This document shows positions 1 through 64,000 of a stretch of 64,000 nucleotides of DNA, piece by piece; the stretch's first letter is position 1, and every line of letters begins with the position of its first letter. Origin of the DNA: Symmachiella macrocystis (GTDB lineage Bacteria > Planctomycetota > Planctomycetia > Planctomycetales > Planctomycetaceae). Both the position numbers and the translations under genes were made by a program. Location of the stretch: contig NZ_SJPP01000002.1 of NCBI RefSeq assembly GCF_007860075.1, forward strand, positions 682,001 through 746,000. Reading direction: 5' to 3'. Under the pieces are notes generated by a model. The model saw nothing but the letters and a program-made list of their open reading frames with translations. It did not search any database and was not told where the DNA came from.

Positions 1-1
1 A

Positions 2-1588
2 GCCGCTCAAACGGAAGTCGTCAATGTCCCCGGACGCCCGAAAGGATTTCGTTGGTGGCCGGCGGTTGCGATTTTGGGAATTGCTGCGGTCGTCGAATCG
101 ATTCTCTGGTGGTCGATGTCGGAAAACCGTCCCAACCAGTCGGTTTCGATGTGGCTGACGTCGATGACCGTTTCCTTTTTGTTGCTCATGTGGTGGATGT
201 TCGCCAGTCGACTACGCTGGCGCACGCGATTTGCCGGATTGGGTGTGGTGATCTTATTGGGCATTGCAGCGCGGTACTCCGTTCGTGTCGAGGAATACTC
301 CGGCGCGGTGTTTCCCATGTTGGCATTTCGCTGGACCCCCACCGCCGAAGAGATTGCCGCTGAATATCGAAAAACACATTCCGAAGTCGGCCAGGACGAG
401 AAAAGCGTCCCTATCGAAGAATTGGTCCCGGCGGAAGGCGACGTGACCATCTTTCGCGGAGCGGACCGCACCGGCCACATCGTCGATGCCGGCATTCGCA
501 CGAATTGGGACGAACAACCTCCCCGTGAAATCTGGCGGCATCCCGTTGGCCTCGCTTGGTCCTCATTTATTGTCGTTGACGGACTGGCGTTCACGCAGGA
601 GCAACGCGAAGAAGAGGAAACGGTCGTTTGCTACAGTGCCGAAACCGGGGATGAGATTTGGGCACACACCGACCCCGTGCGTTTTTCAGAAGTGCTGGGC
701 AGCGACGGCCCGCGGGCCACGCCAACCTACTTTGATGGCAAGATCTATACTCAAGGCGCGACCGGCATTTTGAATTGCCTCGACGCACGGACCGGCGAGG
801 TGATTTGGTCGACGAACATTCTCGAAGACGCCGGTGCAAAGGTCTTGTCCTGGGGCATGTCCGGTTCGCCATTGGTCTATGATGACGTAGTGGTGGTTAA
901 TGCCGGCGGCGATGACGCGGGCCTAATCGCCTATCACCGACTAACAGGGGACCGCGTTTGGTCGGCCGGAAATGGGCCAGCTTCCTACAGTTCGCCGCGA
1001 TTGGCCGACATTCAAGGAGAGCGTCAGCTTCTGATTTTTGCCGGCAACGGTTTGTCAGGACATGATCCGGCGACGGGTGAGGAATTGTGGAATTTCCCTT
1101 GGACAACGGGACCTAAGGTCAATGCGGTTCTGCCGTATCCTTTGGATGAGTCGCAAATATTGATTTCGACCGGCTATGGATTGGGAGCGGCGCTGCTGGA
1201 GGTAAAACACGAAGGCCACCAGTGGTCAGCAGAGCAGGTTTGGAAATCGATTCGCCTCAAAGCCAAATTCAACGAGTTCGTGGTCAAAGATGACTACGTT
1301 TACGGTTTGGATGAGGGGATCCTGACCTGTTTGGATCTCAATACAGGCAAACGCGTCTGGAAAGCGGGACGCTACGGATACGGACAAATCCTGCTCGTCG
1401 ATGATCTCCTGCTCATCATCACTGAATCGGGTGAAGTCTTGCTCGTCAAAGCAGAGCCGAAAAAGAGCCAACCACTGGCCCGCTTCCAAGCAATCGAAGG
1501 CAAGACCTGGAATCATGCGACCTTGGTCCGTGGCCGGTTATACGTCCGAAATGCCCGCGAAGCCGCTTGTTACGACATCTCAAAATAA
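2..1588 (+). CDS. membrane-anchored PQQ-type beta-propeller protein (5' end outside window)
   Basis: The reading frame is already open at the left edge, and hydrophobic segments begin before the first internal ATG at 74, so the true start lies upstream. Three N-terminal membrane segments are visible (around WPAVAILGIAAVVESILWW, MWLTSMTVSFLLLMWWMF and AGLGVVILLGIAARY). A PQQ/BamB-like beta-propeller follows, with repeats such as VCYSAETGDEIW, NCLDARTGEVIW and TCLDLNTGKRVW, each a blade ending in Gly-x-x-x-Trp. Such proteins occur widely in Planctomycetes as extracytoplasmic scaffold or sensor proteins. No PQQ-dehydrogenase active-site residues are recognisable, so an enzymatic role is not claimed. 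The exact function is unknown. Confidence 0.85.
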   Translation, partial: AAQTEVVNVPGRPKGFRWWPAVAILGIAAVVESILWWSMSENRPNQSVSMWLTSMTVSFLLLMWWMFASRLRWRTRFAGLGVVILLGIAARYSVRVEEYSGAVFPMLAFRWTPTAEEIAAEYRKTHSEVGQDEKSVPIEELVPAEGDVTIFRGADRTGHIVDAGIRTNWDEQPPREIWRHPVGLAWSSFIVVDGLAFTQEQREEEETVVCYSAETGDEIWAHTDPVRFSEVLGSDGPRATPTYFDGKIYTQGATGILNCLDARTGEVIWSTNILEDAGAKVLSWGMSGSPLVYDDVVVVNAGGDDAGLIAYHRLTGDRVWSAGNGPASYSSPRLADIQGERQLLIFAGNGLSGHDPATGEELWNFPWTTGPKVNAVLPYPLDESQILISTGYGLGAALLEVKHEGHQWSAEQVWKSIRLKAKFNEFVVKDDYVYGLDEGILTCLDLNTGKRVWKAGRYGYGQILLVDDLLLIITESGEVLLVKAEPKKSQPLARFQAIEGKTWNHATLVRGRLYVRNAREAACYDISK

Positions 1589-1846
1589 CGTGTCCCGTCG
1601 GACAGTGATTTCACGGGGGATGCGTTATTCTATCGCGCAAAAGCTCCCAGTCGCTCCCCTCTCAAATGAGAATTCTAAGCGTCTACGGTCTGTAGATTGC
1701 CCTCGCCTCATCTGGTGAAAGCGGTTATCCTCCCGCCCGAGTTACACCTCCTCATCTCATTCCGATTCACAGAGACAACCGCTCCGCGCAACGTGCGCCG
1801 GCAGGCGGTATGTGCCAATAGCCTCTGACACAAGGAAACCCATCCC

Positions 1847-2731
1847 ATGGCGTCCGTCGCAGACCCGCTCCCCCGGATCGGACCGATACATGTCATCGGG
1901 AAGATCACGTTGGTGATCCTGGAAAACGTGGGAGATGTGACGATCTTCTTTACGAAGATCCTCTATTGGATGACAACGCGGCTGCCACGGAAACGCGTCT
2001 TGCTGCCGAGCTTGTATCAAACCGGCGTACTGAGTTTGCCAGTGGTGATCGTGACCGGCGTCTTCATCGGCATGGTACTGGCCATACAGACCTACGACCA
2101 GTTTCGCCTGATGCACATGGAAACCAAGCTCGGCGCAATTATCAATATTTCACTGGTCAAAGAACTCGGTCCGGTCTTGGCGGCCACGATGCTCGCCGGA
2201 CGTGTAGGCAGCGCCCTTGCTGCTGAGTTGGGCACGATGCGGGTGACCGAACAAATCGACGCGCTTTCAGCCATGGGCGCTAACCCGGTGAACTACTTGG
2301 TTGTGCCGCGGTTTTTGGCCTGCTTTACCTTGATCCCGCTGCTGACCATTGTGGCCGATGCAACCGGCATTTTAGGCGGCTGGTTTTTGAGCAGCTATGT
2401 GTTGGATATCAACAGCCACCATTATTGGCATCATGCGATCAGTTATGTCGGGCCGTACGACTTGTTTTGCGGCATGTTTAAGAGCACATTTTTCGGGGCG
2501 GCGATCGCTGTGGTTGCCTGTCATCGAGGTTTTAATTGTACCGCCGGTGCCGAAGGGGTCGGCCGTGCGGCGACGGAGGCGTTTGTCTTTTCCTTCGTCT
2601 TGATCTTAGTCCTGGACTTTGCACTCGGTGCGTTTTTGCAGGCACTTTATTACACGCTTTGGCCCTCCTATGGCGGCGGTGTGGTACTGGAATTCGATCT
2701 GATCAATTCGTGGACTCAATTCGTTTCATAA
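1847..2731 (+). CDS. mlaE: MlaE-family ABC transporter permease
   Basis: This is the inner-membrane permease of an Mla/MCE-type phospholipid or hydrophobic-substrate transporter. The 294 residues are within the normal length for the family and contain the typical MlaE core: [16 protein letters not shown], then [34 protein letters not shown] and the M-G-A-N-P motif. Five to six membrane segments are apparent. It is followed 7 bp later by the ATPase gene and then by the MCE-domain gene, so the three form an operon. Family knowledge places it as the partner of MlaF and MlaD. The direction of transport cannot be read from sequence. Confidence 0.95.
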
Positions 2732-2738
2732 GCAGCCC

Positions 2739-3539
2739 ATGACTCGCGAAAGTCCTATTTTAGAACTGCGCAGCGCATCGAAGCAATTCGGTGATCAGCC
2801 CGTGCTGCGCGATGTCAATCTGACGGTCAGTCGCGGCGAAACGTTGGTCGTGATTGGTGAAAGCGGTTGCGGCAAGAGCGTGACCATGAAACTGTTGATC
2901 GGTCTCTTGGATCCCACATCAGGCGAAGCGCTGTTTGAGGACCGTCCACTCAGTGAGCGATCGGAGCGCGAACTGTCTTATGAACGGCAACGCTTTGGTT
3001 ACTTATTTCAAGGGGCGGCGCTGTTTGACAGTTTGAGCGTTTTTGAAAACATCGCCTTTCCGTTGCGGCAAAACACGGCGCTGACCGAAGAAAAAATCCG
3101 CACGATTGTCGAGGAACGGGTCCTGGAGGTTGGGCTTCCGACCTCGGTCTGCGAAAAGAAACCGGCCCATCTTTCCGGCGGGATGAAAAAACGTGTCGGC
3201 CTCGCACGGGCACTAGCATTGGTGCCCGAGATCATGATGTACGACGAACCGACGACCGGTTTGGATCCGATCATGAGCGACGTGATCAACAACCTCATAC
3301 TGCAGACCCGCGTACGCCGACCCGTGACGAGTATTGTTGTCACGCATGATATGAACACCGTCCGCAAGGTGGCGGACCGCGTGGTGATGTTTTATCCGCT
3401 GCCACGATTGGGAGCGGATGAGTCACAGATCATTTTTGAAGGAACTGCCGAGGAGGCGTTTGCCTCATCCGATTCACGGGTGGCGCAGTTTGTTCACGGT
3501 GAAGCAGGTGAGCGGATGCGGGAACTGTCCGTTGCCTGA
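2739..3539 (+). CDS. mlaF: MlaF-type ABC transporter ATP-binding protein
   Basis: This is the cytoplasmic ATPase that powers the MlaE permease. The 266 residues carry a Walker A (GESGCGKS), a Q-loop ([12 protein letters not shown]), an ABC signature ([15 protein letters not shown]), a Walker B followed by the catalytic Glu ([12 protein letters not shown]) and a switch His (VVTHDM). LSGGMKKR is typical of the Mla/Ttg2 subfamily. It starts 7 bp after mlaE, which suggests translational coupling. The C-terminal tail after the switch is about 45 residues, as usual for MlaF. Confidence 0.95.
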
Positions 3540-3629
3540 CCAGCAAAGATTATTGCGATCGAAATCGAAACAAACGGATCACACAATTCCGTCAGATCGC
3601 TTTGAATACAGCAGTAGGATGACTGAGAG

Positions 3630-4691
3630 ATGACAGAGCGGCAATTACAATTTCGCGTCGGATTGTTCGTCGTCACAGCATTGGTTGTGGCGACGGCGTT
3701 GATGTTTACATTCGGCGAGATGCGACGGCTCTTTCAAAAGTCCTACACACTGGCCGTCCGTTTTGACGACGCACCCGGCGTTCAAGAATTGACCCCCGTC
3801 CGTAAAAACGGCATCACCATCGGGCAAGTCGGGTCCGTGACCTTCGATGAAAAACGTGGCGGCGTAACCGTGACGATCGAGGTCAATGAACAATACAGAT
3901 TGCGTCGTGACAGCCAAGCACGGCTGACGCAATCGCTCTTGGGTGACGCGAGTATCGAATTTACACCTGGCAAAAGCCCGCAATACTATAAACCCGGCGA
4001 CGTCCTGGTCGGCGAACCGGCCGTCGATGTGATGAAAATCGTTGAGCGGCTCGAGGAGACCATGGGCAAGACCATGGAGTCCTTTGAAGCAACAAGCGCC
4101 GAGTGGAGAAAAGTGGGCGAAAACGTCAACAACCTTGTCGATACCAATCGAGGCAACATCGAAACGGTTGTGGAGCGCGCCGCTGAATCGTTGCATGAAT
4201 TCACTATCACGCTCAACAACGCCAATCAGATTGTCGGGAATCCCGAAAATCAACGAAACATCGAACGCGCCGTCGCTGCTCTCCCAACGATGGTCGAAGA
4301 AACGCGCGACGCCATCGCTGCCGTGAAAATGGCAGTCGGCAGGGCGGATGAAAATCTTGAGAACCTGTCCCACGTCACTAGGCCGCTGGCCCTACGCAGC
4401 CACAAAATTGTGATGAGCCTCGACAGTTCGGTCGTTAAGTTGGATAAGTTGATGACCGAATTAAACCAGTTTTCCCAAATGGCGAATTCCGAAGATGGCT
4501 CGCTCAAGAAATTCGTTGCTGATCCGGAACTGTATGATAACTTGAATCACACAGCGAAATTGATGAGCGTGATGCTCCGCAACCTAGAGCCGGCCATGCG
4601 CGACCTAAGAGTCTTCGCCGACAAAATCGCCCGGCATCCGGAAAAGATCGGCCTCGGCGGAGCACTCAAAGGCAGCTCCGGCCTGAAATAA
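3630..4691 (+). CDS. mlaD: MlaD/MCE-domain substrate-binding protein
   Basis: This is a membrane-anchored MCE protein that would bind and pass lipids between the permease and the outer layers. One N-terminal transmembrane helix (about residues 8-27, VGLFVVTALVVATALMF) is followed by an MCE domain (about 35-115, with PVRKNGITIGQVGSV). A long helical region follows (about 120-330), predicted to form the extended helix bundle or coiled coil of long MCE proteins. It lies 90 bp after mlaF and completes the operon. No MlaC or MlaB homologue is adjacent. At 353 residues it is longer than E. coli MlaD and closer to PqiB/Mce-like lengths. Confidence 0.92.
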   Translation: MTERQLQFRVGLFVVTALVVATALMFTFGEMRRLFQKSYTLAVRFDDAPGVQELTPVRKNGITIGQVGSVTFDEKRGGVTVTIEVNEQYRLRRDSQARLTQSLLGDASIEFTPGKSPQYYKPGDVLVGEPAVDVMKIVERLEETMGKTMESFEATSAEWRKVGENVNNLVDTNRGNIETVVERAAESLHEFTITLNNANQIVGNPENQRNIERAVAALPTMVEETRDAIAAVKMAVGRADENLENLSHVTRPLALRSHKIVMSLDSSVVKLDKLMTELNQFSQMANSEDGSLKKFVADPELYDNLNHTAKLMSVMLRNLEPAMRDLRVFADKIARHPEKIGLGGALKGSSGLK

Positions 4692-4950
4692 AATGGTCCT
4701 CGCCTGAATTTCGCCTCTGGGGAAGAACTGGAGGCTGAGGACGTTTTCGTATGAATTGACATTGTTCCTTGGTGAGAACGGTGCCATACTTTCAGTGACT
4801 TGTTGCTATGAATACCGCTTCCCCCTTGGTTGATATCCAAAACGGGAGCCGTACCTTATTATCAGCATTTCAATCAATTTAAAAACACGCCCTAAAGCGC
4901 AATGTTCTCTCTGCATCGATAAACAGAAACGGCCTGGTGGAGTAAAGGGA

Positions 4951-5112
4951 ATGAATGGCCTCGTTATCTTCCTCGTCGTCTTTTTCGTTTTCATGCTTGT
5001 CTGGAATTTTATTGGGTGGCTGATTGTCATCGTTCATGGGGGCAACTCAATAGAATCACATTTCTTATCAGTGTTCGGACCATTCGCGTATTTCTTCGTT
5101 CGTAGACGTTGA
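4951..5112 (+). CDS. small hydrophobic membrane protein (53 aa)
   Basis: This short frame has an ATG preceded by AAAGGGA, a usable ribosome binding site, although the spacing is tight. The product starts MNGLVIFLVVFFVFMLVWNF and continues with another hydrophobic stretch (IGWLIVIVHGG). It ends in a basic FVRRR tail, giving one long or two short membrane helices. The composition is strongly hydrophobic and the basic end fits positive-inside topology. No family is recognised. It is isolated, about 260 bp after mlaD, and could in principle be a chance hydrophobic frame. Confidence 0.45.
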   Translation: MNGLVIFLVVFFVFMLVWNFIGWLIVIVHGGNSIESHFLSVFGPFAYFFVRRR

Positions 5113-5473
5113 TAAAGATTCGGTCGACACACTGGAGGTTACTCCGAAAGTCCCGTTTTCATGCAAACGGACCTTGGACGTAGAGCTAACCACATCCAAT
5201 CCCGAATCACTTCTCAACTCCGATGATCAGCTCGCTCGTGATGGCAGAGGCCACTTGATCGGCAGCGTAAACGGTGGTCAATGGAGAGGCCCTTGAGTTA
5301 TTTCGAGGGATGCCCCGATTGAGCTAATCGGAACAGTCATCGTAAATGCGTCGTGACGCTCTATTTCTGTACACGACGATTGATACCTAATGCTGGCGTT
5401 GCATTAGAATTGTCCCCGCGAGTCGACGCGCCGCACCGTGGGGTCCAAGGGCTGAAGAGGATTCGTCGAGAGG
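5113..5473. other. 361 bp without a recognisable gene
   Basis: This stretch lies between the small membrane protein and the convergent PEGA lipoprotein gene. Only short frames without credible ribosome binding sites are present. No terminator with a U-run or RNA gene was seen. Confidence 0.5.
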
Positions 5474-5896
5474 TTACTCGGGAATCTGAGCGGCGTTGCG
5501 GAGTTCCCAGCCGCGGTTCAGAATGTCATCCTGCGGTTCAATCCTCAGCGGTTCGAGTTGGTAGTTGAACTCGTGCCGGTTGTTGATCTTTGCTGGACTT
5601 AAGTTATCGGCGAAGAATTCAAACGGCAGGTATTGGTACCAAGGTTTGCGAACCGGCTGGAATACGGTGGCCGTCTCATAACCATCTTTGACCAAAGTGA
5701 TTTCGCGCGTCCCGTAATACGTGAAATCAGTCGATACGGGCGTAAAGCCGATTTCCTTATCTTCCAAAAACACGCGGGCACCCGGCGGGTTGCTACGGAT
5801 TGTCATCCGTCGATGTACACATCCGCTCAACACACAAGTGAGCAGCAATGCACACGTCAAGCAAGCCAACGGTCGTATCGGGGGAGAACTAGGCAC
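5474..5896 (-). CDS. PEGA-domain lipoprotein
   Basis: This is a predicted secreted lipoprotein of about 140 residues. The start chosen is the GTG at 5896, which leaves a short signal (PLACLTCALLLTCVLSGC) with a lipobox Cys; the frame is open farther upstream to 6010, but that part lacks signal character. After the Cys comes a PEGA-like unit (MTIRSNPPGARVFLEDKEIG, then TPVSTDFTYYGTREITLVKDGYE). PEGA domains are surface or S-layer-type beta modules of unknown ligand. It stands alone, convergent with the preceding region. Function beyond an envelope location is unknown. Confidence 0.8.
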   Translation of the reverse strand: MPSSPPIRPLACLTCALLLTCVLSGCVHRRMTIRSNPPGARVFLEDKEIGFTPVSTDFTYYGTREITLVKDGYETATVFQPVRKPWYQYLPFEFFADNLSPAKINNRHEFNYQLEPLRIEPQDDILNRGWELRNAAQIPE

Positions 5897-6148
5897 GGTC
5901 GCCAAGATGTATGAGAAGCTAAGTGATCTGAGAGAGGATAGATCCCCGGACCGGGAATCGGTGCGGAAACATCCGCGGCGGATTCTAGCCGGATGCCCCA
6001 AACCTGCCAAGAGGTTTCACGCCCAGAATTGGCCCACACGTTTTAAGACGGAAAGATTTTAGTGTGATTTGACGGCGGCGGGGACAGGATACCCATCTCA
6101 ATTGATCATGCCCCAAATGCGACCGCCGCCTCCGCCCCAACCGTGATA

Positions 6149-8179
6149 CTAGCGGAACGGGTCGAATTGGATTCCCAGTTCCGCATAAAACGCTTTCAAG
6201 TCCACCAGTTCACTGCGAACGCGCTCACTCGGTTTAACAAATCTGACCGTATTGGGAGCAACCAGGGCGGCGAGTTGTTTGATGTCGTGCTCAAGGAGCA
6301 GGCCGAAACAAAACAACTCCGGTGATTCGGTGACTTGCCGGTTTTCCTCGACGACTTGTTGCAAGCTGCCGAGTGAATCATGGAGTTCGACACCACTGAT
6401 AACCGAGTCGTTCAATGCAGCTGCTGCCAAGGCAACCACGCTTGTGCGATGTCCCACTGCAACCACTTTGACGCGGCGGACGTTGTCCTTAGCGGCCGTC
6501 CAACGTGCCACGGCGGCAACTTGCGACGCTTGAATTCCCAACGGTCTCTCCCCGACCGCTGAGACCAACAGCGCAAACAGATAGTCGCGATTTTTGATTT
6601 TCGATTCCCCAAAGAAAAATGGATCCACCGCAATCACACGGTTGTTCGCCGCTAACAGTTCCTCCACTTGCGGCGTCAATGAGCCGCGTCCTGCATCGCC
6701 GATGATAATCACCGTGCGTTGAGGCGTCCCGCGCACCAATTCCACTGCTGGAACGGTCCAAGCGTCGCCGATTTTGAACTGCCAAAAAGTGCCTTGTGTT
6801 GCGGCGACTTCCTGCTGCCCCACCGCTTCGGCCTGAACATCATACTTGGGAAACCGCAGGACTTGTCGCAGCCGTGCCCGCTTGGTCCGTTGCCATCCGG
6901 CAGCCGCCCCTGCAGAAGTGGGCAGTACGCTATCACGGGGAAGGGATTGCATTTCGGCGACGGCCAGTGCATGCAAATTCAGATTGTTGTCCGGTAGCGG
7001 GACCATCAACTCATCGGCCGATAACACTTCGTCTTCACAGGGAATTTCGTCGGCATCGTAGGCTGCATCATCCGGATAAAAATGCCGACCGAGAAACGCA
7101 TACAACTGCTGCCGGTTGTCTAATTCATAATTATGCGTGCCGGGGTCGGTGTTGATGTGTGATTGCAGATTGTCAGGTTTACCATACAATTTGAAAATCG
7201 GTTCCGCTGCCTGCACGAGCGGCGGCAAGGCGTATCCCGCGCGGAAACAGCAATTGTCCTGATCGTTGTAGGTCAAAAGGGTCGGCCGCGGTGCCCGCAT
7301 GGCGGTCAGCACCGAATAGTCCGCCGTCACCGCCAAGTCGACGGGAGTTTGCTCCGAGTCCCCCAGGTCCGACAGATAGCGCGCGCGGGTATGAAAACTC
7401 GAATACCCCGCGACAGGATCCGCCAAGGTCACCCGCTCATCGAGCGCGCTGATTTGAATCGTTTGACAACCACCCCCGGAAAGCCCCGTCACAGCCACCC
7501 GCTCAGGATCCGCATGCTCGTGCGACAAAAGAACGTCCAAAGCCCGTTTCATCGACAAATAAAACGCGCCATATCCACTGGTGCCGCACAGGTCGATTTG
7601 ATTGAGCCGGTAATGCACGAAATTGTCGGTCCGCAACTGTCCCATGCCAAACCATTCGACATTCAATGCAATCATGCCCCGCTTGGCTTGGTTGATGCAG
7701 CGGATTTGTTTGTACGGTGCCGCTTTGCCATTGCCATCATGCCCGTTGACATTCATTATCACCGGCACGCGGCCTTCCAGGTTATCCGGCAGGTAGAGCA
7801 GGGCAGGGATCCACAGCCCCGGGACTGCCTCGTAGCGGAGTTTGCGTATCGAATATCCCGGCTCACCGTCGATCGTGTCGAAGTACTCCACTCCTAACTC
7901 CGCATCGCGCCACTGTGCGGCGCTACCCCGATAGATCACCTCCGCAAACGTCGCCTGCCGTTGCCGCTGAACGAACGCTTCCCACTCGGCGATTGTTTCC
8001 ACCTCCGGCATGGGCATCACCCGCGCATCCGTGAATTCCATCACTTCGTCCTGGCTCAGCTCGGCGCCAATGATCGGTTTTGTCAACAGCGACTGCAGGC
8101 CAGGTTCATCCTCAGCCATCGCCGCACGGCTCAAAAGGATCAAACAAACCGAGAGAAATGTCGTATATCGAAGTACCAT
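6149..8179 (-). CDS. secreted alpha/beta hydrolase (acetyl xylan esterase-like)
   Basis: The chosen start, ATG at 8179, follows GAGG by 8 bp; a GTG six bases upstream is also in frame. A signal peptide (MVLRYTTFLSVCLILLSRAAMAED) points to export. The first half has the hydrolase core: VPVIMNVNGHDGNGKA, then a nucleophile elbow VTGLSGGGCQ, and further on TLLTYNDQDNCCF and a His in DPGTHNYELD. The family resembles dienelactone hydrolase/acetyl xylan esterase proteins common in Planctomycetes, often in sugar- or sulfate-ester breakdown. The 676-residue length includes a second, less conserved hydrolase-like half (about 430-676). Substrate is unknown. Confidence 0.85.
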   Translation of the reverse strand: MVLRYTTFLSVCLILLSRAAMAEDEPGLQSLLTKPIIGAELSQDEVMEFTDARVMPMPEVETIAEWEAFVQRQRQATFAEVIYRGSAAQWRDAELGVEYFDTIDGEPGYSIRKLRYEAVPGLWIPALLYLPDNLEGRVPVIMNVNGHDGNGKAAPYKQIRCINQAKRGMIALNVEWFGMGQLRTDNFVHYRLNQIDLCGTSGYGAFYLSMKRALDVLLSHEHADPERVAVTGLSGGGCQTIQISALDERVTLADPVAGYSSFHTRARYLSDLGDSEQTPVDLAVTADYSVLTAMRAPRPTLLTYNDQDNCCFRAGYALPPLVQAAEPIFKLYGKPDNLQSHINTDPGTHNYELDNRQQLYAFLGRHFYPDDAAYDADEIPCEDEVLSADELMVPLPDNNLNLHALAVAEMQSLPRDSVLPTSAGAAAGWQRTKRARLRQVLRFPKYDVQAEAVGQQEVAATQGTFWQFKIGDAWTVPAVELVRGTPQRTVIIIGDAGRGSLTPQVEELLAANNRVIAVDPFFFGESKIKNRDYLFALLVSAVGERPLGIQASQVAAVARWTAAKDNVRRVKVVAVGHRTSVVALAAAALNDSVISGVELHDSLGSLQQVVEENRQVTESPELFCFGLLLEHDIKQLAALVAPNTVRFVKPSERVRSELVDLKAFYAELGIQFDPFR

Positions 8180-8566
8180 CACCACAACCTCATTCAGTGT
8201 CTCTACAGAAGGAATTCATCAAAGCGGTGTGTGCGCCCCCAAATCACCCCACACAGCCGAGTATAACCCGTTGCCTAGGCCATCGTCACGCAGGAACCGA
8301 CTCCCGAGTGCGACAATCGCGGGAATTCTGTTTACACTGAAGGGACAGTTCGAAGGTCGAGAAGCCCGTGTACAACAATGCGTTATCGTGTCCAAGGTCG
8401 ACGAGAGACATGCGTCAGCGTGCCGACCATGCTTCCAGTAATAAAAAAATGCATTGCCGTGTTATAGTAGGGAAATTGCTCGTCCGACCTAGAAAGTTGC
8501 GTTGAGACACACGCAACCGGCTTGGAACAGACAATACCTCATTCCGCGTCCCGAAGGACTTTATTC
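8180..8566. other. divergent intergenic region
   Basis: This 387 bp region separates the divergent hydrolase and phosphoesterase genes and should hold both promoters. An A-rich patch (about 8441-8450) and a TATAGT-like hexamer at 8463-8468 could be part of the rightward promoter, but no good -35 partner is visible. Nothing else is supported. Confidence 0.4.
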
Positions 8567-9523
8567 ATGAATCGACGTGAATTACTGCAATCCCTGGCTG
8601 TGGGATCTGGAGCGGCTTTATTATCTTCTGGAATTGGCACACCGTTGTTGGCGGCCGATTCATCGATGCCCCGCAAGCGGACCGCGCGGTTAGCGCACCT
8701 GACCGATATCCACCTCAACGAAAAACGCTCCGCTGCGGACGGCCTGACCAAAGCGCTGCGGCATGTGCAGGCGCTCGATGATCCTCCCGAATTGCTCATC
8801 AACGGCGGCGACGCGATTTACGACGGACTGGCGGTCGACCGCAGCCACTTAGAAAGTCAATGGGCGCTGTGGAAGAACACCTGGAAAGCCGAGTGCGCGC
8901 TGCCGGTCAAACATTGCTTGGGCAATCACGATGTCTGGGGTTGGGACAAGCCCGGGAGCAAAACAACCGGCAACGAACCAGGCTGGGGCAAGCAGTACAG
9001 TCTGGATCAACTGGGACTAGAGCGAGGTTATTATGGTTTCAACGTTGGCGGTTGGCGAATATTGGTACTCGATTCCATGACCGCTGATAACGAGACCGTC
9101 TACCGCGGCGAATTGGATGCGGCTCAATTCGCGTGGTTGAAAAACGAACTGACCACCACGCCCGCCACCACCCCCATCGCAATCATCTCACACATTCCGA
9201 TCGTCACGGTGGGCGGCTTGGAATTTCAAGAGCACGTCAAACAAGACCCCCGCAAACGCCGCATGTTGTCGCACCAAGACGCAACAGCCTTGGTGCACCT
9301 GTTCCGCAAGCATACCAACATCAAACTCTGCCTCAGCGGGCATACACATTTGACCGAGCGGATTTCGTTTTCAGGCATCGACTTCGTCAACAGCGGCGCC
9401 GTCTGCGGGTTGTGGTGGAAAGGAGACCATTACCATACCGACGAGGGCTACAACGTGATCGACCTGTACGACGATGGGACGTTTGGGACGGAATACAAGA
9501 GCTACGGCTGGACGGTGGGTTGA
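8567..9523 (+). CDS. Tat-exported calcineurin-like metallophosphoesterase
   Basis: The start ATG at 8567 gives MNRRELLQSLAVGSGAALLS, a twin-arginine-like signal; an in-frame TTG at 8522 is less likely. The body has the metallophosphoesterase metal motifs in order: LTDIHLNE (D-x-H), NGGDAIYDG (GGD), CLGNHDVWG (GNHD), SHIPI (H) and SGHTHLTE (GHxH). This is the full binuclear metal site. Such proteins hydrolyse phosphomonoesters or phosphodiesters in the periplasm. The gene is convergent with the DUF4132 gene and their 3' ends overlap by 22 bp. Confidence 0.9.
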   Translation: MNRRELLQSLAVGSGAALLSSGIGTPLLAADSSMPRKRTARLAHLTDIHLNEKRSAADGLTKALRHVQALDDPPELLINGGDAIYDGLAVDRSHLESQWALWKNTWKAECALPVKHCLGNHDVWGWDKPGSKTTGNEPGWGKQYSLDQLGLERGYYGFNVGGWRILVLDSMTADNETVYRGELDAAQFAWLKNELTTTPATTPIAIISHIPIVTVGGLEFQEHVKQDPRKRRMLSHQDATALVHLFRKHTNIKLCLSGHTHLTERISFSGIDFVNSGAVCGLWWKGDHYHTDEGYNVIDLYDDGTFGTEYKSYGWTVG

Positions 9524-12156
9524 TGGTTGATTTGGCTGAGGATTGTTGCATCCTTGATCTTAGTATCTTCGGCAAGCAAGAAGGCTTTGCTGAGGATGAT
9601 TGACAGTGTGCGGTCGCCCTCGAACGGCAAAAAGACAGCATCGGCTCCTTTGTGGACCGATTGTCCGGGCACGATGCACAAATACGCGTCATTCGGCTCC
9701 ATGAGGATGTTTCCCGAACCGAGGTGGATTTTGTAGGTCCGTTTGTCCCCTCGTACGATCAGAAAGCGATCCGAGAACGTACAACGCTCGGCAATTTTCA
9801 ATCGGGGCACAAGCCGCTCTAAAATCGCTTTTCGCGTCTGGGCGGTATTTCCCAGATCGCCGAAAGAATAGCTGGTCCAATAATCCCGATATCGACCTTC
9901 GGGGCCACCGTCGCTCCAATTCGGATCGTTCCCCGCACTGGCGACGCCCACAAACAGATCGACGTCACGCAGCAATTCTGAAAATGCGAGGGGAGGAATT
10001 TCTTCTAGGGCTAGGGGATGATTTTCCTCTTCATCAGGGCCGGTAGAAGAATAGTCCCCATCGCCAACCTGCGCCCAATTCAGTGCTGCTTCATCTCGGT
10101 AAAAACGAACCTGGTCGGTCGTGAGATATAAATACGTGCCGGTCTCGTTCGAATCCACGCCATACTCTTCGCCGGCTCCTTCGACCCAAAACTCAGCCCG
10201 TAGATTCCAGTTGGGCAAGACCATGTGTGCCGGCGGATAAGTGGCGTCGACCATCAGCCGTAACGAATTTTTCCAGCCGCGCGCGGCACAAAGCGCATTG
10301 AACTGATGCTGTTTCAAAACATGACCGGCGAAACGATTGGAATAGACGCCCGTGTTTCTCTCGGCATCGGTCAGCAGGTAGACCTCTCGGTGCGCCTGTT
10401 TAAACGGTTGTTGGACTTCGTGTTCCAGCAGCCATTCACGCCAAGCAATGATATCGTCGATCGACTCATCCAAGGGATGCCACAGCGTCACAGTCGTATC
10501 GTCGGCCAAGTCCTCCAGCGGTGCGTTATCGTTGTGCACGAAACAGCCGTCGCAATAAAATGCCGAGACCTTTTTACCACCCGTTTCGAATGACCAAATC
10601 AGCCGCCGCGCTAATGTCCCGACCAAGGGATGCTCAAGATACTGCGCCCGCCATTGGGGAAGCTCCCAACTTCGCTGCTGCAAATAGACCTGTTCGATCC
10701 GCGCGGCTTGGACGGGGACCATCTTTTCAATATCTTTGGCGGCCAGTTTCAGTTCCTTAAGCTCGTCGCCAAAGTCCCGTTTCACCGCCGCTGGAACACT
10801 CTTTTGCGATTTGCCGTCCGGTTTGATCCAGCGAATTTCCGGTTTGCTCCCGTGCACGGTCAATTCGGCCGTTAATTCGCCGAGTTCCTGGCGGAGGACT
10901 CCTACGTAGGTCAAACCGTAGGTAGGAACAGCGATCTCTTCGATTTCGTCGCGGGATATTTCTTTACGCTTGGCTGCAGCAGCAAGGGCCGTATCGATTT
11001 CGCGCTGAGCGGCTTTAGAATTGAGACGCGATTTCAGCACTGCCAGTTGTCCAACGGCATTCATACAGGGGATTTCGCCAAGTGCGTATATACATGCGTT
11101 TCCGACCTTCAGGGCCCGTGCGCCTTTGTGCCGGACTTTCTTAAAGGCACTGATCGCCAGAGGAGTGAGTGCGCGAATGATTTCTATATCGTTACTAAAA
11201 ACACAACAGCGAACCAAGCCCTTAAGGATATCCTGATGTGAGTCAAGAATCAAAAAATCAGGGTTCGGTTGGAAGCGGAACCGCGTACTTTTGGGTTGTG
11301 TGCGCGGTTTGCTTACTAGCGGAAGCCAGCGCAACATAAACCGCTTGAAGACATCGGGATCAACTTGATCGTAACTGACTTTGGCATGCTTGATCCAACC
11401 CGCGTGCGTACCTTCGGATGAACATTCACAACAATCAAGCAGTTTTAGCCAATTCTTTTTTTCCGAGGTCTCCAACTTTTCCAAGTCGGCAATGGCAATG
11501 TCAGACCAAGCCTCACCCGGTTTGATCATGCACAGCGGTACAGCGCCAACCAGTGACTCCAATTGCCTCGCATATTTCTTCGAATCGGAATACTTGGTTG
11601 TTTTTCGCAGCAATACGGAAGTTTCAGTAACCAACTTGACTAATTCTTCGTCGAGGTCAGAGGTCTTTGTATAATCAGCAAGACGTTTGACAAACAATCC
11701 GGGAAGATTCATCGCACTAATATGCGACCAAGGGGCAAGCCGATTCACGCAACCACAAAGACCATAAACATCATCTCGAACTAGCGGCATTTTACGGCGC
11801 AACAAGAACGAAAGACCTGCGCGAATTGTATCGCCACATTCGACATCCAGTCGCTTGGGTAATTCTCGATACCGTTGCTTCCAATCAGGAAGTCTGTGCA
11901 GTTTTCTGATCCACTCACTTTGTTGCAGCAGCGCTCGAACTAAGCAGACCTTTTCAGTCGTAATCAACTTACCGATGCGTTTACCAACCGCGTTGTACGT
12001 GATGTCAGTTGGTTCGTGGATATACCGGAAATAATTTGTGTTTTCGCTTTCTCGGACAAATTGAGAAACCAGCTGATGCGCGTCAAACAACGGATCGCCC
12101 TCTGAGACAGGATTCTGCCGCAGAACATCATCATAAAATTCACGGTAATAGCTCAT
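9502..12156 (-). CDS. DUF4132-domain protein
   Basis: This large cytoplasmic protein (884 residues, no signal peptide) belongs to the DUF4132 family, named after the conserved region at about residues 410-600 (GELTAELTVHGSKPEIRW, WELPQWRAQYLEHPLVGTLA). The C-terminal domain (about 700-870) contains DLFVGVASAGNDPNW and FSDRFLIVRGDKRTYKIHLG, as in DUF4132 proteins and the related E. coli MolR/YehI group. The N-terminal 400 residues look alpha-helical and HEAT-like. The family has no established biochemical role. It lies 24 bp downstream of the small Gly-Gly-ending gene, so the two are probably co-transcribed. Its 3' end overlaps the convergent phosphoesterase gene. Confidence 0.85.
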   Translation of the reverse strand: MSYYREFYDDVLRQNPVSEGDPLFDAHQLVSQFVRESENTNYFRYIHEPTDITYNAVGKRIGKLITTEKVCLVRALLQQSEWIRKLHRLPDWKQRYRELPKRLDVECGDTIRAGLSFLLRRKMPLVRDDVYGLCGCVNRLAPWSHISAMNLPGLFVKRLADYTKTSDLDEELVKLVTETSVLLRKTTKYSDSKKYARQLESLVGAVPLCMIKPGEAWSDIAIADLEKLETSEKKNWLKLLDCCECSSEGTHAGWIKHAKVSYDQVDPDVFKRFMLRWLPLVSKPRTQPKSTRFRFQPNPDFLILDSHQDILKGLVRCCVFSNDIEIIRALTPLAISAFKKVRHKGARALKVGNACIYALGEIPCMNAVGQLAVLKSRLNSKAAQREIDTALAAAAKRKEISRDEIEEIAVPTYGLTYVGVLRQELGELTAELTVHGSKPEIRWIKPDGKSQKSVPAAVKRDFGDELKELKLAAKDIEKMVPVQAARIEQVYLQQRSWELPQWRAQYLEHPLVGTLARRLIWSFETGGKKVSAFYCDGCFVHNDNAPLEDLADDTTVTLWHPLDESIDDIIAWREWLLEHEVQQPFKQAHREVYLLTDAERNTGVYSNRFAGHVLKQHQFNALCAARGWKNSLRLMVDATYPPAHMVLPNWNLRAEFWVEGAGEEYGVDSNETGTYLYLTTDQVRFYRDEAALNWAQVGDGDYSSTGPDEEENHPLALEEIPPLAFSELLRDVDLFVGVASAGNDPNWSDGGPEGRYRDYWTSYSFGDLGNTAQTRKAILERLVPRLKIAERCTFSDRFLIVRGDKRTYKIHLGSGNILMEPNDAYLCIVPGQSVHKGADAVFLPFEGDRTLSIILSKAFLLAEDTKIKDATILSQINHQPTVQP

Positions 12157-12180
12157 TGGATTTGTGCCATCGGCGATTTC

Positions 12181-12579
12181 CTAACCACCCACCAACAACG
12201 TCAGCCGCAAAAACGTCACCACCGTTTGCGGGCCGACCTCGATCTCTTCTTCCAGCGATTCCGTCTGCCTATCGTCAACCAAGATTAGTATCTGGTTCCG
12301 CTCAAAACCCTCCAGCGCCTGTTCAAACTGTTTCTTCCAGTCGATCTGACGCCGCTTTTTCATCTGAAAGCCATTGAGAGTCCGCTCCGAATCGGTCGGT
12401 TGGACCAGTCCGTTGAATTCCGTTTGGTATTGCTTCGCGTTATGGTCTTTGACCTCTTGAAAAACGCGGCTGCGGATCAGTTCGCGGACTGTGATGTGTT
12501 CGGTGAGGCAATCGAGTGAAAACTCGTTGACAGCCCCACCGCCAAGTTCCTCGTCCCGAATCGTAATCGTCTGCGTCAT
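12181..12579 (-). CDS. small beta-grasp-like protein ending in Gly-Gly
   Basis: The start is the ATG at 12579, which has GAGGGA about 9 bp upstream; the in-frame ATG at 12585 sits too close to it. The 132-residue product opens with a strand-helix pattern (TQTITIRDEE, FSLDCLTE, then helix ITVRELIRSRVFQEV). It ends with ILILVDDRQTESLEEEIEV followed by TVVTFLRLTLLVGG, where the Gly-Gly is directly before the stop codon. This order resembles ubiquitin-like beta-grasp proteins, with about 50 extra residues between the first helix and the third strand. No named family is recognised. It precedes the DUF4132 gene by 24 bp. The ubiquitin-like fold is my inference. Confidence 0.7.
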   Translation of the reverse strand: MTQTITIRDEELGGGAVNEFSLDCLTEHITVRELIRSRVFQEVKDHNAKQYQTEFNGLVQPTDSERTLNGFQMKKRRQIDWKKQFEQALEGFERNQILILVDDRQTESLEEEIEVGPQTVVTFLRLTLLVGG

Positions 12580-12772
12580 GACCATTTCCCTCAAAGAGAA
12601 TCGAGCGTGGGAGGAATGAGCGTCTACTGCGTCAGTCTAAACAATCCAATGCGCGAGTCAACAAAAATCTTGTGCGGACCCGACGTGGTGATCAGGATGA
12701 CCGAATGGTATGCTTGAAAACAACCGAATCTGCGTGAAGTTTAAGCCACTCTGAATAAGGCACACCATCGAA

Positions 12773-14128
12773 ATGAAATCCATTCTTATCCTTTTAGTCA
12801 CTGCGGGTTGCCTCCTACCAACAACGGCCTTCGCCGCCGAGCAACCGCCCAACATCGTTGTCCTCTTCGCCGACGATCTCGGTTACGGCGACCTCGGCTG
12901 CTTCGGTAATCCGACGATTCGTACGCCGGAGTTGGATCGGATGGCGGCCGAGGGGATGAAGCTGACGCAGTTTTATTCTGCTGCCCCCGTTTGCACGCCT
13001 AGCCGGGCGGCGCTGATGACGGGCCGGTTGCCAGTTCGTTCGGGTATGTGTAGCAACAAACGCCGCGTGTTGTTTCCCAACTCAGCAGGTGGCATTCCAG
13101 AAAAAGAAATCACGATTGCCGAGGGGCTCAAATCCGCTGGCTATGCGACCGCCTGTGTCGGCAAATGGCATTTGGGGCACCTGCCGCAATACCTGCCGAC
13201 GAATAACGGCTTCGACTATTACTTTGGCATTCCCTACAGCAACGACATGCACGTCGTCCGCCGCGGCGATCCACCGCTGCCGTTAATTCGCAATTTGAAA
13301 ACCATCGAAGCCCCCGCGTTTCAACCGACGCTCACTAAGCGATATACCGACGAAGCCATCCAGTTCATCACTGACCATCGTGACCAGCCGTTTTTCGTGT
13401 ATTTACCCTACACCTTTCCGCACGTGCCGTTGTTTGCGTCGGACGATTTTTTGGGCAAAAGTTCGCGGGGTTTGTATGGCGACGTGGTGGAGGAGATCGA
13501 TTGGAGTGTCGGGCAGATTTTGCAATCACTGCGCGATCTGAAATTGGCGGAAAATACCTTGGTCTTTTTCACCAGCGACAATGGGCCGTGGTTGATCAAA
13601 GACAATCAAGGCGGAACGGCTGGGTTGTTGCGGGACGGGAAGGGGAGCACCTGGGAAGGAGGCATGCGCGAGCCGACCGTGGCTTGGTGGCCGAGTAAAA
13701 TCCGGGCCCGTTCGGTCTCGCAAGGACTGGGGAGTACGATGGACATTTTCACAACCGCCCTCAGCTTGGCCGGTGTTCCGATTCCCGAGGATCGCGTGAT
13801 CGACGGTGTGGATCTGCAGCCCGTGCTATTCGAAACCGGTCCCAGCCAGCGTGAAACGGTGTTTTATTATCGCGGGCAAACATTGATGGCGGTCCGAAAA
13901 GGGCCGTTTAAAGCGCATTTGATCACACAGCCCGCTTATGGACGTGGAAAACGCGTGACGCACGACCCTCCTGTGCTGTATCATTTAGACCATGATCCGT
14001 CAGAACGTTTCGATGTCGCCCAGGATCACCCGGACGTCATTGCCGACATTCAACAGTCAATCGCCGAGCACAAAGCTGCCCTGAAACCGCTCCCCACGCA
14101 ATTGGAAACGATGCTGCCGACCAAATAG
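12773..14128 (+). CDS. sulfatase (arylsulfatase family, formylglycine-dependent)
   Basis: This is a periplasmic or secreted sulfatase of 451 residues. The signal peptide is MKSILILLVTAGCLLPTTAFAAE. Metal and catalytic residues are in place: LFADDLGYGDLGCFG (metal Asp pair), the formylglycine motif CTPSRAALMTGR with the modifiable Cys, GKWHLGHLP, and TSDNGPW (metal Asp-Asn). Planctomycetes carry many such enzymes for desulfating algal polysaccharides. Here it stands alone, with no carbohydrate-utilisation locus beside it. The exact sulfate ester is unknown. It needs a formylglycine-generating enzyme encoded elsewhere. Confidence 0.93.
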   Translation: MKSILILLVTAGCLLPTTAFAAEQPPNIVVLFADDLGYGDLGCFGNPTIRTPELDRMAAEGMKLTQFYSAAPVCTPSRAALMTGRLPVRSGMCSNKRRVLFPNSAGGIPEKEITIAEGLKSAGYATACVGKWHLGHLPQYLPTNNGFDYYFGIPYSNDMHVVRRGDPPLPLIRNLKTIEAPAFQPTLTKRYTDEAIQFITDHRDQPFFVYLPYTFPHVPLFASDDFLGKSSRGLYGDVVEEIDWSVGQILQSLRDLKLAENTLVFFTSDNGPWLIKDNQGGTAGLLRDGKGSTWEGGMREPTVAWWPSKIRARSVSQGLGSTMDIFTTALSLAGVPIPEDRVIDGVDLQPVLFETGPSQRETVFYYRGQTLMAVRKGPFKAHLITQPAYGRGKRVTHDPPVLYHLDHDPSERFDVAQDHPDVIADIQQSIAEHKAALKPLPTQLETMLPTK

Positions 14129-14187
14129 GACAAACGCTGCCGATAAAGCCGCCTCTCGTCCCGTTGCAATAAGCGAATCAATTTATC

Positions 14188-15465
14188 GTGAAAAATAAAG
14201 CGAACAACTGGCACGAGCGGCTGAACATTATTGTGGAGACAATGCGTGAAATGAGCGCTCAGTCGGATCCGCAGGAAATGGTGGCCGACTACGGCCAACG
14301 CATGCAACAGCTTTTGCCGCGGGAACGGATGCTGTCGCTCAGTCGCCGAGGCTTGAAGGCACCTCAATTTCGCATTACCCGCTACAGTGGGTGGACCGAA
14401 CCGGTCAATCCCTGGAAACAGCGCGACGAGTTGCCGTTGCTGGAGAGCGGCCTGTTGGGAGAATTGCTCTATGGCGGCCAACCGCGCGTGATTGAGGATT
14501 TACAAGTCTCCGCCCACGACCCGGCTGCGGAATACCTTGCAGATCAACACTCGTTGGTGGCAATCCCGCTGTTCGATCAAGGGGAAGCGCTGAACATGGT
14601 CGTGCTGTCGCTTTCCGACGCGCATGGCTTTGAACCGGACGAATTGCCGGAGTTGGTGTGGATGAGCAACCTCTTTGGACGAGCGACGCAGAATCTCGTA
14701 CTCAGTGCTGAACTGCGCGACGCTTATGAGATGGTCGACCGGGAAATGCAACAGGTGGCGAAGATCCAACGGTCGTTGCTCCCTGCGGTGCTTCCCGAGA
14801 TCCCCCATTTGCATCTCGCCGCTCACTACGAGACCTCGCAACGCGCCGGTGGGGACTACTACGATTTCTTCCAACTCCCCGAGGGGAAATGGGGACTGTT
14901 GATTGCCGATGTGAGCGGTCACGGTACACCGGCGGCCGTGATGATGTCCATCGTGCACAGCATCGCACACCTCTACCCGCATCAACCGGTCTGTGCGAGC
15001 GATTTCCTCAGTTATATCAACCAAAACCTGTGCCGCCGGTACACCAACGAGTCGGGGAGTTTTGTCACGGCGTTTTACGGCATCTATACGCCGGAAAAAC
15101 GGCTGCTGAATTATTCCAATGCCGGGCACTGCCTGCCATTGTTGAAACATTGTGGAGCGGGAATGGTCTCCGCCATCGAGGGGGCACGGCAATTGCCATT
15201 GGGCGTCCTGGAGGACGAAACCTACACCAATCGTTCGCACTATCTCAGTCCGGGGGATGAAATCGTGTTTTATACCGATGGCATTTCCGAAGCGACTTCG
15301 CCTGAGGGAGAAATGTTCGGAACCCAACGGCTGGATGACGTCCTGACCTATTGCCGCCACGACGCCGATGAAATCATCAACGAACTGCTGAGCAACTTGA
15401 AAGAATTCACACACGGAGCCCCTGCCGCCGACGACCGGACTGTGCTCGTCGCAAAAGTCACCTAG
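14188..15465 (+). CDS. GAF-SpoIIE serine phosphatase (RsbU-like)
   Basis: The start is GTG at 14188 and the product is 425 residues. An N-terminal GAF-like sensory region (about 15-170, with DQHSLVAIPLFDQGEALNMV) is joined by a short helix (AYEMVDREMQQVAKIQRSLLP) to a SpoIIE/PP2C phosphatase domain. That domain shows RAGGDYYDFFQL, LLIADVSGHGTPAAVMM, NYSNAGHCLPLL and FYTDGISEATSP, with the metal-binding Asp residues intact. Family members dephosphorylate STAS anti-anti-sigma factors in partner-switching pathways. No kinase or STAS gene is adjacent, though a STAS gene lies at 32.6 kb. That pairing would be inference only. Confidence 0.9.
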   Translation: MKNKANNWHERLNIIVETMREMSAQSDPQEMVADYGQRMQQLLPRERMLSLSRRGLKAPQFRITRYSGWTEPVNPWKQRDELPLLESGLLGELLYGGQPRVIEDLQVSAHDPAAEYLADQHSLVAIPLFDQGEALNMVVLSLSDAHGFEPDELPELVWMSNLFGRATQNLVLSAELRDAYEMVDREMQQVAKIQRSLLPAVLPEIPHLHLAAHYETSQRAGGDYYDFFQLPEGKWGLLIADVSGHGTPAAVMMSIVHSIAHLYPHQPVCASDFLSYINQNLCRRYTNESGSFVTAFYGIYTPEKRLLNYSNAGHCLPLLKHCGAGMVSAIEGARQLPLGVLEDETYTNRSHYLSPGDEIVFYTDGISEATSPEGEMFGTQRLDDVLTYCRHDADEIINELLSNLKEFTHGAPAADDRTVLVAKVT

Positions 15466-15846
15466 TGCAACGTGAAACCTGAGAGCCAGTCTTCAAATCG
15501 GGAGGGCGAGGCTCCTGCCGTAACGTATATAGGCAGTTTTAGCGGTGTTTGCCGATTGTGTCCGACCCCGCAAAACTCCACTCTTTTGCGCAATCCGAAA
15601 GTCGTTGACAGGTGATCTAATCCCCTCTATCATCCCGCCCCGCATCATTGCCCACCTGCCGGCGGAATCGTCGGCTGCTCGTCACTTCTTGAAATAACCC
15701 TTGAAGTCATTTTGACTATCTTACCGATAAGTATGCCACTGACGGTCTTGCGCATTCGGGATGTTAACCCGGTTCGCACGCCGATCGGTCTCCCCCAGCG
15801 TTCTCGGTCGTGTTAACCCTCCCCAACACCCGGATGCCGTCGGCAT
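15466..15846. other. intergenic region upstream of murC
   Basis: This 381 bp region contains one copy of the dispersed hairpin repeat (15499-15520) and a perfect 5-bp inverted repeat, AGTCA-TTT-TGACT, at 15705-15717. The latter could be an operator, but no regulator can be assigned. No gene was seen. Confidence 0.4.
15499..15520 (+). repeat. dispersed palindromic repeat, copy A
   Basis: The sequence reads CGGGAGGGCGAGGCTCCTG followed by CCG. Its GGAG and CTCC halves can pair. Related copies occur at 18234-18262 (opposite strand) and 54845-54874. Confidence 0.6.
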
Positions 15847-17481
15847 ATGATTTCACCCTCTGCCATACATCGCTTGCTGCAACAAGGTCAACTCTCTCAA
15901 AAGGGAGGTGAGGCGAAGATCGCTTCAGACCCGCAGTCGCCCTCTGCGCACCTAATCGGTATCTGCGGTTCCGGTATGCAGGCACTGGCCGAATTACTTT
16001 CGGGTCTGGGCTATCGCGTCACCGGTTCAGACTTACAACCGTTGAGCGAAAATCTCGCGCTACTCCAAGCCCGCGGACTGCGCGTCCATCAAGGGCACAA
16101 CCGCGATTTTGTTCCCGGCGAAGTCGACATGGTGGTCTACAGCCCAGCCGTGCAAGCGGACAATCCAGAACGCGCACTTGCCCGCGAATTGGGAATTCCA
16201 CAATTCTCTTATAGCGAAATGCTCGGTCGCCTGATGGCGGACCAAGTCGGTGTTTCCATCGCAGGCACGCATGGAAAAAGCACGACAACGGCCATGACCG
16301 CCTCGATTCTGGACCTCGCGGGACGCGATCCGTCGGCTATTTTGGGCGCCGAAGTACTATCGCGGCAGTCCGGAGGCTGGTCGGGCAGCGGCAACCTGTT
16401 CGTTGTTGAAAGTTGTGAATACAAACAAAGCTTCCTGGATTTATCTCCACAGCACGCGGCAATTCTGGGAATCGAACCGGACCATTTCGACTGCTACCCC
16501 GAGGTAGAACAAGCAGTTGATGCGTTTCGCCAATTTGCCCAAAAGCTACCTGCTGATGGTTCGCTGATCGTCCGCGGCGATTGTCGCAATACGATGGCAG
16601 CTTGCCAAGATGTCGCCGCAAACGTGGAGACATTTTCGCTGGTCCCCGGCATGGACTGGTGGGCAGCGGACATTCGCCGCTCCTGGTCGGGAACCCGGTT
16701 TCGCCTGTTCTACAAGGGTGATTTCTTTGCCGAGATCCTGCTGCAAGTCCCCGGAGAGCACAACGTGCTCAACGCCTTAGCAGCCACGGCTTTATGTGCC
16801 GGTTTGGGGTTAACGGCAGCGGAGATCCGCGAAGGACTGGGCGAATTTCGCGGGATTGCGCGACGGTTTGAGGAGATCGGATCTTGGAGAGGCGTAACCC
16901 TCGTCGACGATTACGCACATCATCCGACGGCCGTGGCGGCGACACTCCAGGCGGCGCGCGAGGAATTTGGCGACCGCCGCATCTGGTGCGCGTTCCAGCC
17001 GCACCAAATTTCGCGAACTCAAATTTTGATGCAGGATTTTTCGGAAAGTTTTTCAAATGCGGATCGCGTGTTGATCACGCCTATTTATGCCGCTCGCGAA
17101 GGAACCGCGACCGAATCGACCGATGTCGCCCGAGAATTGTCCGACCGCATCGCCCGGCAACATTCTCAGACTCGTTTTTGTGGATCTCTTGACCAAACGA
17201 TCGCAACTATAGAGGATGAGGCACAACCAGGAGACGTGCTCATCACTATGGGCGCCGGCGATATCAATCAGGTTCACCATGCCTTCACTCGACGACTTCA
17301 GCGAAATCACACGCCACGACGAGCCGCTGGCGCCCCACACGTATTTGAAACTGGGGGGACCAGCTCAGTACTTCGTGACACCGAGGACCCGCGACGAATT
17401 GCAACAGGTCATACTGGCCTGTCGCGAGAACGAGATGTCGTACCACATCTTGGGCGGCGGTTGCAATCTGCTCATCGGTGA
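15847..17481 (+). CDS. murC: UDP-N-acetylmuramate--L-alanine ligase MurC with extended C-terminus
   Basis: MurC adds L-alanine to UDP-MurNAc using ATP in the cytoplasm. The signs are an N-terminal Rossmann motif (IGICGSGMQALAELL, GYRVTGSD), the P-loop AGTHGKSTTT (about residues 139-148), the central signature GIEPDHFDCYPE, and a ligase C-domain with VDDYAHHPTAV, FQPHQISRT and ITMGAGDIN. Conserved similarity ends near residue 490. The frame then runs on for about 65 residues inside murB in another frame, giving a 203 bp overlap with the murB start at 17279. That tail is Arg/Gly-rich and probably not functional, or the stop was lost. Confidence 0.93.
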   Translation: MISPSAIHRLLQQGQLSQKGGEAKIASDPQSPSAHLIGICGSGMQALAELLSGLGYRVTGSDLQPLSENLALLQARGLRVHQGHNRDFVPGEVDMVVYSPAVQADNPERALARELGIPQFSYSEMLGRLMADQVGVSIAGTHGKSTTTAMTASILDLAGRDPSAILGAEVLSRQSGGWSGSGNLFVVESCEYKQSFLDLSPQHAAILGIEPDHFDCYPEVEQAVDAFRQFAQKLPADGSLIVRGDCRNTMAACQDVAANVETFSLVPGMDWWAADIRRSWSGTRFRLFYKGDFFAEILLQVPGEHNVLNALAATALCAGLGLTAAEIREGLGEFRGIARRFEEIGSWRGVTLVDDYAHHPTAVAATLQAAREEFGDRRIWCAFQPHQISRTQILMQDFSESFSNADRVLITPIYAAREGTATESTDVARELSDRIARQHSQTRFCGSLDQTIATIEDEAQPGDVLITMGAGDINQVHHAFTRRLQRNHTPRRAAGAPHVFETGGTSSVLRDTEDPRRIATGHTGLSRERDVVPHLGRRLQSAHR

Positions 17482-18157
17482 CAAAGGGGTCAGCGGCGTT
17501 GTCATCCATATTTCCGGTGACGGATTTTCACAAATCACCGTCGATGACACCCAGGTCACAGTCGGAGCGGGCGCCCCGCTGACGCATCTCATTTGGCATA
17601 CGGTCAAGGTCGGACTGCAGGGACTTGAGGTCCTCGTGGGCATCCCCGGAACCATTGGGGGCGCACTCCGCGGCAATGCCGGCGGCAGTGCCGGCGACAT
17701 CGGGCAGTTTGTCTGCTCAGTCTCCGGATTAACCTCAGCTGGTGAACTCGTGACCCGCCGCGGCGACGAGGTCACTTTTGGTTACCGAGAAAGCAATCTG
17801 CGCGATCTACTGATCGTCGAAGCCACTTTCGGACTGCAACCGGGCGATACGGACGAAATTACCCGGCGCTTGCGCAAGTCCTGGATCATGAAAAAGGCGA
17901 CGCAGCCGCTCACCGCCCAATCGGCCGGCTGCATTTTCAAAAACCCGCGCGGAATGAGTGCCGGATTGCTCATTGATCAGTCGGGCTTAAAAGGGACACG
18001 GATTGGCAACGCCGAAATCAGCGACCGCCACGCCAATTTCATCATTACCCACGCCGATGCGACGTCCGACGACGTGCTGCGACTGATTGATTTGGCCAAA
18101 TCCAAGGTCAATGAGCAGTTCGGAGTCGATCTGGAGCTAGAAATCGAAATCTGGTAA
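17279..18157 (+). CDS. murB: UDP-N-acetylenolpyruvoylglucosamine reductase MurB
   Basis: MurB is the FAD- and NADPH-dependent reductase making UDP-MurNAc. The start chosen is ATG at 17279 (MPSLDDFSEITRHDEPL); an upstream ATG at 17216 lies deep in murC. FAD-binding motifs are present: YLKLGGPAQYFV, LGGGCNLLIGDKGV and VGIPGTIGGALRGNAGG. The C-domain has SAGCIFKNPRG and ends with a Glu-containing LELEIEIW. At 292 residues this is a type II-like length. The proton-donor Ser of the GSxFxNP motif is Cys218 here. Translation likely couples to murC, whose frame overlaps it. Confidence 0.93.
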   Translation: MPSLDDFSEITRHDEPLAPHTYLKLGGPAQYFVTPRTRDELQQVILACRENEMSYHILGGGCNLLIGDKGVSGVVIHISGDGFSQITVDDTQVTVGAGAPLTHLIWHTVKVGLQGLEVLVGIPGTIGGALRGNAGGSAGDIGQFVCSVSGLTSAGELVTRRGDEVTFGYRESNLRDLLIVEATFGLQPGDTDEITRRLRKSWIMKKATQPLTAQSAGCIFKNPRGMSAGLLIDQSGLKGTRIGNAEISDRHANFIITHADATSDDVLRLIDLAKSKVNEQFGVDLELEIEIW

Positions 18158-18233
18158 AACGCCGCCTGCGCGTAGGGGAACCCCAGGGATTTGAGTTTTT
18201 GTTGAGCCGTTTTCGGAAGTCTTTCAACCATCC

Positions 18234-18262
18234 GCGGCTCGGCAGGAGCCTCTCCCTCCCGG
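18234..18262 (-). repeat. dispersed palindromic repeat, copy B
   Basis: On the minus strand the element reads CCGGGAGGGAGAGGCTCCTG followed by CCGAGCCGC. It matches copy A (15499-15520) with one substitution over the shared core. It lies between murB and ddl. Confidence 0.6.
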
Positions 18263-18323
18263 TGCGATTCGGTTCCTATTGAGCGGACCAGATAGAGATT
18301 ATTTCGTGGCAAGGAGGCCGGCG

Positions 18324-19277
18324 ATGACAACGTTTGAAACTCAGGGATTGGATCCGTTGACCGTAGCCGTTTTGGAGGGAGGCGAATCGAGTGAACGCTC
18401 GATCAGTCTCGAAAGCGGTGCCGCCGTACGAGCCGCGCTGGCGGAACGGGGACACAAGGTCATCGCAATCGATCCCTCTGAGGTCGATTTGTCGACATAC
18501 GATTGGTCCGGCATCGACACAGCTTTTATCGCCCTGCATGGCTTTTTCGGCGAAGATGGGCAGGTACAGCAGATTCTTGAGGATGCTGAAATGCCCTATA
18601 CCGGCAGCGATCCGGCGGCGGCACGGTTGTCATTTCAAAAATCAGCCGCAAAAGAACGCTTTTTTCAAAACTACGTTCCGACGCCCCCCTACGTATTAAT
18701 CCACGAAGGGGACACAGCCAACGGCATCATGAAAAAGGCGCGTAGCCTGGGATATCCACTAGCAGTCAAGCCGGACTCCCAAGGGTCGAGCCTGGGTGTG
18801 AGCGTCGTGCAAAGTCCCGATGAGCTTCCGGAAGCCCTGACCCGTTGCTTTCACCTAGAGGCGTTTGGCCTGTTGGAAGCCGGCGTTTTGGGGTCGGAAT
18901 GGACGGTTGGCATTATGGACGAATTGATGTTACCGCTGATTCAAGTCGTCCCGAATCGGCCGTTTTATGACTACCAAGCCAAGTATGCCGACGACACCAC
19001 TGAGTATCAGTTTGAATTCGACATCCCGAGCGATGTGGTCAATTCGATCAATCAAGCGGCCCGCAACGCCTACGATGCCCTTAAAATGCAGGGGATCGCG
19101 CGGATTGACCTCGTGCTGGATCGGTTCAACCGGCCGTGGGTATTAGAGGCGAACAGTGTGCCTGGAATGACTTCGCACAGCTTGGTTCCTAAAGCAGCCG
19201 CTCGTATCGGCATCAGCATGGGTGAGTTGTGCGAGCAAATGCTCCAGCGGAGCCTCAACGCTGCCCCGCAATCCTAG
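18324..19277 (+). CDS. ddl: D-alanine--D-alanine ligase
   Basis: Ddl joins two D-Ala for the peptidoglycan stem peptide. The start at ATG 18324 has AGGAGG upstream; the frame is open to 18279. ATP-grasp features are clear: TVAVLEGGESSERSISLESG at the N-terminus, ALHGFFGEDGQVQ, PYTGSDPAAARLSFQKSAAK, PLAVKPDSQGSSLGVSVV, and the metal-binding end RIDLVLD then WVLEANSVPGMTSHSLVPKAA. It has 317 residues, near the family norm. It follows murB by 166 bp in the same direction, so these genes form a peptidoglycan precursor cluster. Confidence 0.95.
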   Translation: MTTFETQGLDPLTVAVLEGGESSERSISLESGAAVRAALAERGHKVIAIDPSEVDLSTYDWSGIDTAFIALHGFFGEDGQVQQILEDAEMPYTGSDPAAARLSFQKSAAKERFFQNYVPTPPYVLIHEGDTANGIMKKARSLGYPLAVKPDSQGSSLGVSVVQSPDELPEALTRCFHLEAFGLLEAGVLGSEWTVGIMDELMLPLIQVVPNRPFYDYQAKYADDTTEYQFEFDIPSDVVNSINQAARNAYDALKMQGIARIDLVLDRFNRPWVLEANSVPGMTSHSLVPKAAARIGISMGELCEQMLQRSLNAAPQS

Positions 19278-19511
19278 TTTTTTGTAGCACGACAGTCTCC
19301 ACTGTTTCATAGTTTTACCGGGGTGGGATTGCGCGCCAGTCGTACCACATTCGCACTGCTGATTCACACGCATACTGCACTGTAGACCGTGAATCCCGGC
19401 CTTGCCTCAAATCTTGATTCTCTCTACACTCCCCGCCCCCGTTCAGCCGCTCCCCCGGCGGCCCATGACTCAGTTCCCCATTAACGACGAACCACGACAG
19501 GGAGGTCGGGT

Positions 19512-21089
19512 TTGCTGTTCACACGGACAATACGTCGCAAGCTCTTGCTGGGCTTGGGATTGGTCCTCACCATGCTCTTGATGGCGTCCTTCAGCGGCAT
19601 CTGGGGGCTGTCTTCCTACGCCGAATTAATCGGTGAGTTGGAATTCAACCTGCAGCAAACGCCCAACAAGACCGCCCTCGTGAAAGCTGCGGGTGCGTTG
19701 TTCAAACCGCTCGTGGATCGTCCCAATCCCCACGCCGATCCGACGCGCGTCAACAAAATCCGCCGTTTGCAACTCGAGATTTTTTGCGACCGTACAGACG
19801 CCGCACACGCGGCCTATCGCGACTTTCAAGGCAAGCTGGAGGAGATCCCACTGACGCCGGTTTTGGAAAGTCAGTTTTTGATCCTCAACAACTCACTGCA
19901 TGCATTCAACAACCAATTGACCGAGTTGGAAAACCAGGCCAAGTCCGCTTTAAATGGCAAGGTCATCGACGAGGTGGCAATGGATCAATTGCTCAAGGGA
20001 ACTTGGGAATTGGAACAAATTGCACAAACCATGCTCGATCCGGCCAATGGACTTCACGCAGCTTTGGACCAAGCCCAACGCGACTATGAATCGACCTTTA
20101 CCCTGTTGTGGACGACAACCGCGGTGGCGGTCGTGTTGTTTCTGGGGCTGATTCGCCACAGCTATGTGCAGATCTTTCGCCCATTGCGACAGCTCTATGA
20201 AGGAGCCCGTCGGGTGGCTCAGGGTTGCTTTGACTATCGCATTCCGGTTTCCACACAAGACGAAATGGGGGAACTGGCTGAGTCGTTCAACATGATGACC
20301 GCCCGGTTCCAAGATATCGCCGGGGATCTTGACCAGCAGGTCAACGAACGCAGCCGGCAGTTGGTCCGCTCCGAACGACTGGCAGCTGTGGGGTTTCTTT
20401 CCGCAGGCGTCGCCCATGAAATCAACAATCCGCTGGCAGCAATCTCCATGGCCTCCGAATCGGTGGAAGAGCGCATTGAAGATCTGCTGCAAGTTCAGAC
20501 CGAACCAAGCAGCGATGCTAAGATCATTCGCGACTATCTGCAGATGATTCAAAAAGAATCGTTCCGCTGCCGTCAAATCACCACGAAATTGCTCGATTTT
20601 TCGCGGGGCAGCGAATCGACGCGTGAATCCACCGACGTCACTGGGCTGATTCGCGAAGTCATCGCCATGGTGCAACATCTGAGCAAGTACCGCGACATGC
20701 AGATCACATTCCGAGCGGCCACACCGAGTTATCTGGAAGCGAATCCGGCGGAAATCAAACAAGTGTTATTGAATCTCGTCGCCAACGGATTGGAATCAAT
20801 GGAAGCCGGCGGCACATTGTCGATCACGATCGAAGAACGGACCGATGAAGTGCGAATCGTTTTTCAGGACGAAGGGTGTGGCATGACGCCGGGTGTCATT
20901 GAAAACCTCTTCGAACCATTTTTCACAAGCAAGCGCGTGGGCCAGGGGACCGGGTTGGGTTTGTCCATTAGCCACCGCATTATCAACGATCACGGGGGCA
21001 CAATCGAAGCCCACAGCGACGGAGTCGGACAAGGGAGTCGGTTTTGCATTAGCTTACCGCGCCGCGCGATGAACACCATCGCCGCGTAG
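19512..21089 (+). CDS. membrane sensor histidine kinase (NtrB/AtoS type)
   Basis: A TTG start at 19512 is supported by GGAGG at 19501. The 525 residues show TM1 (KLLLGLGLVLTMLLMASFSG), an extracytoplasmic domain of about 160 residues, TM2 (TTTAVAVVLFLGLIRHSYV), a HAMP linker and a dimerisation helix with the phospho-acceptor His (FLSAGVAHEINNPLAAISMA). The HATPase domain has an N-box (LLNLVANGLESME), G1 (FQDEGCGMTPG), an F-box (LFEPFFTSK) and G2 (GTGLGLSISHRI). It is followed by its probable partner, a sigma-54 response regulator. The signal sensed is unknown. Position after the mur genes may hint at envelope sensing. Confidence 0.93.
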   Translation: MLFTRTIRRKLLLGLGLVLTMLLMASFSGIWGLSSYAELIGELEFNLQQTPNKTALVKAAGALFKPLVDRPNPHADPTRVNKIRRLQLEIFCDRTDAAHAAYRDFQGKLEEIPLTPVLESQFLILNNSLHAFNNQLTELENQAKSALNGKVIDEVAMDQLLKGTWELEQIAQTMLDPANGLHAALDQAQRDYESTFTLLWTTTAVAVVLFLGLIRHSYVQIFRPLRQLYEGARRVAQGCFDYRIPVSTQDEMGELAESFNMMTARFQDIAGDLDQQVNERSRQLVRSERLAAVGFLSAGVAHEINNPLAAISMASESVEERIEDLLQVQTEPSSDAKIIRDYLQMIQKESFRCRQITTKLLDFSRGSESTRESTDVTGLIREVIAMVQHLSKYRDMQITFRAATPSYLEANPAEIKQVLLNLVANGLESMEAGGTLSITIEERTDEVRIVFQDEGCGMTPGVIENLFEPFFTSKRVGQGTGLGLSISHRIINDHGGTIEAHSDGVGQGSRFCISLPRRAMNTIAA

Positions 21090-21288
21090 CCGGGAACAGC
21101 CGGGGTAGGGGACTAAATCCGTTTCTAAACCCAGTTGTGCTTGTTCGCGAAACTTGCGGATCAGTGTCAGTGAGACGCGGCAGAGGGTTTTGAAACGACC
21201 GGTAGAGAAAGTCGATTGGCAACAGACAAGTCGAGGGGGCACCTAGGATGATTACATCGTTCACGTCAATCTGCGAAGGAGTGGTTGG

Positions 21289-22671
21289 TTGAGCTCGTCA
21301 GATAGTTTGCGCGTCCTGTTCGTCGACGACGAAGGACCGATTCGGGATGTGATGGCCAATGAGTTGCCCCGTATGGGACACGAGGTCACGATCTGCGCCG
21401 ACGGCGCGTCCGCGATTTCCGCTGTGGATAAAGCGACCTTCGACGCAGCCATTGTGGACCTGCGTATGCCCGGCGTGAGCGGGTGGGACGTGATCGAACA
21501 CATCAAAGGTGTAGCACCCGAAACCGAAGTGATCATCAGCACCGGTCACGGCGGGTTGGACGACGCGATTCGCGCCATTCGCCAAGGCGCCTACGACTTT
21601 TTGTTAAAGCCCTCGAAACTGGCCGCCATCGCCAATGTGCTGAAACGGATCTCCGAGAAACGGGCCTTAAGCAACCGCGCCTTGGCTTTAGAAAGTCAAT
21701 TGAAGGCCGTGCAAGGGACAACGTCATTGATTGGCGAGACGTCAGTGATGCGGCGCGTTAAATTGCTCGTGGAACGGGTCGGACCAACTGACTCCACCGT
21801 ATTGATTCTGGGCGAAACCGGAACCGGAAAAGAATTGGTCGCCCAAGAAGTGCACGCCCAAAGCCAACGCGCTGGAAAACCTTTTGTCCCGGTCAATTGC
21901 GGCGCTCTGCCGGAAAACCTGGTGGAAAGCGAACTGTTTGGCCACGGCAAGGGAGCATTCACCGGAGCGGAGAAAGCCCGTAAAGGACTCATTGAGGTCG
22001 CCAACGGCGGAACGTTGTTCCTGGACGAGTTGGGCGAACTTGATAAGAGCATGCAGGTCAAACTGCTGCGGTTTTTAGAATCGGGAGAAGTCCGCCGTGT
22101 GGGCGAGAACGAACCGTTTCAGGTCGACGTCCGTGTGGTTTGCGCCACGAATCGCGGCCTAGAGGAAATGGTTGCCGCCGGCACATTTCGGCAGGATTTG
22201 TTCTTCCGCGTGAACACATTCGAAATCCATCTACCACCGCTGCGGGAACGCCAAGGCGATATTCCAGGCCTGGCCGCGCACTTGGCCGCCCGGATCCTCA
22301 AACGTCCGAAAATCTCCCCGGAATTGTTAACCGCCGAATTGCTCGACGCACTGTGTAAACATACTTGGCCTGGGAATGTGCGGGAATTGGCAAACGCACT
22401 GGAACATGCGGTGATTCTCGCAGGTGGGCAACCGATGACGGCCGACCATCTCCCATCGAGCGTCCTCAATTCGTCGCCCGTCGAGTCCGTCGGCATGAAT
22501 TTCACACCCCCGACTCAGGCGATGACATTACGAGAAATCGAGATGAACGTCATCGAAAGCGTCCTCGACAAGCACGACGGGGATAAGCCAAAAACCGCCA
22601 AGGAATTGGGCATCGCCCTCAAAACCTTGTACAACAAGATTAACCAAAACCAAAGTCGCGCCGCTGGTTGA
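21289..22671 (+). CDS. sigma-54-dependent response regulator (NtrC family)
   Basis: A TTG start at 21289 follows AGGAG. The 460-residue protein has a receiver domain with acidic pocket (FVDDE), phospho-acceptor Asp (AAIVDLRMPG) and Lys (DFLLKPSK). The AAA+ sigma-54 domain has Walker A (GETGTGKELVA), the sigma-54 contact loop GAFTGA (GKGAFTGAEK), Walker B (GGTLFLDELGEL) and the sensor R-finger region. The C-terminus is a Fis-type helix-turn-helix (KTAKELGIALKTLYNKIN). It activates sigma-54 promoters when phosphorylated, presumably by the histidine kinase encoded 200 bp upstream. Confidence 0.95.
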   Translation: MSSSDSLRVLFVDDEGPIRDVMANELPRMGHEVTICADGASAISAVDKATFDAAIVDLRMPGVSGWDVIEHIKGVAPETEVIISTGHGGLDDAIRAIRQGAYDFLLKPSKLAAIANVLKRISEKRALSNRALALESQLKAVQGTTSLIGETSVMRRVKLLVERVGPTDSTVLILGETGTGKELVAQEVHAQSQRAGKPFVPVNCGALPENLVESELFGHGKGAFTGAEKARKGLIEVANGGTLFLDELGELDKSMQVKLLRFLESGEVRRVGENEPFQVDVRVVCATNRGLEEMVAAGTFRQDLFFRVNTFEIHLPPLRERQGDIPGLAAHLAARILKRPKISPELLTAELLDALCKHTWPGNVRELANALEHAVILAGGQPMTADHLPSSVLNSSPVESVGMNFTPPTQAMTLREIEMNVIESVLDKHDGDKPKTAKELGIALKTLYNKINQNQSRAAG

Positions 22672-22769
22672 TCCTGCCCTGCCACCCTGCGGGCTTGACG
22701 GACACCAAACGCAATGCACATGCTGACAGGCTGAGAAACGTCGACTAGCATTGGATTGCGAGTGTCCGC

Positions 22770-23459
22770 ATGGCCCAGGGAAATACGGAGGTGGAGACCG
22801 CAATCGTCTCCTCAAGCGATGACCAGCCCACGCTGCCGGTCCGCCTTGAGAGCCCCCAATCGAGCGGCGGACGATTAGCAGGCACATGGATTTTCGGTCT
22901 GCTCCTGACCAGCATCACTTACGGCTGCGTGGTGCTGGGTCAAAACAATCCGGAGATGTACTACGCTGTCGTCGCCGCTGCAGTGGTCATCGGATTATTG
23001 GCGGCGTTGCTCGTGTGGTCCGCCGTCCAACAAACGTTAGTTTTCTTGCTGATCCCCGCCACGACGGTTGAAGTCGAATTCGAATCGATCGCACCAGGCG
23101 CGACGATGCGGTTTTGCGTCAAGCAGCCAGGGCCGATTTATTTGAAATCGATCCGAGCGAATCTGATTTGCATTCAGCATCGGGAACGCAAGCTTCACAC
23201 CCAGAAGGAGGGCAGGAGCCATTCCCGTGATCCGGAGCGTATCCTCTACCAGCAGAACATCCTCGATTCGGACGGCGGCTGGTTGTTTCCGGGACAAACG
23301 CGTCAATGGATCGCACCGCTGACCATCCCGCAAGACGCACCAGACAGCGGCAAAGCAGACTCACAGGTCACCCAGTGTCACATTGAAATCTGGGGCCGCA
23401 CGCACATGCTCGTCGGGTTCATGCGCCAATACACGCTCAAAGTGCGGCAGGCGGAGTAG
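22770..23459 (+). CDS. hypothetical membrane protein with C-terminal beta domain
   Basis: This 229-residue product is not recognised. Two adjacent hydrophobic helices are present (about 39-58, GTWIFGLLLTSITYGCVVLG, and about 68-95, YAVVAAAVVIGLLAALLVW). A soluble C-terminal half of about 130 residues has strand-rich character (TVEVEFESIAPGATMRFCV, then GWLFPGQTRQWIAPLTIP), somewhat reminiscent of arrestin-like beta sandwiches, which is only an impression. It lies 98 bp after the response regulator in the same direction and is convergent with lexA. It may belong to the same transcript as the two-component pair. Confidence 0.7.
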   Translation: MAQGNTEVETAIVSSSDDQPTLPVRLESPQSSGGRLAGTWIFGLLLTSITYGCVVLGQNNPEMYYAVVAAAVVIGLLAALLVWSAVQQTLVFLLIPATTVEVEFESIAPGATMRFCVKQPGPIYLKSIRANLICIQHRERKLHTQKEGRSHSRDPERILYQQNILDSDGGWLFPGQTRQWIAPLTIPQDAPDSGKADSQVTQCHIEIWGRTHMLVGFMRQYTLKVRQAE

Positions 23460-23500
23460 CGGCAACATCGCTGCCACAATGATAGCGACGAATCTGGGGC

Positions 23501-24100
23501 CTAGTATCGCCGAATGACGCCCACGAGCACACCCAGCACCTGGGCATCGCTGACAATGATGGATTGCATTGTCGAGTTGGCCGGCTCCAAACGGATGTGG
23601 CCCGCTTCGCGATAGAAATACTTCAACGTGGCATCTTCACCATCGACGAGCGCCACAGCGATTTGGCCGTTGTTGCAGGTGCTTTGCTTGCGAATCACGG
23701 CGAAGTCCCCGTCGGCAATTTGGGCTTCGATCATTGAGTCGCCGGAGACCTTCAAGCAGAAATGGTCGTCGGAATTAAAAAGGCTGCTGAAATCCTGCTG
23801 TTCGCACTGCTCTTCGGCCAGCACTGGCGTGCCCGCAGCCACGTTTCCGGCAAGGGGCAATGAGGCGGAGAACTGGGTGGATTCCGTCAGTTGAATAGCA
23901 CGCGACATGTGCGATTCACGGGTAATCAGCCCTTTTTTCTCCAAGGCCTTGAGATGGCACATCACGCCGTTGGGTGAACGAATTTCGAAGGCCGCCCCAA
24001 TTTCTCGCACCGTCGGACCGTAACCCCGGGTCACGATTTTGTCCTTCAAGAACTCGTAAATGTCCTGTTGTCGCTCCGTCAGTCCATTCTTTTTGGCCAT
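23501..24100 (-). CDS. lexA: LexA repressor
   Basis: LexA represses SOS genes and self-cleaves when RecA is activated. The 199 residues include an N-terminal winged helix (QQDIYEFLKDKIVTRGYGPT, VREIGAAFEIRSPNGVMCHL), the Ala-Gly cleavage site in NVAAGTPVLAE, the catalytic Ser in KVSGDSMIEAQIADGD and the catalytic Lys in DATLKYFYRE. Length and order match the family. The gene stands alone and is convergent with the preceding hypothetical. An imperfect palindrome upstream (24132-24150) may be an autoregulatory operator. Confidence 0.96.
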   Translation of the reverse strand: MAKKNGLTERQQDIYEFLKDKIVTRGYGPTVREIGAAFEIRSPNGVMCHLKALEKKGLITRESHMSRAIQLTESTQFSASLPLAGNVAAGTPVLAEEQCEQQDFSSLFNSDDHFCLKVSGDSMIEAQIADGDFAVIRKQSTCNNGQIAVALVDGEDATLKYFYREAGHIRLEPANSTMQSIIVSDAQVLGVLVGVIRRY

Positions 24101-24131
24101 CGGTCTCCACCCTCATCAATCGAACAATTCA

Positions 24132-24150
24132 GTAGTGCAAATTCTGCTAC
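24132..24150. promoter_or_regulatory. candidate LexA operator upstream of lexA
   Basis: The 19-mer GTAGTGCAAATTCTGCTAC is an imperfect palindrome with matching GTAG/CTAC ends. It lies 32-50 bp upstream of the lexA start. It differs from the Gram-positive (CGAAC-N4-GTTCG) and E. coli boxes, so assignment rests on position and symmetry only. Confidence 0.3.
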
Positions 24151-24179
24151 CAATCCACGCTAATATACGTGCGTCCATC

Positions 24180-24185
24180 TGTCAA
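24180..24185 (-). promoter_or_regulatory. possible -35 element of lexA
   Basis: On the minus strand this is a perfect TTGACA, about 80 bp upstream of lexA. An AT-rich TATATTAG follows 12 bp later, shorter than the usual 17 bp spacing, so the promoter assignment is weak. Confidence 0.25.
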
Positions 24186-24264
24186 GGCGTGCAGTTGGCA
24201 TTTGTTCAGATTAAATCAGTTTTTGACTCCCCAATTGGAACGAAATTGCCTGTCGAACCAGCGC

Positions 24265-24297
24265 AAAAAGTGAGCCGCGAAGTTCAATTCGCGGCTC
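24265..24297 (-). terminator. Rho-independent terminator of the thioredoxin-fold gene
   Basis: A perfect 10-bp stem (GAGCCGCGAA / TTCGCGGCTC) with a 6-base loop lies at 24272-24297. Read on the minus strand it is followed by TTTTT (24265-24269). It sits about 40 bp past the stop codon at 24339. Confidence 0.75.
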
Positions 24298-24338
24298 GCT
24301 CGAGACTCTTTTTGGTAGAAACGTGACAAATCGTGCAA

Positions 24339-25790
24339 CTATCGCACGCTTTTGCCCGGTCGCGTGGCAGTTCGGGAATTGAAGACTTTGGCGAGCGTCG
24401 CGTCCAGTTTCCCGCTTTCGACTTTGGTCGTCACGACACGGCCCCCGGCATCGATCACCCACATCGAGGGAACTCGGCGGACTCCATAAAACTTGACGAT
24501 CGGATTGTTCCAACCACGTTTCTTTTCATCGGAATGAATGATATTGGGAAAGGGAAGCTTCTCTTTGGCCAAGTAAGTTTCCAACGTCTCAGTCGATTCG
24601 TCCAAACAAACACCAATGACTCCCAGTCTGTTGCTGCCATATTTTTTGACAACTTCGGTAATTTCAGGAATCTGCTTCACGGAGGGAGCTGCGGTTGTGT
24701 TCCAGAAAAATACAACGACCGGTTTCCCCAGATGCTGTGCCAGAGAAACCGCTTGGCCTTGGAGCGTCGCGCCGGAGAGTTTGATGCGGCGGCCGTTCAT
24801 TTTCATCCGCCGCACGATCGTCAGAGCAACGGCTGAAGCATCGTGTTTGGGGAATTTTTGGGCAATCACCGAATAAGCCCGTACCGCTTCTTCATCCAGA
24901 CCATTGATCTCACACCGCTCCGCCGCTGCAAAGAGCAGGGGAATCGACCGCTGGGAATCCTGAGGAAACTTTAAGGCATAATCTTCCGATTGCCGTGCGA
25001 ATTCCTGCAACCAGCGGGGATCCTTCAAGGCCGTTCCGGTCATGATGGCCGCTGTGGAATTGGAGTAGGCGAGTTGCGTCAACGTAAACGCCCCTTCGGC
25101 AGCCGCGCTGGACTTCGGATCCCGCTTGTAGAGCGACGCTGCGTGTTCATAGAGCGCGTCCACGCTCTCCGTATCCCCATCGACGGCCAATTGCAAACGG
25201 GTTTCCAGCAACTTCCGCACGGCGACATCGAAGATTCGTTCCTGCTTGGGATCGCGATGCGTGAGGGCCAAAGCCTTTTCGGCATTGGCGATGATTTTTA
25301 GACTGCGTTCGCGATGCCAAGCCCGCAATGCTTCCAGATCTTTGGTTTGGGGCGGCCGCGCGATACGGAGTTTGGTGATTTCATGAATGTAGTATTCCGC
25401 CGTTCCCTTTTTGGGGGCGACAAATTTTTCCTCAGGAGCATCCGCTTCGGCTTCGGTTTCATCTTCGTCGAAGATGACGATGCCGTCGATGGTGGCTGCC
25501 GTCGCATCTTCCTCACCGGCGGCTACGGTGCGAATACCGCTCCCGTCATCGGTTCCACTCGCGAGCACAATGCCGGAGTCATTCCCCGATTGTTGACGTT
25601 CATATTCCTCGGCAGTGACGACTTCATCGGGCTGTTGGCGCAGTTTCGGCACTTCGCTCGTAGAAGATGCTTCCGTTCCGCTGGGGTCGTCGCCGGCAAT
25701 GTGTGGATCCTTGCCGTCACTGCAACCGGCGATCATCGCCAACATGCCCAGAACGGTCGCCCATTTGATCCGTTGAATTGTCTCCATCAT
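24339..25790 (-). CDS. lipoprotein with cysteine-less thioredoxin-like (TlpA-type) domain
   Basis: The 483-residue protein begins with a lipoprotein signal (IKWATVLGMLAMIAGCSDGK). A low-complexity acidic region (about 30-125) and a helical middle region (about 130-330) follow. The C-terminal 150 residues form a TlpA/AhpC-like thioredoxin fold: LQGQAVSLAQHLGKPVVVFF, then WNTTAAPSVKQIPEI, LGVIGVCLDES and GVRRVPSMWVIDAGGRVV with the cis-Pro region. The WCxxC motif is replaced by T-A-A-P-S, with Ala367 and Ser370 at the two Cys positions. It is therefore probably not a disulfide oxidoreductase. It is followed by a good terminator. Confidence 0.85.
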   Translation of the reverse strand: MMETIQRIKWATVLGMLAMIAGCSDGKDPHIAGDDPSGTEASSTSEVPKLRQQPDEVVTAEEYERQQSGNDSGIVLASGTDDGSGIRTVAAGEEDATAATIDGIVIFDEDETEAEADAPEEKFVAPKKGTAEYYIHEITKLRIARPPQTKDLEALRAWHRERSLKIIANAEKALALTHRDPKQERIFDVAVRKLLETRLQLAVDGDTESVDALYEHAASLYKRDPKSSAAAEGAFTLTQLAYSNSTAAIMTGTALKDPRWLQEFARQSEDYALKFPQDSQRSIPLLFAAAERCEINGLDEEAVRAYSVIAQKFPKHDASAVALTIVRRMKMNGRRIKLSGATLQGQAVSLAQHLGKPVVVFFWNTTAAPSVKQIPEITEVVKKYGSNRLGVIGVCLDESTETLETYLAKEKLPFPNIIHSDEKKRGWNNPIVKFYGVRRVPSMWVIDAGGRVVTTKVESGKLDATLAKVFNSRTATRPGKSVR

Positions 25791-26263
25791 GACTGCTCCC
25801 GAGAGTCCGTTCCGTGGGAAAATACGATTTCCAGATTTGCTTTGATATTCCTGCGGCCCGACAAGCTATTACGCTGCGCAATACGTCACACAACGATCGC
25901 TGTAGCGAACAGGTCAGAGGTTTTAAGGGAAAACCGACTTTTAAGGCAAGAGGAGCCTGGTATCTCAGAACAAAACGCACGGGATTCAGCGTTTCTTGAG
26001 GTGGGATAGTGGCTAAAGGCTTATGACGACAGGGGCGAGGACGGATAGGCAAGGGGGGGGGGGGGTAGCGCTGGAAACCGTGAATGGGGGCGGTGGTTTC
26101 TCGTTTATAGAAAGAGAGGGAAAAACCAAGTATCATCAATTTCTCGCAGTTTCACGCAATGGATAAACACGGCGCCGGTCGGAGTTACGGCCGCACGGAA
26201 ATCCTTGGGGCGTATTCGATACATGTAGGGCGTTCGACACGCCGATGATACGGTTCACTCAAT
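25791..26263. other. intergenic region with a G13 tract
   Basis: This 473 bp region lies between divergent genes. It contains an uninterrupted run of 13 G at 26053-26065. No coding frame with a credible start was seen. Promoters for both flanking genes must lie here, but none can be assigned. Confidence 0.5.
26053..26065 (+). repeat. poly-G homopolymer tract (13 bases)
   Basis: Thirteen consecutive G occur in an otherwise mixed sequence. Such tracts are prone to slippage and to sequencing error. Confidence 0.8.
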
Positions 26264-26722
26264 ATGGCGATAAATCGTTGGTATTTCAGCATCTTGCAGT
26301 TGCTGATTTACATGGGAACTTTTCTGTATTGGAAGTGGTATCCTTCACGGATGGCATTCGTCGTGGGGGGAGTTGTTTCGGTAAGCGTCATGTCCCTGCT
26401 GCTGGTTTTTGCAGCACGGCGGAAGTATTTCGTCAATCGCGTTGATTTGTGTCTGCATGTGCTGGTGATTGTCGATATTGGGTTGGAATCGTTGATGTAC
26501 GAAGTCCTGCGTTTCGCCGTGGCGATGAATTGGATGTCCGGCGAGGCGTCGGTTGGGGCATTTGATGAGACGGCGGCAATGTTTCATAATAATCACAATT
26601 TTTACATGTGCGCTCTATTCTTCGCAGTTGTTATTGGTGGACATCATTGGTTCCGTCACGAATCAGAAGCAACGCAAATCGTCGACCGACAAAACGGGGG
26701 ACCGGTGACAACGGGGAAATGA
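26264..26722 (+). CDS. hypothetical integral membrane protein
   Basis: The 152-residue product has about four hydrophobic helices: residues 5-22 (RWYFSILQLLIYMGTFLYW), 30-50 (AFVVGGVVSVSVMSLLLVFA), 60-87 (LCLHVLVIVDIGLESLMYEV) and 112-127 (NFYMCALFFAVVIGGHHW). The C-terminal 20 residues are polar. The ends of helices carry His and Trp residues (NNHNFYMC, GGHHWF). No family is recognised. Its length and helix regularity argue for a real gene. It stands alone before the PP2C gene, separated by about 220 bp. Confidence 0.65.
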   Translation: MAINRWYFSILQLLIYMGTFLYWKWYPSRMAFVVGGVVSVSVMSLLLVFAARRKYFVNRVDLCLHVLVIVDIGLESLMYEVLRFAVAMNWMSGEASVGAFDETAAMFHNNHNFYMCALFFAVVIGGHHWFRHESEATQIVDRQNGGPVTTGK

Positions 26723-26942
26723 TGTCCACAGATGCGCGTATACGGCGAAAAGGGCACTTTCCCGAAATCCACTAGAATCCACGGGTTGAAAAGGTTGGCT
26801 TTGCGTCGTATCCGTTGACCGGATACCATGGATTAGAGATGGTTTTTGAGGCGTCTGCTCTGGTCACCGGAAAGCGTGCCATCGAATTCTTACCGAACAC
26901 GTGCCGCCAAATGAATACACTTCGGACTTGAGGAACCGCGCG

Positions 26943-28292
26943 ATGCTGTGGGAGCAGAAGGTGGAATTCGCCGCGAAAAGCGACATCGGATTCCGCCGGC
27001 AAAACAATCAAGATTCCTACGGCATCCATCTGGCGCCGGACGGAGACGCCTTCCATCAACGAGGCCATTTGTTCCTCGTCGCCGATGGGATGGGCGGACA
27101 TGCGGTGGGCGAGCTGGCCAGTAAAATGGCCGCCGATTCCATTCCGCACTCCTATCAAAAGTTGCAGAGTCTTCCCATTGACGAAGCGCTCGAACAAGCA
27201 ATCATCGAGGCAAATGCGGGCATTAATACCCGTGGGCGGCAAAATCACGATTTCCTGCGAATGGGTACCACGTTAACCGCCTTGGTGCTTTCCCCGGCAG
27301 GGGCTATCGCCGGTCATGTTGGCGATAGCCGTCTGTATCGCATTCGCGATGCCCACATCGAACAGTTGACGTTCGATCACAGCCTGCAATGGGAGCTGCT
27401 CAAACAGGGGCAAATGTCGGCCGAAGAGATTTTTCTCTACGAACCCCGGAATGTCATCACCCGCTGCTTAGGACCAGAGGCGCACGTTGAGGTCGACATC
27501 GAAGGCGCCCATGAAATTCTGTCCGGCGATATTTTCTTGCTGTGCAGTGACGGATTGACCGGACTGTTAGACGACAACGAAATCGGCACAATCGCCCGCG
27601 AATTGCCTCCGGCCGAAGCCTGTCAATTGTTGGTGCATCTGGCCAACTTGCGTGGCGGACCGGATAACATCACCGTGGTGATTGTCCGCGTGAACGCACC
27701 AGTCGGCGACATCGCCACGCCGCCACCAAGGCCTCGCTACGACGATGGCGGGGGGCTCTCCTGGGGTTGGGGGTTGGCGCTATCGTTGTTGTCCATTGTC
27801 CTTGCCATCGGCGTGCCGCTGACGTTGATGGGATTGCGAACGGCTTTGAACTACCTGCTCGCCCCCGGTCTCACTTTATTGGGACTCGCCGGCATCCAGA
27901 TCATTTTGATGGTATGGATCTGGTGGAACCAGCGCCGCGAGCGCGCAAAGGCCCCTCCCGTCTCGGTCCCCAAGGGTGGCCCCTACCGTTTTGCCGAAGC
28001 CAACATGACACGAAAACTGGTCGGACAACTCGCCACCATCGAACACGACTTGCAACAGTCGGCCATCGAAGAGGGGTGGACCGTCGACTGGAAATCGTAC
28101 GGAACGGCCTATCGCGACGCCAAATCGAATTTAGAACGGCAACAGTTTTCACGGTCACTGCGCTCTTACGGCAAGGTCATCGATTTCTTGATGTCCGGCC
28201 TCCAATCGCACCGCCGGTCCCGGGCCCATGCCGCCAAATGGGGCATTCCCCCGCGCGAGCAAACTCTCCCGGCCGACACCAACGGCGACTGA
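26943..28292 (+). CDS. PP2C-type Ser/Thr protein phosphatase, membrane anchored
   Basis: The start chosen is ATG at 26943, preceded by GAGG with 9 bp spacing; a GTG at 26901 is in frame without such a site. The phosphatase domain (about 5-245) has SDIGFRRQNNQDSYG, VADGMGGHAVGELAS, GTTLTALVL, GHVGDSRLYRI, LLCSDGLTGLLDD and GGPDNITVVIVRV, which form the full metal-binding set. Two C-terminal membrane helices (about 263-285 and 297-321) are followed by a 110-residue soluble tail. It would reverse Ser/Thr kinase signalling at the membrane. A kinase gene exists at 44 kb but is not linked. Confidence 0.92.
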   Translation: MLWEQKVEFAAKSDIGFRRQNNQDSYGIHLAPDGDAFHQRGHLFLVADGMGGHAVGELASKMAADSIPHSYQKLQSLPIDEALEQAIIEANAGINTRGRQNHDFLRMGTTLTALVLSPAGAIAGHVGDSRLYRIRDAHIEQLTFDHSLQWELLKQGQMSAEEIFLYEPRNVITRCLGPEAHVEVDIEGAHEILSGDIFLLCSDGLTGLLDDNEIGTIARELPPAEACQLLVHLANLRGGPDNITVVIVRVNAPVGDIATPPPRPRYDDGGGLSWGWGLALSLLSIVLAIGVPLTLMGLRTALNYLLAPGLTLLGLAGIQIILMVWIWWNQRRERAKAPPVSVPKGGPYRFAEANMTRKLVGQLATIEHDLQQSAIEEGWTVDWKSYGTAYRDAKSNLERQQFSRSLRSYGKVIDFLMSGLQSHRRSRAHAAKWGIPPREQTLPADTNGD

Positions 28293-28344
28293 GCGCCGTC
28301 TCCGCTGGCCGACTGAATACCGAAGGGGTTTCGCCGCTGCTCCC

Positions 28345-29010
28345 TCAATTTGTTGGCGATGAAATCCGCTTGGTATTCCACACGAATGCGCCCAGAGTGG
28401 CGCTGCCGATGAGGGCCAGCAGGAACGACGATGGCTCGGGATTGGTGAAATCCGGTCGGGGGGTCGGCGAGTAGAGCTCCGCAAGCGCCGAAACCCAGGA
28501 ATCCTCTGTCGCATTGAACGCGCCGATCAGTTCCGTGGTGGAGTTACCACTGGTAAATACCGTGCTTAACGTCGTCCCGGCGAAATCGCTGCCGGATGTG
28601 AACCAACTGTGGCGGTTATCGACATCGATTTGAAACGAAAAGGTTTCCCCTGGAGCGAAGTCGGTGAATTCCAAGACCATTCGCCGAGAGCCGTTCTTTA
28701 CTCCACCAAACCCTGTGAATCCCGTCTCCGTTGCGGATTCATGTTCAGCCATGAAGGGAGAAGAGTTCATCCCCGAGAGATGGAAATAAGCGTCCGCAGA
28801 CGAGGATCTGGTGTTGATGATCGCCCGCTGGAGATGCGCATCATGTTGCGACAAATTGGCAATCGTAAAAACGTCGCCTCTGCTCGTCAGCCCGAATTCC
28901 TGATAGCTGGCGCTGGCAGCAACCCGCATCAGAGCAGATTCCGCACACGCCTCCGATTGTGCTATGCAAAGACAGCCGATCGAAAACGAGAAAAGTAAGA
29001 CCGATCTCAT
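28345..29010 (-). CDS. PEP-CTERM sorting-domain protein
   Basis: The start at ATG 29010 gives MRSVLLFSFSIGCLCIAQSEA, a signal peptide; the frame continues upstream without signal character. The mature part of about 170 residues is a beta-rich exported domain of unknown role. The C-terminus is a PEP-CTERM signal: NPEPSSFLLALIGSATLGAF followed by a basic NTKR end. Such tails are processed by exosortase and anchor proteins to the surface. The gene is convergent with the PP2C gene. Confidence 0.85.
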   Translation of the reverse strand: MRSVLLFSFSIGCLCIAQSEACAESALMRVAASASYQEFGLTSRGDVFTIANLSQHDAHLQRAIINTRSSSADAYFHLSGMNSSPFMAEHESATETGFTGFGGVKNGSRRMVLEFTDFAPGETFSFQIDVDNRHSWFTSGSDFAGTTLSTVFTSGNSTTELIGAFNATEDSWVSALAELYSPTPRPDFTNPEPSSFLLALIGSATLGAFVWNTKRISSPTN

Positions 29011-30045
29011 GACCGGCCGACAAAATGCCGCATTCCTTAATTTTAGGTATCGCAAACAGAGAATGATTGATGGTGAAAATGATTGTCGTGTTTGGCCCGC
29101 ACTTCTCATTTTAGGTTTTTAACCTCGCTAGATTGTGGTGAGAATTCGCTCCATCCATAGATGTTTAAAAAACTTCCTTTTCACAAAGTCAACAATAGGG
29201 ATTCGATGATGCGGCTCGAAGAGTCCGAGTCGACAAACAGGGTTTCCCCCCTCAGGAATGACCGAAACGGATCAGAGTCGTAGATAGATTCAAGATAGGG
29301 GAAATGCACTAATTTTTAGTCTACCGATGTCGCTATTCGTAATCAACGGAATTATAGGAACTTTCAGGACAATAGAAAAAACAGGCAGAGGGCAACTGTG
29401 ATGGTTGGCAGGCCAATGGATCCGATTTGCCGATTCGGAGCCAGAACCTCCAGCCGAGGCCATACCTCCATGAATTTTCCTACTTAGCAAGAAATGCATT
29501 TGCGATCATAGTGTCCGAGAAGCCGGTTTTTCCTGCTAAAATGGCGTCACAGCGGCATCGAATCGACCGATCAAAAGTCGCGCCGGACTTACTCCACTCA
29601 ATCGATCGACCACTGAATCTGGCGCGGTCATAACGGCATAAAATTTCGATCTGTAACGGCCCTGGAAATGATCATGACCGACGCTGGCAATCACTAACCG
29701 TCGTCGGTAGGATCGCTGATTCGCCCAATGCCATGTCATTGCGACCTTTTCAGAGCAATGCCAAACCTGAGATTGGGGGTGCCACTGGCTTGGCCAGTGC
29801 TTTTTAGCGAATCCAAACATTTGAAATCGCGCTGGCAAAGCCAGTAGCACACAACTCTAAGATTCCCCCCTGAAAAAGCGATGGATCTGCTCCGGAATCC
29901 CTCGGTTTGTGCGGTCATCAGAAGCGGCAGACGATCTCCCTACCAACAGACTCCCTGGAAGTGAGCTTCCAACGCGAATTGACGCGTGTTGTGAAAACGC
30001 CTTGCGGGGTTTTGAAACCAGAGACTACAGCATTAAAGGACCAGC
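29011..30045. other. gene-poor 1 kb region with palindromic repeats
   Basis: No convincing gene is seen. Short frames (for example one of about 67-104 codons on the minus strand at 29536-29850) run into the repeat and lack family resemblance. The inverted repeat pair at 29779-29850 is the main structured element. The local base composition is more AT-rich than the flanks. Confidence 0.5.
29779..29850. repeat. inverted pair of small hairpins
   Basis: The left arm (29779-29800, GTGCCACTGGCTTGGCCAGT then GC) and right arm (29829-29850, GCGCTGGCAAAGCCAGTAGC then AC) are inverted copies of one another, 19 of 22 bases matching. Each arm is itself a hairpin (CACTGGC-TTG-GCCAGTG; CTGGC-AAA-GCCAG). 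The spacer is 28 bp. The layout resembles a bacterial interspersed REP pair. Confidence 0.65.
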
Positions 30046-30870
30046 ATGAACGACCCAATTGCTCCGCTGAAAACGGACGTCCCGGAAACCGAAGAGCTTT
30101 TGATCGATACGGCCCAACAGGCTGTCAACCAGTGTCGCTGGGTTGTTGGCGAATGCGCGGCCAAGTGGACGACGAAATATGCGAAGGGACGCACCGATGC
30201 GGACTTCGCCGCTTTGATCAACTTGAGTGGCGATCAAGTCTTTCAACGCCGTCGCGTCTGGGAATCATTTGCGGATGTTCACGAGTCCTATCCGAAGCTG
30301 AAGTGGTCGCATTTTTATTCGGCAATCAATTGGGATGATGCCGCCGAATGCCTGCAATGGGCTGAGGAAACACAGGCCACTGTGGCCGAAATGAAGGCCT
30401 GGCGACGGGCGATTCACGGTGAAGATTTAACAGCCGAGGCAGAGGAGGATGAATCGGCAGTCGCCTACGTACCAAGCGAAACGACTGCGGTTGTCGATCC
30501 CGACGAATTTAGCGGCGAGGGTTCCACCGCCGGTGAAGGCGGCAATTCCTCCCGGGACCGCAAACCGGATACCGCCACAGCCACTGCTGCCGCACGGCAA
30601 AAAGAGGATACGGGAGGTGAATACTCGCCGTTTAAACAGGGGGCGACTACCCCCCCAGCAACGAGTGACCAAGGAGGCGACGCCGTTGGTACGGCAGTCG
30701 GTCCCCCGGTTGCGCAACTCGTCAAACGCACAACAAAAGCCCTACAACGATTCGAAACGGCGATCACTCCGCAGTTTAAGCAGGAGTTCCGTAAACTCCC
30801 CGAGCAAACCCAAAGCCAATTCATCAAAGCGGTCGAAGAATTGAATTCCAAGGTCGCTGATTTACTCTAA
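30046..30870 (+). CDS. hypothetical helical protein with Ser/Pro-rich linker
   Basis: This 274-residue product is not assigned to a named family. The N-terminal 130 residues are rich in Trp and charged helices (QAVNQCRWVVGECAAKWTTK, NLSGDQVFQRRRVWESFADV, YPKLKWSHFYSAINWDDAAE). Such a pattern is seen in some phage- or plasmid-type DNA-binding accessory proteins, but that is only an impression. Residues about 135-225 are low-complexity acidic and Ser/Thr/Pro-rich. The last 45 residues form one amphipathic helix. It stands alone after the gene-poor region. Confidence 0.65.
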   Translation: MNDPIAPLKTDVPETEELLIDTAQQAVNQCRWVVGECAAKWTTKYAKGRTDADFAALINLSGDQVFQRRRVWESFADVHESYPKLKWSHFYSAINWDDAAECLQWAEETQATVAEMKAWRRAIHGEDLTAEAEEDESAVAYVPSETTAVVDPDEFSGEGSTAGEGGNSSRDRKPDTATATAAARQKEDTGGEYSPFKQGATTPPATSDQGGDAVGTAVGPPVAQLVKRTTKALQRFETAITPQFKQEFRKLPEQTQSQFIKAVEELNSKVADLL

Positions 30871-30968
30871 AGGCAATCCCGGTCTCATGGTTCGTCGCGG
30901 TGACTGATTTGGCTCGGGTATTGATCTGGTAAGGGCAGCCAAAGAGGGAGCGAAAACCCTCACCCCGG

Positions 30969-30989
30969 CCCTCTCCCAGAGAGAGAGGG
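30969..30989. repeat. CCCTCTC...GAGAGGG hairpin repeat
   Basis: The stem CCCTCTC / GAGAGGG with a 7-base loop sits in a CACCCCGGCCCTCTCCCAGA context. This type of sequence recurs in intergenic regions of many bacterial genomes (known generally; not counted here). Confidence 0.5.
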
Positions 30990-31088
30990 AGAATCAAAAC
31001 GTTGCGATTCGGAAAACGCCCCCCATAAAGCGCAGCGCCCAACGGAAGCAGCCTACCCCCTCTCGAGCGGCAGCTCGCACACAGCGGC

Positions 31089-31115
31089 TAAGCCGCCTGA
31101 GCCGCATAAGCCGCG
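31089..31115 (+). repeat. three 9-bp tandem units (T[A/G]AGCCGCN)
   Basis: TAAGCCGCC, TGAGCCGCA and TAAGCCGCG follow one another without gaps, and a degenerate fourth unit (TGAGGGGGC) follows. Confidence 0.6.
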
Positions 31116-31281
31116 TGAGGGGGCAACTCGACTGGTCAAGTTGGCGTGAACCGCCCATAATATCAGTCACGTTTCCCTGTTCCGGCAGATAACTCGTCGG
31201 TAAGGAAATAGCTATCGCGTGTTCCCTGCTGACGGCCACACAATAGGGCCGGTTGATTTCCCTCCAACTTGGAGAAGTTTG

Positions 31282-32433
31282 ATGTTGTCGAAGGATGAAC
31301 GACCTCCACGACGCGCGCCGATTCAGGCCGATGGCGTGAGTTGGCCGTTCTTGATACTCGTCGTTCTCGCGCTGTTCGCCATTTGGCGATTTTCCGGCAC
31401 TGGAGCATCGTCCATCTTGAATCCTGATGCTTCTGCGCGTGCTGTCACTCCGCGGGGGGATTTGGCCGCCGATGAAAAGACAACCATCGAGATCTTTCAA
31501 AAAGTGGCCCCGTCGGTTGTCCACATTACGGCAGTCGACCAAGTCACAAACCCGCTCGCAGCTGATCCGGTAGAGGTCCCCAGCGGCATCGGCTCGGGGC
31601 TGGTCTGGAGCGATGATGGTTATATCGTCACAAATTTCCATGTGATCAGCCAAGCCAAAGGCGTTGTCGTCACACTGGGGGATGGAACGGTTTTGAAAGC
31701 GAAACTGGTGGGCAAGGCGCCCGACCAGGATTTGGCCGTGCTGAAAGTCGATGCACCGGCGAGCCAATTGGTTCCGATTCCGATTGGCGAATCGAGCAAC
31801 CTGATGGTCGGCCAAAAAGTGTTTGCCATTGGCAATCCGTTTGGATTTGATCATTCGTTATCGACCGGTACGATCAGTGGATTAGGTCGGTCAATTCGGA
31901 TGAAAACGAGACGTTTGATTACCGATGTGATTCAAACAGATGCCGCGATCAATCGCGGAAGTTCCGGCGGGCCATTGTTGGATAGCGCGGGGCGGTTGAT
32001 CGGTGTCACCACAGCTATTTATAGTCCGTCGGGGGTGTCTGCGGGACTCGGGTTTTCGGTTCCCGTGGATATGGTCAATCGCGTGGTTCCCGAGTTGATC
32101 CAGCATGGGAAGATTGAGCGACCGGGATTGGGAATTCGCCCCGTCTTGGATCAATTGACACATCGCTTAGGCTTAGAAGGGATTCTGATCGAAGCCGATG
32201 AAGATGGCAGCATGAAAACGCGTTCCGGGATTCGCCCCACCTATTGGGACGATCAGGCGAATCAGCTCGTTGTGGGGGATCTCATCATCGCCATGGATGG
32301 CGAACCATTGCGGGGATCATTGGACTTGATTGATGAACTCTCCAAACGAAAAGTAGGAGATGTCGTCGAACTGACCCTGTGGCGGGATGGGAAAGAGGTC
32401 AATCAAGAAATCGAATTACAAGCCATTCCCTAA
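31282..32433 (+). CDS. HtrA/DegP-like serine protease with PDZ domain
   Basis: The start at ATG 31282 has GGAG upstream; the frame is open to 31219. An N-terminal signal anchor (WPFLILVVLALFAIWRFSG) places the protease outside the membrane. The trypsin-like domain has the catalytic triad: His in YIVTNFHVIS, Asp in DQDLAVLKVDA, and Ser in NRGSSGGPLLDSAG. One PDZ domain follows (about 280-380, DLIIAMDGEPLRGSLDLID). At 383 residues it matches one-PDZ DegS-like proteins. Likely role: envelope protein quality control. Confidence 0.93.
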   Translation: MLSKDERPPRRAPIQADGVSWPFLILVVLALFAIWRFSGTGASSILNPDASARAVTPRGDLAADEKTTIEIFQKVAPSVVHITAVDQVTNPLAADPVEVPSGIGSGLVWSDDGYIVTNFHVISQAKGVVVTLGDGTVLKAKLVGKAPDQDLAVLKVDAPASQLVPIPIGESSNLMVGQKVFAIGNPFGFDHSLSTGTISGLGRSIRMKTRRLITDVIQTDAAINRGSSGGPLLDSAGRLIGVTTAIYSPSGVSAGLGFSVPVDMVNRVVPELIQHGKIERPGLGIRPVLDQLTHRLGLEGILIEADEDGSMKTRSGIRPTYWDDQANQLVVGDLIIAMDGEPLRGSLDLIDELSKRKVGDVVELTLWRDGKEVNQEIELQAIP

Positions 32434-32630
32434 GGCGGTAACTCGCAAAGCACGACTGAAACGGCCATAACACCCGCATCGCCACAGAACTGCGTCGCCG
32501 ATTGGCGAAGCCGTTGACTTATTGATCGTGAAGGATACGATAAACGTCTCCACACCAATGTTTTACACGCGCGAGATGACCGTCTCACTGCAAAACCTCG
32601 CCAGCAAGGCATCAACCCGCAGGCATCGAC

Positions 32631-32999
32631 ATGGTAGATCCCCAAAGTCCTGAAATCGAAGTTCGCAACGGCGTGACTGTGATTCAACTTGGTCCGGATT
32701 ACGATAATCTGAGCGACCACCTGCTCGACACGTTGCAAGTCGTGTTACTGGAGTGTGGTCGGAATGCTGATCCGCCGAAAGTCGTGATTGATTTATCACA
32801 CACGGTGTTTTTCGGCTCCGCGTTCTTGGAAATTCTGTTGAAATTGTGGAAAGAACTTTCCGAACGCGAAGGCAACGCTTTTGCACTCAGTGGACTGAAT
32901 GATAATTGCGCCGAAGTCCTACAGGTCACACAACTCGATAGCTTGTGGAAGATCTACAAGACGCATGAAGAGGCCGAAAAGGCGCTTGCGTCAGTCTAG
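32631..32999 (+). CDS. STAS-domain anti-anti-sigma factor-like protein
   Basis: This 122-residue protein consists of one STAS domain: VTVIQLGPDYDNLSDHLLDT, then VVIDLSHTVFFGSAFLEILL, with a Ser in the loop where SpoIIAA is phosphorylated. FALSGLNDNCAEVLQVTQL follows near the C-terminus. STAS proteins bind anti-sigma kinases or act in other partner-switching modules. No kinase or anti-sigma gene is adjacent. A SpoIIE phosphatase gene lies 18 kb away. Confidence 0.88.
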   Translation: MVDPQSPEIEVRNGVTVIQLGPDYDNLSDHLLDTLQVVLLECGRNADPPKVVIDLSHTVFFGSAFLEILLKLWKELSEREGNAFALSGLNDNCAEVLQVTQLDSLWKIYKTHEEAEKALASV

Positions 33000-33237
33000 G
33001 TGATTGGCGAGTCCGAATACCCGCAAGAGGGCCGGTCCAGCCATTTCCCCACATTGCACGAGAACCACTGCAGCCGGTCAGACGGCTGGCTGCGCAACGC
33101 GGTGGTTTCGCGGGGGATTCGTTGTGTTTGGATCAAACGACCTCCCTATAAAAGAGAGGCTTTGTCGACACGGTAGGTTTCAGCAATAACGACGAATCGA
33201 GCAGGGGGGTCAATGGGCTGCATTTCGCACGCCCCTC

Positions 33238-33414
33238 CTACCGCGGGGGCAATTTGCCTCGATCATTGAATCCAGCGGTGCCAGTGGACTGGTCATCGTT
33301 GACTTCGTTTAAATCCAAGCAGATTGCGTCGTCTTTAATGTCGACAACGAACAAAATTCGGTTGCCGATTTGGACAGCATCACCAATCGACAACTCCAAG
33401 GATATCTCTTGCAC
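33238..33414 (-). CDS. 58-residue CsrA-like protein
   Basis: The start is GTG at 33414 with AAGGAGG six bases upstream, a near-ideal ribosome binding site. The product (MQEISLELSIGDAVQIGNRI, then LFVVDIKDDAICLDL) follows the strand pattern of CsrA: Gly-Glu/Asp-x-I-x-I-G, a hydrophobic strand, I-K-x-D, then a final strand. CsrA proteins regulate mRNA translation. This one lacks the N-terminal LxLxRK signature and the VRLGI Arg that contacts RNA. The match is by eye and modest. It could also be an unrelated small beta protein. It is 240 bp from the STAS gene, on the opposite strand. Confidence 0.55.
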   Translation of the reverse strand: MQEISLELSIGDAVQIGNRILFVVDIKDDAICLDLNEVNDDQSTGTAGFNDRGKLPPR

Positions 33415-33744
33415 AGCGATCCTCCTTGTATCGCAACAGTGTCATTCTCACTATCACGGAACTATAGCAATTGGCGGTAACGTTCGCAAACCGATGTGAT
33501 CGCGAGCGCACACTCTCGATCGTTTTTTTTAAAAAAGTAGATTGATAAAGATGCGAATTCCCCAGCGCTTGCGCCTGTCCACCGTTGCCCCGATGGCTTC
33601 ATCTCTATAACGCGAAATACCTGTCTCCATTCGACGCGAGGGCATTTTTTTCAAAAACGTTGCCGTGGACATCGGCACTCAGCGGGAATTGTAAACTCCG
33701 TGATCTGCTGTTTGTTCTACGCTGTTCGCAGTTGTCCGGAAAAG
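33415..33744. other. 330 bp without a recognisable gene
   Basis: This lies between the CsrA-like gene start and the end of glnD. It includes a T8 then A6 patch near 33524-33537. No terminator structure or coding frame is convincing. Confidence 0.4.
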
Positions 33745-36402
33745 CTAAAAATCCTCGACGCGCTGTCGCAATTCCTCAGCGACGTAGCGTAATTGGTCGG
33801 CATCAGTCAATTGTTTTCCGTTTTCACAGGTGACGTAGAATACGTCGACAGCCTTTTCACCGTAGGTCGAAATTTTGGCTAACTGAACGGAGAGGCCCAG
33901 ATCAAAGAGTGCTCCAGTAATAGCGTACAGCAAGCCTAAACGGTTGCGGGCAAAAACGTCGATAATTGTGCAGGTCTCTGAGGAGTTGTTGTCGAACACG
34001 ATCCGTGGCGACGGCGCGGGCCCAACCAAGCTGCTGTTGGATTTGGAGCGTCGCGTCTGAAACAATGACTTGACCGTCCGGTCTCCGGCCAGGACCTGAT
34101 GGATGACACGTTTGATTTCGCTCAATCGTACTTGGGGCGTTCCTTCGGCGTGCTCTGGATCGACGACGCGGAATTTGTCGACAACAATTCCATCGCTCGT
34201 TGTACAGATTTCGGCCGAGACAATTTCCAGCCCCATGGCCGCCATCACCCCCGCCATCTTTGAAAAGCAGCCTTGCGCCAGAGAATCGTGGGTGACGATG
34301 CGGTACAACACCGTTCCGTTGATGGGATCAGCCGACCAGTCAATCAGGGAATCGTTGGGCTGCAAGGCGGCGATTTGCTTGAGGTCATCGACGACTTGCT
34401 CCACGTTATTGGAACTGAGGAAGTGGTCCGGCAAGGTGGCCATTGTGGTGCTGACCCATTGGTCGCCGGGAAGAGTGGCGGACAAGACGGCCGACCCGCC
34501 CACATACTGTCGCACGCGCTGCCGTAATTGATTGAGTCGTTCATTAAATTCGACATCGTGCCGGATCCCACTCAATAGAAGCATGGACCGTTCATACAAT
34601 TCGGCCAGCAAACCTCCCTTCCATTCGTTCCAAGTGCCCGGCCCGACCGCCGTAATATCCGCAGCCGTTAGAACGTACAACATCCTCAGCATATCCAAGC
34701 TGCCTACGTCGCGGGTGAAGGGCAAAATCTCGTTGATGTCGTTGATGTTTCTGCGGAAGGCCAGATGCGACATCACCAAATGTTTTTCAACCAAAAACAC
34801 CAACCGGTCGCCATGCGATTCTTTCAAATGCAATCGTTCTGCCACAGCCGCGGCGATTTGCCCGCCGACCAAGCAATGGTCTTCCTCGAATCCTTTTCCC
34901 ATATCGTGCAACAACATGGCCAAATGCAGTAGATGCTTGCGTTTGACCTCGCCGTATACTTGTCCCAACAAACTCGGTTCTTCGTGAAAGGACTCAACGG
35001 CTCCCACGGCGATCAGCGAGTGTTCGTCGACGGTGTATTTGTGATACTCGTTGAACTCCAAGAGCCCGCGTGCTCGTGACATCTCGGGAATGATGGCTTC
35101 CAACACGCCCGCCTTGTACATCTTTCGCAGCGTCGATTCGATCGCTCCGGTGCAAGTCAAAATGGAGAGGAATTCTTCGGCCGTCTCGGGGGAGATTTCG
35201 TCCGGCTCCTCCGGATGGCTTTCGGCAATATCCCGCAATAAAGTGGGGGAGGGATCGATCCCTGTGCGGGCTGACAATGCGAACAGACTGACCTGCAAAC
35301 TCAAATCGCCGCACAGTCGCGCATGGTGGTCAGTTTGCACATCGATTTGGTCGCCGCTGAGTATGAAGACATCCTCAGTACGATTGGGCAAAAAACGTTC
35401 GGCAATGCGGGCACTGATCGCTCGCGGCCGATCCATCGACGCCAAACGTTCGGCCAGATCGTCGATCGCTGAAGCATAGCGAAAGTAATCACGCATGAAG
35501 CATTCGACCGGTTTCAATCCGGGCCGGCCTTCATAGCCCATCGCGTCGGCCAACCGCATCTGTTCCTCGCGGGTGAGCACATCCTGCGGCCCGTCGGCCT
35601 GGAAATGCAATTCGCAACGAATGCGGGTCAAGAAATCCCGTGCTTCGACTAATAACCTGACGTCATCCTCAGCCAAGGCCCACACCTTATCCAGATCATC
35701 GATTTGGGAGACCTGATAACGGGCGAAACCAATCCACCGCATCAGGTGCAAATCACGGAGCCCCCCCGGCGAGCGTTTGATGTTGGGCTGAACCTGGCTG
35801 ACTGTTCCCCCGAATTTTTTACGCTCAATGCTGCGTGTAGCGATGCACGATTCCGTGAATGCCTGCAGATTGCGATCGACAACCTTGCGACGAAACAGTT
35901 GTCGGAAATCGTTGAGCAACTGCGCGTCGCCACACAACAGTCGAGCCTCAATGGCAGAGGTGGCGAAGGTGATGTCGGACCGCGCCAGCCGCACGGCGTC
36001 ACGCAGATTTTGCACCGAATGCCCTAGTTTGATCCCGGCATCCCAGCAATTCCGCACGACGCTCCCCAATGCGTCGGTCAACATCGTGTCAATCGTGCCG
36101 CGATACAGAAACAACAGGTCGACATCGGAGTAGGGGGCCATTTCGCCGCGACCAAATCCCCCCATCTTCACGACAGCCGTGTTTTGCTCCACAAGTCGGC
36201 GGTCGGCCGGGTTCAATCCTTCCAGCATGTCGCGGAAGAATTCCACAATCACGGTTTCGGTTTCGTCGGCCAATTGCGTGGCAACCTCCCACGCAGGAGC
36301 ATTCGCAATATGGGCCTGCCGGGCGCGATCGAGAATGGCGGCAACTTTAGCTTTAGAATCACTGAGGTGAGCCGCTGCTTGGAGACTTGAACCACGTTCC
36401 AT
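33745..36402 (-). CDS. glnD: bifunctional PII uridylyltransferase/uridylyl-removing enzyme
   Basis: GlnD senses glutamine and adds or removes UMP on PII. The 885 residues show the nucleotidyltransferase motif (GGFGRGEMAPYSDVDLLFLY, about 80-100), the PII-uridylyltransferase middle region, an HD phosphohydrolase motif (LLHLAMLLHDMGKGFEED) and two C-terminal ACT domains (about 690-780 and 800-885, MGLEIVSAEICTT and RNRLGLLYAITGALFDLGLS). The full family length is present. It is the last gene of amt-glnB-glnD, all on the minus strand, so the sensor, signal protein and transporter are encoded together. Confidence 0.96.
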   Translation of the reverse strand: MERGSSLQAAAHLSDSKAKVAAILDRARQAHIANAPAWEVATQLADETETVIVEFFRDMLEGLNPADRRLVEQNTAVVKMGGFGRGEMAPYSDVDLLFLYRGTIDTMLTDALGSVVRNCWDAGIKLGHSVQNLRDAVRLARSDITFATSAIEARLLCGDAQLLNDFRQLFRRKVVDRNLQAFTESCIATRSIERKKFGGTVSQVQPNIKRSPGGLRDLHLMRWIGFARYQVSQIDDLDKVWALAEDDVRLLVEARDFLTRIRCELHFQADGPQDVLTREEQMRLADAMGYEGRPGLKPVECFMRDYFRYASAIDDLAERLASMDRPRAISARIAERFLPNRTEDVFILSGDQIDVQTDHHARLCGDLSLQVSLFALSARTGIDPSPTLLRDIAESHPEEPDEISPETAEEFLSILTCTGAIESTLRKMYKAGVLEAIIPEMSRARGLLEFNEYHKYTVDEHSLIAVGAVESFHEEPSLLGQVYGEVKRKHLLHLAMLLHDMGKGFEEDHCLVGGQIAAAVAERLHLKESHGDRLVFLVEKHLVMSHLAFRRNINDINEILPFTRDVGSLDMLRMLYVLTAADITAVGPGTWNEWKGGLLAELYERSMLLLSGIRHDVEFNERLNQLRQRVRQYVGGSAVLSATLPGDQWVSTTMATLPDHFLSSNNVEQVVDDLKQIAALQPNDSLIDWSADPINGTVLYRIVTHDSLAQGCFSKMAGVMAAMGLEIVSAEICTTSDGIVVDKFRVVDPEHAEGTPQVRLSEIKRVIHQVLAGDRTVKSLFQTRRSKSNSSLVGPAPSPRIVFDNNSSETCTIIDVFARNRLGLLYAITGALFDLGLSVQLAKISTYGEKAVDVFYVTCENGKQLTDADQLRYVAEELRQRVEDF

Positions 36403-36646
36403 AATTCTTCGGATTCCGCCCCATCAGTTTCTATCGCCGTCTGGGAAATCGGGCATCGATCCCCACACGGCGGGTGCAACTCCCGCAAATATTGTTGCGG
36501 GGCACAATCGGCAAGGTGACATTTTCAAAATAGCTGCGTCACCGCGGTAGCGGGTGACAACTGAGTTCTCGATCCACGATGACACGCAGACGCGGCGGTC
36601 CGCCCGTCCATGGAACAAACCAGCTGAGAAGCGGACCGTATCCGGT

Positions 36647-37117
<471 letters not shown>

Positions 37118-37153
37118 TTAAAATAATTTGAGTTGGGCAACATTGCCCGTGAG

Positions 37154-37172
37154 CCCCCGGCTTCGCCGGGGG
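37154..37172. terminator. strong CCCCCGGC-TTC-GCCGGGGG hairpin
   Basis: An 8-bp GC-only stem with a TTC loop lies about 30 bp past the amt stop codon, between amt and glnB. No long U-run follows. It could attenuate the amt-glnB transcript or be a dispersed repeat. Confidence 0.5.
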
Positions 37173-37202
37173 GCCGCAGGAACAGCCACCTGGGTCAGTT
37201 TC

Positions 37203-38597
37203 TTACAAGAAGATATAACCTTCTTCGTCGTGTTGCGTAACATCCAGACCGCGTATTTCTTCCTCTTCGGTCACACGTAATCCCATTGTGGCGTCGAGAA
37301 TTTTGATGAGGATGAATGTGCCACTCAATGCCAGTGCACCGGCGGCAACAATACTGATCGCCTGATTGATGAGTTGACTAGGATTGTCGGTGAAAAGCCC
37401 TTTCGCTCCCTCGGCGATGGTGGGTGTGGCGAAGACGCCGGTCAGCATCGCTCCGAGGGTTCCACCAACTCCATGTACTCCGAATGCGTCCAAAGAGTCG
37501 TCATAGCCGAATTTCGACTTGATGGTGGTGCACGCGAAGTAACAGACAAGACCGGCGGCGAATCCAAGAATGATACCATGCAGGGGATTGACCACGCCGC
37601 AGGCGGGCGTAATGCACACGAGCCCCGCAACGGCTCCCGAACAGGCGCCGAGCACTGACGGCTTGCCACGGAAGATCCATTCGGCTCCCGCCCAGGCGAT
37701 CACGCCCGCAGCCGCTGCCATGTGCGTGGCCACAAAGGCATTAGCGGCGGCTGCGTTGGCTCCACCCGCGCTGCCTGCATTGAAGCCGAACCAACCAACC
37801 CAAAGGAGTGCAGCCCCGATACACGTGTACGTCAAGTTGTGAGGCGGCATCGGCGTTGTTCCAAACCCGATCCGTTTGCCCAACATGATCGAAATTAACA
37901 ATGCCGAAAATCCGGAGCTGATATGCACCACGGTGCCTCCAGCGAAATCGAAAGCTTCGTAAGGAGCGTTGAACAGCCAACCATCGTCGGCCCAGACCCA
38001 GTGCGCAATGGGACAATAAATAAATGTTCCCCAAAGGACGGAGAACACAACCATCGTGCTGAATTTCATCCGCTCCGCATAGGCTCCAGCAATCAATGCA
38101 GGGGTGATAATGAAAAACATCATCTGAAACACCATATGCACAGACCGAGGAATACTGCCTGCCATCGGCACGTCCGCCGTATCGCCATTCATGAAGGGAA
38201 TCACGCCATCTAGAAACAGATAATCTGTTCCTCCAACGAACCCTCCGAAGAAACCTGTGCCGATATTTTGGCCAAACGCTAAACTGTACCCCCACAGAGC
38301 CCAGACGATTGACATGATGCCCATGAGGAAGAAACACTGCATCATTACGCTCAGAATATTTTTTTTGCGGACCAATCCGCCATAAAACAACGCCAAACCG
38401 GGTGCTGTCATCATGAGCACCAATGCCGAAGATGTGAGCATCCAGGCAACGTCTGCTCCATTGATTTCACTTTCCCAACCCGCCTGAGTTATTGAATTCG
38501 GAGCTGTTTCGGATGCTCCATCCTCCGCAAATGCGGTACTGGCAACAACCGAGAATAACAGGACCGACAGACCAGCAATTCTTCCCATCCACAGCAT
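37203..38597 (-). CDS. amt: ammonium transporter Amt
   Basis: This is a trimeric ammonium channel of the Amt/Mep/Rh family. The 464 residues begin with a signal peptide (LWMGRIAGLSVLLFSVVAST then AFAED) and include about 11 membrane helices. Family motifs are visible: TAPGLALFYGGLVRKKN, then FDFAGGTVVHISSGFSAL with the first pore His, and AFGVHGVGGTLGAML with the second. Gene order amt-glnB-glnD links ammonium uptake to PII signalling. Confidence 0.96.
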   Translation of the reverse strand: MLWMGRIAGLSVLLFSVVASTAFAEDGASETAPNSITQAGWESEINGADVAWMLTSSALVLMMTAPGLALFYGGLVRKKNILSVMMQCFFLMGIMSIVWALWGYSLAFGQNIGTGFFGGFVGGTDYLFLDGVIPFMNGDTADVPMAGSIPRSVHMVFQMMFFIITPALIAGAYAERMKFSTMVVFSVLWGTFIYCPIAHWVWADDGWLFNAPYEAFDFAGGTVVHISSGFSALLISIMLGKRIGFGTTPMPPHNLTYTCIGAALLWVGWFGFNAGSAGGANAAAANAFVATHMAAAAGVIAWAGAEWIFRGKPSVLGACSGAVAGLVCITPACGVVNPLHGIILGFAAGLVCYFACTTIKSKFGYDDSLDAFGVHGVGGTLGAMLTGVFATPTIAEGAKGLFTDNPSQLINQAISIVAAGALALSGTFILIKILDATMGLRVTEEEEIRGLDVTQHDEEGYIFL

Positions 38598-38971
38598 ATT
38601 GTCTCTCCTTAACTGCCGCTAGAATAATGAATTAAGACGTTGAGTTCTTTCGCCGTCACGGAAATTCCCGGTCGGCGAGGTCGTTGATTCGAGAGGTCGA
38701 TCTAGTCCCGCTTCACATCACTTCGGTCGCCTGTTCCGCCAAATAACTCGGCGGATTAATTGCTGCCCTGGTGGCGATATTAGAAACAACCGACAACAAG
38801 CGTGAGCAAATTGCGATCCATTACTCAGAAAAGTTGAACACGCCCCCATTAAGCACGGCAGGGACCAACCATGTTTCCTCCCCCAGCCGCAGCATTGCTC
38901 GATCCCTTGCGACCGACGAATTTGCACGGAGAATGAAACAGTAATCCGCTTAAACTCCGATGAGGCCATCC
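38598..38971. other. divergent promoter region of amt and the dehydratase gene
   Basis: This 374 bp region separates the divergent genes. A sigma-54 type GG-N10-GC site was looked for upstream of amt and none is convincing. No gene was found. Confidence 0.4.
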
Positions 38972-40111
38972 ATGAAAATCTCAGCTGTGACCCCTTATGC
39001 CGTCGGCGAAGATCGCAATTTCTTTTTTGTGGTGATCGAAACCGATGAGGGAATCCACGGTATCGGCGAAGGGGGGATCACCTGGCAGGAACCCGCCATG
39101 GGCGCCGCCGTGCATTCGTTGGCTCCGTTGCTGGTGGGTGAAGATCCGTTTCGTACCGAACATCTGTGGCAGGTGATGTTCCGCAGCGGATTTTTCCCCG
39201 CCAATCGACTGGGTGCCTCCGCCATCAGCGCCATCGACATCGCGCTGTGGGACATCAAAGCCAAGGCGCTGGGTGTGCCGCTGTATCAACTCCTGGGAGG
39301 CCGTGTGCGTGACCGGGTTGTCTGTTATCCCCACGTGAAAGCGACTGAGACGATTGCTCTCCCCGATGCCGCTCGACAAGCGGCTGAGGAGGGTTGGAAG
39401 TTTATTCGCCTCGAACTGCCTGTCGTGCCGGGGAAGGGCGTATTGGAACCCTCAGCGGCGGTGCGCGGCTGTGTGGAGGATTTCGCGGCCGTGCGGGAGG
39501 CGGTCGGCGACGATATCGAAATCACTGTCGACGTGCACACCCGTCTCGACCCGCCCGAGGCAATCCGGCTATGCCGCGAGTTAGAGCCGTTTCGCCCTTA
39601 TTTTGTCGAGGATCCACTGCGGATGGAGAACTTCGACAGTTTCCGCAAACTGTCGCGGCACGTGCATGTTCCCTTGGCTGCGGGCGAACAGTATGCGACG
39701 AAATGGGAGTTTCGCCAACAGATCGAAGAGGAACTGATCGACTACGCGCGGATCGACGTTTGCATCGTGGGTGGAATCACCGAAGCCCTCAAAGTGGCCG
39801 GTTGGTGCGAAACGCATTACATCAAACTCGCACCCCACAACCCACTCGGCCCCGTCTCCACCGCCGCCTGTTTGCATTTGGATTTGGCGACCAGTTATTT
39901 CGGCGTCCAGGAATTGCCGCGACTGCCGGGCAACGTCTTGTCCGATTTGTTCCCGGTACAGGTGCCATACGAAGCGGGGCACCTTCTCCCCCCAACGCAA
40001 CCCGGCCTAGGCGTGGAAATCGATTTGAACGCCCTCTCCAAATACCCGGCAATCGACGGCGGCAGTTGTCCGCGACTGCGGCGCGCGGATGGTTCGTTTA
40101 CGAATTGGTAA
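38972..40111 (+). CDS. enolase-superfamily dehydratase (galactonate/mandelate racemase-like)
   Basis: The start ATG at 38972 yields MKISAVTPYAVGEDRNFFFV. The capping and barrel domains are complete at 379 residues. Metal ligands are spread over the barrel: Asp in ITVDVHTRLD, Glu in PYFVEDPLRM and Glu in PLAAGEQYATKW. The catalytic base His sits in APHNPLGPVSTAA. The pattern fits sugar-acid dehydratases such as galactonate or mannonate dehydratase more than muconate lactonising enzymes. Substrate cannot be stated from sequence. No sugar-acid operon surrounds it. Confidence 0.88.
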   Translation: MKISAVTPYAVGEDRNFFFVVIETDEGIHGIGEGGITWQEPAMGAAVHSLAPLLVGEDPFRTEHLWQVMFRSGFFPANRLGASAISAIDIALWDIKAKALGVPLYQLLGGRVRDRVVCYPHVKATETIALPDAARQAAEEGWKFIRLELPVVPGKGVLEPSAAVRGCVEDFAAVREAVGDDIEITVDVHTRLDPPEAIRLCRELEPFRPYFVEDPLRMENFDSFRKLSRHVHVPLAAGEQYATKWEFRQQIEEELIDYARIDVCIVGGITEALKVAGWCETHYIKLAPHNPLGPVSTAACLHLDLATSYFGVQELPRLPGNVLSDLFPVQVPYEAGHLLPPTQPGLGVEIDLNALSKYPAIDGGSCPRLRRADGSFTNW

Positions 40112-40251
40112 TGGTGGTGTCTCGCAAACTGTTACAAATGGCCCGCGTGGTGGCGTCCGAAGGCGGGCTGATCTACCATGGCAGGATCGACAGTGAACGA
40201 CTTTTTAGGATGATCGCCATCCATTGCCGGGATCGAGTTTTTTAAGCACTT

Positions 40252-41409
40252 ATGACCGAATTTTTTGCTGCTAACGATTCGTTGCGCGACCCTTGGTTGT
40301 TGACGTTCTTCACGTATACGCCGCTGTGGATACGGTTGTTGGTGACGTTTGCCGCTGGCGTGGTTGTCGGGCGAGGGGTGGTGTTTTGGCTGTTGCGGAT
40401 GCGGTTGCCGGAAGGGATTTGGACTTCGGCAGGCCTGTCGGAACCGCTGAGCGGGGTTCGCGCTCGGGCAACCTTGGCCGTGGAGTTGGCGACCGGGGCC
40501 TTGTTCGCCGGTTTGGTCTATTTTGTCATCATTTTACACTGCCAAGAGACGCCCGAAGAAGGTTCGGCGTTTTATATTCATTGGCGGCTGCTGTTTCAGT
40601 TCGCGCTGATCACCTTTTTGATGGCGGCAACGGTTGTCGATTTGGAGCAATACTTGATTCCCGATGCCATTACCGCCACGGGCGCGATTGTGGGCGTTGG
40701 CATGGCGACGGCGGTGGGGAATGTGCAGCTGATTCCGCTGTGGGTCGATTGGAATCTGGCAGTTCCAGGATTGGCGGGGCCGTATATTCCCGTGTGGATT
40801 CAAACCTATTCGCACTGGCATGGGTTGGCCTGGAGTTTGACCGGATTGGTAGCTGGCGCCGGGATGACATGGATTGTGCGGGCGGTTGCCTCTTGGCTGT
40901 TGGGGCAGGAGGCATTGGGCTTTGGCGACGTGACATTGATGGGCATGATCGGCAGCTTCATGGGGTGGCAGGCGATCGTGTTCGTGTTCGCACTAGGGCC
41001 GCTGTGTGGACTTGTCGTCGGCTTGACCGTGCGGATACTCACAGGGCGGACCTACGTCCCCTATGGGCCGTATCTGAGCATTTCGGCCGTGATTGTGCTG
41101 TATAGCTGGAAGTGGCTGTGGACGCCATCGCGGTACATCTTTGGCGATGCCATCACGCTCGGCATTCTGGCCGCTGTGGCACTCGTGGCCATGATCGTCC
41201 TGTTAGGCCTATCGCGACTGTACTGGTTGATCCCCGTTGAACGCACCCACAGGGAACCGCCGCACGACAGTGAATCGCAGCTGGACCAGGAACCGCTGGA
41301 TAACGAGGAGTCGCTCGATACTGCGGAGCCGCCCGCGGATGAGGCGCCACTCGGCGACGAAGATTCACAGGAAGAAGACGAAGAGCCGCTGTTGGACGAT
41401 TTGCACTGA
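40252..41409 (+). CDS. prepilin peptidase (A24 family) with acidic C-terminal tail
   Basis: This membrane aspartyl protease has 385 residues and about 8 hydrophobic helices. The first catalytic Asp lies in VVDLEQYLIPDAITATGAIV and the second in the GxGD motif LGFGDVTLMGMIGSFMGW. The N-terminal methylase-type Cys motifs of PilD are not seen, so it may only cleave. The C-terminal 70 residues are low-complexity and acidic (DEAPLGDEDSQEEDEEPLLD). Such enzymes process type IV pilins and type II secretion pseudopilins. No pilin genes adjoin it here. Confidence 0.88.
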   Translation: MTEFFAANDSLRDPWLLTFFTYTPLWIRLLVTFAAGVVVGRGVVFWLLRMRLPEGIWTSAGLSEPLSGVRARATLAVELATGALFAGLVYFVIILHCQETPEEGSAFYIHWRLLFQFALITFLMAATVVDLEQYLIPDAITATGAIVGVGMATAVGNVQLIPLWVDWNLAVPGLAGPYIPVWIQTYSHWHGLAWSLTGLVAGAGMTWIVRAVASWLLGQEALGFGDVTLMGMIGSFMGWQAIVFVFALGPLCGLVVGLTVRILTGRTYVPYGPYLSISAVIVLYSWKWLWTPSRYIFGDAITLGILAAVALVAMIVLLGLSRLYWLIPVERTHREPPHDSESQLDQEPLDNEESLDTAEPPADEAPLGDEDSQEEDEEPLLDDLH

Positions 41410-41449
41410 GCGTTTTTCGACTGTAGAAAGTCGACAACTCCACTGGGGC

Positions 41450-41944
41450 TCAAATCATGTCGGTCTTGCGTTGGCGCCGTTTGGGGCGACAGCAATTCGC
41501 GCATTTCCCGTAGACTTCCAGACGATGCGCTGAAATTCGAAAGCCGTTTTGAGCAGCGACCCGCGATAGCATCTCGTTGAGCGAATCATCGACGAATTCG
41601 ATCAAGTCGCCGCACTCTTTGCAGATCAAGTGGTCGTGCTGCGGGTATCCGTAGTCGTGTTCGTAGACTTCACGATCATTGGGCCGTGCCACAGCCCTGA
41701 GTAAACCTGAGTCCTTCAATTGGGCCAGCGCGCGATAGACGGTTGAGCGGCTCACCCGCTTGCCATCGGTCCGCTGATTCAACCGAGAGACCAACTGGTC
41801 CGCGTCAAAATGTTCATGTGACGCAAAGACTTCGCGGACAATGGTTTCGCGTTCGGTGGTCAGACGCATGCCCTGCGTCATCAGGTATTCGCGAAATTTG
41901 GTTTCGGGACTAACGGCCACATCGACCGCAGTGAGATCACTCAT
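41450..41944 (-). CDS. Fur-family transcriptional regulator
   Basis: The start ATG at 41944 follows GAGG with 8 bp spacing and gives MSDLTAVDVAVSPETKFREY. The N-terminal winged helix (RLTTERETIVREVFASHEHF, TVYRALAQLKDSGLL) and the metal domain (HDHLICKECGDLIEFVD) are typical of Fur proteins. The C-terminal CANC motif may form a structural zinc site. The product is 164 residues. Fur, Zur and PerR subtypes cannot be told apart safely from this sequence. The gene is convergent with the prepilin peptidase. Confidence 0.93.
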   Translation of the reverse strand: MSDLTAVDVAVSPETKFREYLMTQGMRLTTERETIVREVFASHEHFDADQLVSRLNQRTDGKRVSRSTVYRALAQLKDSGLLRAVARPNDREVYEHDYGYPQHDHLICKECGDLIEFVDDSLNEMLSRVAAQNGFRISAHRLEVYGKCANCCRPKRRQRKTDMI

Positions 41945-42215
41945 CAGGACTACCTCAGCACTACAACAACAGACAGGGGCTTTTGCATCGTTATCAATAA
42001 AGACTAATGCCGCACTACTGGCAATTCCAGCGTGCGGCGACATCTTTCCAGTAAAGCAGCCCCGTTTTGCCGCGTCAAGATGCCGTTCACTTATCGCGAA
42101 ATCGCTCTAAGTGTTACCGTTCCAATAGTACACTCGCACGAAAAGACGTCATTCCACACGGTTTTGGGTGGAATTTAGGCATCCGAAATATCGAATGGGA
42201 GAGGCTAGTCGCTAA

Positions 42216-42506
42216 CTAAACTCCGCCGCTATCGATTCGGTCCAGAAGCCGGCTCATGGCGATATCAAATTTTTCGTGGGTTTCGTAGGTGCCATCGTCG
42301 ATGGCGGCCTTAATTTGCGCAATACGCTCCTGTCGCAACTCAGGCGACTTGCCCAGATCGCCCAAGGCGCGACCTGCTGCTGAGATTTCGACTTCGTCTT
42401 TCGGCGATATCGGAGCCGTTTGTGCTGCGCGGGTAACAGGTTTCATAACCGCCGGGCGATTAATCGGCGCTGCGCCGTTGACCGTGCTGGGACCGGTGAC
42501 ATCCAT
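42216..42506 (-). CDS. flgM: FlgM-like anti-sigma-28 factor
   Basis: The 96-residue protein has a Pro/Ala-rich disordered N-terminus and a C-terminal FlgM domain (LRQERIAQIKAAIDDGTYET, then HEKFDIAMSRLLDRI). FlgM binds the flagellar sigma factor FliA until the hook is finished. Length and helix pattern match the family. No other flagellar gene is present in the window. It stands alone between fur and the FAD oxidoreductase. Confidence 0.88.
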   Translation of the reverse strand: MDVTGPSTVNGAAPINRPAVMKPVTRAAQTAPISPKDEVEISAAGRALGDLGKSPELRQERIAQIKAAIDDGTYETHEKFDIAMSRLLDRIDSGGV

Positions 42507-42739
42507 GTTGATTTCTCCCTGAAACGCGGGAATGGGGAACTGGCCGATAATTTCGGCATACGGAGGCCATCCAATCCCTGGCCTGCCGGAATGGGTCTTC
42601 GTCTCCTATCATATCTTAGAGTGGGGAAGTGAATCAACCGGGATTACTCGACGCTGAAATTGTGCCCATTGAGGCGATATTTCAGTCGATTTTGCCCCCG
42701 CCGAGCTGAAACCTCTCTCTCAAAACAAGTGTGTGGATT

Positions 42740-43900
42740 ATGAATGGACGGCCGAATCGGGAATTTGACGTCATTGTCGTGGGCGCGGGCATTTTGGGGG
42801 TGTTTCATGCCTATTTTGCGGCAAAAAATGGGCTGCGAGTGTTATTGCTCGAACGGGACGACACACCGCGCGGCGCCTCGGTGCGGAACTTTGGCTGGTG
42901 TATTCCCAGTGCAATGGCGCCGGGAGAGTGGGCGGAACGGGGAATTGCTAGTTTAGAGGTTTATCGCGAATTGGCCGCTGCGGTAGGTTTTCCGTTCTCT
43001 CAAAACGGCACGCTGTATGTCGCTTCAACGGAACTTGAAGAGGCAGTGATCCGCGAGTTTGTCGAATCGAACTCTCATCACGGCCTGCACCGGGAATTTT
43101 TAGATGACCGGCGGACACGGGAAATGAATCCGTTTGTCCGTCCGGACTATGGTCGGGCCAGCTTGTATTTCCCGGACGAGATCCGTATCGAGCCACGAAC
43201 GATTTTAGGAGATCTGCTGACGTGGTTGGGTCGGGAATTCGATTGTGAGTATCGGCCGCGGACGGTTGCCTCCCGGGCGGAGGCCAGTGCAGGGCAGTGC
43301 CGCGTGATCTCGACCGAGGGGTTGGTTTTTACGGCGAACCATGTTTTTGTCTGCAGCGGCGCGGATGTGCGCACGCTGTTTCCGGAGATCTTGGCTGCGG
43401 CCGGAGTGCGTCGCTGTAAGCTTCAAATGTTTCGCACGGTCCCTCAACAGGGATGGCAACTTCCGACCAATTTGGCGTCTGGATTATCGATTCGCCGGTA
43501 CCCGTCGTTTCAGAATTGTCCTTCCTGGGCAAAGTTATCGCAGCAAGCGGCGGAACCGGGATACGACGAGCGGGGGATTCACGTGTTGTTGGTCCAAGAT
43601 TATGAGGGCCGCTTGGTCGTGGGGGACTCGCACGTTTATTCCCACGACGATATGGACGACATGTTGGATGCGGAAACCGAGTCGCTAATCCTGCGGTATG
43701 CCCAGCAGATGGTCGACGGGGTGGACTGGAGGATCGACAGCCGTTGGCAGGGGGAGTATTCGTTGCTGGAGGATCGGGAGATTTTGGAGACCACAATTGA
43801 CGGTCGCATCCATTTGGTCACCGGAATTGGCGGAAAAGGGATGACCACCGCTCCGGCAGTCGCCCGCGAGTCTATCGAACGACACTGGACAATTAGGTAG
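42740..43900 (+). CDS. FAD-dependent oxidoreductase, TIGR03364-like
   Basis: The start ATG at 42740 gives MNGRPNREFDVIVVGAGILG with the GxGxxG dinucleotide fold. The following TPRGASVRNFGWCIPSAMAP is the signature seen in the TIGR03364 family, often linked to phosphonate or amine oxidation. FAD-binding and substrate domains fit the DAO (D-amino acid oxidase) fold, ending with ITTIDGRIHLVTGIGGKGMT-like spacing. The product has 386 residues. No phosphonate genes are adjacent, so the substrate is open. Confidence 0.85.
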   Translation: MNGRPNREFDVIVVGAGILGVFHAYFAAKNGLRVLLLERDDTPRGASVRNFGWCIPSAMAPGEWAERGIASLEVYRELAAAVGFPFSQNGTLYVASTELEEAVIREFVESNSHHGLHREFLDDRRTREMNPFVRPDYGRASLYFPDEIRIEPRTILGDLLTWLGREFDCEYRPRTVASRAEASAGQCRVISTEGLVFTANHVFVCSGADVRTLFPEILAAAGVRRCKLQMFRTVPQQGWQLPTNLASGLSIRRYPSFQNCPSWAKLSQQAAEPGYDERGIHVLLVQDYEGRLVVGDSHVYSHDDMDDMLDAETESLILRYAQQMVDGVDWRIDSRWQGEYSLLEDREILETTIDGRIHLVTGIGGKGMTTAPAVARESIERHWTIR

Positions 43901-44084
43901 TAACCCCTGCCTGGAAGCGTGGTTATTTGGCAAAACCATGCACCGACGTTCACTAAGGCATCCAAACTACGCAAATGGCAGACTAATTCGGGTGAATTTC
44001 CCAATTGTGTTTGCCTCAGTGATCGATCATTCTTGTAAGGGAGAGTGTAAGTGACTTCCGGTGGTTCGGGCCGCCATTCGGTAA

Positions 44085-47000
44085 ATGCATGACTGGTGCC
44101 AAAAAAACCTTGTGCGCGGGATTGCATTCCCAACCACGAGTTCCCCTAGGTCCGAAAGTAGCGTTGTGAACGAGACATTAACGCGTGTGTTTCAACAGGA
44201 TGTCGGTGCGGATGCCCCGGTACGGATCGCAGTCTCCCGACCGGACGCGGTTGAATCCGAGCCGCATGTCTTGCTGAATCCGTACGGCATCATCGGGCGG
44301 TCCCCGAATTGCGATGTTCGGCTGAAGGACTCACAAGTCAGCTTTCGTCATGCGTATTTGCAAATGATTGGGGGACGCCTGTTTTGTGCCGACTTGGGGA
44401 GCCGTTCGGGAACGAGTTGGGGTGACGTGCCGCAGCGCGCCGGTTGGTTGTCAGCCGACGAGGATGTCTCGATTGGACCGTATCAAGTTCGGTTGCTCGA
44501 AAACCCGGTGGTCGATGGTGGCGATCGCATTGCGATCCCTCCCGATTTCGATCCGTTGGCGATCTATGAAGGTGAATTGGGCGAGATGCCTGATGTGCAT
44601 TTGGAGTTCCTCAATGCAGCGGACGATGTCGATTTACCGTTAAGGCGGATGCTGACGTTTGCCGGCAGCGCCCGCGGATGCAAATTGCGTTTCGAGGGGG
44701 ACCGGATTTCTCGCGTCCATTGCAGTTTGATGCTCACCCCCAGTGGACTGTGGGTCATCGACCTGTTGGGCAAAGGGGGCACCAAGGTCAATGGGTCATT
44801 GATACGCAGCGATCGGTTGAATGACGGCGACTTGCTAAAGCTCGGCCAATTTCAGATGCGAGTGCATTATGAAGGGGCAGGCGAAAAGCCGTTTTCCGGG
44901 ACGGTCTTACCACCGGAAACATCGGTCGAGACAAGTTCTTCGACCGACGAGGAACTGCCGAAAACGCCTCGTGAGGCAGAGACCATTCCCCATCCCTCGC
45001 TGGAATTGTCCACCTCGCAGGATGAGCTTGCCAACCCGTGCGGGCGATTGGTTGATGAGCTGGTCGTCAATCGGTTAATGACTCGCGAAGAGATCGACGT
45101 CGTCTTGGCGGAATTTGAAGGCCGAATACCGTCATTCGACGAATTGTCGGACCGGCTGGTCGAATTGCAAACGATTTCCCAATGGCAAGCGGATCAACTT
45201 GCGACCGAAAACCACGGTCCCATGATCTTGGAGAACCGTTACCAACTGATCGAGCGGTTGGGCTACGGCAGCATGGGAAACGTTTTCCTGGCCTTTGACG
45301 AGGCGCTGCAGAGCAAGGTCGCCATCAAGATTCCGCACCATTCGTTGTTAAAAAACGAGCGATTGTTTAAACGGTTTCGCCGCGAAACATTGATTAGCGC
45401 CAATCTGGTGCACGCTCATATCGTTCGCGCGTTGAATATTGGACGGGGCAATCAATTTGTTGTTTTAGAACTGGTTGACGGCGACGATCTCCGCGATCTG
45501 ATGGACCGTCAAGGGCCTCCTGACACGATGATGGCGGTTGATTTCTTAATTCAAGTTGCTGAAGCAGTCGGCCATGCCCAAAGCGAAGGGGTGGTGCATC
45601 GCGACATCAAACCGTCGAACATTTTGATCTCACGTGAAGGGACTGCCAAGCTGTTTGATTTTGGCTTGGCCCATTTGGATGACGAGGCACGGAAAAAAGG
45701 GGTCGCCGGTCACGATGCCGATCTGATTCCCACACGGATGGGATTCGCCGTGGGCACGGTGCAGTACATGTCGCCTGAACAGGCACGCGAAAGTGACGAT
45801 GTCGATGTGCGGAGCGACATCTACAGCCTGGGGTGTACGTTCTTCGAGATGCTGACCGGCTCGCCGCCGTTTGAAGGGGAAAACCAGCACCAGATCCTCA
45901 AACAACATGCCCAAACTCCGTTCCCACCGATTGAAGGTCTGGATCCGGAATTAGCCAAGATTCTTGAGCAAATGCTCGCAAAAGATGTTGAGCAACGCAT
46001 TCAAAATCCGCAACAGTTGATTGCAGCCTTGCGCAATTGGCAAAACGCAGCGCTTGCCGAGGATGATGCGGAGACCTCTGCTGCGGAGACCGCCGAAGAA
46101 GCAAGACTCGCCGAGCACGAGGAACGACTTCTTCATTTTCAGCAGGAACGTGAAGAATGGCAGCTGGCGATCGACGCACAACGGCAGGACGTTGAACGCC
46201 AACGTGATGAATGGCGTGCAGAAGCGGATCGTGAGAAAGAAGAACTGCATTTACGCCAGACAGCATTTGAGCAGTCGCAAGCGGAGTTGAACGAACGGGA
46301 GCAAGCCTGGGCCTCAAAAACAACTGAACTGGAACAACGGCTTGAACAGACAGCGGGTGTTGAAGAACAGCTGCAATCGCAACGCAAGACATTGTCGAGT
46401 GAGCGTGCAAAATTAGAAGAGGAATTGGAGTCCCTCAAGGGGACTCAAGAGGAGTTGCGGCAATCCACTGCTGAATTGGAAGCCGCGCGGGAGGCAAACG
46501 AAGAGCGTCAAGGGTTGTTGGACTTCCAACAGGCGGAATTGACGGAGCGCCGCGAAGCCTTCGAACAATCGATCAATGACCACGACTTGGCAACCCAGGA
46601 AATGGCGAGGGACCGGGATGGTCTTCAGCAGACGCAACAGGAATTGGCGCAGCAACAACAGAATCTGCAAGAAGCGGAGAACACACTTCGCAAGCAACAC
46701 GGAGAGTTGGAACAACTAAAGAACCAACTGGAATCGCAGCGAGAACAACAGGAGCAGGATCTAGCGGCGTTTCAAAAAAGCCGTGCGGAGTTGTCAGCAA
46801 AATTGGCGACTCTTGCTGCAGGGCAAAACGAACTGCAACAAGCCGATGTCAACCTTGCCGCTCAGTCGGCCGAATTGGCAGCGGCCAGCGCCCAACTCGA
46901 AACGGAACGCACTGTTTTGGCTGAGGAGCGTGCTGAACTCGACACGCGTCGTACGACATTCGAGGCCGAGATGACGGCGTTGCAAGCGAATGCCGAGCAG

Positions 47001-47204
47001 TTGCGCGTCGAGAAACAGTTGTGCGAACAACAACGTGATGAACTAGAAAAATCGACCAGTCAGGTCAAAGAGGAATTCTCGCGTCTAGAGAGCGAACGGC
47101 AACAGCTGACCGAAGCGCGAACTCAATTAACGGCCGACAGTTCAGCACTGAGTACCCGCACCAATAAATTAAAAGCGGCGTTGGCAGAGTGGTTTGACGA
47201 GTAG
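44085..47204 (+). CDS. FHA-FHA-Ser/Thr protein kinase with long coiled coil
   Basis: The frame starts at ATG 44085; a GTG at 44166 is an alternative. The domain order is FHA-like domain 1 (about 60-120, GIIGRSPNCDVRLKDSQVSF), FHA-like domain 2 (about 185-265, RISRVHCSLMLTPSGLWVID) and an acidic linker. A kinase follows (about 380-650; LGYGSMGNVFLAFDE, VHRDIKPSN with the catalytic Asp, LFDFGLAHLD and VGTVQYMSPEQ). A Gln/Glu-rich coiled coil fills about 660-1035 (REQQEQDLAAFQKSRAELSA). It is 1039 residues long. FHA domains bind phospho-Thr, so it may act on itself or partners. No membrane helix is seen. Partners are unknown. Confidence 0.9.
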   Translation: MHDWCQKNLVRGIAFPTTSSPRSESSVVNETLTRVFQQDVGADAPVRIAVSRPDAVESEPHVLLNPYGIIGRSPNCDVRLKDSQVSFRHAYLQMIGGRLFCADLGSRSGTSWGDVPQRAGWLSADEDVSIGPYQVRLLENPVVDGGDRIAIPPDFDPLAIYEGELGEMPDVHLEFLNAADDVDLPLRRMLTFAGSARGCKLRFEGDRISRVHCSLMLTPSGLWVIDLLGKGGTKVNGSLIRSDRLNDGDLLKLGQFQMRVHYEGAGEKPFSGTVLPPETSVETSSSTDEELPKTPREAETIPHPSLELSTSQDELANPCGRLVDELVVNRLMTREEIDVVLAEFEGRIPSFDELSDRLVELQTISQWQADQLATENHGPMILENRYQLIERLGYGSMGNVFLAFDEALQSKVAIKIPHHSLLKNERLFKRFRRETLISANLVHAHIVRALNIGRGNQFVVLELVDGDDLRDLMDRQGPPDTMMAVDFLIQVAEAVGHAQSEGVVHRDIKPSNILISREGTAKLFDFGLAHLDDEARKKGVAGHDADLIPTRMGFAVGTVQYMSPEQARESDDVDVRSDIYSLGCTFFEMLTGSPPFEGENQHQILKQHAQTPFPPIEGLDPELAKILEQMLAKDVEQRIQNPQQLIAALRNWQNAALAEDDAETSAAETAEEARLAEHEERLLHFQQEREEWQLAIDAQRQDVERQRDEWRAEADREKEELHLRQTAFEQSQAELNEREQAWASKTTELEQRLEQTAGVEEQLQSQRKTLSSERAKLEEELESLKGTQEELRQSTAELEAAREANEERQGLLDFQQAELTERREAFEQSINDHDLATQEMARDRDGLQQTQQELAQQQQNLQEAENTLRKQHGELEQLKNQLESQREQQEQDLAAFQKSRAELSAKLATLAAGQNELQQADVNLAAQSAELAAASAQLETERTVLAEERAELDTRRTTFEAEMTALQANAEQLRVEKQLCEQQRDELEKSTSQVKEEFSRLESERQQLTEARTQLTADSSALSTRTNKLKAALAEWFDE

Positions 47205-47278
47205 CCTGCTTGCGATGTCGTTTTCCGAGCGCAACGATTTCCCAGGTGCCTGTTGCCAACACACGTCATTGCCTCAGA

Positions 47279-47893
47279 TTAATGTTCGGAAGCCCCTAGA
47301 GATGCCGTTCTCATGACGTTCGCGAGACGCACCGGGTGAGGGACATCTTTGATGGTGAACAAGCTCTCGTGTTGCAGTTCCACGGTCAGCCCGTCGTGAT
47401 TTCCCATCGACTCCAATTCACCGCGCAATGGAGCCAAGTCGGCTTGCTCGGGGACTGCCAGTTCGAAGATCATCATCACCGGCCCACCCACAGCTTCACG
47501 CGTGGCAAACAGGTCGGCGATTTCAATACTTTCAGCGGCAAGTCGTGAGGTCACCTGACGAATCAAACCCGGCGTGTCATCGCCGTGGACAGTCAGGAAA
47601 AACCGCTCGCTCGGCGGGGGCGGACGCAAATCCAAATCGTCGCCAGGGTTGGGCAGTCGCACTGTGACTGCAGCTTCGAAGGGGCGGGCAACTCCACTGA
47701 TGTGATCGATGATCACCTGCGATTCAAAATGTTCCGGGAAGTCGGCAACGAGCACCATGGACAATACGCCATGCATCGAGGTCTGACTCGCCTCCTGCAT
47801 GTCGCCGCCAAGTTCGTGAATGGCTCCGGTAATCGCCGGGAGCACGCCGATGCGTTTGTTCGCCACGATCGATAGCAGGTACCGCCTTGTCAT
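47279..47893 (-). CDS. ACT-domain regulator (GcvR-like)
   Basis: The start ATG at 47893 sits 9 bp after AGGAG, a better spacing than the in-frame ATG at 47899. The 204-residue protein has two ACT domains: TRRYLLSIVANKRIGVLPAI (about 1-80) and RFFLTVHGDDTPGLIRQVTS (about 95-180). This matches GcvR-type repressors that sense amino acids, such as the glycine cleavage system control protein, or formyltetrahydrofolate deformylase N-terminal regions. No gcv genes adjoin it. The ligand is not known. Confidence 0.8.
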   Translation of the reverse strand: MTRRYLLSIVANKRIGVLPAITGAIHELGGDMQEASQTSMHGVLSMVLVADFPEHFESQVIIDHISGVARPFEAAVTVRLPNPGDDLDLRPPPPSERFFLTVHGDDTPGLIRQVTSRLAAESIEIADLFATREAVGGPVMMIFELAVPEQADLAPLRGELESMGNHDGLTVELQHESLFTIKDVPHPVRLANVMRTASLGASEH

Positions 47894-48349
47894 CACCATT
47901 GTCTCCTAATCCATTGCGGAATACCGAAAGTCCGTTGATTTCGGCAAGCGCCATCTGAGTCCTCCGCAGCTTCGAATCAAAGCGAACTCAAATCCTCGAA
48001 AACCATGTGGATTTGGATTGCGGTCGGGTTATCAGAAGTGGCGACAGTGTTAGGCAACGAGGAGTGATGACCCCCGGATGGAAAACCATGGGCCGCTTTG
48101 CTGCTGGGACGCAGCATTGATGAGAAAGACTGTTTGGCCCGCAGTCAGACGGTTGTAAATCATCCCCGTTTCATGTAGATCCGCATTGTACCCGATTGGC
48201 GGAAGAATTCCCAACCGGTAGGGCCAGGGAAACTTAGCGGTTGGGACTAGAACCGAGCCAGAACGGACCAGAGACAGCATGTTCCGTAGTCAGCGAGTGC
48301 ATCTCCACAAGAAACATCCCATTAAGTGCTTCTCTGGAATGGGTTGCGT
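47894..48349. other. 456 bp without a supported gene
   Basis: A 76-codon minus frame at 48050-48280 is possible but has no convincing start signal or similarity. No repeats or terminators stand out. Confidence 0.4.
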
Positions 48350-50005
48350 CTAACGGACCGGGTTGTAGGTGAGTGGGGATTGTGGTGTGGCCAAGGAGTT
48401 AGGAACCGAATTGGACGACGGATTCGAATGTGGATTGTTGTTGCGAATCGGAGACACTCTGTAATTCGTGACATTGGGCGATGGGATCGGTGCCGTCCGA
48501 TCACTGACGGGGTTCGGTGAGCGAATCAATCCGGTGTGAGCGTTTGCCGGAGGTGTTTGAACCGAAGGTGTGGTGGGCGGCAGTTGACCGGGAGGATCGC
48601 GGTGGAATTGCATGGAATTGGGGGCCTTAGCCGAGACTTGCTGGATGTTTTGCGAGGGCTCGACGCGCGACGTGGGAAACATTCCCCCCAGGCCAATGGC
48701 ACCACCAACGGCTAGCGCAGTGCGGCTGGCAGCTTGGTTTGACGGCCGGGCCTGAAAACTATCGACCTGTATGGCAATCTGTGGGGTCGCTCGGCCGGGA
48801 TTTTGGATGGGAGGAGCTGAGACCAGATGCTGACGCTGCTGCGGTTGTGGATCAGCTGAGTAGCCAGCCTGCGTGATCTGAGGAGCGGGGCGAGTATGCT
48901 GTTCCGTCGCAGCCGATTGGACAGGGGGAGCCGTGTATTGTCCAGGGACGTTGTCAGCGAGATATTCGTGTGGCGGAGGGGCTTGGAGCGGTTGCTTGGC
49001 GGGCACGTCAGCCAGGGTTAGCCGTTGCGGGGTTGACGATTGTGGCTGGGGGCGGTTCATGCTTGCAGGTTCGATTGGCGACGCGGTGTCAAACGTTAGG
49101 TGCTGTGATGTTTCTGAAGAGGCGACTGACGGTGCAGCGCGTGACGATTGCTGTGGGAATCCGCGACTATTCGAGACTCGACTTGTGGGAAATGCTGAGG
49201 AGTTTGCGGCAGGCTGTGGCGGGTTGTCGTTCGTCGCGAGAGCAGGGGAGGAAGTCGCTGTAGCCTGCGCTATTTGGCCGGCTGGGGATTTGTCTTGCCA
49301 ATGTGGAAACAGCCGGTCCAATTCCGCACGGGCTTCGGCTTCGCCGCCAACGCTGGCAAATTTTTGATAGGCCATTTCAAAATCGCCGCGATAACCGTTT
49401 AGCAACGCGAGATTGCGAATGGCGATTCGGCTGTCCGGGTGATAGGCGAGGGCGTTGTTCAAAGCCCGTTCGCTTTGGGGAAAGTCGCCCCGCAACAAGT
49501 AGGAGTATCCCAGATCACTAAAAACGATGCTGATCTCTTGGCGATTGTCGGGCGACATATAATTCAGTGCCGACTCGTAATGCCGTTCCGCTTCGGCATA
49601 GTGCTGCATTTTGTCAGCCACGACGCCCAAGCGGTGATGGGCATGCGCGTGGGTTGGATGTTTGCGCAACACGTTTTGATAGAACCGCCGTGCGGATTCC
49701 AGTTCACCCGCGTCTTCCGCTCGGCGTCCAAGTAGGTAGTCGTTTTGGGACGCCTCGTTGCGTTGGCTGTGTTCAAATTCCCGCCCGTCGAGCGGTTGGT
49801 TCCGATCTCCGATTCTATTATCGGCGGCAAAGTCTTCGTTTTGTGACTCTTCAACGGGGGGAGGGCTTGCTTCGGATTGGACTTCGTCGCTGGGACCTTG
49901 CGCTGCAGCGCGATCAAATTGCAGGTTGCCCCAAGGTGTGCAGCCACTAGAAATGACGAGCGAGATGGAAAGGCTGGCTACAAGGCAAGAAAACCGATTG
50001 CGCAT
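48350..50005 (-). CDS. TPR lipoprotein with Pro/Gln-rich C-terminal region
   Basis: A lipoprotein signal (SLSISLVISSGCTPW) starts this 551-residue protein, and ATG 50005 has AGGA about 10 bp upstream. Four TPR-like units occupy about residues 80-210 (NVLRKHPTHAHAHHRLGVVA, SEERHYESALNYMS-like repeats, GDFPQSERALNNALAYHPDS). The remaining 330 residues are low-complexity, rich in Pro, Gln, Ser and Asn. It likely assembles or anchors envelope complexes, but no partner is known. It is a stand-alone gene. Confidence 0.82.
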   Translation of the reverse strand: MRNRFSCLVASLSISLVISSGCTPWGNLQFDRAAAQGPSDEVQSEASPPPVEESQNEDFAADNRIGDRNQPLDGREFEHSQRNEASQNDYLLGRRAEDAGELESARRFYQNVLRKHPTHAHAHHRLGVVADKMQHYAEAERHYESALNYMSPDNRQEISIVFSDLGYSYLLRGDFPQSERALNNALAYHPDSRIAIRNLALLNGYRGDFEMAYQKFASVGGEAEARAELDRLFPHWQDKSPAGQIAQATATSSPALATNDNPPQPAANSSAFPTSRVSNSRGFPQQSSRAAPSVASSETSQHLTFDTASPIEPASMNRPQPQSSTPQRLTLADVPAKQPLQAPPPHEYLADNVPGQYTAPPVQSAATEQHTRPAPQITQAGYSADPQPQQRQHLVSAPPIQNPGRATPQIAIQVDSFQARPSNQAASRTALAVGGAIGLGGMFPTSRVEPSQNIQQVSAKAPNSMQFHRDPPGQLPPTTPSVQTPPANAHTGLIRSPNPVSDRTAPIPSPNVTNYRVSPIRNNNPHSNPSSNSVPNSLATPQSPLTYNPVR

Positions 50006-50485
50006 GGATCAAAATTCCTGCAAATATCGACGATGTGTGTGGAATGAATGGGGGCCGTCGCGGAATGAGTGACGGCACATTAGCTCGAAATGTACGTATC
50101 GATTTCACCGACTCGCAGCTGTAATCAACAGGAACGGTTCACAGGCCGATAGCGCGGTTGGACCACGGGACGGACCGAGGAAGTTCCTTGATTCAGGGCG
50201 GCTGGGATCGTGCTTTTGGGGGAAATGTTGAGAGACAGGGGCGGGACTATAGAGAGATTTTTTTGATCTGTCGAGACGAACCGGCGACAGGTTGGAGGCG
50301 AGAGACTGATTTTTTCCAGGAAGTCATTTTGGGATGTGCGAGACGTATTCGCCTACCGGGGAATACGCAAAAATGCCGCCGCAAAAACAAAATTTTGCGG
50401 CGGCATCTCAAATACTTTAACGACATTCAGCAAAAAAGAATGCCCGTTATGCGTGGTCAGTCGCATCGAAATGCAACGGAAGTTG
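50006..50485. other. intergenic region with cyclophilin terminator
   Basis: The main feature is the hairpin at 50373-50406. Otherwise no gene is seen over 480 bp. Confidence 0.5.
50369..50406 (-). terminator. Rho-independent terminator of the cyclophilin gene
   Basis: A 14-bp perfect stem (ATGCCGCCGCAAAA / TTTTGCGGCGGCAT) with a 6-base loop occupies 50373-50406. On the minus strand it is followed by TTTTT (50369-50373). It sits about 80 bp past the stop of the cyclophilin gene. Confidence 0.85.
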
Positions 50486-51580
50486 CTATTTATTGGTTTT
50501 GGGTTTGTAGGGGTGTTCGCGTTTCCGCAGGACTTTGGCGGACTTGATCTTGTCCCCTTGTTCCATGCCGGCATTCACATCGATGCCTTCGATGATGCGG
50601 CCGAAGACGGTGTGCTTTCCATTGAGATGGGCGGTTGGCAAGTGGGTGAGGAAGAACTGCGAGCCGCCGGTATTGCGTCCGGCGTGCGCCATGCTCAAGC
50701 TGCCTTGGAAATGCTGACGGGCTTCGGGAACGTAGCACTCGCAGTCGATCGTGTAACCGGGACCGCCTTGTCCGTCATTGCCGGGATTCTCATCCAAGGT
50801 ATTGGGGTCGCCGCCTTGGGTCATGAAATTTGGAATAATACGGTGGAAGGCGATTCCGTCGTAATACCCTTTTTGGACCAAGTCGATGAAGTTGGCGACG
50901 GCGTTGGGAGCTTCGTTTTCGAATAACTCGATGACGATGCGGCCTTTGTCGGTGACGAATTCAACGCGGGGCAGGTCATCGGCTTTTTTCTCAGCGGCGC
51001 GAATTTTTTGTTCGGCCTCCCACAGTTCCTGGTACTCATCGCACTCCGCTAGATATCGTCCGCCCAGGTCACGGATGAGTTGATTCTCTTCCTGAGCTTT
51101 GGTCAGCAATTCTTTGGCGCGCTTGTAGTTGTTGATCGCGAAGTGTGAAACACCACCGATATTGAGGATCAGCGCATCGGACTTGTCGGCTTTCAGAGCC
51201 GCATCGGCGACGTCAGCCGCTTGTTGATAATGGTTCGTCTGGAAGTACTCGATCAACAATAAGTTCACCGCCTCCTCGTTACCGGGATCTTTTTTGAGCA
51301 CTTCCGGCGCTAGGGCAACAAGCTTTTCGGAAAGGGCTCGGTCTTCTTCGCCCAGTTTTTCATATTCCTGCTTAATCTCTTCTTTTCTCGCTAGGTCCGC
51401 CTTTTGGAATTCTTTGATCAAGACTTGCGAGCGGGCCACGATGTCTTTTTTGCGTTTCGTGAGTTTATCCCACGATTTTAGATCGACAGCTTGATCCTCT
51501 TGGGCAAAGACAGGCGACTGAGTAGCCATAAACGTGATTGCCAACAGGGCGAAGAGGTAACGATAGGGGCGGGATTTCAT
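50486..51580 (-). CDS. periplasmic cyclophilin-type peptidyl-prolyl isomerase with helical N-domain
   Basis: The start ATG at 51580 follows GGAG by about 7 bp and gives MKSRPYRYLFALLAITFMAT, a signal peptide. A charged helical or TPR-like region (about 30-190, AEQKIRAAEKKADDLPRVEF) leads to a cyclophilin domain (about 190-350). That domain has catalytic Arg in FHRIIPNFMTQGGD, Phe in GSQFFLTHLPTAHLNGKH and the closing HTVFGRIIEGID. The active-site residues are all present. It would speed proline isomerisation outside the cytoplasm. It is separated by about 170 bp from the LptF/G gene upstream. Confidence 0.92.
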   Translation of the reverse strand: MKSRPYRYLFALLAITFMATQSPVFAQEDQAVDLKSWDKLTKRKKDIVARSQVLIKEFQKADLARKEEIKQEYEKLGEEDRALSEKLVALAPEVLKKDPGNEEAVNLLLIEYFQTNHYQQAADVADAALKADKSDALILNIGGVSHFAINNYKRAKELLTKAQEENQLIRDLGGRYLAECDEYQELWEAEQKIRAAEKKADDLPRVEFVTDKGRIVIELFENEAPNAVANFIDLVQKGYYDGIAFHRIIPNFMTQGGDPNTLDENPGNDGQGGPGYTIDCECYVPEARQHFQGSLSMAHAGRNTGGSQFFLTHLPTAHLNGKHTVFGRIIEGIDVNAGMEQGDKIKSAKVLRKREHPYKPKTNK

Positions 51581-51753
51581 GGGGGGCTCCGATGGATCTA
51601 AATGGCGAATACGGCGAACGCATTCGGGGAATGTCGACCAACATTCTAAGGCCGCTGCCACGATTAGGGAAGCGACTGCACACCGCGTGTTGGGATGTAT
51701 GCCGACGTTTCAGGCCCCCACGAAGCGGGGCAAACGGGGCAAAATCAGCGGAT

Positions 51754-52932
51754 TTAGTGCTGCAGCACCTTTCGGAGCATGAAGATGCCGGCGACAAATA
51801 GGCCGGCGTTACCCGCCCACATGCCCCACAACGGATTGACAGTGCCGGTTTTGGAAAGATTGATCATCAGCATCACGACCGGGTAATAGAAGAGCAGCAC
51901 CGGCATGAAACAGACAAAAAAGTTCGTCAAGAACTGGCTGCGGCCGTGATAGATGGAAAATGAACTTCCCAGCAACACGAAGAAAAAGCAACTGGCCGCC
52001 AAGGCGTAGCGGGAGTGGATTTCGGTGCGTAGTTTTCCAGCGCGGCGTTGGGCATAGACGTTTTCCCATTGGCCGGGGACAAAGGGCTGTACATCCAGAG
52101 CTTCAAAATTTCCATGCGTGAGTGAGAACGCAGTTTGAATGATCCGGCGGTGTTCCTCCGCATCTCGTTTGGTCGTGGTGATATCAATTTCGTCATAGAT
52201 CCGCGAGATGGAGATGTCACGGGGGTGCATTTCGGAGATGTCGCGGGGCAGCGGAAAGGATTTATCTTCCTGGACAAACCGGACTCCGGCATTACCGGGC
52301 GTATTGACGGTTCCATTCCACAGCCGCAGGCGAATCTCATTTTTTTCCGTATCAAAACCCAACTTGGCAGATTCAGCTTCAATATGGATTGCTTCTCCCG
52401 AGCCACGCTTGAAGTGAATTCGTGGTCCGACGAGAGTCCGACCGTCGACATCCAACACGTTGATGGCGATGCCCATTTTGTCTTCGACAAATTTGTGTTT
52501 TGCGCGGAGGATGTCGAGGAAGATGTCTTCCATCCCGGTGGCGACAATTTGCTTGGTGCGGCCTTTGGCCCAGGGAATGAACTGATCCGTGAGAATGAAC
52601 GTTCCCAGACTGAGGGCGAGGCCGATGATGATTGACGGCATGATAATCGACATCACGTTGATGCCGGCTGCCTTGATGGCGGTGATTTCTTGGTCCCCCG
52701 ACATGCGGCCGTAAACCACGGTGACTGTCAGCAACAATGTTGCTGGAATGGTAAACGGCATCAGACTGGGAACAATGTAGGGCAGGATCTGCAGAATCAA
52801 TTTTGGCCCCAGCCCATTGCGCGTGGCTTCGCCGATCACGCCGACGAAAGTCAACATGAGCGTCAAACCAGTTAGAGCGATCGCGAAAACTCGCAACAAC
52901 TCAAACAGCACATAACGTTGTAACAAACGCAT
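51754..52932 (-). CDS. LptF/LptG-family permease (YjgP/YjgQ)
   Basis: The start ATG at 52932 gives MRLLQRYVLFELLRVFAIAL; upstream frame to 53034 is not conserved in character. Three N-terminal helices (FAIALTGLTLMLTFVGVIGE, QILPYIVPSLMPFTIPATLL and IIMPSIIIGLALSLGTFIL), a central beta-jellyroll (about 150-290), and three C-terminal helices fit the LptF/G type. GRMSGDQEITAIKAAGINVM is the family signature. It extracts lipopolysaccharide in Gram-negative cells. Only one permease is present here; LptF and LptG cannot be distinguished. Confidence 0.92.
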   Translation of the reverse strand: MRLLQRYVLFELLRVFAIALTGLTLMLTFVGVIGEATRNGLGPKLILQILPYIVPSLMPFTIPATLLLTVTVVYGRMSGDQEITAIKAAGINVMSIIMPSIIIGLALSLGTFILTDQFIPWAKGRTKQIVATGMEDIFLDILRAKHKFVEDKMGIAINVLDVDGRTLVGPRIHFKRGSGEAIHIEAESAKLGFDTEKNEIRLRLWNGTVNTPGNAGVRFVQEDKSFPLPRDISEMHPRDISISRIYDEIDITTTKRDAEEHRRIIQTAFSLTHGNFEALDVQPFVPGQWENVYAQRRAGKLRTEIHSRYALAASCFFFVLLGSSFSIYHGRSQFLTNFFVCFMPVLLFYYPVVMLMINLSKTGTVNPLWGMWAGNAGLFVAGIFMLRKVLQH

Positions 52933-53206
52933 AGTAAATGGGGGGCCGAATCCTGCTTTTGAGATAGCCCGGTGGGACCGGTAGCTGAACAGTGCTGGAG
53001 GTATCGGAGAAAGCCTGAAAAACGTCAAGGCCAATTAAAAAAGGAAGTGGGAATCACCGCGACAATTCCGGGCCTCCTCATTGAGTCGGGGAGTCGGTTT
53101 GGGGCATAATAGAATCCCGCACGCGCGTGGGATGGAATTGAGTTCCTAAAACCGCGCACGAGGCCGACATTAAGAATCCCCGAATTCAACGACTTGGAAT
53201 GCCAAC

Positions 53207-54781
53207 ATGATTTTGCGATTGTTTGCCGTCACTGTAATGTGCGTTGCCGCACTCGATACAGCCACGTTTGCCGCGGACCCGAAACTGGGCGAGCCGATGG
53301 GGCCTGTGGATCTACTGACCCACGATGGCCGAAAAATGACGATGCGCAACTACGACGAACGGCCGGCGACGGCAGTGTTGTTTTTGTCGCCGCGGTGCCC
53401 CGTGACGGAAAAAGCGATCAACGAAATTGCAGCGCTGCACCAAGAATACCGCCGCAAGAACGTGCTGTTTGTGGGTATTGTCCCCGATCCGGAAGTGACG
53501 AACGCCGAATTGGCAGATTTCATCCAAAAGCGGGGAGTAATTTTTCCGCTGTATCGCGATCCGCAAGGAAAGATCGTGAAACAATTCGGAGCCAGCGTGA
53601 CTCCAGAGGTGTTTATGTTGGATGGAGAGTCGAAGCTGATTTATCACGGCGGATTGGCCGATGCTGCCGGACACGACGCGCTGGAGAGTAGAATTCGCGA
53701 CGTGTTGGCGAAAAAGGAGATCACACCCAAATCGGACAAGGCGTTAGGCTCTGCGATTGGTGCGAAATTGTCGCCGATTAAACGCGACAATCCGTACGGG
53801 CAATTGTCGTTCTCGTCTGAATTGGTGTTTGAGAAGATTCCACAAGCGGCGGTGCACCATTGTTCGGTGATTGAACAGGCGCCCAATGGGGATTTGTTGT
53901 GCGTCTGGTACGGCGGCAATTATGAATCCGGGGACGACCAAATGATTTTTCTAGCCCGCCGCAAAAAAGGTTCGCGGACTTGGAGCGAGCCGGAAGTGTT
54001 GATCGAAGATGCACTGCTGCCGCCGGGCAACGCGATTATTTTTGTCGATGGTCGCAAACGGCTGCAAATGGTCTGGTGCCGAATGGAACCGACGCGTCCG
54101 ATTCGACGTGGTGGGGGGTGGGATCGCTGCCGGTTGATGCTCCGCACTTCCGAAGATAGTGGGCGAACCTGGTCCAAGGATCGCGAGATGTTTGACGAAG
54201 ATCTGTGGGCCGTGCCCCGCAATCGTCCACTGACGCTGCGGGACGGCACGATTGTTTTGCCGGTGGAGGCGGTTGTGGATGGACGGGACGGATCGACATT
54301 TTTGATCAGCCGCGACGACGGGGATTCGTGGAAAATTGGCGGATTCACCACTGGCGGAAGCCAACCGGCGTTGGCGGAGCGCGAAGATGGTTCGCTGGTG
54401 GCATTGATGCGCAAGTACCCGCAAATCACGGAAATTATCTCGCAGGACCAAGGAGAGACCTGGAGCGAGGCAAAGCCAACCACGCTGAACAATCCCGATT
54501 CGGGAATCTCAATGATTCCCATGGCCAACGGGCATTGGGTGATTGTGTACAACGACTCGAAAAACAGCCGGACCCCACTGAGCATCGCCCGTTCGACCGA
54601 CGAAGGGCGGACCTGGGAAGCGCCGCTGAAATTGGAGGCGAACCCGGGTGAGTATTCCTATCCGTCGCTGTTGCAAACAGCCGATGGGAAGATTCATGTG
54701 ACGTATACTTTTCGGCGATATGGTATCAAGCATGTCGAGCTGAATGAGGATTGGTTGGTGCACATGGAACGTCCGAACTGA
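53207..54781 (+). CDS. redoxin-sialidase fusion protein
   Basis: The 524 residues begin with a signal peptide (MILRLFAVTVMCVAALDTAT). A redoxin domain (about 30-180) has ATAVLFLSPRCPVTEKAINE with a single Cys64, then GASVTPEVFMLDGESKLIYH. The second part (about 200-524) is a six-bladed sialidase-like propeller, with four Asp-box motifs: TSEDSGRTW, SRDDGDSW, SQDQGETW and STDEGRTW. Sialidase Arg/Glu/Tyr catalytic residues cannot be assigned with confidence. Planctomycetes have many BNR/sialidase-type proteins, but the redoxin join is unusual. Substrate unknown. Confidence 0.85.
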   Translation: MILRLFAVTVMCVAALDTATFAADPKLGEPMGPVDLLTHDGRKMTMRNYDERPATAVLFLSPRCPVTEKAINEIAALHQEYRRKNVLFVGIVPDPEVTNAELADFIQKRGVIFPLYRDPQGKIVKQFGASVTPEVFMLDGESKLIYHGGLADAAGHDALESRIRDVLAKKEITPKSDKALGSAIGAKLSPIKRDNPYGQLSFSSELVFEKIPQAAVHHCSVIEQAPNGDLLCVWYGGNYESGDDQMIFLARRKKGSRTWSEPEVLIEDALLPPGNAIIFVDGRKRLQMVWCRMEPTRPIRRGGGWDRCRLMLRTSEDSGRTWSKDREMFDEDLWAVPRNRPLTLRDGTIVLPVEAVVDGRDGSTFLISRDDGDSWKIGGFTTGGSQPALAEREDGSLVALMRKYPQITEIISQDQGETWSEAKPTTLNNPDSGISMIPMANGHWVIVYNDSKNSRTPLSIARSTDEGRTWEAPLKLEANPGEYSYPSLLQTADGKIHVTYTFRRYGIKHVELNEDWLVHMERPN

Positions 54782-54844
54782 GCAAGCTTCCGCTCGGTGG
54801 GCTTAGGCCACTCCTGTTAGTCGCTGCGTTTGCCGAGAGCGGGT

Positions 54845-54874
54845 CCCGGGAGGGCGAAGCTCCCGATTAGCGGC
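54845..54874 (+). repeat. dispersed palindromic repeat, copy C
   Basis: CCCGGGAGGGCGAAGCTCCC followed by GATTAGCGGC. The core matches copies A and B, with GAAGCTCCCG in place of GAGGCTCCTG. It lies just upstream of the MmgE/PrpD gene. Confidence 0.55.
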
Positions 54875-54907
54875 TGGAGAGTTTGGGATAGATTTCAGTA
54901 GGAAAAC

Positions 54908-56338
54908 ATGAGCGACAAAATTCAGGTGACGGAACAGGTTCCCGACCAGTTGCTGGTTGAGATTGCGGAATACGCGGCGGATGCATCGATTGAAAGTGAG
55001 CTGGCCTATGACACCGCGCGGTGGTGTTTGATGGACAGCTTGGGGTGCGGGCTGTTGGCGTTGAATTATCCGGCGTGCGAGAAGATGCTGGGGCCGGTTG
55101 TGCCGGGAGCGGAGATGGCCGGTGGGGCGCGGGTCTTGGGGACGGCCTATGAATTGGATCCGGTGGCGGCGGCGTTTAATAACGGGTGTTTGATTCGCTG
55201 GTTGGATTTTAATGACACGTGGCTGGCGGCGGAGTGGGGGCATCCTTCAGACAATTTGGGGGCGATCTTGGCCTGCGCGGATTATTTGAATCGTGCGGGG
55301 AAGCAAAAGTTGACGGTACGCGACATCTTGACGGCGATGATCAAGGCGCATGAGATTCAAGGAGTGCTGGCGCTGACGAACTCGTTCAACCGTGTGGGAT
55401 TGGATCACGTTCTATTGGTCCGCGTCGCCAGTACGGCTGTTGCGGCGAAGATGTTGGGGGCAACCAAACAACAAATCATCAATGCCGTGTCGCACGCCTG
55501 GATCGATGGAGGAGCATTGCGGACGTATCGGCATGCCCCGAATACTGGTTCGCGCAAAAGTTGGGCCGCCGGCGATGCGACCAGTCGGGCGGTGCGGTTG
55601 GCATTGATTTCCCTAACCGGTGAAATGGGGTATGCCACGGCGCTCTCGGCCCCGACATGGGGGTTTCAAGATGTGTTGTTCAAGGGCGCACAGATTGAAC
55701 TTTCGCAGCCGTTGGGAAGTTACGTAATGGAGAACGTGTTGTTCAAAATCTCATTTCCAGCGGAGTTTCACGCGCAGACGGCGGTTGAAGCGGCGGTCAC
55801 ATTGTATCCGCAGGTCAAAGATCGTTTGGATGAGATTGAGCGGATCCGCATCGAGACGCACGAATCGGCGGTGCGGATTATCGATAAGACCGGCCCGCTG
55901 AATAATCCGGCGGATCGCGACCACTGTTTGCAATACATGACAGCGGTACCGTTGATTCGCGGAACGTTGACGGCCGACGATTATGAAGACACGGCCGCAG
56001 TCGATCCACGGATTGATCAGTTGCGGGAGCGGATGGAAGTCGTCGAGGTCCCGGCGTATTCGCACGATTATCTCGATTCCCAGAAACGGTCGATCGCCAA
56101 TGCGGTACAGGTGTTTTTCACCGATGGTACGTCGACTGAGCGTGTGGAAGTTGAGTACCCCATCGGGCATCGCCGACGTCGTGATGAAGGGATGCCGCTA
56201 TTGGAGCAAAAGTTCCAAGATAACATGGCGACACAATTCGACAGCACACGCTGCGCATCAGTGCTGGCGGCGTTTGCCGAGCCGTCGAAGTTGGATGCCT
56301 TGCCGGCGGATCAATTCATGGAATTGTTTGTGGTCTGA
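54908..56338 (+). CDS. MmgE/PrpD family protein
   Basis: This 476-residue cytoplasmic protein matches the MmgE/PrpD fold (2-methylcitrate dehydratase and relatives): [60 protein letters not shown] and [19 protein letters not shown]. The catalytic-loop [16 protein letters not shown] is present. PrpD dehydrates 2-methylcitrate in propionate breakdown, but no prpBC genes are near. It could act on a related tricarboxylate. The gene has no signal peptide. Confidence 0.92.
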
Positions 56339-56481
56339 ACAAGAACGCGGATTTCATAAGAACGCTCTTTTCCCCTGCGGAGAATTCGCGTAGACTCCCG
56401 CCCCTCTCACATCCCCCAAAGTCAACACGTCTCTCAAAGTGAGCTCAGGCTGCGCGTAGTCTGACTCGGAGGTCAAGTAAC

Positions 56482-56940
56482 GTGGCAACATTGTTTCCAT
56501 GCATAAAGCGTTCCGCACAGATGTTATTGGTCTTTATCACCGTGACCGCAATCTGTGGCTGCGAGTCGTTTGATACCACTCCGATCAAACAGATGTTTGC
56601 AACAACACCTGAGATCACGCATGAACAAGAAACCGCACACCGCGAACGTTATCAGCATTCCCGTGATCCGGAAGCGCTGCAGTGGCTGCTAGCCAATTGT
56701 ATCGATAACGGTATGACGCGTGCCGAAGTCGATGGAGCGATTGGGCAGCCGGGTCGCTTTGAACCGAGTGACCGTTTGCTCAAGACCAACAACAACGCCT
56801 ACCATGCTAGCGACAAAATGTACGCGTATGGGCCGGACAGCAAGAGCCAAACATACTACTTAGTGTTTCGCGAGAATCGGTTAGTCGGATTCGAAGCCAA
56901 AGAGTTTGAGCTAGACGAGTTTGCGAGCACAACCTTGTAA
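56482..56940 (+). CDS. small lipoprotein, SmpA/BamE-like in outline
   Basis: The start GTG at 56482 has GGAGG 10 bp upstream. A lipoprotein signal ends in ITVTAICGCES. The mature 125 residues include DNGMTRAEVDGAIGQPGRFE and YAYGPDSKSQTYYLVFREN, an outline reminiscent of the helix-then-strand BamE/SmpA fold (M-T-xx-E-V-xx-x-L-G-x-P). That link is weak. Probably an envelope protein of unknown role. Its stop lies 20 bp from the convergent rlmN stop. Confidence 0.7.
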   Translation: MATLFPCIKRSAQMLLVFITVTAICGCESFDTTPIKQMFATTPEITHEQETAHRERYQHSRDPEALQWLLANCIDNGMTRAEVDGAIGQPGRFEPSDRLLKTNNNAYHASDKMYAYGPDSKSQTYYLVFRENRLVGFEAKEFELDEFASTTL

Positions 56941-56963
56941 GCCGTCCGCCGGAGTCACGGCTT
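56939..56963. terminator. weak hairpin between convergent genes
   Basis: A 7-bp stem (AAGCCGT / ACGGCTT) with an 11-base loop spans the space between the lipoprotein and rlmN stops. No U-run follows, so termination is uncertain. Confidence 0.35.
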
Positions 56964-58024
56964 TAGGACTTCAGGTCGACCAGTGCGTTGTCGTTATGCT
57001 TGCGGAGTCGTAGTTGTCCGCAAGCGGCATCAATGTCGGCCCCTTTGCGTTTGCGAACGGTGACCGGTACGCCGGCTTCTTGCAGGATTTCCAGAAAACG
57101 CTGAATGCGGCGTTCGCTGGGCCTGCGAAAGGAAGACTCAGCGACCGGATTCATGGGAATCAAGTTGACGTGCGCGAATCGCGATTTTAAGAGATTCGCC
57201 AACTGCTGCGCGTGCTCCGGCGCATCATTCAGTTTTCCGAGCAAGATGTATTCATACGAGACGCGGCGGCCGACTTTTTCGAAATAGTCATCGGCGGCCC
57301 GCAAGACCGCTGCTAATCCGATCCCCTCGTTGACGGGTATGATCTGGCTGCGAAGTTCCTCGTTCGGGGCATGCAACGAGACCGCGAGATTGTAGGCTTT
57401 GCCGCACTCGGCGAGACGGCGGATTTTCTCGGGCAGCCCGACTGTTGAAATTGTGATCCGCCGGGCACCGATGCCCATGCCGCCATCGGCCGTGACGTGA
57501 TCGAGCGCTTGGAGCAGGTTGTCAAGATTGGCAAGCGGCTCGCCAATGCCCATTACCACAATATTGGTGATGCGTTCTTCAGCCGGCAAGAGCTGATCCA
57601 AACGGACGATTTGCTCCGTGATTTCTCCGGCGGAGAGATTGCGTGTGAGCCCTAGCATGCCGCTGGCACAAAACACGCAGCCCATCGCGCAGCCAACTTG
57701 CGTACTGATACAAATGGTGCGTCGTTTGCCTTCGCGCATCAACACACACTCGACCGTACTGCCATCTTGCATCGCGAGCAGTAGTTTTTCAGTCCCGTCA
57801 CTGGCGACGTTGTGTGCAGTTATTGTGGAGGAGAAAAACTGAAAACTGTCGGCCAATTGCTCGCGTAATTTCGCGGGCAAATCGCTCATATCGGAGAATG
57901 CCATCACCCGCCGCCCAAACGCGCCGTGAAAGATCTGACGGGCACGGTACGGTTTGTGTCCGTGCTCAGTGCACCAATCGGTGAGTTGATCGGGAGTTAA
58001 GTCAAACAGCAGTGCGGCGGACAT
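56963..58024 (-). CDS. rlmN: 23S rRNA (adenine-2503-C2)-methyltransferase RlmN
   Basis: RlmN is a radical-SAM enzyme that methylates A2503 of 23S rRNA and A37 of some tRNAs. The 353 residues carry the cluster motif CAMGCVFCASG (CxxxCxxC), ICISTQVGCAMGC, NIVVMGIGEPLANLDNLLQA, GARRITISTVGL and AGVPVTVRKRKGADIDAACG with the catalytic Cys near the C-terminus. The second methyl-carrier Cys is therefore present. The gene stands alone, convergent with the lipoprotein gene. Confidence 0.96.
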   Translation of the reverse strand: MSAALLFDLTPDQLTDWCTEHGHKPYRARQIFHGAFGRRVMAFSDMSDLPAKLREQLADSFQFFSSTITAHNVASDGTEKLLLAMQDGSTVECVLMREGKRRTICISTQVGCAMGCVFCASGMLGLTRNLSAGEITEQIVRLDQLLPAEERITNIVVMGIGEPLANLDNLLQALDHVTADGGMGIGARRITISTVGLPEKIRRLAECGKAYNLAVSLHAPNEELRSQIIPVNEGIGLAAVLRAADDYFEKVGRRVSYEYILLGKLNDAPEHAQQLANLLKSRFAHVNLIPMNPVAESSFRRPSERRIQRFLEILQEAGVPVTVRKRKGADIDAACGQLRLRKHNDNALVDLKS

Positions 58025-58237
58025 AGCGACGGGGCGCCAATCAGGAAACAGGGCAGGGGATGAATAGGTGACATTGACGATATTAACGTTTTGTGCCCTT
58101 GATCACCAGCAATCGTGAAAACAGCGGCGATGATTCGCGTTGAACTTGTGTAGGGGGTTGCTTAAGATCGGATGCACGAGCGTTGATATGATTACGGTCG
58201 TGGAAATGACTAGGGTGGCTTCCTCAGAGGAGTATCT

Positions 58238-61213
58238 ATGCGACTATTCGCGCACGTCACTTGCTTGATGATGTCTCTGGTTGCCGGGGGAGGCTGGATC
58301 GCGTTGTCGTACGCCGACGATGCCGCGGAAAAGACCCCACCTGCAGAATCGAAACCCTCTGAGCCGGAAAAGCCATTTGGTCTAACAAAGCGGGTGCCCT
58401 GGACGACGTCACGCGTTAAAGGTTCGCCCGAGCCTCCACCGCCATACAAGCTGCAGCGCGAGTATCCGCACCTCAAATTCGACCAACCGATCGCGATGGT
58501 ACCTGAGCCGGACAGCAATCGGATTTTCATTTTCGAGGTTGGCGGGAAATTGCTGACCTTTGAGGATGACCCGGATGTCTCGGATAGCGTTGCGATCTTC
58601 GACATGAAGTGGATCGACAAATCGATCGGTGGCAGTGGGTGGGGGCTGACACTGCACCCCAACTATGCGGAGAACGGCTACGCCTATATTTTCTTGAACG
58701 TCACCAAGCGGGACGGTCAGGAGTCAGAACACAATTACATCTACCGGATTCAACTAACGAAAACCAACCCGCCACAATTTGTCCGCGGGTCGGAGACGTT
58801 GATCGTGAAATGGGCGACGGCCGGCCATGGCGGGGGCGACTTGGCGTTCGGTCCCGACGGCTACTTGTACATCGGTTCGGGGGATGGAACGAGCGGATCC
58901 GACGTCGACAATACGGGGCAAGACCTGAGCGATTTTACGGGAAGCATCTTGCGGATCGACGTCGATCATCCGTCTGAGGGAAAAGAATACAGCATCCCGC
59001 CGGACAATCCGTTTCTGGATGTCGAAGGGGCAATTCCCGAGGCGTGGACCAACGGGCACCGTCAGGTGTGGCGGATGAGTTTTGATCGCGAGACGGGCAA
59101 CTTGTGGGTCGGAGAAGTCGGCCAGGATCTGTGGGAAATGATTCACCTGATTCGTCGCGGCGGGAATTATGGCTGGAGCATCTACGAAGGTTCGCACCCG
59201 TTCATGTTGGAACGCGAAATGGGGCCGGGCAAATTGTACAAGCCGATCGTCGAGCATCCGCACTCGGAAAGCCGTTCGATCACCGGCGGGTACGTTTATC
59301 GCGCGAAGAAACGGCCGGAATTTTACGGTATGTATATTTATTGCGATTACGAAACGGGCATCGTCTGGGGATTTCGTTATGAGGACGAACAGGTCAAAGA
59401 CCACCAGCGGCTGTCCGACTCGACGTATAAAGTCGCGACGTTTGGCCATGATCATGATCGCGAAATGTACTTGGTTGCATTGAGCGGTGAAATCTTTTCC
59501 TTGGTGCCGAGCGGCGCGCCGGCGCATGCTGCGGAGAAGTTTCCACGAAAACTAAGTGAGACCGGTCTGTTTAAATCAGTCTCCGAGCAGATTCCGGCGG
59601 CTGGAGTGTTGCCTTATTCGGTCAATGCACCGGCATGGGTTGATGGGGCGCACGTCCAGCGATTTGTAGGAGTCCCGGGGGAGGAACAGATTACGTACGG
59701 AGGGCAACGCGGTTGGGAATTTCCCGACCACACCGTGGCGGCGCAGACGTTGTCACTGGAGATGGAAGCGGGGAATCCAGCGAGCCGGCGTCCGATCGAA
59801 ACGCGGTTGCTGACGCGGCAAGAGGGGGAATGGATGGCGTATACCTATATGTGGAACGATGCCGGGGACGACGCCGATTTGGTTGGTCGCGACGGCATGG
59901 ATCGCAAATTCCAAATTCGTGACGCGGCGGAACCGACGGGAGTGCGACAGCAGACGTGGCGGTACGCGGCCCGCACGGAGTGTATGGGTTGCCATTCCCG
60001 CGCCGCCAAGTGGGTCCTGGGGCTGAACACGTTACAAATGAATCGGGACTACGACTTTGGCGGAGTCACCGATAATCAAATCCGCGCGTGGGACCATATC
60101 GGCATGTTTAAGGAATCGCCGAAAAAGTCGATTGGGGAGTTGCCCAAGCTTTCAAATCCATATGACGAATCAGCCGAGTTGAACGCCCGTGCGCGATCTT
60201 ATTTGCACGCCAACTGTTCGCACTGTCATGTTTCGGACGGCGGTGGCAATGCGAAGATGGAATTGGAGTTCACCAGCGATGAAAAAAAGACGAACATTTT
60301 TAACATCCCGCCGAACCATGGAAACTTCAGCATCAATAAGGGCCTGTTGATTGCCAAAGGGGCTCCTGAGCGGTCGGTGATTTTGTATCGCTTGTCGAAA
60401 CTGGGGCAGGGGCGGATGCCGGTTTTGGGGTCGGCGGTCGTGGATGAAGACGCACTGAAGTTGTTTCGGGAATGGGTGGCCAAATTGCCTGCTGAAGGAG
60501 ATACAACGACCGCTGCCGAGGTCGCCCAGCCTGAAGATTTGAACAGCGATGTAGCCGCTAAACGGACCGCGGCAATCAAAAAGCTACTCGATAACGTCAG
60601 TGGGGCAATGGTGGCGGTGAGCCTGGTCGATCAGGAGCCACCCGCTTCGCCGCTACGCGGGGAGATCATCGCCGCCGGTTCCGCTCACACGAATCCGCTG
60701 GTGCGGGATTTGTTCGAACGGTTTGTCCCGGAGGAACAGCGGGTGCGTCGTCTGGGGCCGTTGGTTCGTCCGGAGCAAATCCTGGCCCTGACAGGCGATG
60801 CCGCACGGGGGCGGGAGTTGTTTTTCAAAGCGGCCGGTGTGCAGTGTCGCGACTGTCACAAAATCGGTGACAAAGGCCGCGAATTGGGGCCGGAGTTGAC
60901 GCATGTGGCGAAGGACAAAGACAAGATGAAAATCTTGGATACGATTCTCAATCCGTCGAAGGAGATCCACAAGGATTACGTGAGCTATATCGTCGAAACC
61001 AAACGGGGGCAGGTGCATGCCGGATTGTTGGTGGAAAAAACCGAGGACGAAGTGGTGCTCAAGGACAATCAACACGAGTTGATTCGCATTGCCCGCGCGG
61101 ACATCGAGATTCTGCAGCCGCAAGATAAGTCGCTCATGCCCGAGATGCTGCTGCGAGAGATGACGGCCGAACAGGCGGCGGACCTGTTACAGTTTCTGGT
61201 CGAGTTGAAATGA
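58238..61213 (+). CDS. secreted sugar dehydrogenase-like/multi-heme cytochrome fusion
   Basis: The signal peptide is MRLFAHVTCLMMSLVAGGGW and GAGGAG precedes ATG 58238. Module 1 (about 60-430) is a glucose/sorbosone dehydrogenase-like beta-propeller (TAGHGGGDLAFGPDGYLYIG, VGQDLWEMIHLIRRGGNYGW). Module 2 (about 440-760) is like the TIGR03806/HNE_0200 diheme family and holds CMGCH (Cys582) and CSHCH (Cys660). Module 3 (about 840-991) is the Planctomycetes-type heme domain (TIGR02603-like) with CRDCH (Cys870). So three heme sites are predicted. It likely oxidises a substrate and passes electrons to periplasmic cytochromes. The 3' end overlaps the next gene by 27 bp. Confidence 0.92.
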   Translation: MRLFAHVTCLMMSLVAGGGWIALSYADDAAEKTPPAESKPSEPEKPFGLTKRVPWTTSRVKGSPEPPPPYKLQREYPHLKFDQPIAMVPEPDSNRIFIFEVGGKLLTFEDDPDVSDSVAIFDMKWIDKSIGGSGWGLTLHPNYAENGYAYIFLNVTKRDGQESEHNYIYRIQLTKTNPPQFVRGSETLIVKWATAGHGGGDLAFGPDGYLYIGSGDGTSGSDVDNTGQDLSDFTGSILRIDVDHPSEGKEYSIPPDNPFLDVEGAIPEAWTNGHRQVWRMSFDRETGNLWVGEVGQDLWEMIHLIRRGGNYGWSIYEGSHPFMLEREMGPGKLYKPIVEHPHSESRSITGGYVYRAKKRPEFYGMYIYCDYETGIVWGFRYEDEQVKDHQRLSDSTYKVATFGHDHDREMYLVALSGEIFSLVPSGAPAHAAEKFPRKLSETGLFKSVSEQIPAAGVLPYSVNAPAWVDGAHVQRFVGVPGEEQITYGGQRGWEFPDHTVAAQTLSLEMEAGNPASRRPIETRLLTRQEGEWMAYTYMWNDAGDDADLVGRDGMDRKFQIRDAAEPTGVRQQTWRYAARTECMGCHSRAAKWVLGLNTLQMNRDYDFGGVTDNQIRAWDHIGMFKESPKKSIGELPKLSNPYDESAELNARARSYLHANCSHCHVSDGGGNAKMELEFTSDEKKTNIFNIPPNHGNFSINKGLLIAKGAPERSVILYRLSKLGQGRMPVLGSAVVDEDALKLFREWVAKLPAEGDTTTAAEVAQPEDLNSDVAAKRTAAIKKLLDNVSGAMVAVSLVDQEPPASPLRGEIIAAGSAHTNPLVRDLFERFVPEEQRVRRLGPLVRPEQILALTGDAARGRELFFKAAGVQCRDCHKIGDKGRELGPELTHVAKDKDKMKILDTILNPSKEIHKDYVSYIVETKRGQVHAGLLVEKTEDEVVLKDNQHELIRIARADIEILQPQDKSLMPEMLLREMTAEQAADLLQFLVELK

Positions 61214-61894
61214 CGTTTGCGTCAGCGACGGAAAACGCGGCGTGGCCTGTGGGGAGGATTGTTGCGCCTGTTGGCAGGGAATAAATCCTCGCAGGCGGCC
61301 CTGCTGATAGACCCGTTTCACAAATTCGTCCAACTGCGGTTCGCGACTCGACGTGTTGGCGGTGGCCTGTTGGTTGACCATCACGTTCAGGTGTGCATCG
61401 GCGGCGGGGAGTTGACCGGCTGCGGTTTCGCCCCGGTTGGAGAGTTGGATCAACAATTGGTCCAATTCGACCTTGGGAATGTCCATCACCCACAGTTCGT
61501 CGTTACAAATCCCACCGGCGAGCGGACTGGCCCCTGACACGTGGGGCATTTCATCATCCGGGGCGAGGCTCGACAGCCGCAATTTGACCTGGGCCATCTC
61601 CGGCACTTCGTCGGGGTGTGGGTATTGAATCGAGAGTTGCGCCGATTTCCAGACCGAGTCTTCCACATCCGTTGATTGGTCGGTGCTGTACGCCACGGGG
61701 GTGATTTCGCTTTCCCCCGTAAGCAAATTGCGGCAGCAGCCAGCGACATCATAGGAGATGGTGGCGTGCTCGTAGGAGGTCATGCTGTTGTCGACGTTGC
61801 GTCCCGTCAAGCGGCAACCGCACACGAAGAGACAGACCATCAGACAGAGGGTGCTGCGCAGAACAGGTTGGATTGCAGTCCGTTGCAATTTCAT
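61187..61894 (-). CDS. hypothetical lipoprotein
   Basis: This 235-residue protein has a lipoprotein signal (RSTLCLMVCLFVCGCRLTG). The mature part has AQVKLRLSSLAPDDEMPHVS, GICNDELWVMDIPKVELDQL and NVMVNQQATANTSSREPQLD, and no family is recognised. The C-terminal 60 residues are Gln/Ser/Pro-rich. It is convergent with the cytochrome fusion and their ends overlap by 27 bp. Likely an outer-membrane-associated protein of unknown function. Confidence 0.75.
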   Translation of the reverse strand: MKLQRTAIQPVLRSTLCLMVCLFVCGCRLTGRNVDNSMTSYEHATISYDVAGCCRNLLTGESEITPVAYSTDQSTDVEDSVWKSAQLSIQYPHPDEVPEMAQVKLRLSSLAPDDEMPHVSGASPLAGGICNDELWVMDIPKVELDQLLIQLSNRGETAAGQLPAADAHLNVMVNQQATANTSSREPQLDEFVKRVYQQGRLRGFIPCQQAQQSSPQATPRFPSLTQTSFQLDQKL

Positions 61895-62151
61895 AAGTTA
61901 CTTATGCGACGAGCGAAACACCGTCGCCGCATCTTGTTTAGAAAGGAAGACTGTTCATCAAGGTTTAGGCAAACCGCGTTACTACATATCGATCCATCGT
62001 AAAACCCGCCGAAGCGGTCGGTTTGCTACTAGTAAATTTATCGACAAAACTGTTCAATGCATCCATTTAAGACGCATGTCGCGGCGGGAAAATTTCATTT
62101 CAAACGCCTGTTGGGCACGATTATATGGCGAGTTCCATCTTGATTCGTGTT

Positions 62152-63498
62152 TTATGATTTCAGCGCCAAGAAAATCCGGCCTCCCTGGTAAGCATCGGAC
62201 CCGACTTGCTCTTCTAGCCGCAAGAGTTGGTTGTATTTCACCAGCCGTTCGCTGCGGGCGATGGAACCTATCTTAATTTGCCCCGCAGCGGTTGCGACGG
62301 CCAGGTCGGCGATGGTGTGGTCTTCGGTTTCGCCGCTGCGAGCGGAGACGACCGGCCAGAAGCCGTTTTGCAGCGCGAGTCGGAGCGTCTCAAAAGTCTC
62401 CCACACAGTGCCGATTTGATTGACCTTAATCAGCACGCTGTTTCCGGCGGAGAGTTCTAGCCCTTTTTCTAATCGCCGGCGGTTGGTGACAAACAAGTCG
62501 TCGCCAATCAGTTGCGCACGATCTCCCAGTCGCCGCGTCAATTCCTGCCAGCCCTCCCAGTCATCTTCTGCTAAACCATCTTCGATACTGACAATCGGAT
62601 AGGCACTGACCCATTTTTCTAACAAGTCGATCACGTCCCCGGAGTTGAGACGTTCATCGCCGGTTGCAGCGAGACGATAGTGCGTGCCATCAAAAAAGTG
62701 CGAGGAGGCAACGTCGAGTCCGATGGCGACATCAGTGCCCGGTTTCCGTCCACAGGCTTCGATCGCTTCGATCACGAGTTCGACCGCTTGGACGTTGGAT
62801 GTCAACTTGGGACCGTATCCCCCTTCGTCACCAACCAGGACGCCTTCGTATCCCTTTTCGGTGAGCAGTCGCCCTAGCCGGTGGTAGATGGTGATGATCC
62901 ATTCCAATGCTTCACGGTAAGACGTGGCGCCGACGGGGAGGATCAAGTAGTCCTGGAAATCCAAATTGCGTCCCGCGTGGAGCCCGCCGGAGATCATGTT
63001 CACCATCGGCAGCGGCATCAATGGTTGCTGTCCTAGAGCAGCTGTCGGTGACGGCAACTGACCGAGATCGGCGGCGGCTGTCTGCCACAGTTGGGCGAAA
63101 TGTTTCCAGAGAGGAAGTTGCTGAGCCTCGGCAGCGGCATGGGCGGCGGCGAGGGAGACGCCCAAGATGGCGTTAGCGCCAAGTCGCGATTTGTTTTCGG
63201 TCCCGTCCAGGTCGCACAGAGCGCGATCGATCGATTGTTGATCAGCGGCATCCATGCCGGTTAAGGCAGCGGCGATATCGTGATTCACATGGCCGACCGC
63301 TTGCAACACGCCGTTGCCACCGAAACGATTCGGGTCGCCATCGCGCAGTTCACAAGCTTCGAAGCGGCCCGTACTAGCGCCACTGGGAACAATCGCCCGC
63401 CCCGCACGACTGCCGGCACAACGGATTTCAACTTCGACGGTCGGTTTCCCGCGACTGTCGAAGACTTCGCGGGCGTGGATCTGTTCGATTTTAGACAT
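62152..63498 (-). CDS. eno: enolase (variant active site)
   Basis: Enolase interconverts 2-phosphoglycerate and phosphoenolpyruvate. The 448 residues have VPSGASTGRFEACELRDGD, GLHAGRNLDFQDYLILPVG, VGDEGGYGPKL, VSIEDGLAEDDW, QLIGDDLFVTN, SVLIKVNQIGT with the base Lys, and RLVKYNQLLRLEEQ. Two usual catalytic positions differ: the QEF/Y motif Glu is Asp183, and the His of SHRSGET is Ala386 (VSARSGETED). Both metal Asp/Glu ligands and the two Lys remain. It may be a distinct enolase subgroup or a paralogue. It is transcribed alone from the minus strand. Confidence 0.9.
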   Translation of the reverse strand: MSKIEQIHAREVFDSRGKPTVEVEIRCAGSRAGRAIVPSGASTGRFEACELRDGDPNRFGGNGVLQAVGHVNHDIAAALTGMDAADQQSIDRALCDLDGTENKSRLGANAILGVSLAAAHAAAEAQQLPLWKHFAQLWQTAAADLGQLPSPTAALGQQPLMPLPMVNMISGGLHAGRNLDFQDYLILPVGATSYREALEWIITIYHRLGRLLTEKGYEGVLVGDEGGYGPKLTSNVQAVELVIEAIEACGRKPGTDVAIGLDVASSHFFDGTHYRLAATGDERLNSGDVIDLLEKWVSAYPIVSIEDGLAEDDWEGWQELTRRLGDRAQLIGDDLFVTNRRRLEKGLELSAGNSVLIKVNQIGTVWETFETLRLALQNGFWPVVSARSGETEDHTIADLAVATAAGQIKIGSIARSERLVKYNQLLRLEEQVGSDAYQGGRIFLALKS

Positions 63499-63564
63499 GG
63501 GCGGGGGGCTTGAGGCTTGAGGGGACAGGCTTGAGGTTGATATGTATTCTGGCGGGACGTGTGT

Positions 63565-64000
63565 TTAAATTGGCGGTGGTTGCATTGTTCGCGGCTTCCC
63601 GTACATCTCTGCCGCCACCTCGCGTTGCCACACATAAAAATTGTGTCGATCGAATCCGTTGCGCTCCTGAAACGAAATCGTCTCATTTGTCATGAGATCG
63701 CCGTAAGTTTGCATTAAGGTCATTGCGGGGATGAATGCCCTGTTATCGAGATAACAATCAATCGCGTCTCGGAGAACGAGATATTGATCGTTTTCCTTTT
63801 CACCTCCGAATTTAAAAGTCAATTTCGAACGGTTGCCCCAAATTGGGTCGTTCTCCAATTCTTGCGGACACTCCTTTTGCTGTGATAGCCACGCCACCAG
63901 TGGAGCGTGGTGACCACCAAAGCAAACCGTCGAAATAATCGCTTGAACTGCCGCCTTGATCGCTAAGTCGATTTGTCCGAGTCGTCGGTATTGTGTGCTC
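63565..64000 (-). CDS. hypothetical protein (5' end outside window)
   Basis: The frame is open through the right edge: reading from 63999 it gives STQYRRLGQIDLAIKAAVQA, then TVCFGGHHAPLVAWLSQQ, and no stop. A GTG at 63897 could serve as an internal start, but the upstream part looks continuous. The visible product ends MTLMQTYGDLMTNETISFQE, then YVWQREVAAEMYGKPRTMQ. No family is recognised. Short helical character suggests a soluble protein. It is upstream of the enolase gene in the same direction, about 65 bp away. Confidence 0.55.
   Translation of the reverse strand, partial: STQYRRLGQIDLAIKAAVQAIISTVCFGGHHAPLVAWLSQQKECPQELENDPIWGNRSKLTFKFGGEKENDQYLVLRDAIDCYLDNRAFIPAMTLMQTYGDLMTNETISFQERNGFDRHNFYVWQREVAAEMYGKPRTMQPPPI

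Follow-up and report, generated by a model that had tools for sequence, protein, structure and literature searches.

A conserved bacterial gene pair encoding a predicted ubiquitin-like Gly-Gly protein and a DUF4132-DUF7737 protein with an invariant cysteine

A homologue described in Deinococcus radiodurans and the gene pair of Symmachiella macrocystis

A divergent member of the protein family analysed here has already been studied in Deinococcus radiodurans (DR_A0165-DR_A0166; SEP068184), where DR_A0165 was predicted to have a MoaD/URM1/SAMP1-like fold and was described as Deinococcus-specific and antioxidant-related, and where both genes are part of the regulon for DNA damage (DdrO/IrrE) (PMC9650054, PMC8533742). 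DR_A0165 was reported to bind Trx1, and its co-immunoprecipitation partners were also recovered with a C-terminal tag, a result that speaks against these partners being conjugates; a knockout strain and the co-immunoprecipitation proteomics are both in existence (PMC9650054). The protein ends in ALAGG, the adjoining DR_A0166 is a DUF4132-DUF7737 protein with the cysteine discussed below, and the pair is located next to YeeE/YedE and thioredoxin genes. The available text of the two accounts mentions neither the Gly-Gly end, nor a connection to E1 enzymes, nor the cysteine of DUF7737 (PMC9650054, PMC8533742).

A related pair is present in the window analysed here, a stretch of 64,000 nt from the S. 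macrocystis genome. The first gene (12181..12579, minus strand, with an ATG start and a TAG stop) encodes a protein of 132 aa with the C-terminus TVVTFLRLTLLVGG, and the codons for Gly131-Gly132 (12184..12189, minus strand) directly precede the TAG, as originally predicted. A gap of 24 bp (12157..12180, minus strand) separates it from the downstream gene for an 884 aa DUF4132-DUF7737 protein (9502..12156, minus strand), and the two genes form a putative operon. Both this spacing and the DUF4132 assignment had been part of the original prediction, and they agree with the coordinates and with the Pfam match (PF13569, 6.5e-53) covering residues 448–628 (10273..10815, minus strand).

The AlphaFold2 model of the 132 aa protein, built with a 54-sequence alignment, is a beta-grasp (bb-a-b-b, pLDDT 72.7), in line with the ubiquitin-like fold that had been proposed by eye. 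Its top structural matches in the PDB are URM1, MoaD/MOCS2A and ubiquitin/ISG15, with URM1 (1wgk) as best Foldseek match (E 8.5e-3, prob 0.98), and with VIA Z-scores of 9.3 for MOCS2A (5mpo; 3.5 Å, 80 aa) and about 8 for ubiquitin (1.8–2.7 Å, 72–78 aa). The long insert that separates helix 1 from strand 3 is modelled at low confidence, and residues 128–132 have a pLDDT <50, i.e. a flexible C-terminal tail. Based on this model, the protein is probably a ubiquitin-like (MoaD/URM1-type) beta-grasp carrier, a view held with somewhat better than even confidence as part of the overall explanation given below. Pup, which is disordered and has a C-terminal GGE/GGQ, was ruled out as a candidate identity, since the 132 aa protein is predicted to be a folded beta-grasp and ends in Gly-Gly.

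Conservation of the pair and its co-occurrence with DUF7737

Relatives of the carrier were found in the genomes of other species (n = 63), and the family occurs in at least eight phyla; the viral collections searched contained none, and a phage-borne origin is thus unsupported. The expectation that homologues would share the Gly-Gly end was borne out almost throughout, at identities between 98% and about 29% and in many phyla, as all relatives with a known 3′ end have Gly-Gly at the stop codon except L080 (Ala-Gly) and L092 (a broken gene). A 78 aa member without the middle insert still ends in Gly-Gly and adjoins its partner. Pfam, NCBIfam and PDB sequence searches with the 132 aa protein gave no significant family, and the ThiS-family profile PF02597 matched only 2/54 carrier members, not significantly (best E 0.13). 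The negative Pfam and PDB searches would fit an unrelated small protein with a coincidental Gly-Gly end, but this is extremely improbable, and in practice refuted, given the conservation of Gly-Gly across phyla at low sequence identity, together with the beta-grasp model. The raw count of Gly-Gly-ended frames includes the family itself, and is therefore not a usable background.

The predicted linkage to DUF4132 proved to be conserved across phyla in the neighbourhood survey, with a DUF4132 gene adjoining the carrier gene in 56/63 relatives, and the two frames touching or overlapping in many of these. A second, divergent pair is located elsewhere in the S. macrocystis genome, where a 141 aa protein ending in LTLLAGG is encoded beside a DUF4132 protein of 1698 aa. 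The pairing of carrier and DUF4132 is a conserved system. A fold other than beta-grasp, homologues lacking Gly-Gly, and missing linkage to DUF4132 had been named beforehand as grounds for abandoning the original prediction; none of the three was encountered.

The identification of DUF4132 as partner stands with respect to adjacency, but the true partner of the carrier is more precisely the C-terminal domain DUF7737 (residues 772–876; 9529..9843, minus strand; Pfam PF24879, 1e-42), which had been overlooked, along with its cysteine. Among 294 planctomycete genomes, DUF7737 and the carrier are each present in 17 (the latter count including the mini-protein of G286), and 16 genomes have both; the carrier is thus found in 16/17 DUF7737 genomes, versus about one expected. 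DUF4132 occurs in many bacteria without any carrier, and DUF4132 genes without DUF7737, including the Escherichia coli control, have none. In Pan216 the carrier ends in Ala-Gly and the genome lacks DUF7737, while a DUF7737 protein encoded on an Acetobacter plasmid lacks the cysteine and has no recognisable carrier nearby.

Cys827, ThiF genes and the proposed fate of the carrier tail

The cysteine of DUF7737 (Cys827, motif YLCIVP; codon TGC at 9676..9678, minus strand) is present in every pair with a Gly-Gly end, in successive counts of 50/50 (A3), 63/63 and finally 67/67. In one clade of Bacteroidota the carrier tail reads G-[S/T/A/R]-YW/LW, with the residues before the last Gly retained and changes only from there on, and the equivalent of Cys827 is absent from all eight Bacteroidota pairs without a Gly-Gly tail. 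A tree-aware test of this coupling recovered only two independent coupled changes, which is too few for significance. The persistence of the Bacteroidota pair without Gly-Gly or cysteine makes a joint role without tail chemistry probable, and would suit a carrier that is a stable, non-covalent beta-grasp subunit of a DUF4132 complex, its Gly-Gly tail merely fitting a pocket. This subunit reading is improbable, since elsewhere the terminal Gly-Gly and the cysteine are both invariant and change together, and since E1 genes are present in six of the operons.

These E1 genes were detected in six flavobacterial loci, where a ThiF/E1 gene directly downstream of the pair creates a Ubl-DUF4132-E1 operon, and the encoded enzymes are short, single-domain and MoeB/ThiF-like, with intact catalytic motifs (GxGGLG, NLxRQ, Lys, DxTDN and a Cys equivalent to that of ThiF/MoeB). 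The original prediction had found no E1, E2 or JAMM gene in the window; this is correct for E1, and the survey added the flavobacterial E1 genes, without any JAMM or canonical E2 gene being seen beside the pair in the loci examined, nor any E1 beside the pair outside the flavobacteria. A ThiF protein is encoded in 16/16 carrier-bearing genomes tested and JAB genes are present in 12/16, the latter all unlinked to the pair, as are all ThiF genes of S. macrocystis. DUF4132 and, in flavobacteria, ThiF are the only recurrent neighbours of the carrier.

The type of E1 is also what a sulfur carrier would use, in which case the Gly-Gly end would bear a thiocarboxylate (as in MoaD, ThiS and CysO), the DUF4132-DUF7737 protein would take up the sulfur via Cys827, and no protein would be tagged. 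MoaD and URM1 being the closest structural matches also points this way, as do the YeeE/YedE and thioredoxin genes beside the D. radiodurans pair and the reported binding of Trx1 (PMC9650054). We nevertheless consider this unlikely, as thiamine, molybdopterin or tRNA-thiolation genes are not recurrently linked across the loci, the operons contain no recognisable rhodanese/IscS-type donor, and the partner proteins (830–1750 aa) are unlike known sulfur-accepting enzymes.

The structure predicted for DUF7737 has an a-bbbb-aa topology. No known fold convincingly resembled the DUF4132-DUF7737 protein in structural searches, the lowest Foldseek E being 0.12 and the VIA Z-scores staying at ≤4.5, and the VIA matches for the DUF7737 region were largely RWD proteins and UbcH5B with weak Z-scores (2.7–4.5). 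Since profile comparison with E2 enzymes was negative (hhalign against three E2 sequences, probability 0.3%, E 0.2), we do not call DUF7737 an E2; a Pfam search of 19 DUF7737 members likewise gave no E2 match.

On balance, the explanation that accounts best for the data as a whole is that an E1-activated carrier tail is handed to Cys827 of DUF7737. It builds on the observed gene pair, Gly-Gly end, DUF7737 co-occurrence, invariant cysteine, joint loss and flavobacterial E1 operon, and on the predicted fold. Speaking against it are the small number of independent coupled changes, the restriction of adjoining E1 genes to flavobacteria, the absence of JAMM and canonical E2 genes beside the pair, the negative E2 comparison of DUF7737, the many bacteria that have DUF4132 but no carrier, and the recovery of DR_A0165 partners with a C-terminal tag (PMC9650054). 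The C-terminal glycine of the carrier would be the reactive group and would be adenylated by a ThiF-family E1-like enzyme, whose gene is part of the operon in some flavobacteria; elsewhere a general ThiF/MoeB-type enzyme presumably takes this role. The activated tail may then pass to Cys827, to which it would be bound covalently in an intermediate of the thioester or acyl-disulfide type, and the large DUF4132-DUF7737 protein would therefore act as carrier receiver, either E2/E3-like or as sulfur acceptor. We tentatively favour a protein conjugate as the final product, conjugation by the carrier being our hypothesis, with transferred sulfur a less probable outcome. A fuller version, which is rather doubtful in its entirety, would be a Ubl conjugation cascade with a Gly-Gly carrier, a ThiF-type E1 and an E2-like thioester-forming DUF7737 (Cys827) within a giant substrate-selecting DUF4132 protein, serving the Deinococcus DNA-damage response, with a pseudo-enzyme branch in Bacteroidota in which tail and cysteine decayed together.

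Significance and comparison with known systems

The combination of a ubiquitin-like Gly-Gly carrier, a partner with an invariant cysteine and, in some species, an E1 suggests a hitherto unrecognised bacterial relative of ubiquitin tagging or of sulfur-carrier machinery. It provides a biochemical handle on DUF4132 and DUF7737, by naming a Gly-Gly carrier, an enzyme that may activate it and a single cysteine as catalytic candidate. If true, this would be a widespread, stress-linked addition to the few ubiquitin-like systems of bacteria, and a concrete prediction follows for D. radiodurans, for which the published knockout and proteomics are at hand (PMC9650054).

E. coli YehI-type proteins (MolR/WGR) share the DUF4132 domain, but lack DUF7737 and have no known Gly-Gly partner. 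The E1-E2-JAB operons (6a-6e of Iyer et al. 2006, PMC1779556; Bil, Bub; CBASS Cap2) likewise combine a Gly-ended beta-grasp protein with an E1, as in the flavobacterial operons, whereas the pair described here has no adjoining canonical E2, RING or JAB, usually has no dedicated E1, and has a single invariant Cys in DUF7737 of the partner. In comparison with the MoaD/ThiS/URM1 sulfur carriers and the SAMPs, the carrier has no significant ThiS-family sequence match, contains a long insert and is paired with a large DUF4132-DUF7737 protein rather than with MoaE/ThiG. With these carriers it shares the predicted beta-grasp, the free C-terminal Gly-Gly and, in flavobacteria, the link to a ThiF/MoeB-type E1.

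The gene pair and its relatives

The carrier, a 132-aa protein encoded on the minus strand (12181–12579), ends in VTFLRLTLLVGG with the TAG stop codon immediately behind it, and the 884-aa partner gene (9502–12156, minus strand) starts 24 bp downstream, both as originally predicted. Pfam placed DUF4132 at residues 448–628 of the partner, as expected, and DUF7737, which had been missed, at residues 772–876. The 3′ end of the partner gene overlaps a convergent metallophosphoesterase-like gene (8522–9523) by 22 bp (9502–9523). The same genome, of planctomycete type, contains a second, divergent pair, consisting of a 141-aa protein ending in LTLLAGG and a 1698-aa DUF4132 protein.

A scan using one genome per species identified 63 carrier relatives in Planctomycetota, Cyanobacteriota, Bacteroidota, Actinomycetota, Chloroflexota and Acidobacteriota, with Deinococcota and Alphaproteobacteria members added from plasmid searches. 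The proposed DUF4132 linkage was kept in 56/63, mostly with DUF4132 downstream (upstream in five, in the same orientation), and nearly all complete genes retained Gly-Gly directly before the stop codon, the exceptions being L080 (Planctomycetes Pan216, ending ...VAG) and the broken gene L092. Adjacent DUF4132 was lacking in L041, L074, L075, L078, L080, L092 and L098; in L075 and L078 the carrier gene is on, or at the end of, a short contig, and that of L078 is cut by the contig end. DUF7737 was present elsewhere in the genomes of L041, L074, L075 and L098, and was not found in those of L080, L092 and L078 (a MAG). Two architectures were distinguished by protein length: type A (carrier about 130 aa, partner 830–1500 aa) and type B (about 140 aa and about 1650–1750 aa).

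The AlphaFold2 model of the carrier (54-sequence alignment, mean pLDDT 72.7) is β-β-α-(insert, α)-β-β-β with a low-confidence tail. Near-top Foldseek matches included URM1 (1wgk), MoaD, SUMO and ISG15 (E about 0.01–0.05, probability up to 0.99), and staphylococcal beta-grasp superantigen-like proteins were also among the matches. VIA-align gave Z 9.3 with human MoaD (MOCS2A) and about 8 with many ubiquitin structures (1.8–2.7 Å over 72–78 residues), in agreement with the beta-grasp fold suggested by the original prediction. PMC9650054 predicts the same fold class for the Deinococcus member. A natural 78-aa version in genome G286, whose gene overlaps its DUF4132 gene, lacks the middle insert, with both terminal regions and Gly-Gly retained.

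DUF7737, its cysteine and the carrier tail

Of 294 planctomycete genomes, 23 have DUF4132, 17 have DUF7737 and 16 have the Gly-Gly protein (17 counting the mini-protein of G286). DUF7737 and the carrier occur together in 16 genomes, versus about one by chance (17 × 17/294). Exceptions were a 37-residue DUF7737 remnant in G041 and an outlying carrier in G123 (L153 1810–2421, ending MIQVAGG). The latter neighbours a nucleotidyltransferase-like gene and lacks DUF4132 in its vicinity. Six inspected regions with DUF4132 proteins lacking DUF7737 contained no Gly-Gly neighbour of the carrier family. In E. coli, used as a control, DUF4132 occurs without DUF7737.

Cys827 of the partner lies in a YLCIVP motif (SLCIVP in type B), and was conserved in 50/50 type A sequences in the main alignment, 63/63 of a wider set and 67/67 with further Bacteroidota pairs. 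In Bacteroides finegoldii, the carrier ends in LSGRLW and Ala occupies the Cys827 position, with 43/49 other conserved columns kept; an Acetobacter plasmid DUF7737 protein has Phe there and no recognisable carrier nearby. An out-of-sample test of this coupling in 395 Bacteroidota genomes gave four new pairs with Cys and Gly-Gly (L202–L205), and seven new type B pairs with a G-[S/T/A]-YW tail and Ser or Asn replacing Cys (DUF7737 being truncated in one, L212). Cys was thus absent in 8/8 non-Gly-Gly pairs (B. finegoldii included) versus present in 67/67 Gly-Gly pairs, with no mixed pairs. Since the non-Gly-Gly type B proteins form one clade, there are two independent events (this clade and Acetobacter), and the coupling is suggestive, and statistically not decisive. 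Cys-bearing DUF7737 without an adjoining carrier occurs at L170 and L216, in genomes with a carrier elsewhere. In genome G331, an intact carrier pair is accompanied by a further DUF4132-DUF7737 copy in tandem that lacks the cysteine (L156 9125–10588), and L051 likewise has two tandem copies.

E1 genes and the Deinococcus radiodurans pair

Of the E1 and JAMM genes that the original prediction proposed to look for, an E1 was found in six flavobacterial loci (four in Kordia, one each in Dokdonia and G701), where a ThiF-family gene begins at the DUF4132 gene end. In the 16 carrier-bearing planctomycete genomes tested, no ThiF gene is linked to the pair. Three of the six linked genes gave Pfam ThiF E-values of 1e-58 to 1e-61, and 6/6 products keep the GxGGLG loop, Asp-x-Asp, NLxRQ, Lys, D-x-T-D-N and a Cys matching the reactive Cys of ThiF/MoeB. 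These genes remain in place though identity between genera is down to 28–44%. Because at least one ThiF protein is encoded in 16/16 of the planctomycete genomes, an E1 is available there in trans. Within the carrier-bearing planctomycete genomes surveyed, many have E1-JAB gene pairs elsewhere. The window's genome has one such separate pair at L103 (G000:C5:37376–38983), a ThiF-family gene followed directly by a JAB-domain gene. Pairs of this type might act in trans on the carrier.

In D. radiodurans the pair corresponds to DR_A0165-DR_A0166. PMC8533742 describes a DdrO-binding motif for drA0165, and an exact match to it lies upstream of the carrier gene (L172 3723–3742, gene start 3805), in agreement with that study and contradicting PMC9650054, which states its absence. 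The two studies also report IrrE-dependent induction of DR_A0166 protein by mitomycin C (PMC8533742), increased antioxidant capacity upon DR_A0165 deletion and binding of thioredoxin Trx1 by its product (PMC9650054). The co-immunoprecipitation set described there is common to N- and C-tagged DR_A0165, and therefore gives no evidence for conjugation. Two YeeE/YedE sulfur-transport-type genes and a thioredoxin gene precede the pair (L172 2148–4209), a possible hint of sulfur chemistry; these neighbours are absent from other Deinococcus plasmids.

Proposed mechanism and nearest known systems

We propose that E1 would adenylate the carrier tail and hand it to Cys827, with a conjugate or a thiolation as possible outcomes. 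The model of DUF7737 shows an α-ββββ-αα topology, and its VIA matches are mostly RWD proteins, together with UbcH5B. As Z is 2.7–4.5 and profile comparison with E2s was negative, a possible E2 relation is only a lead. In a literature search with most subscription papers outside its scope, neither DUF4132 nor DUF7737 was tied to a ubiquitin-like protein of this kind. The nearest systems are E1-E2-JAB operons and sulfur carriers, and the carrier-DUF4132-DUF7737 pair differs from both in the architecture of its partner.
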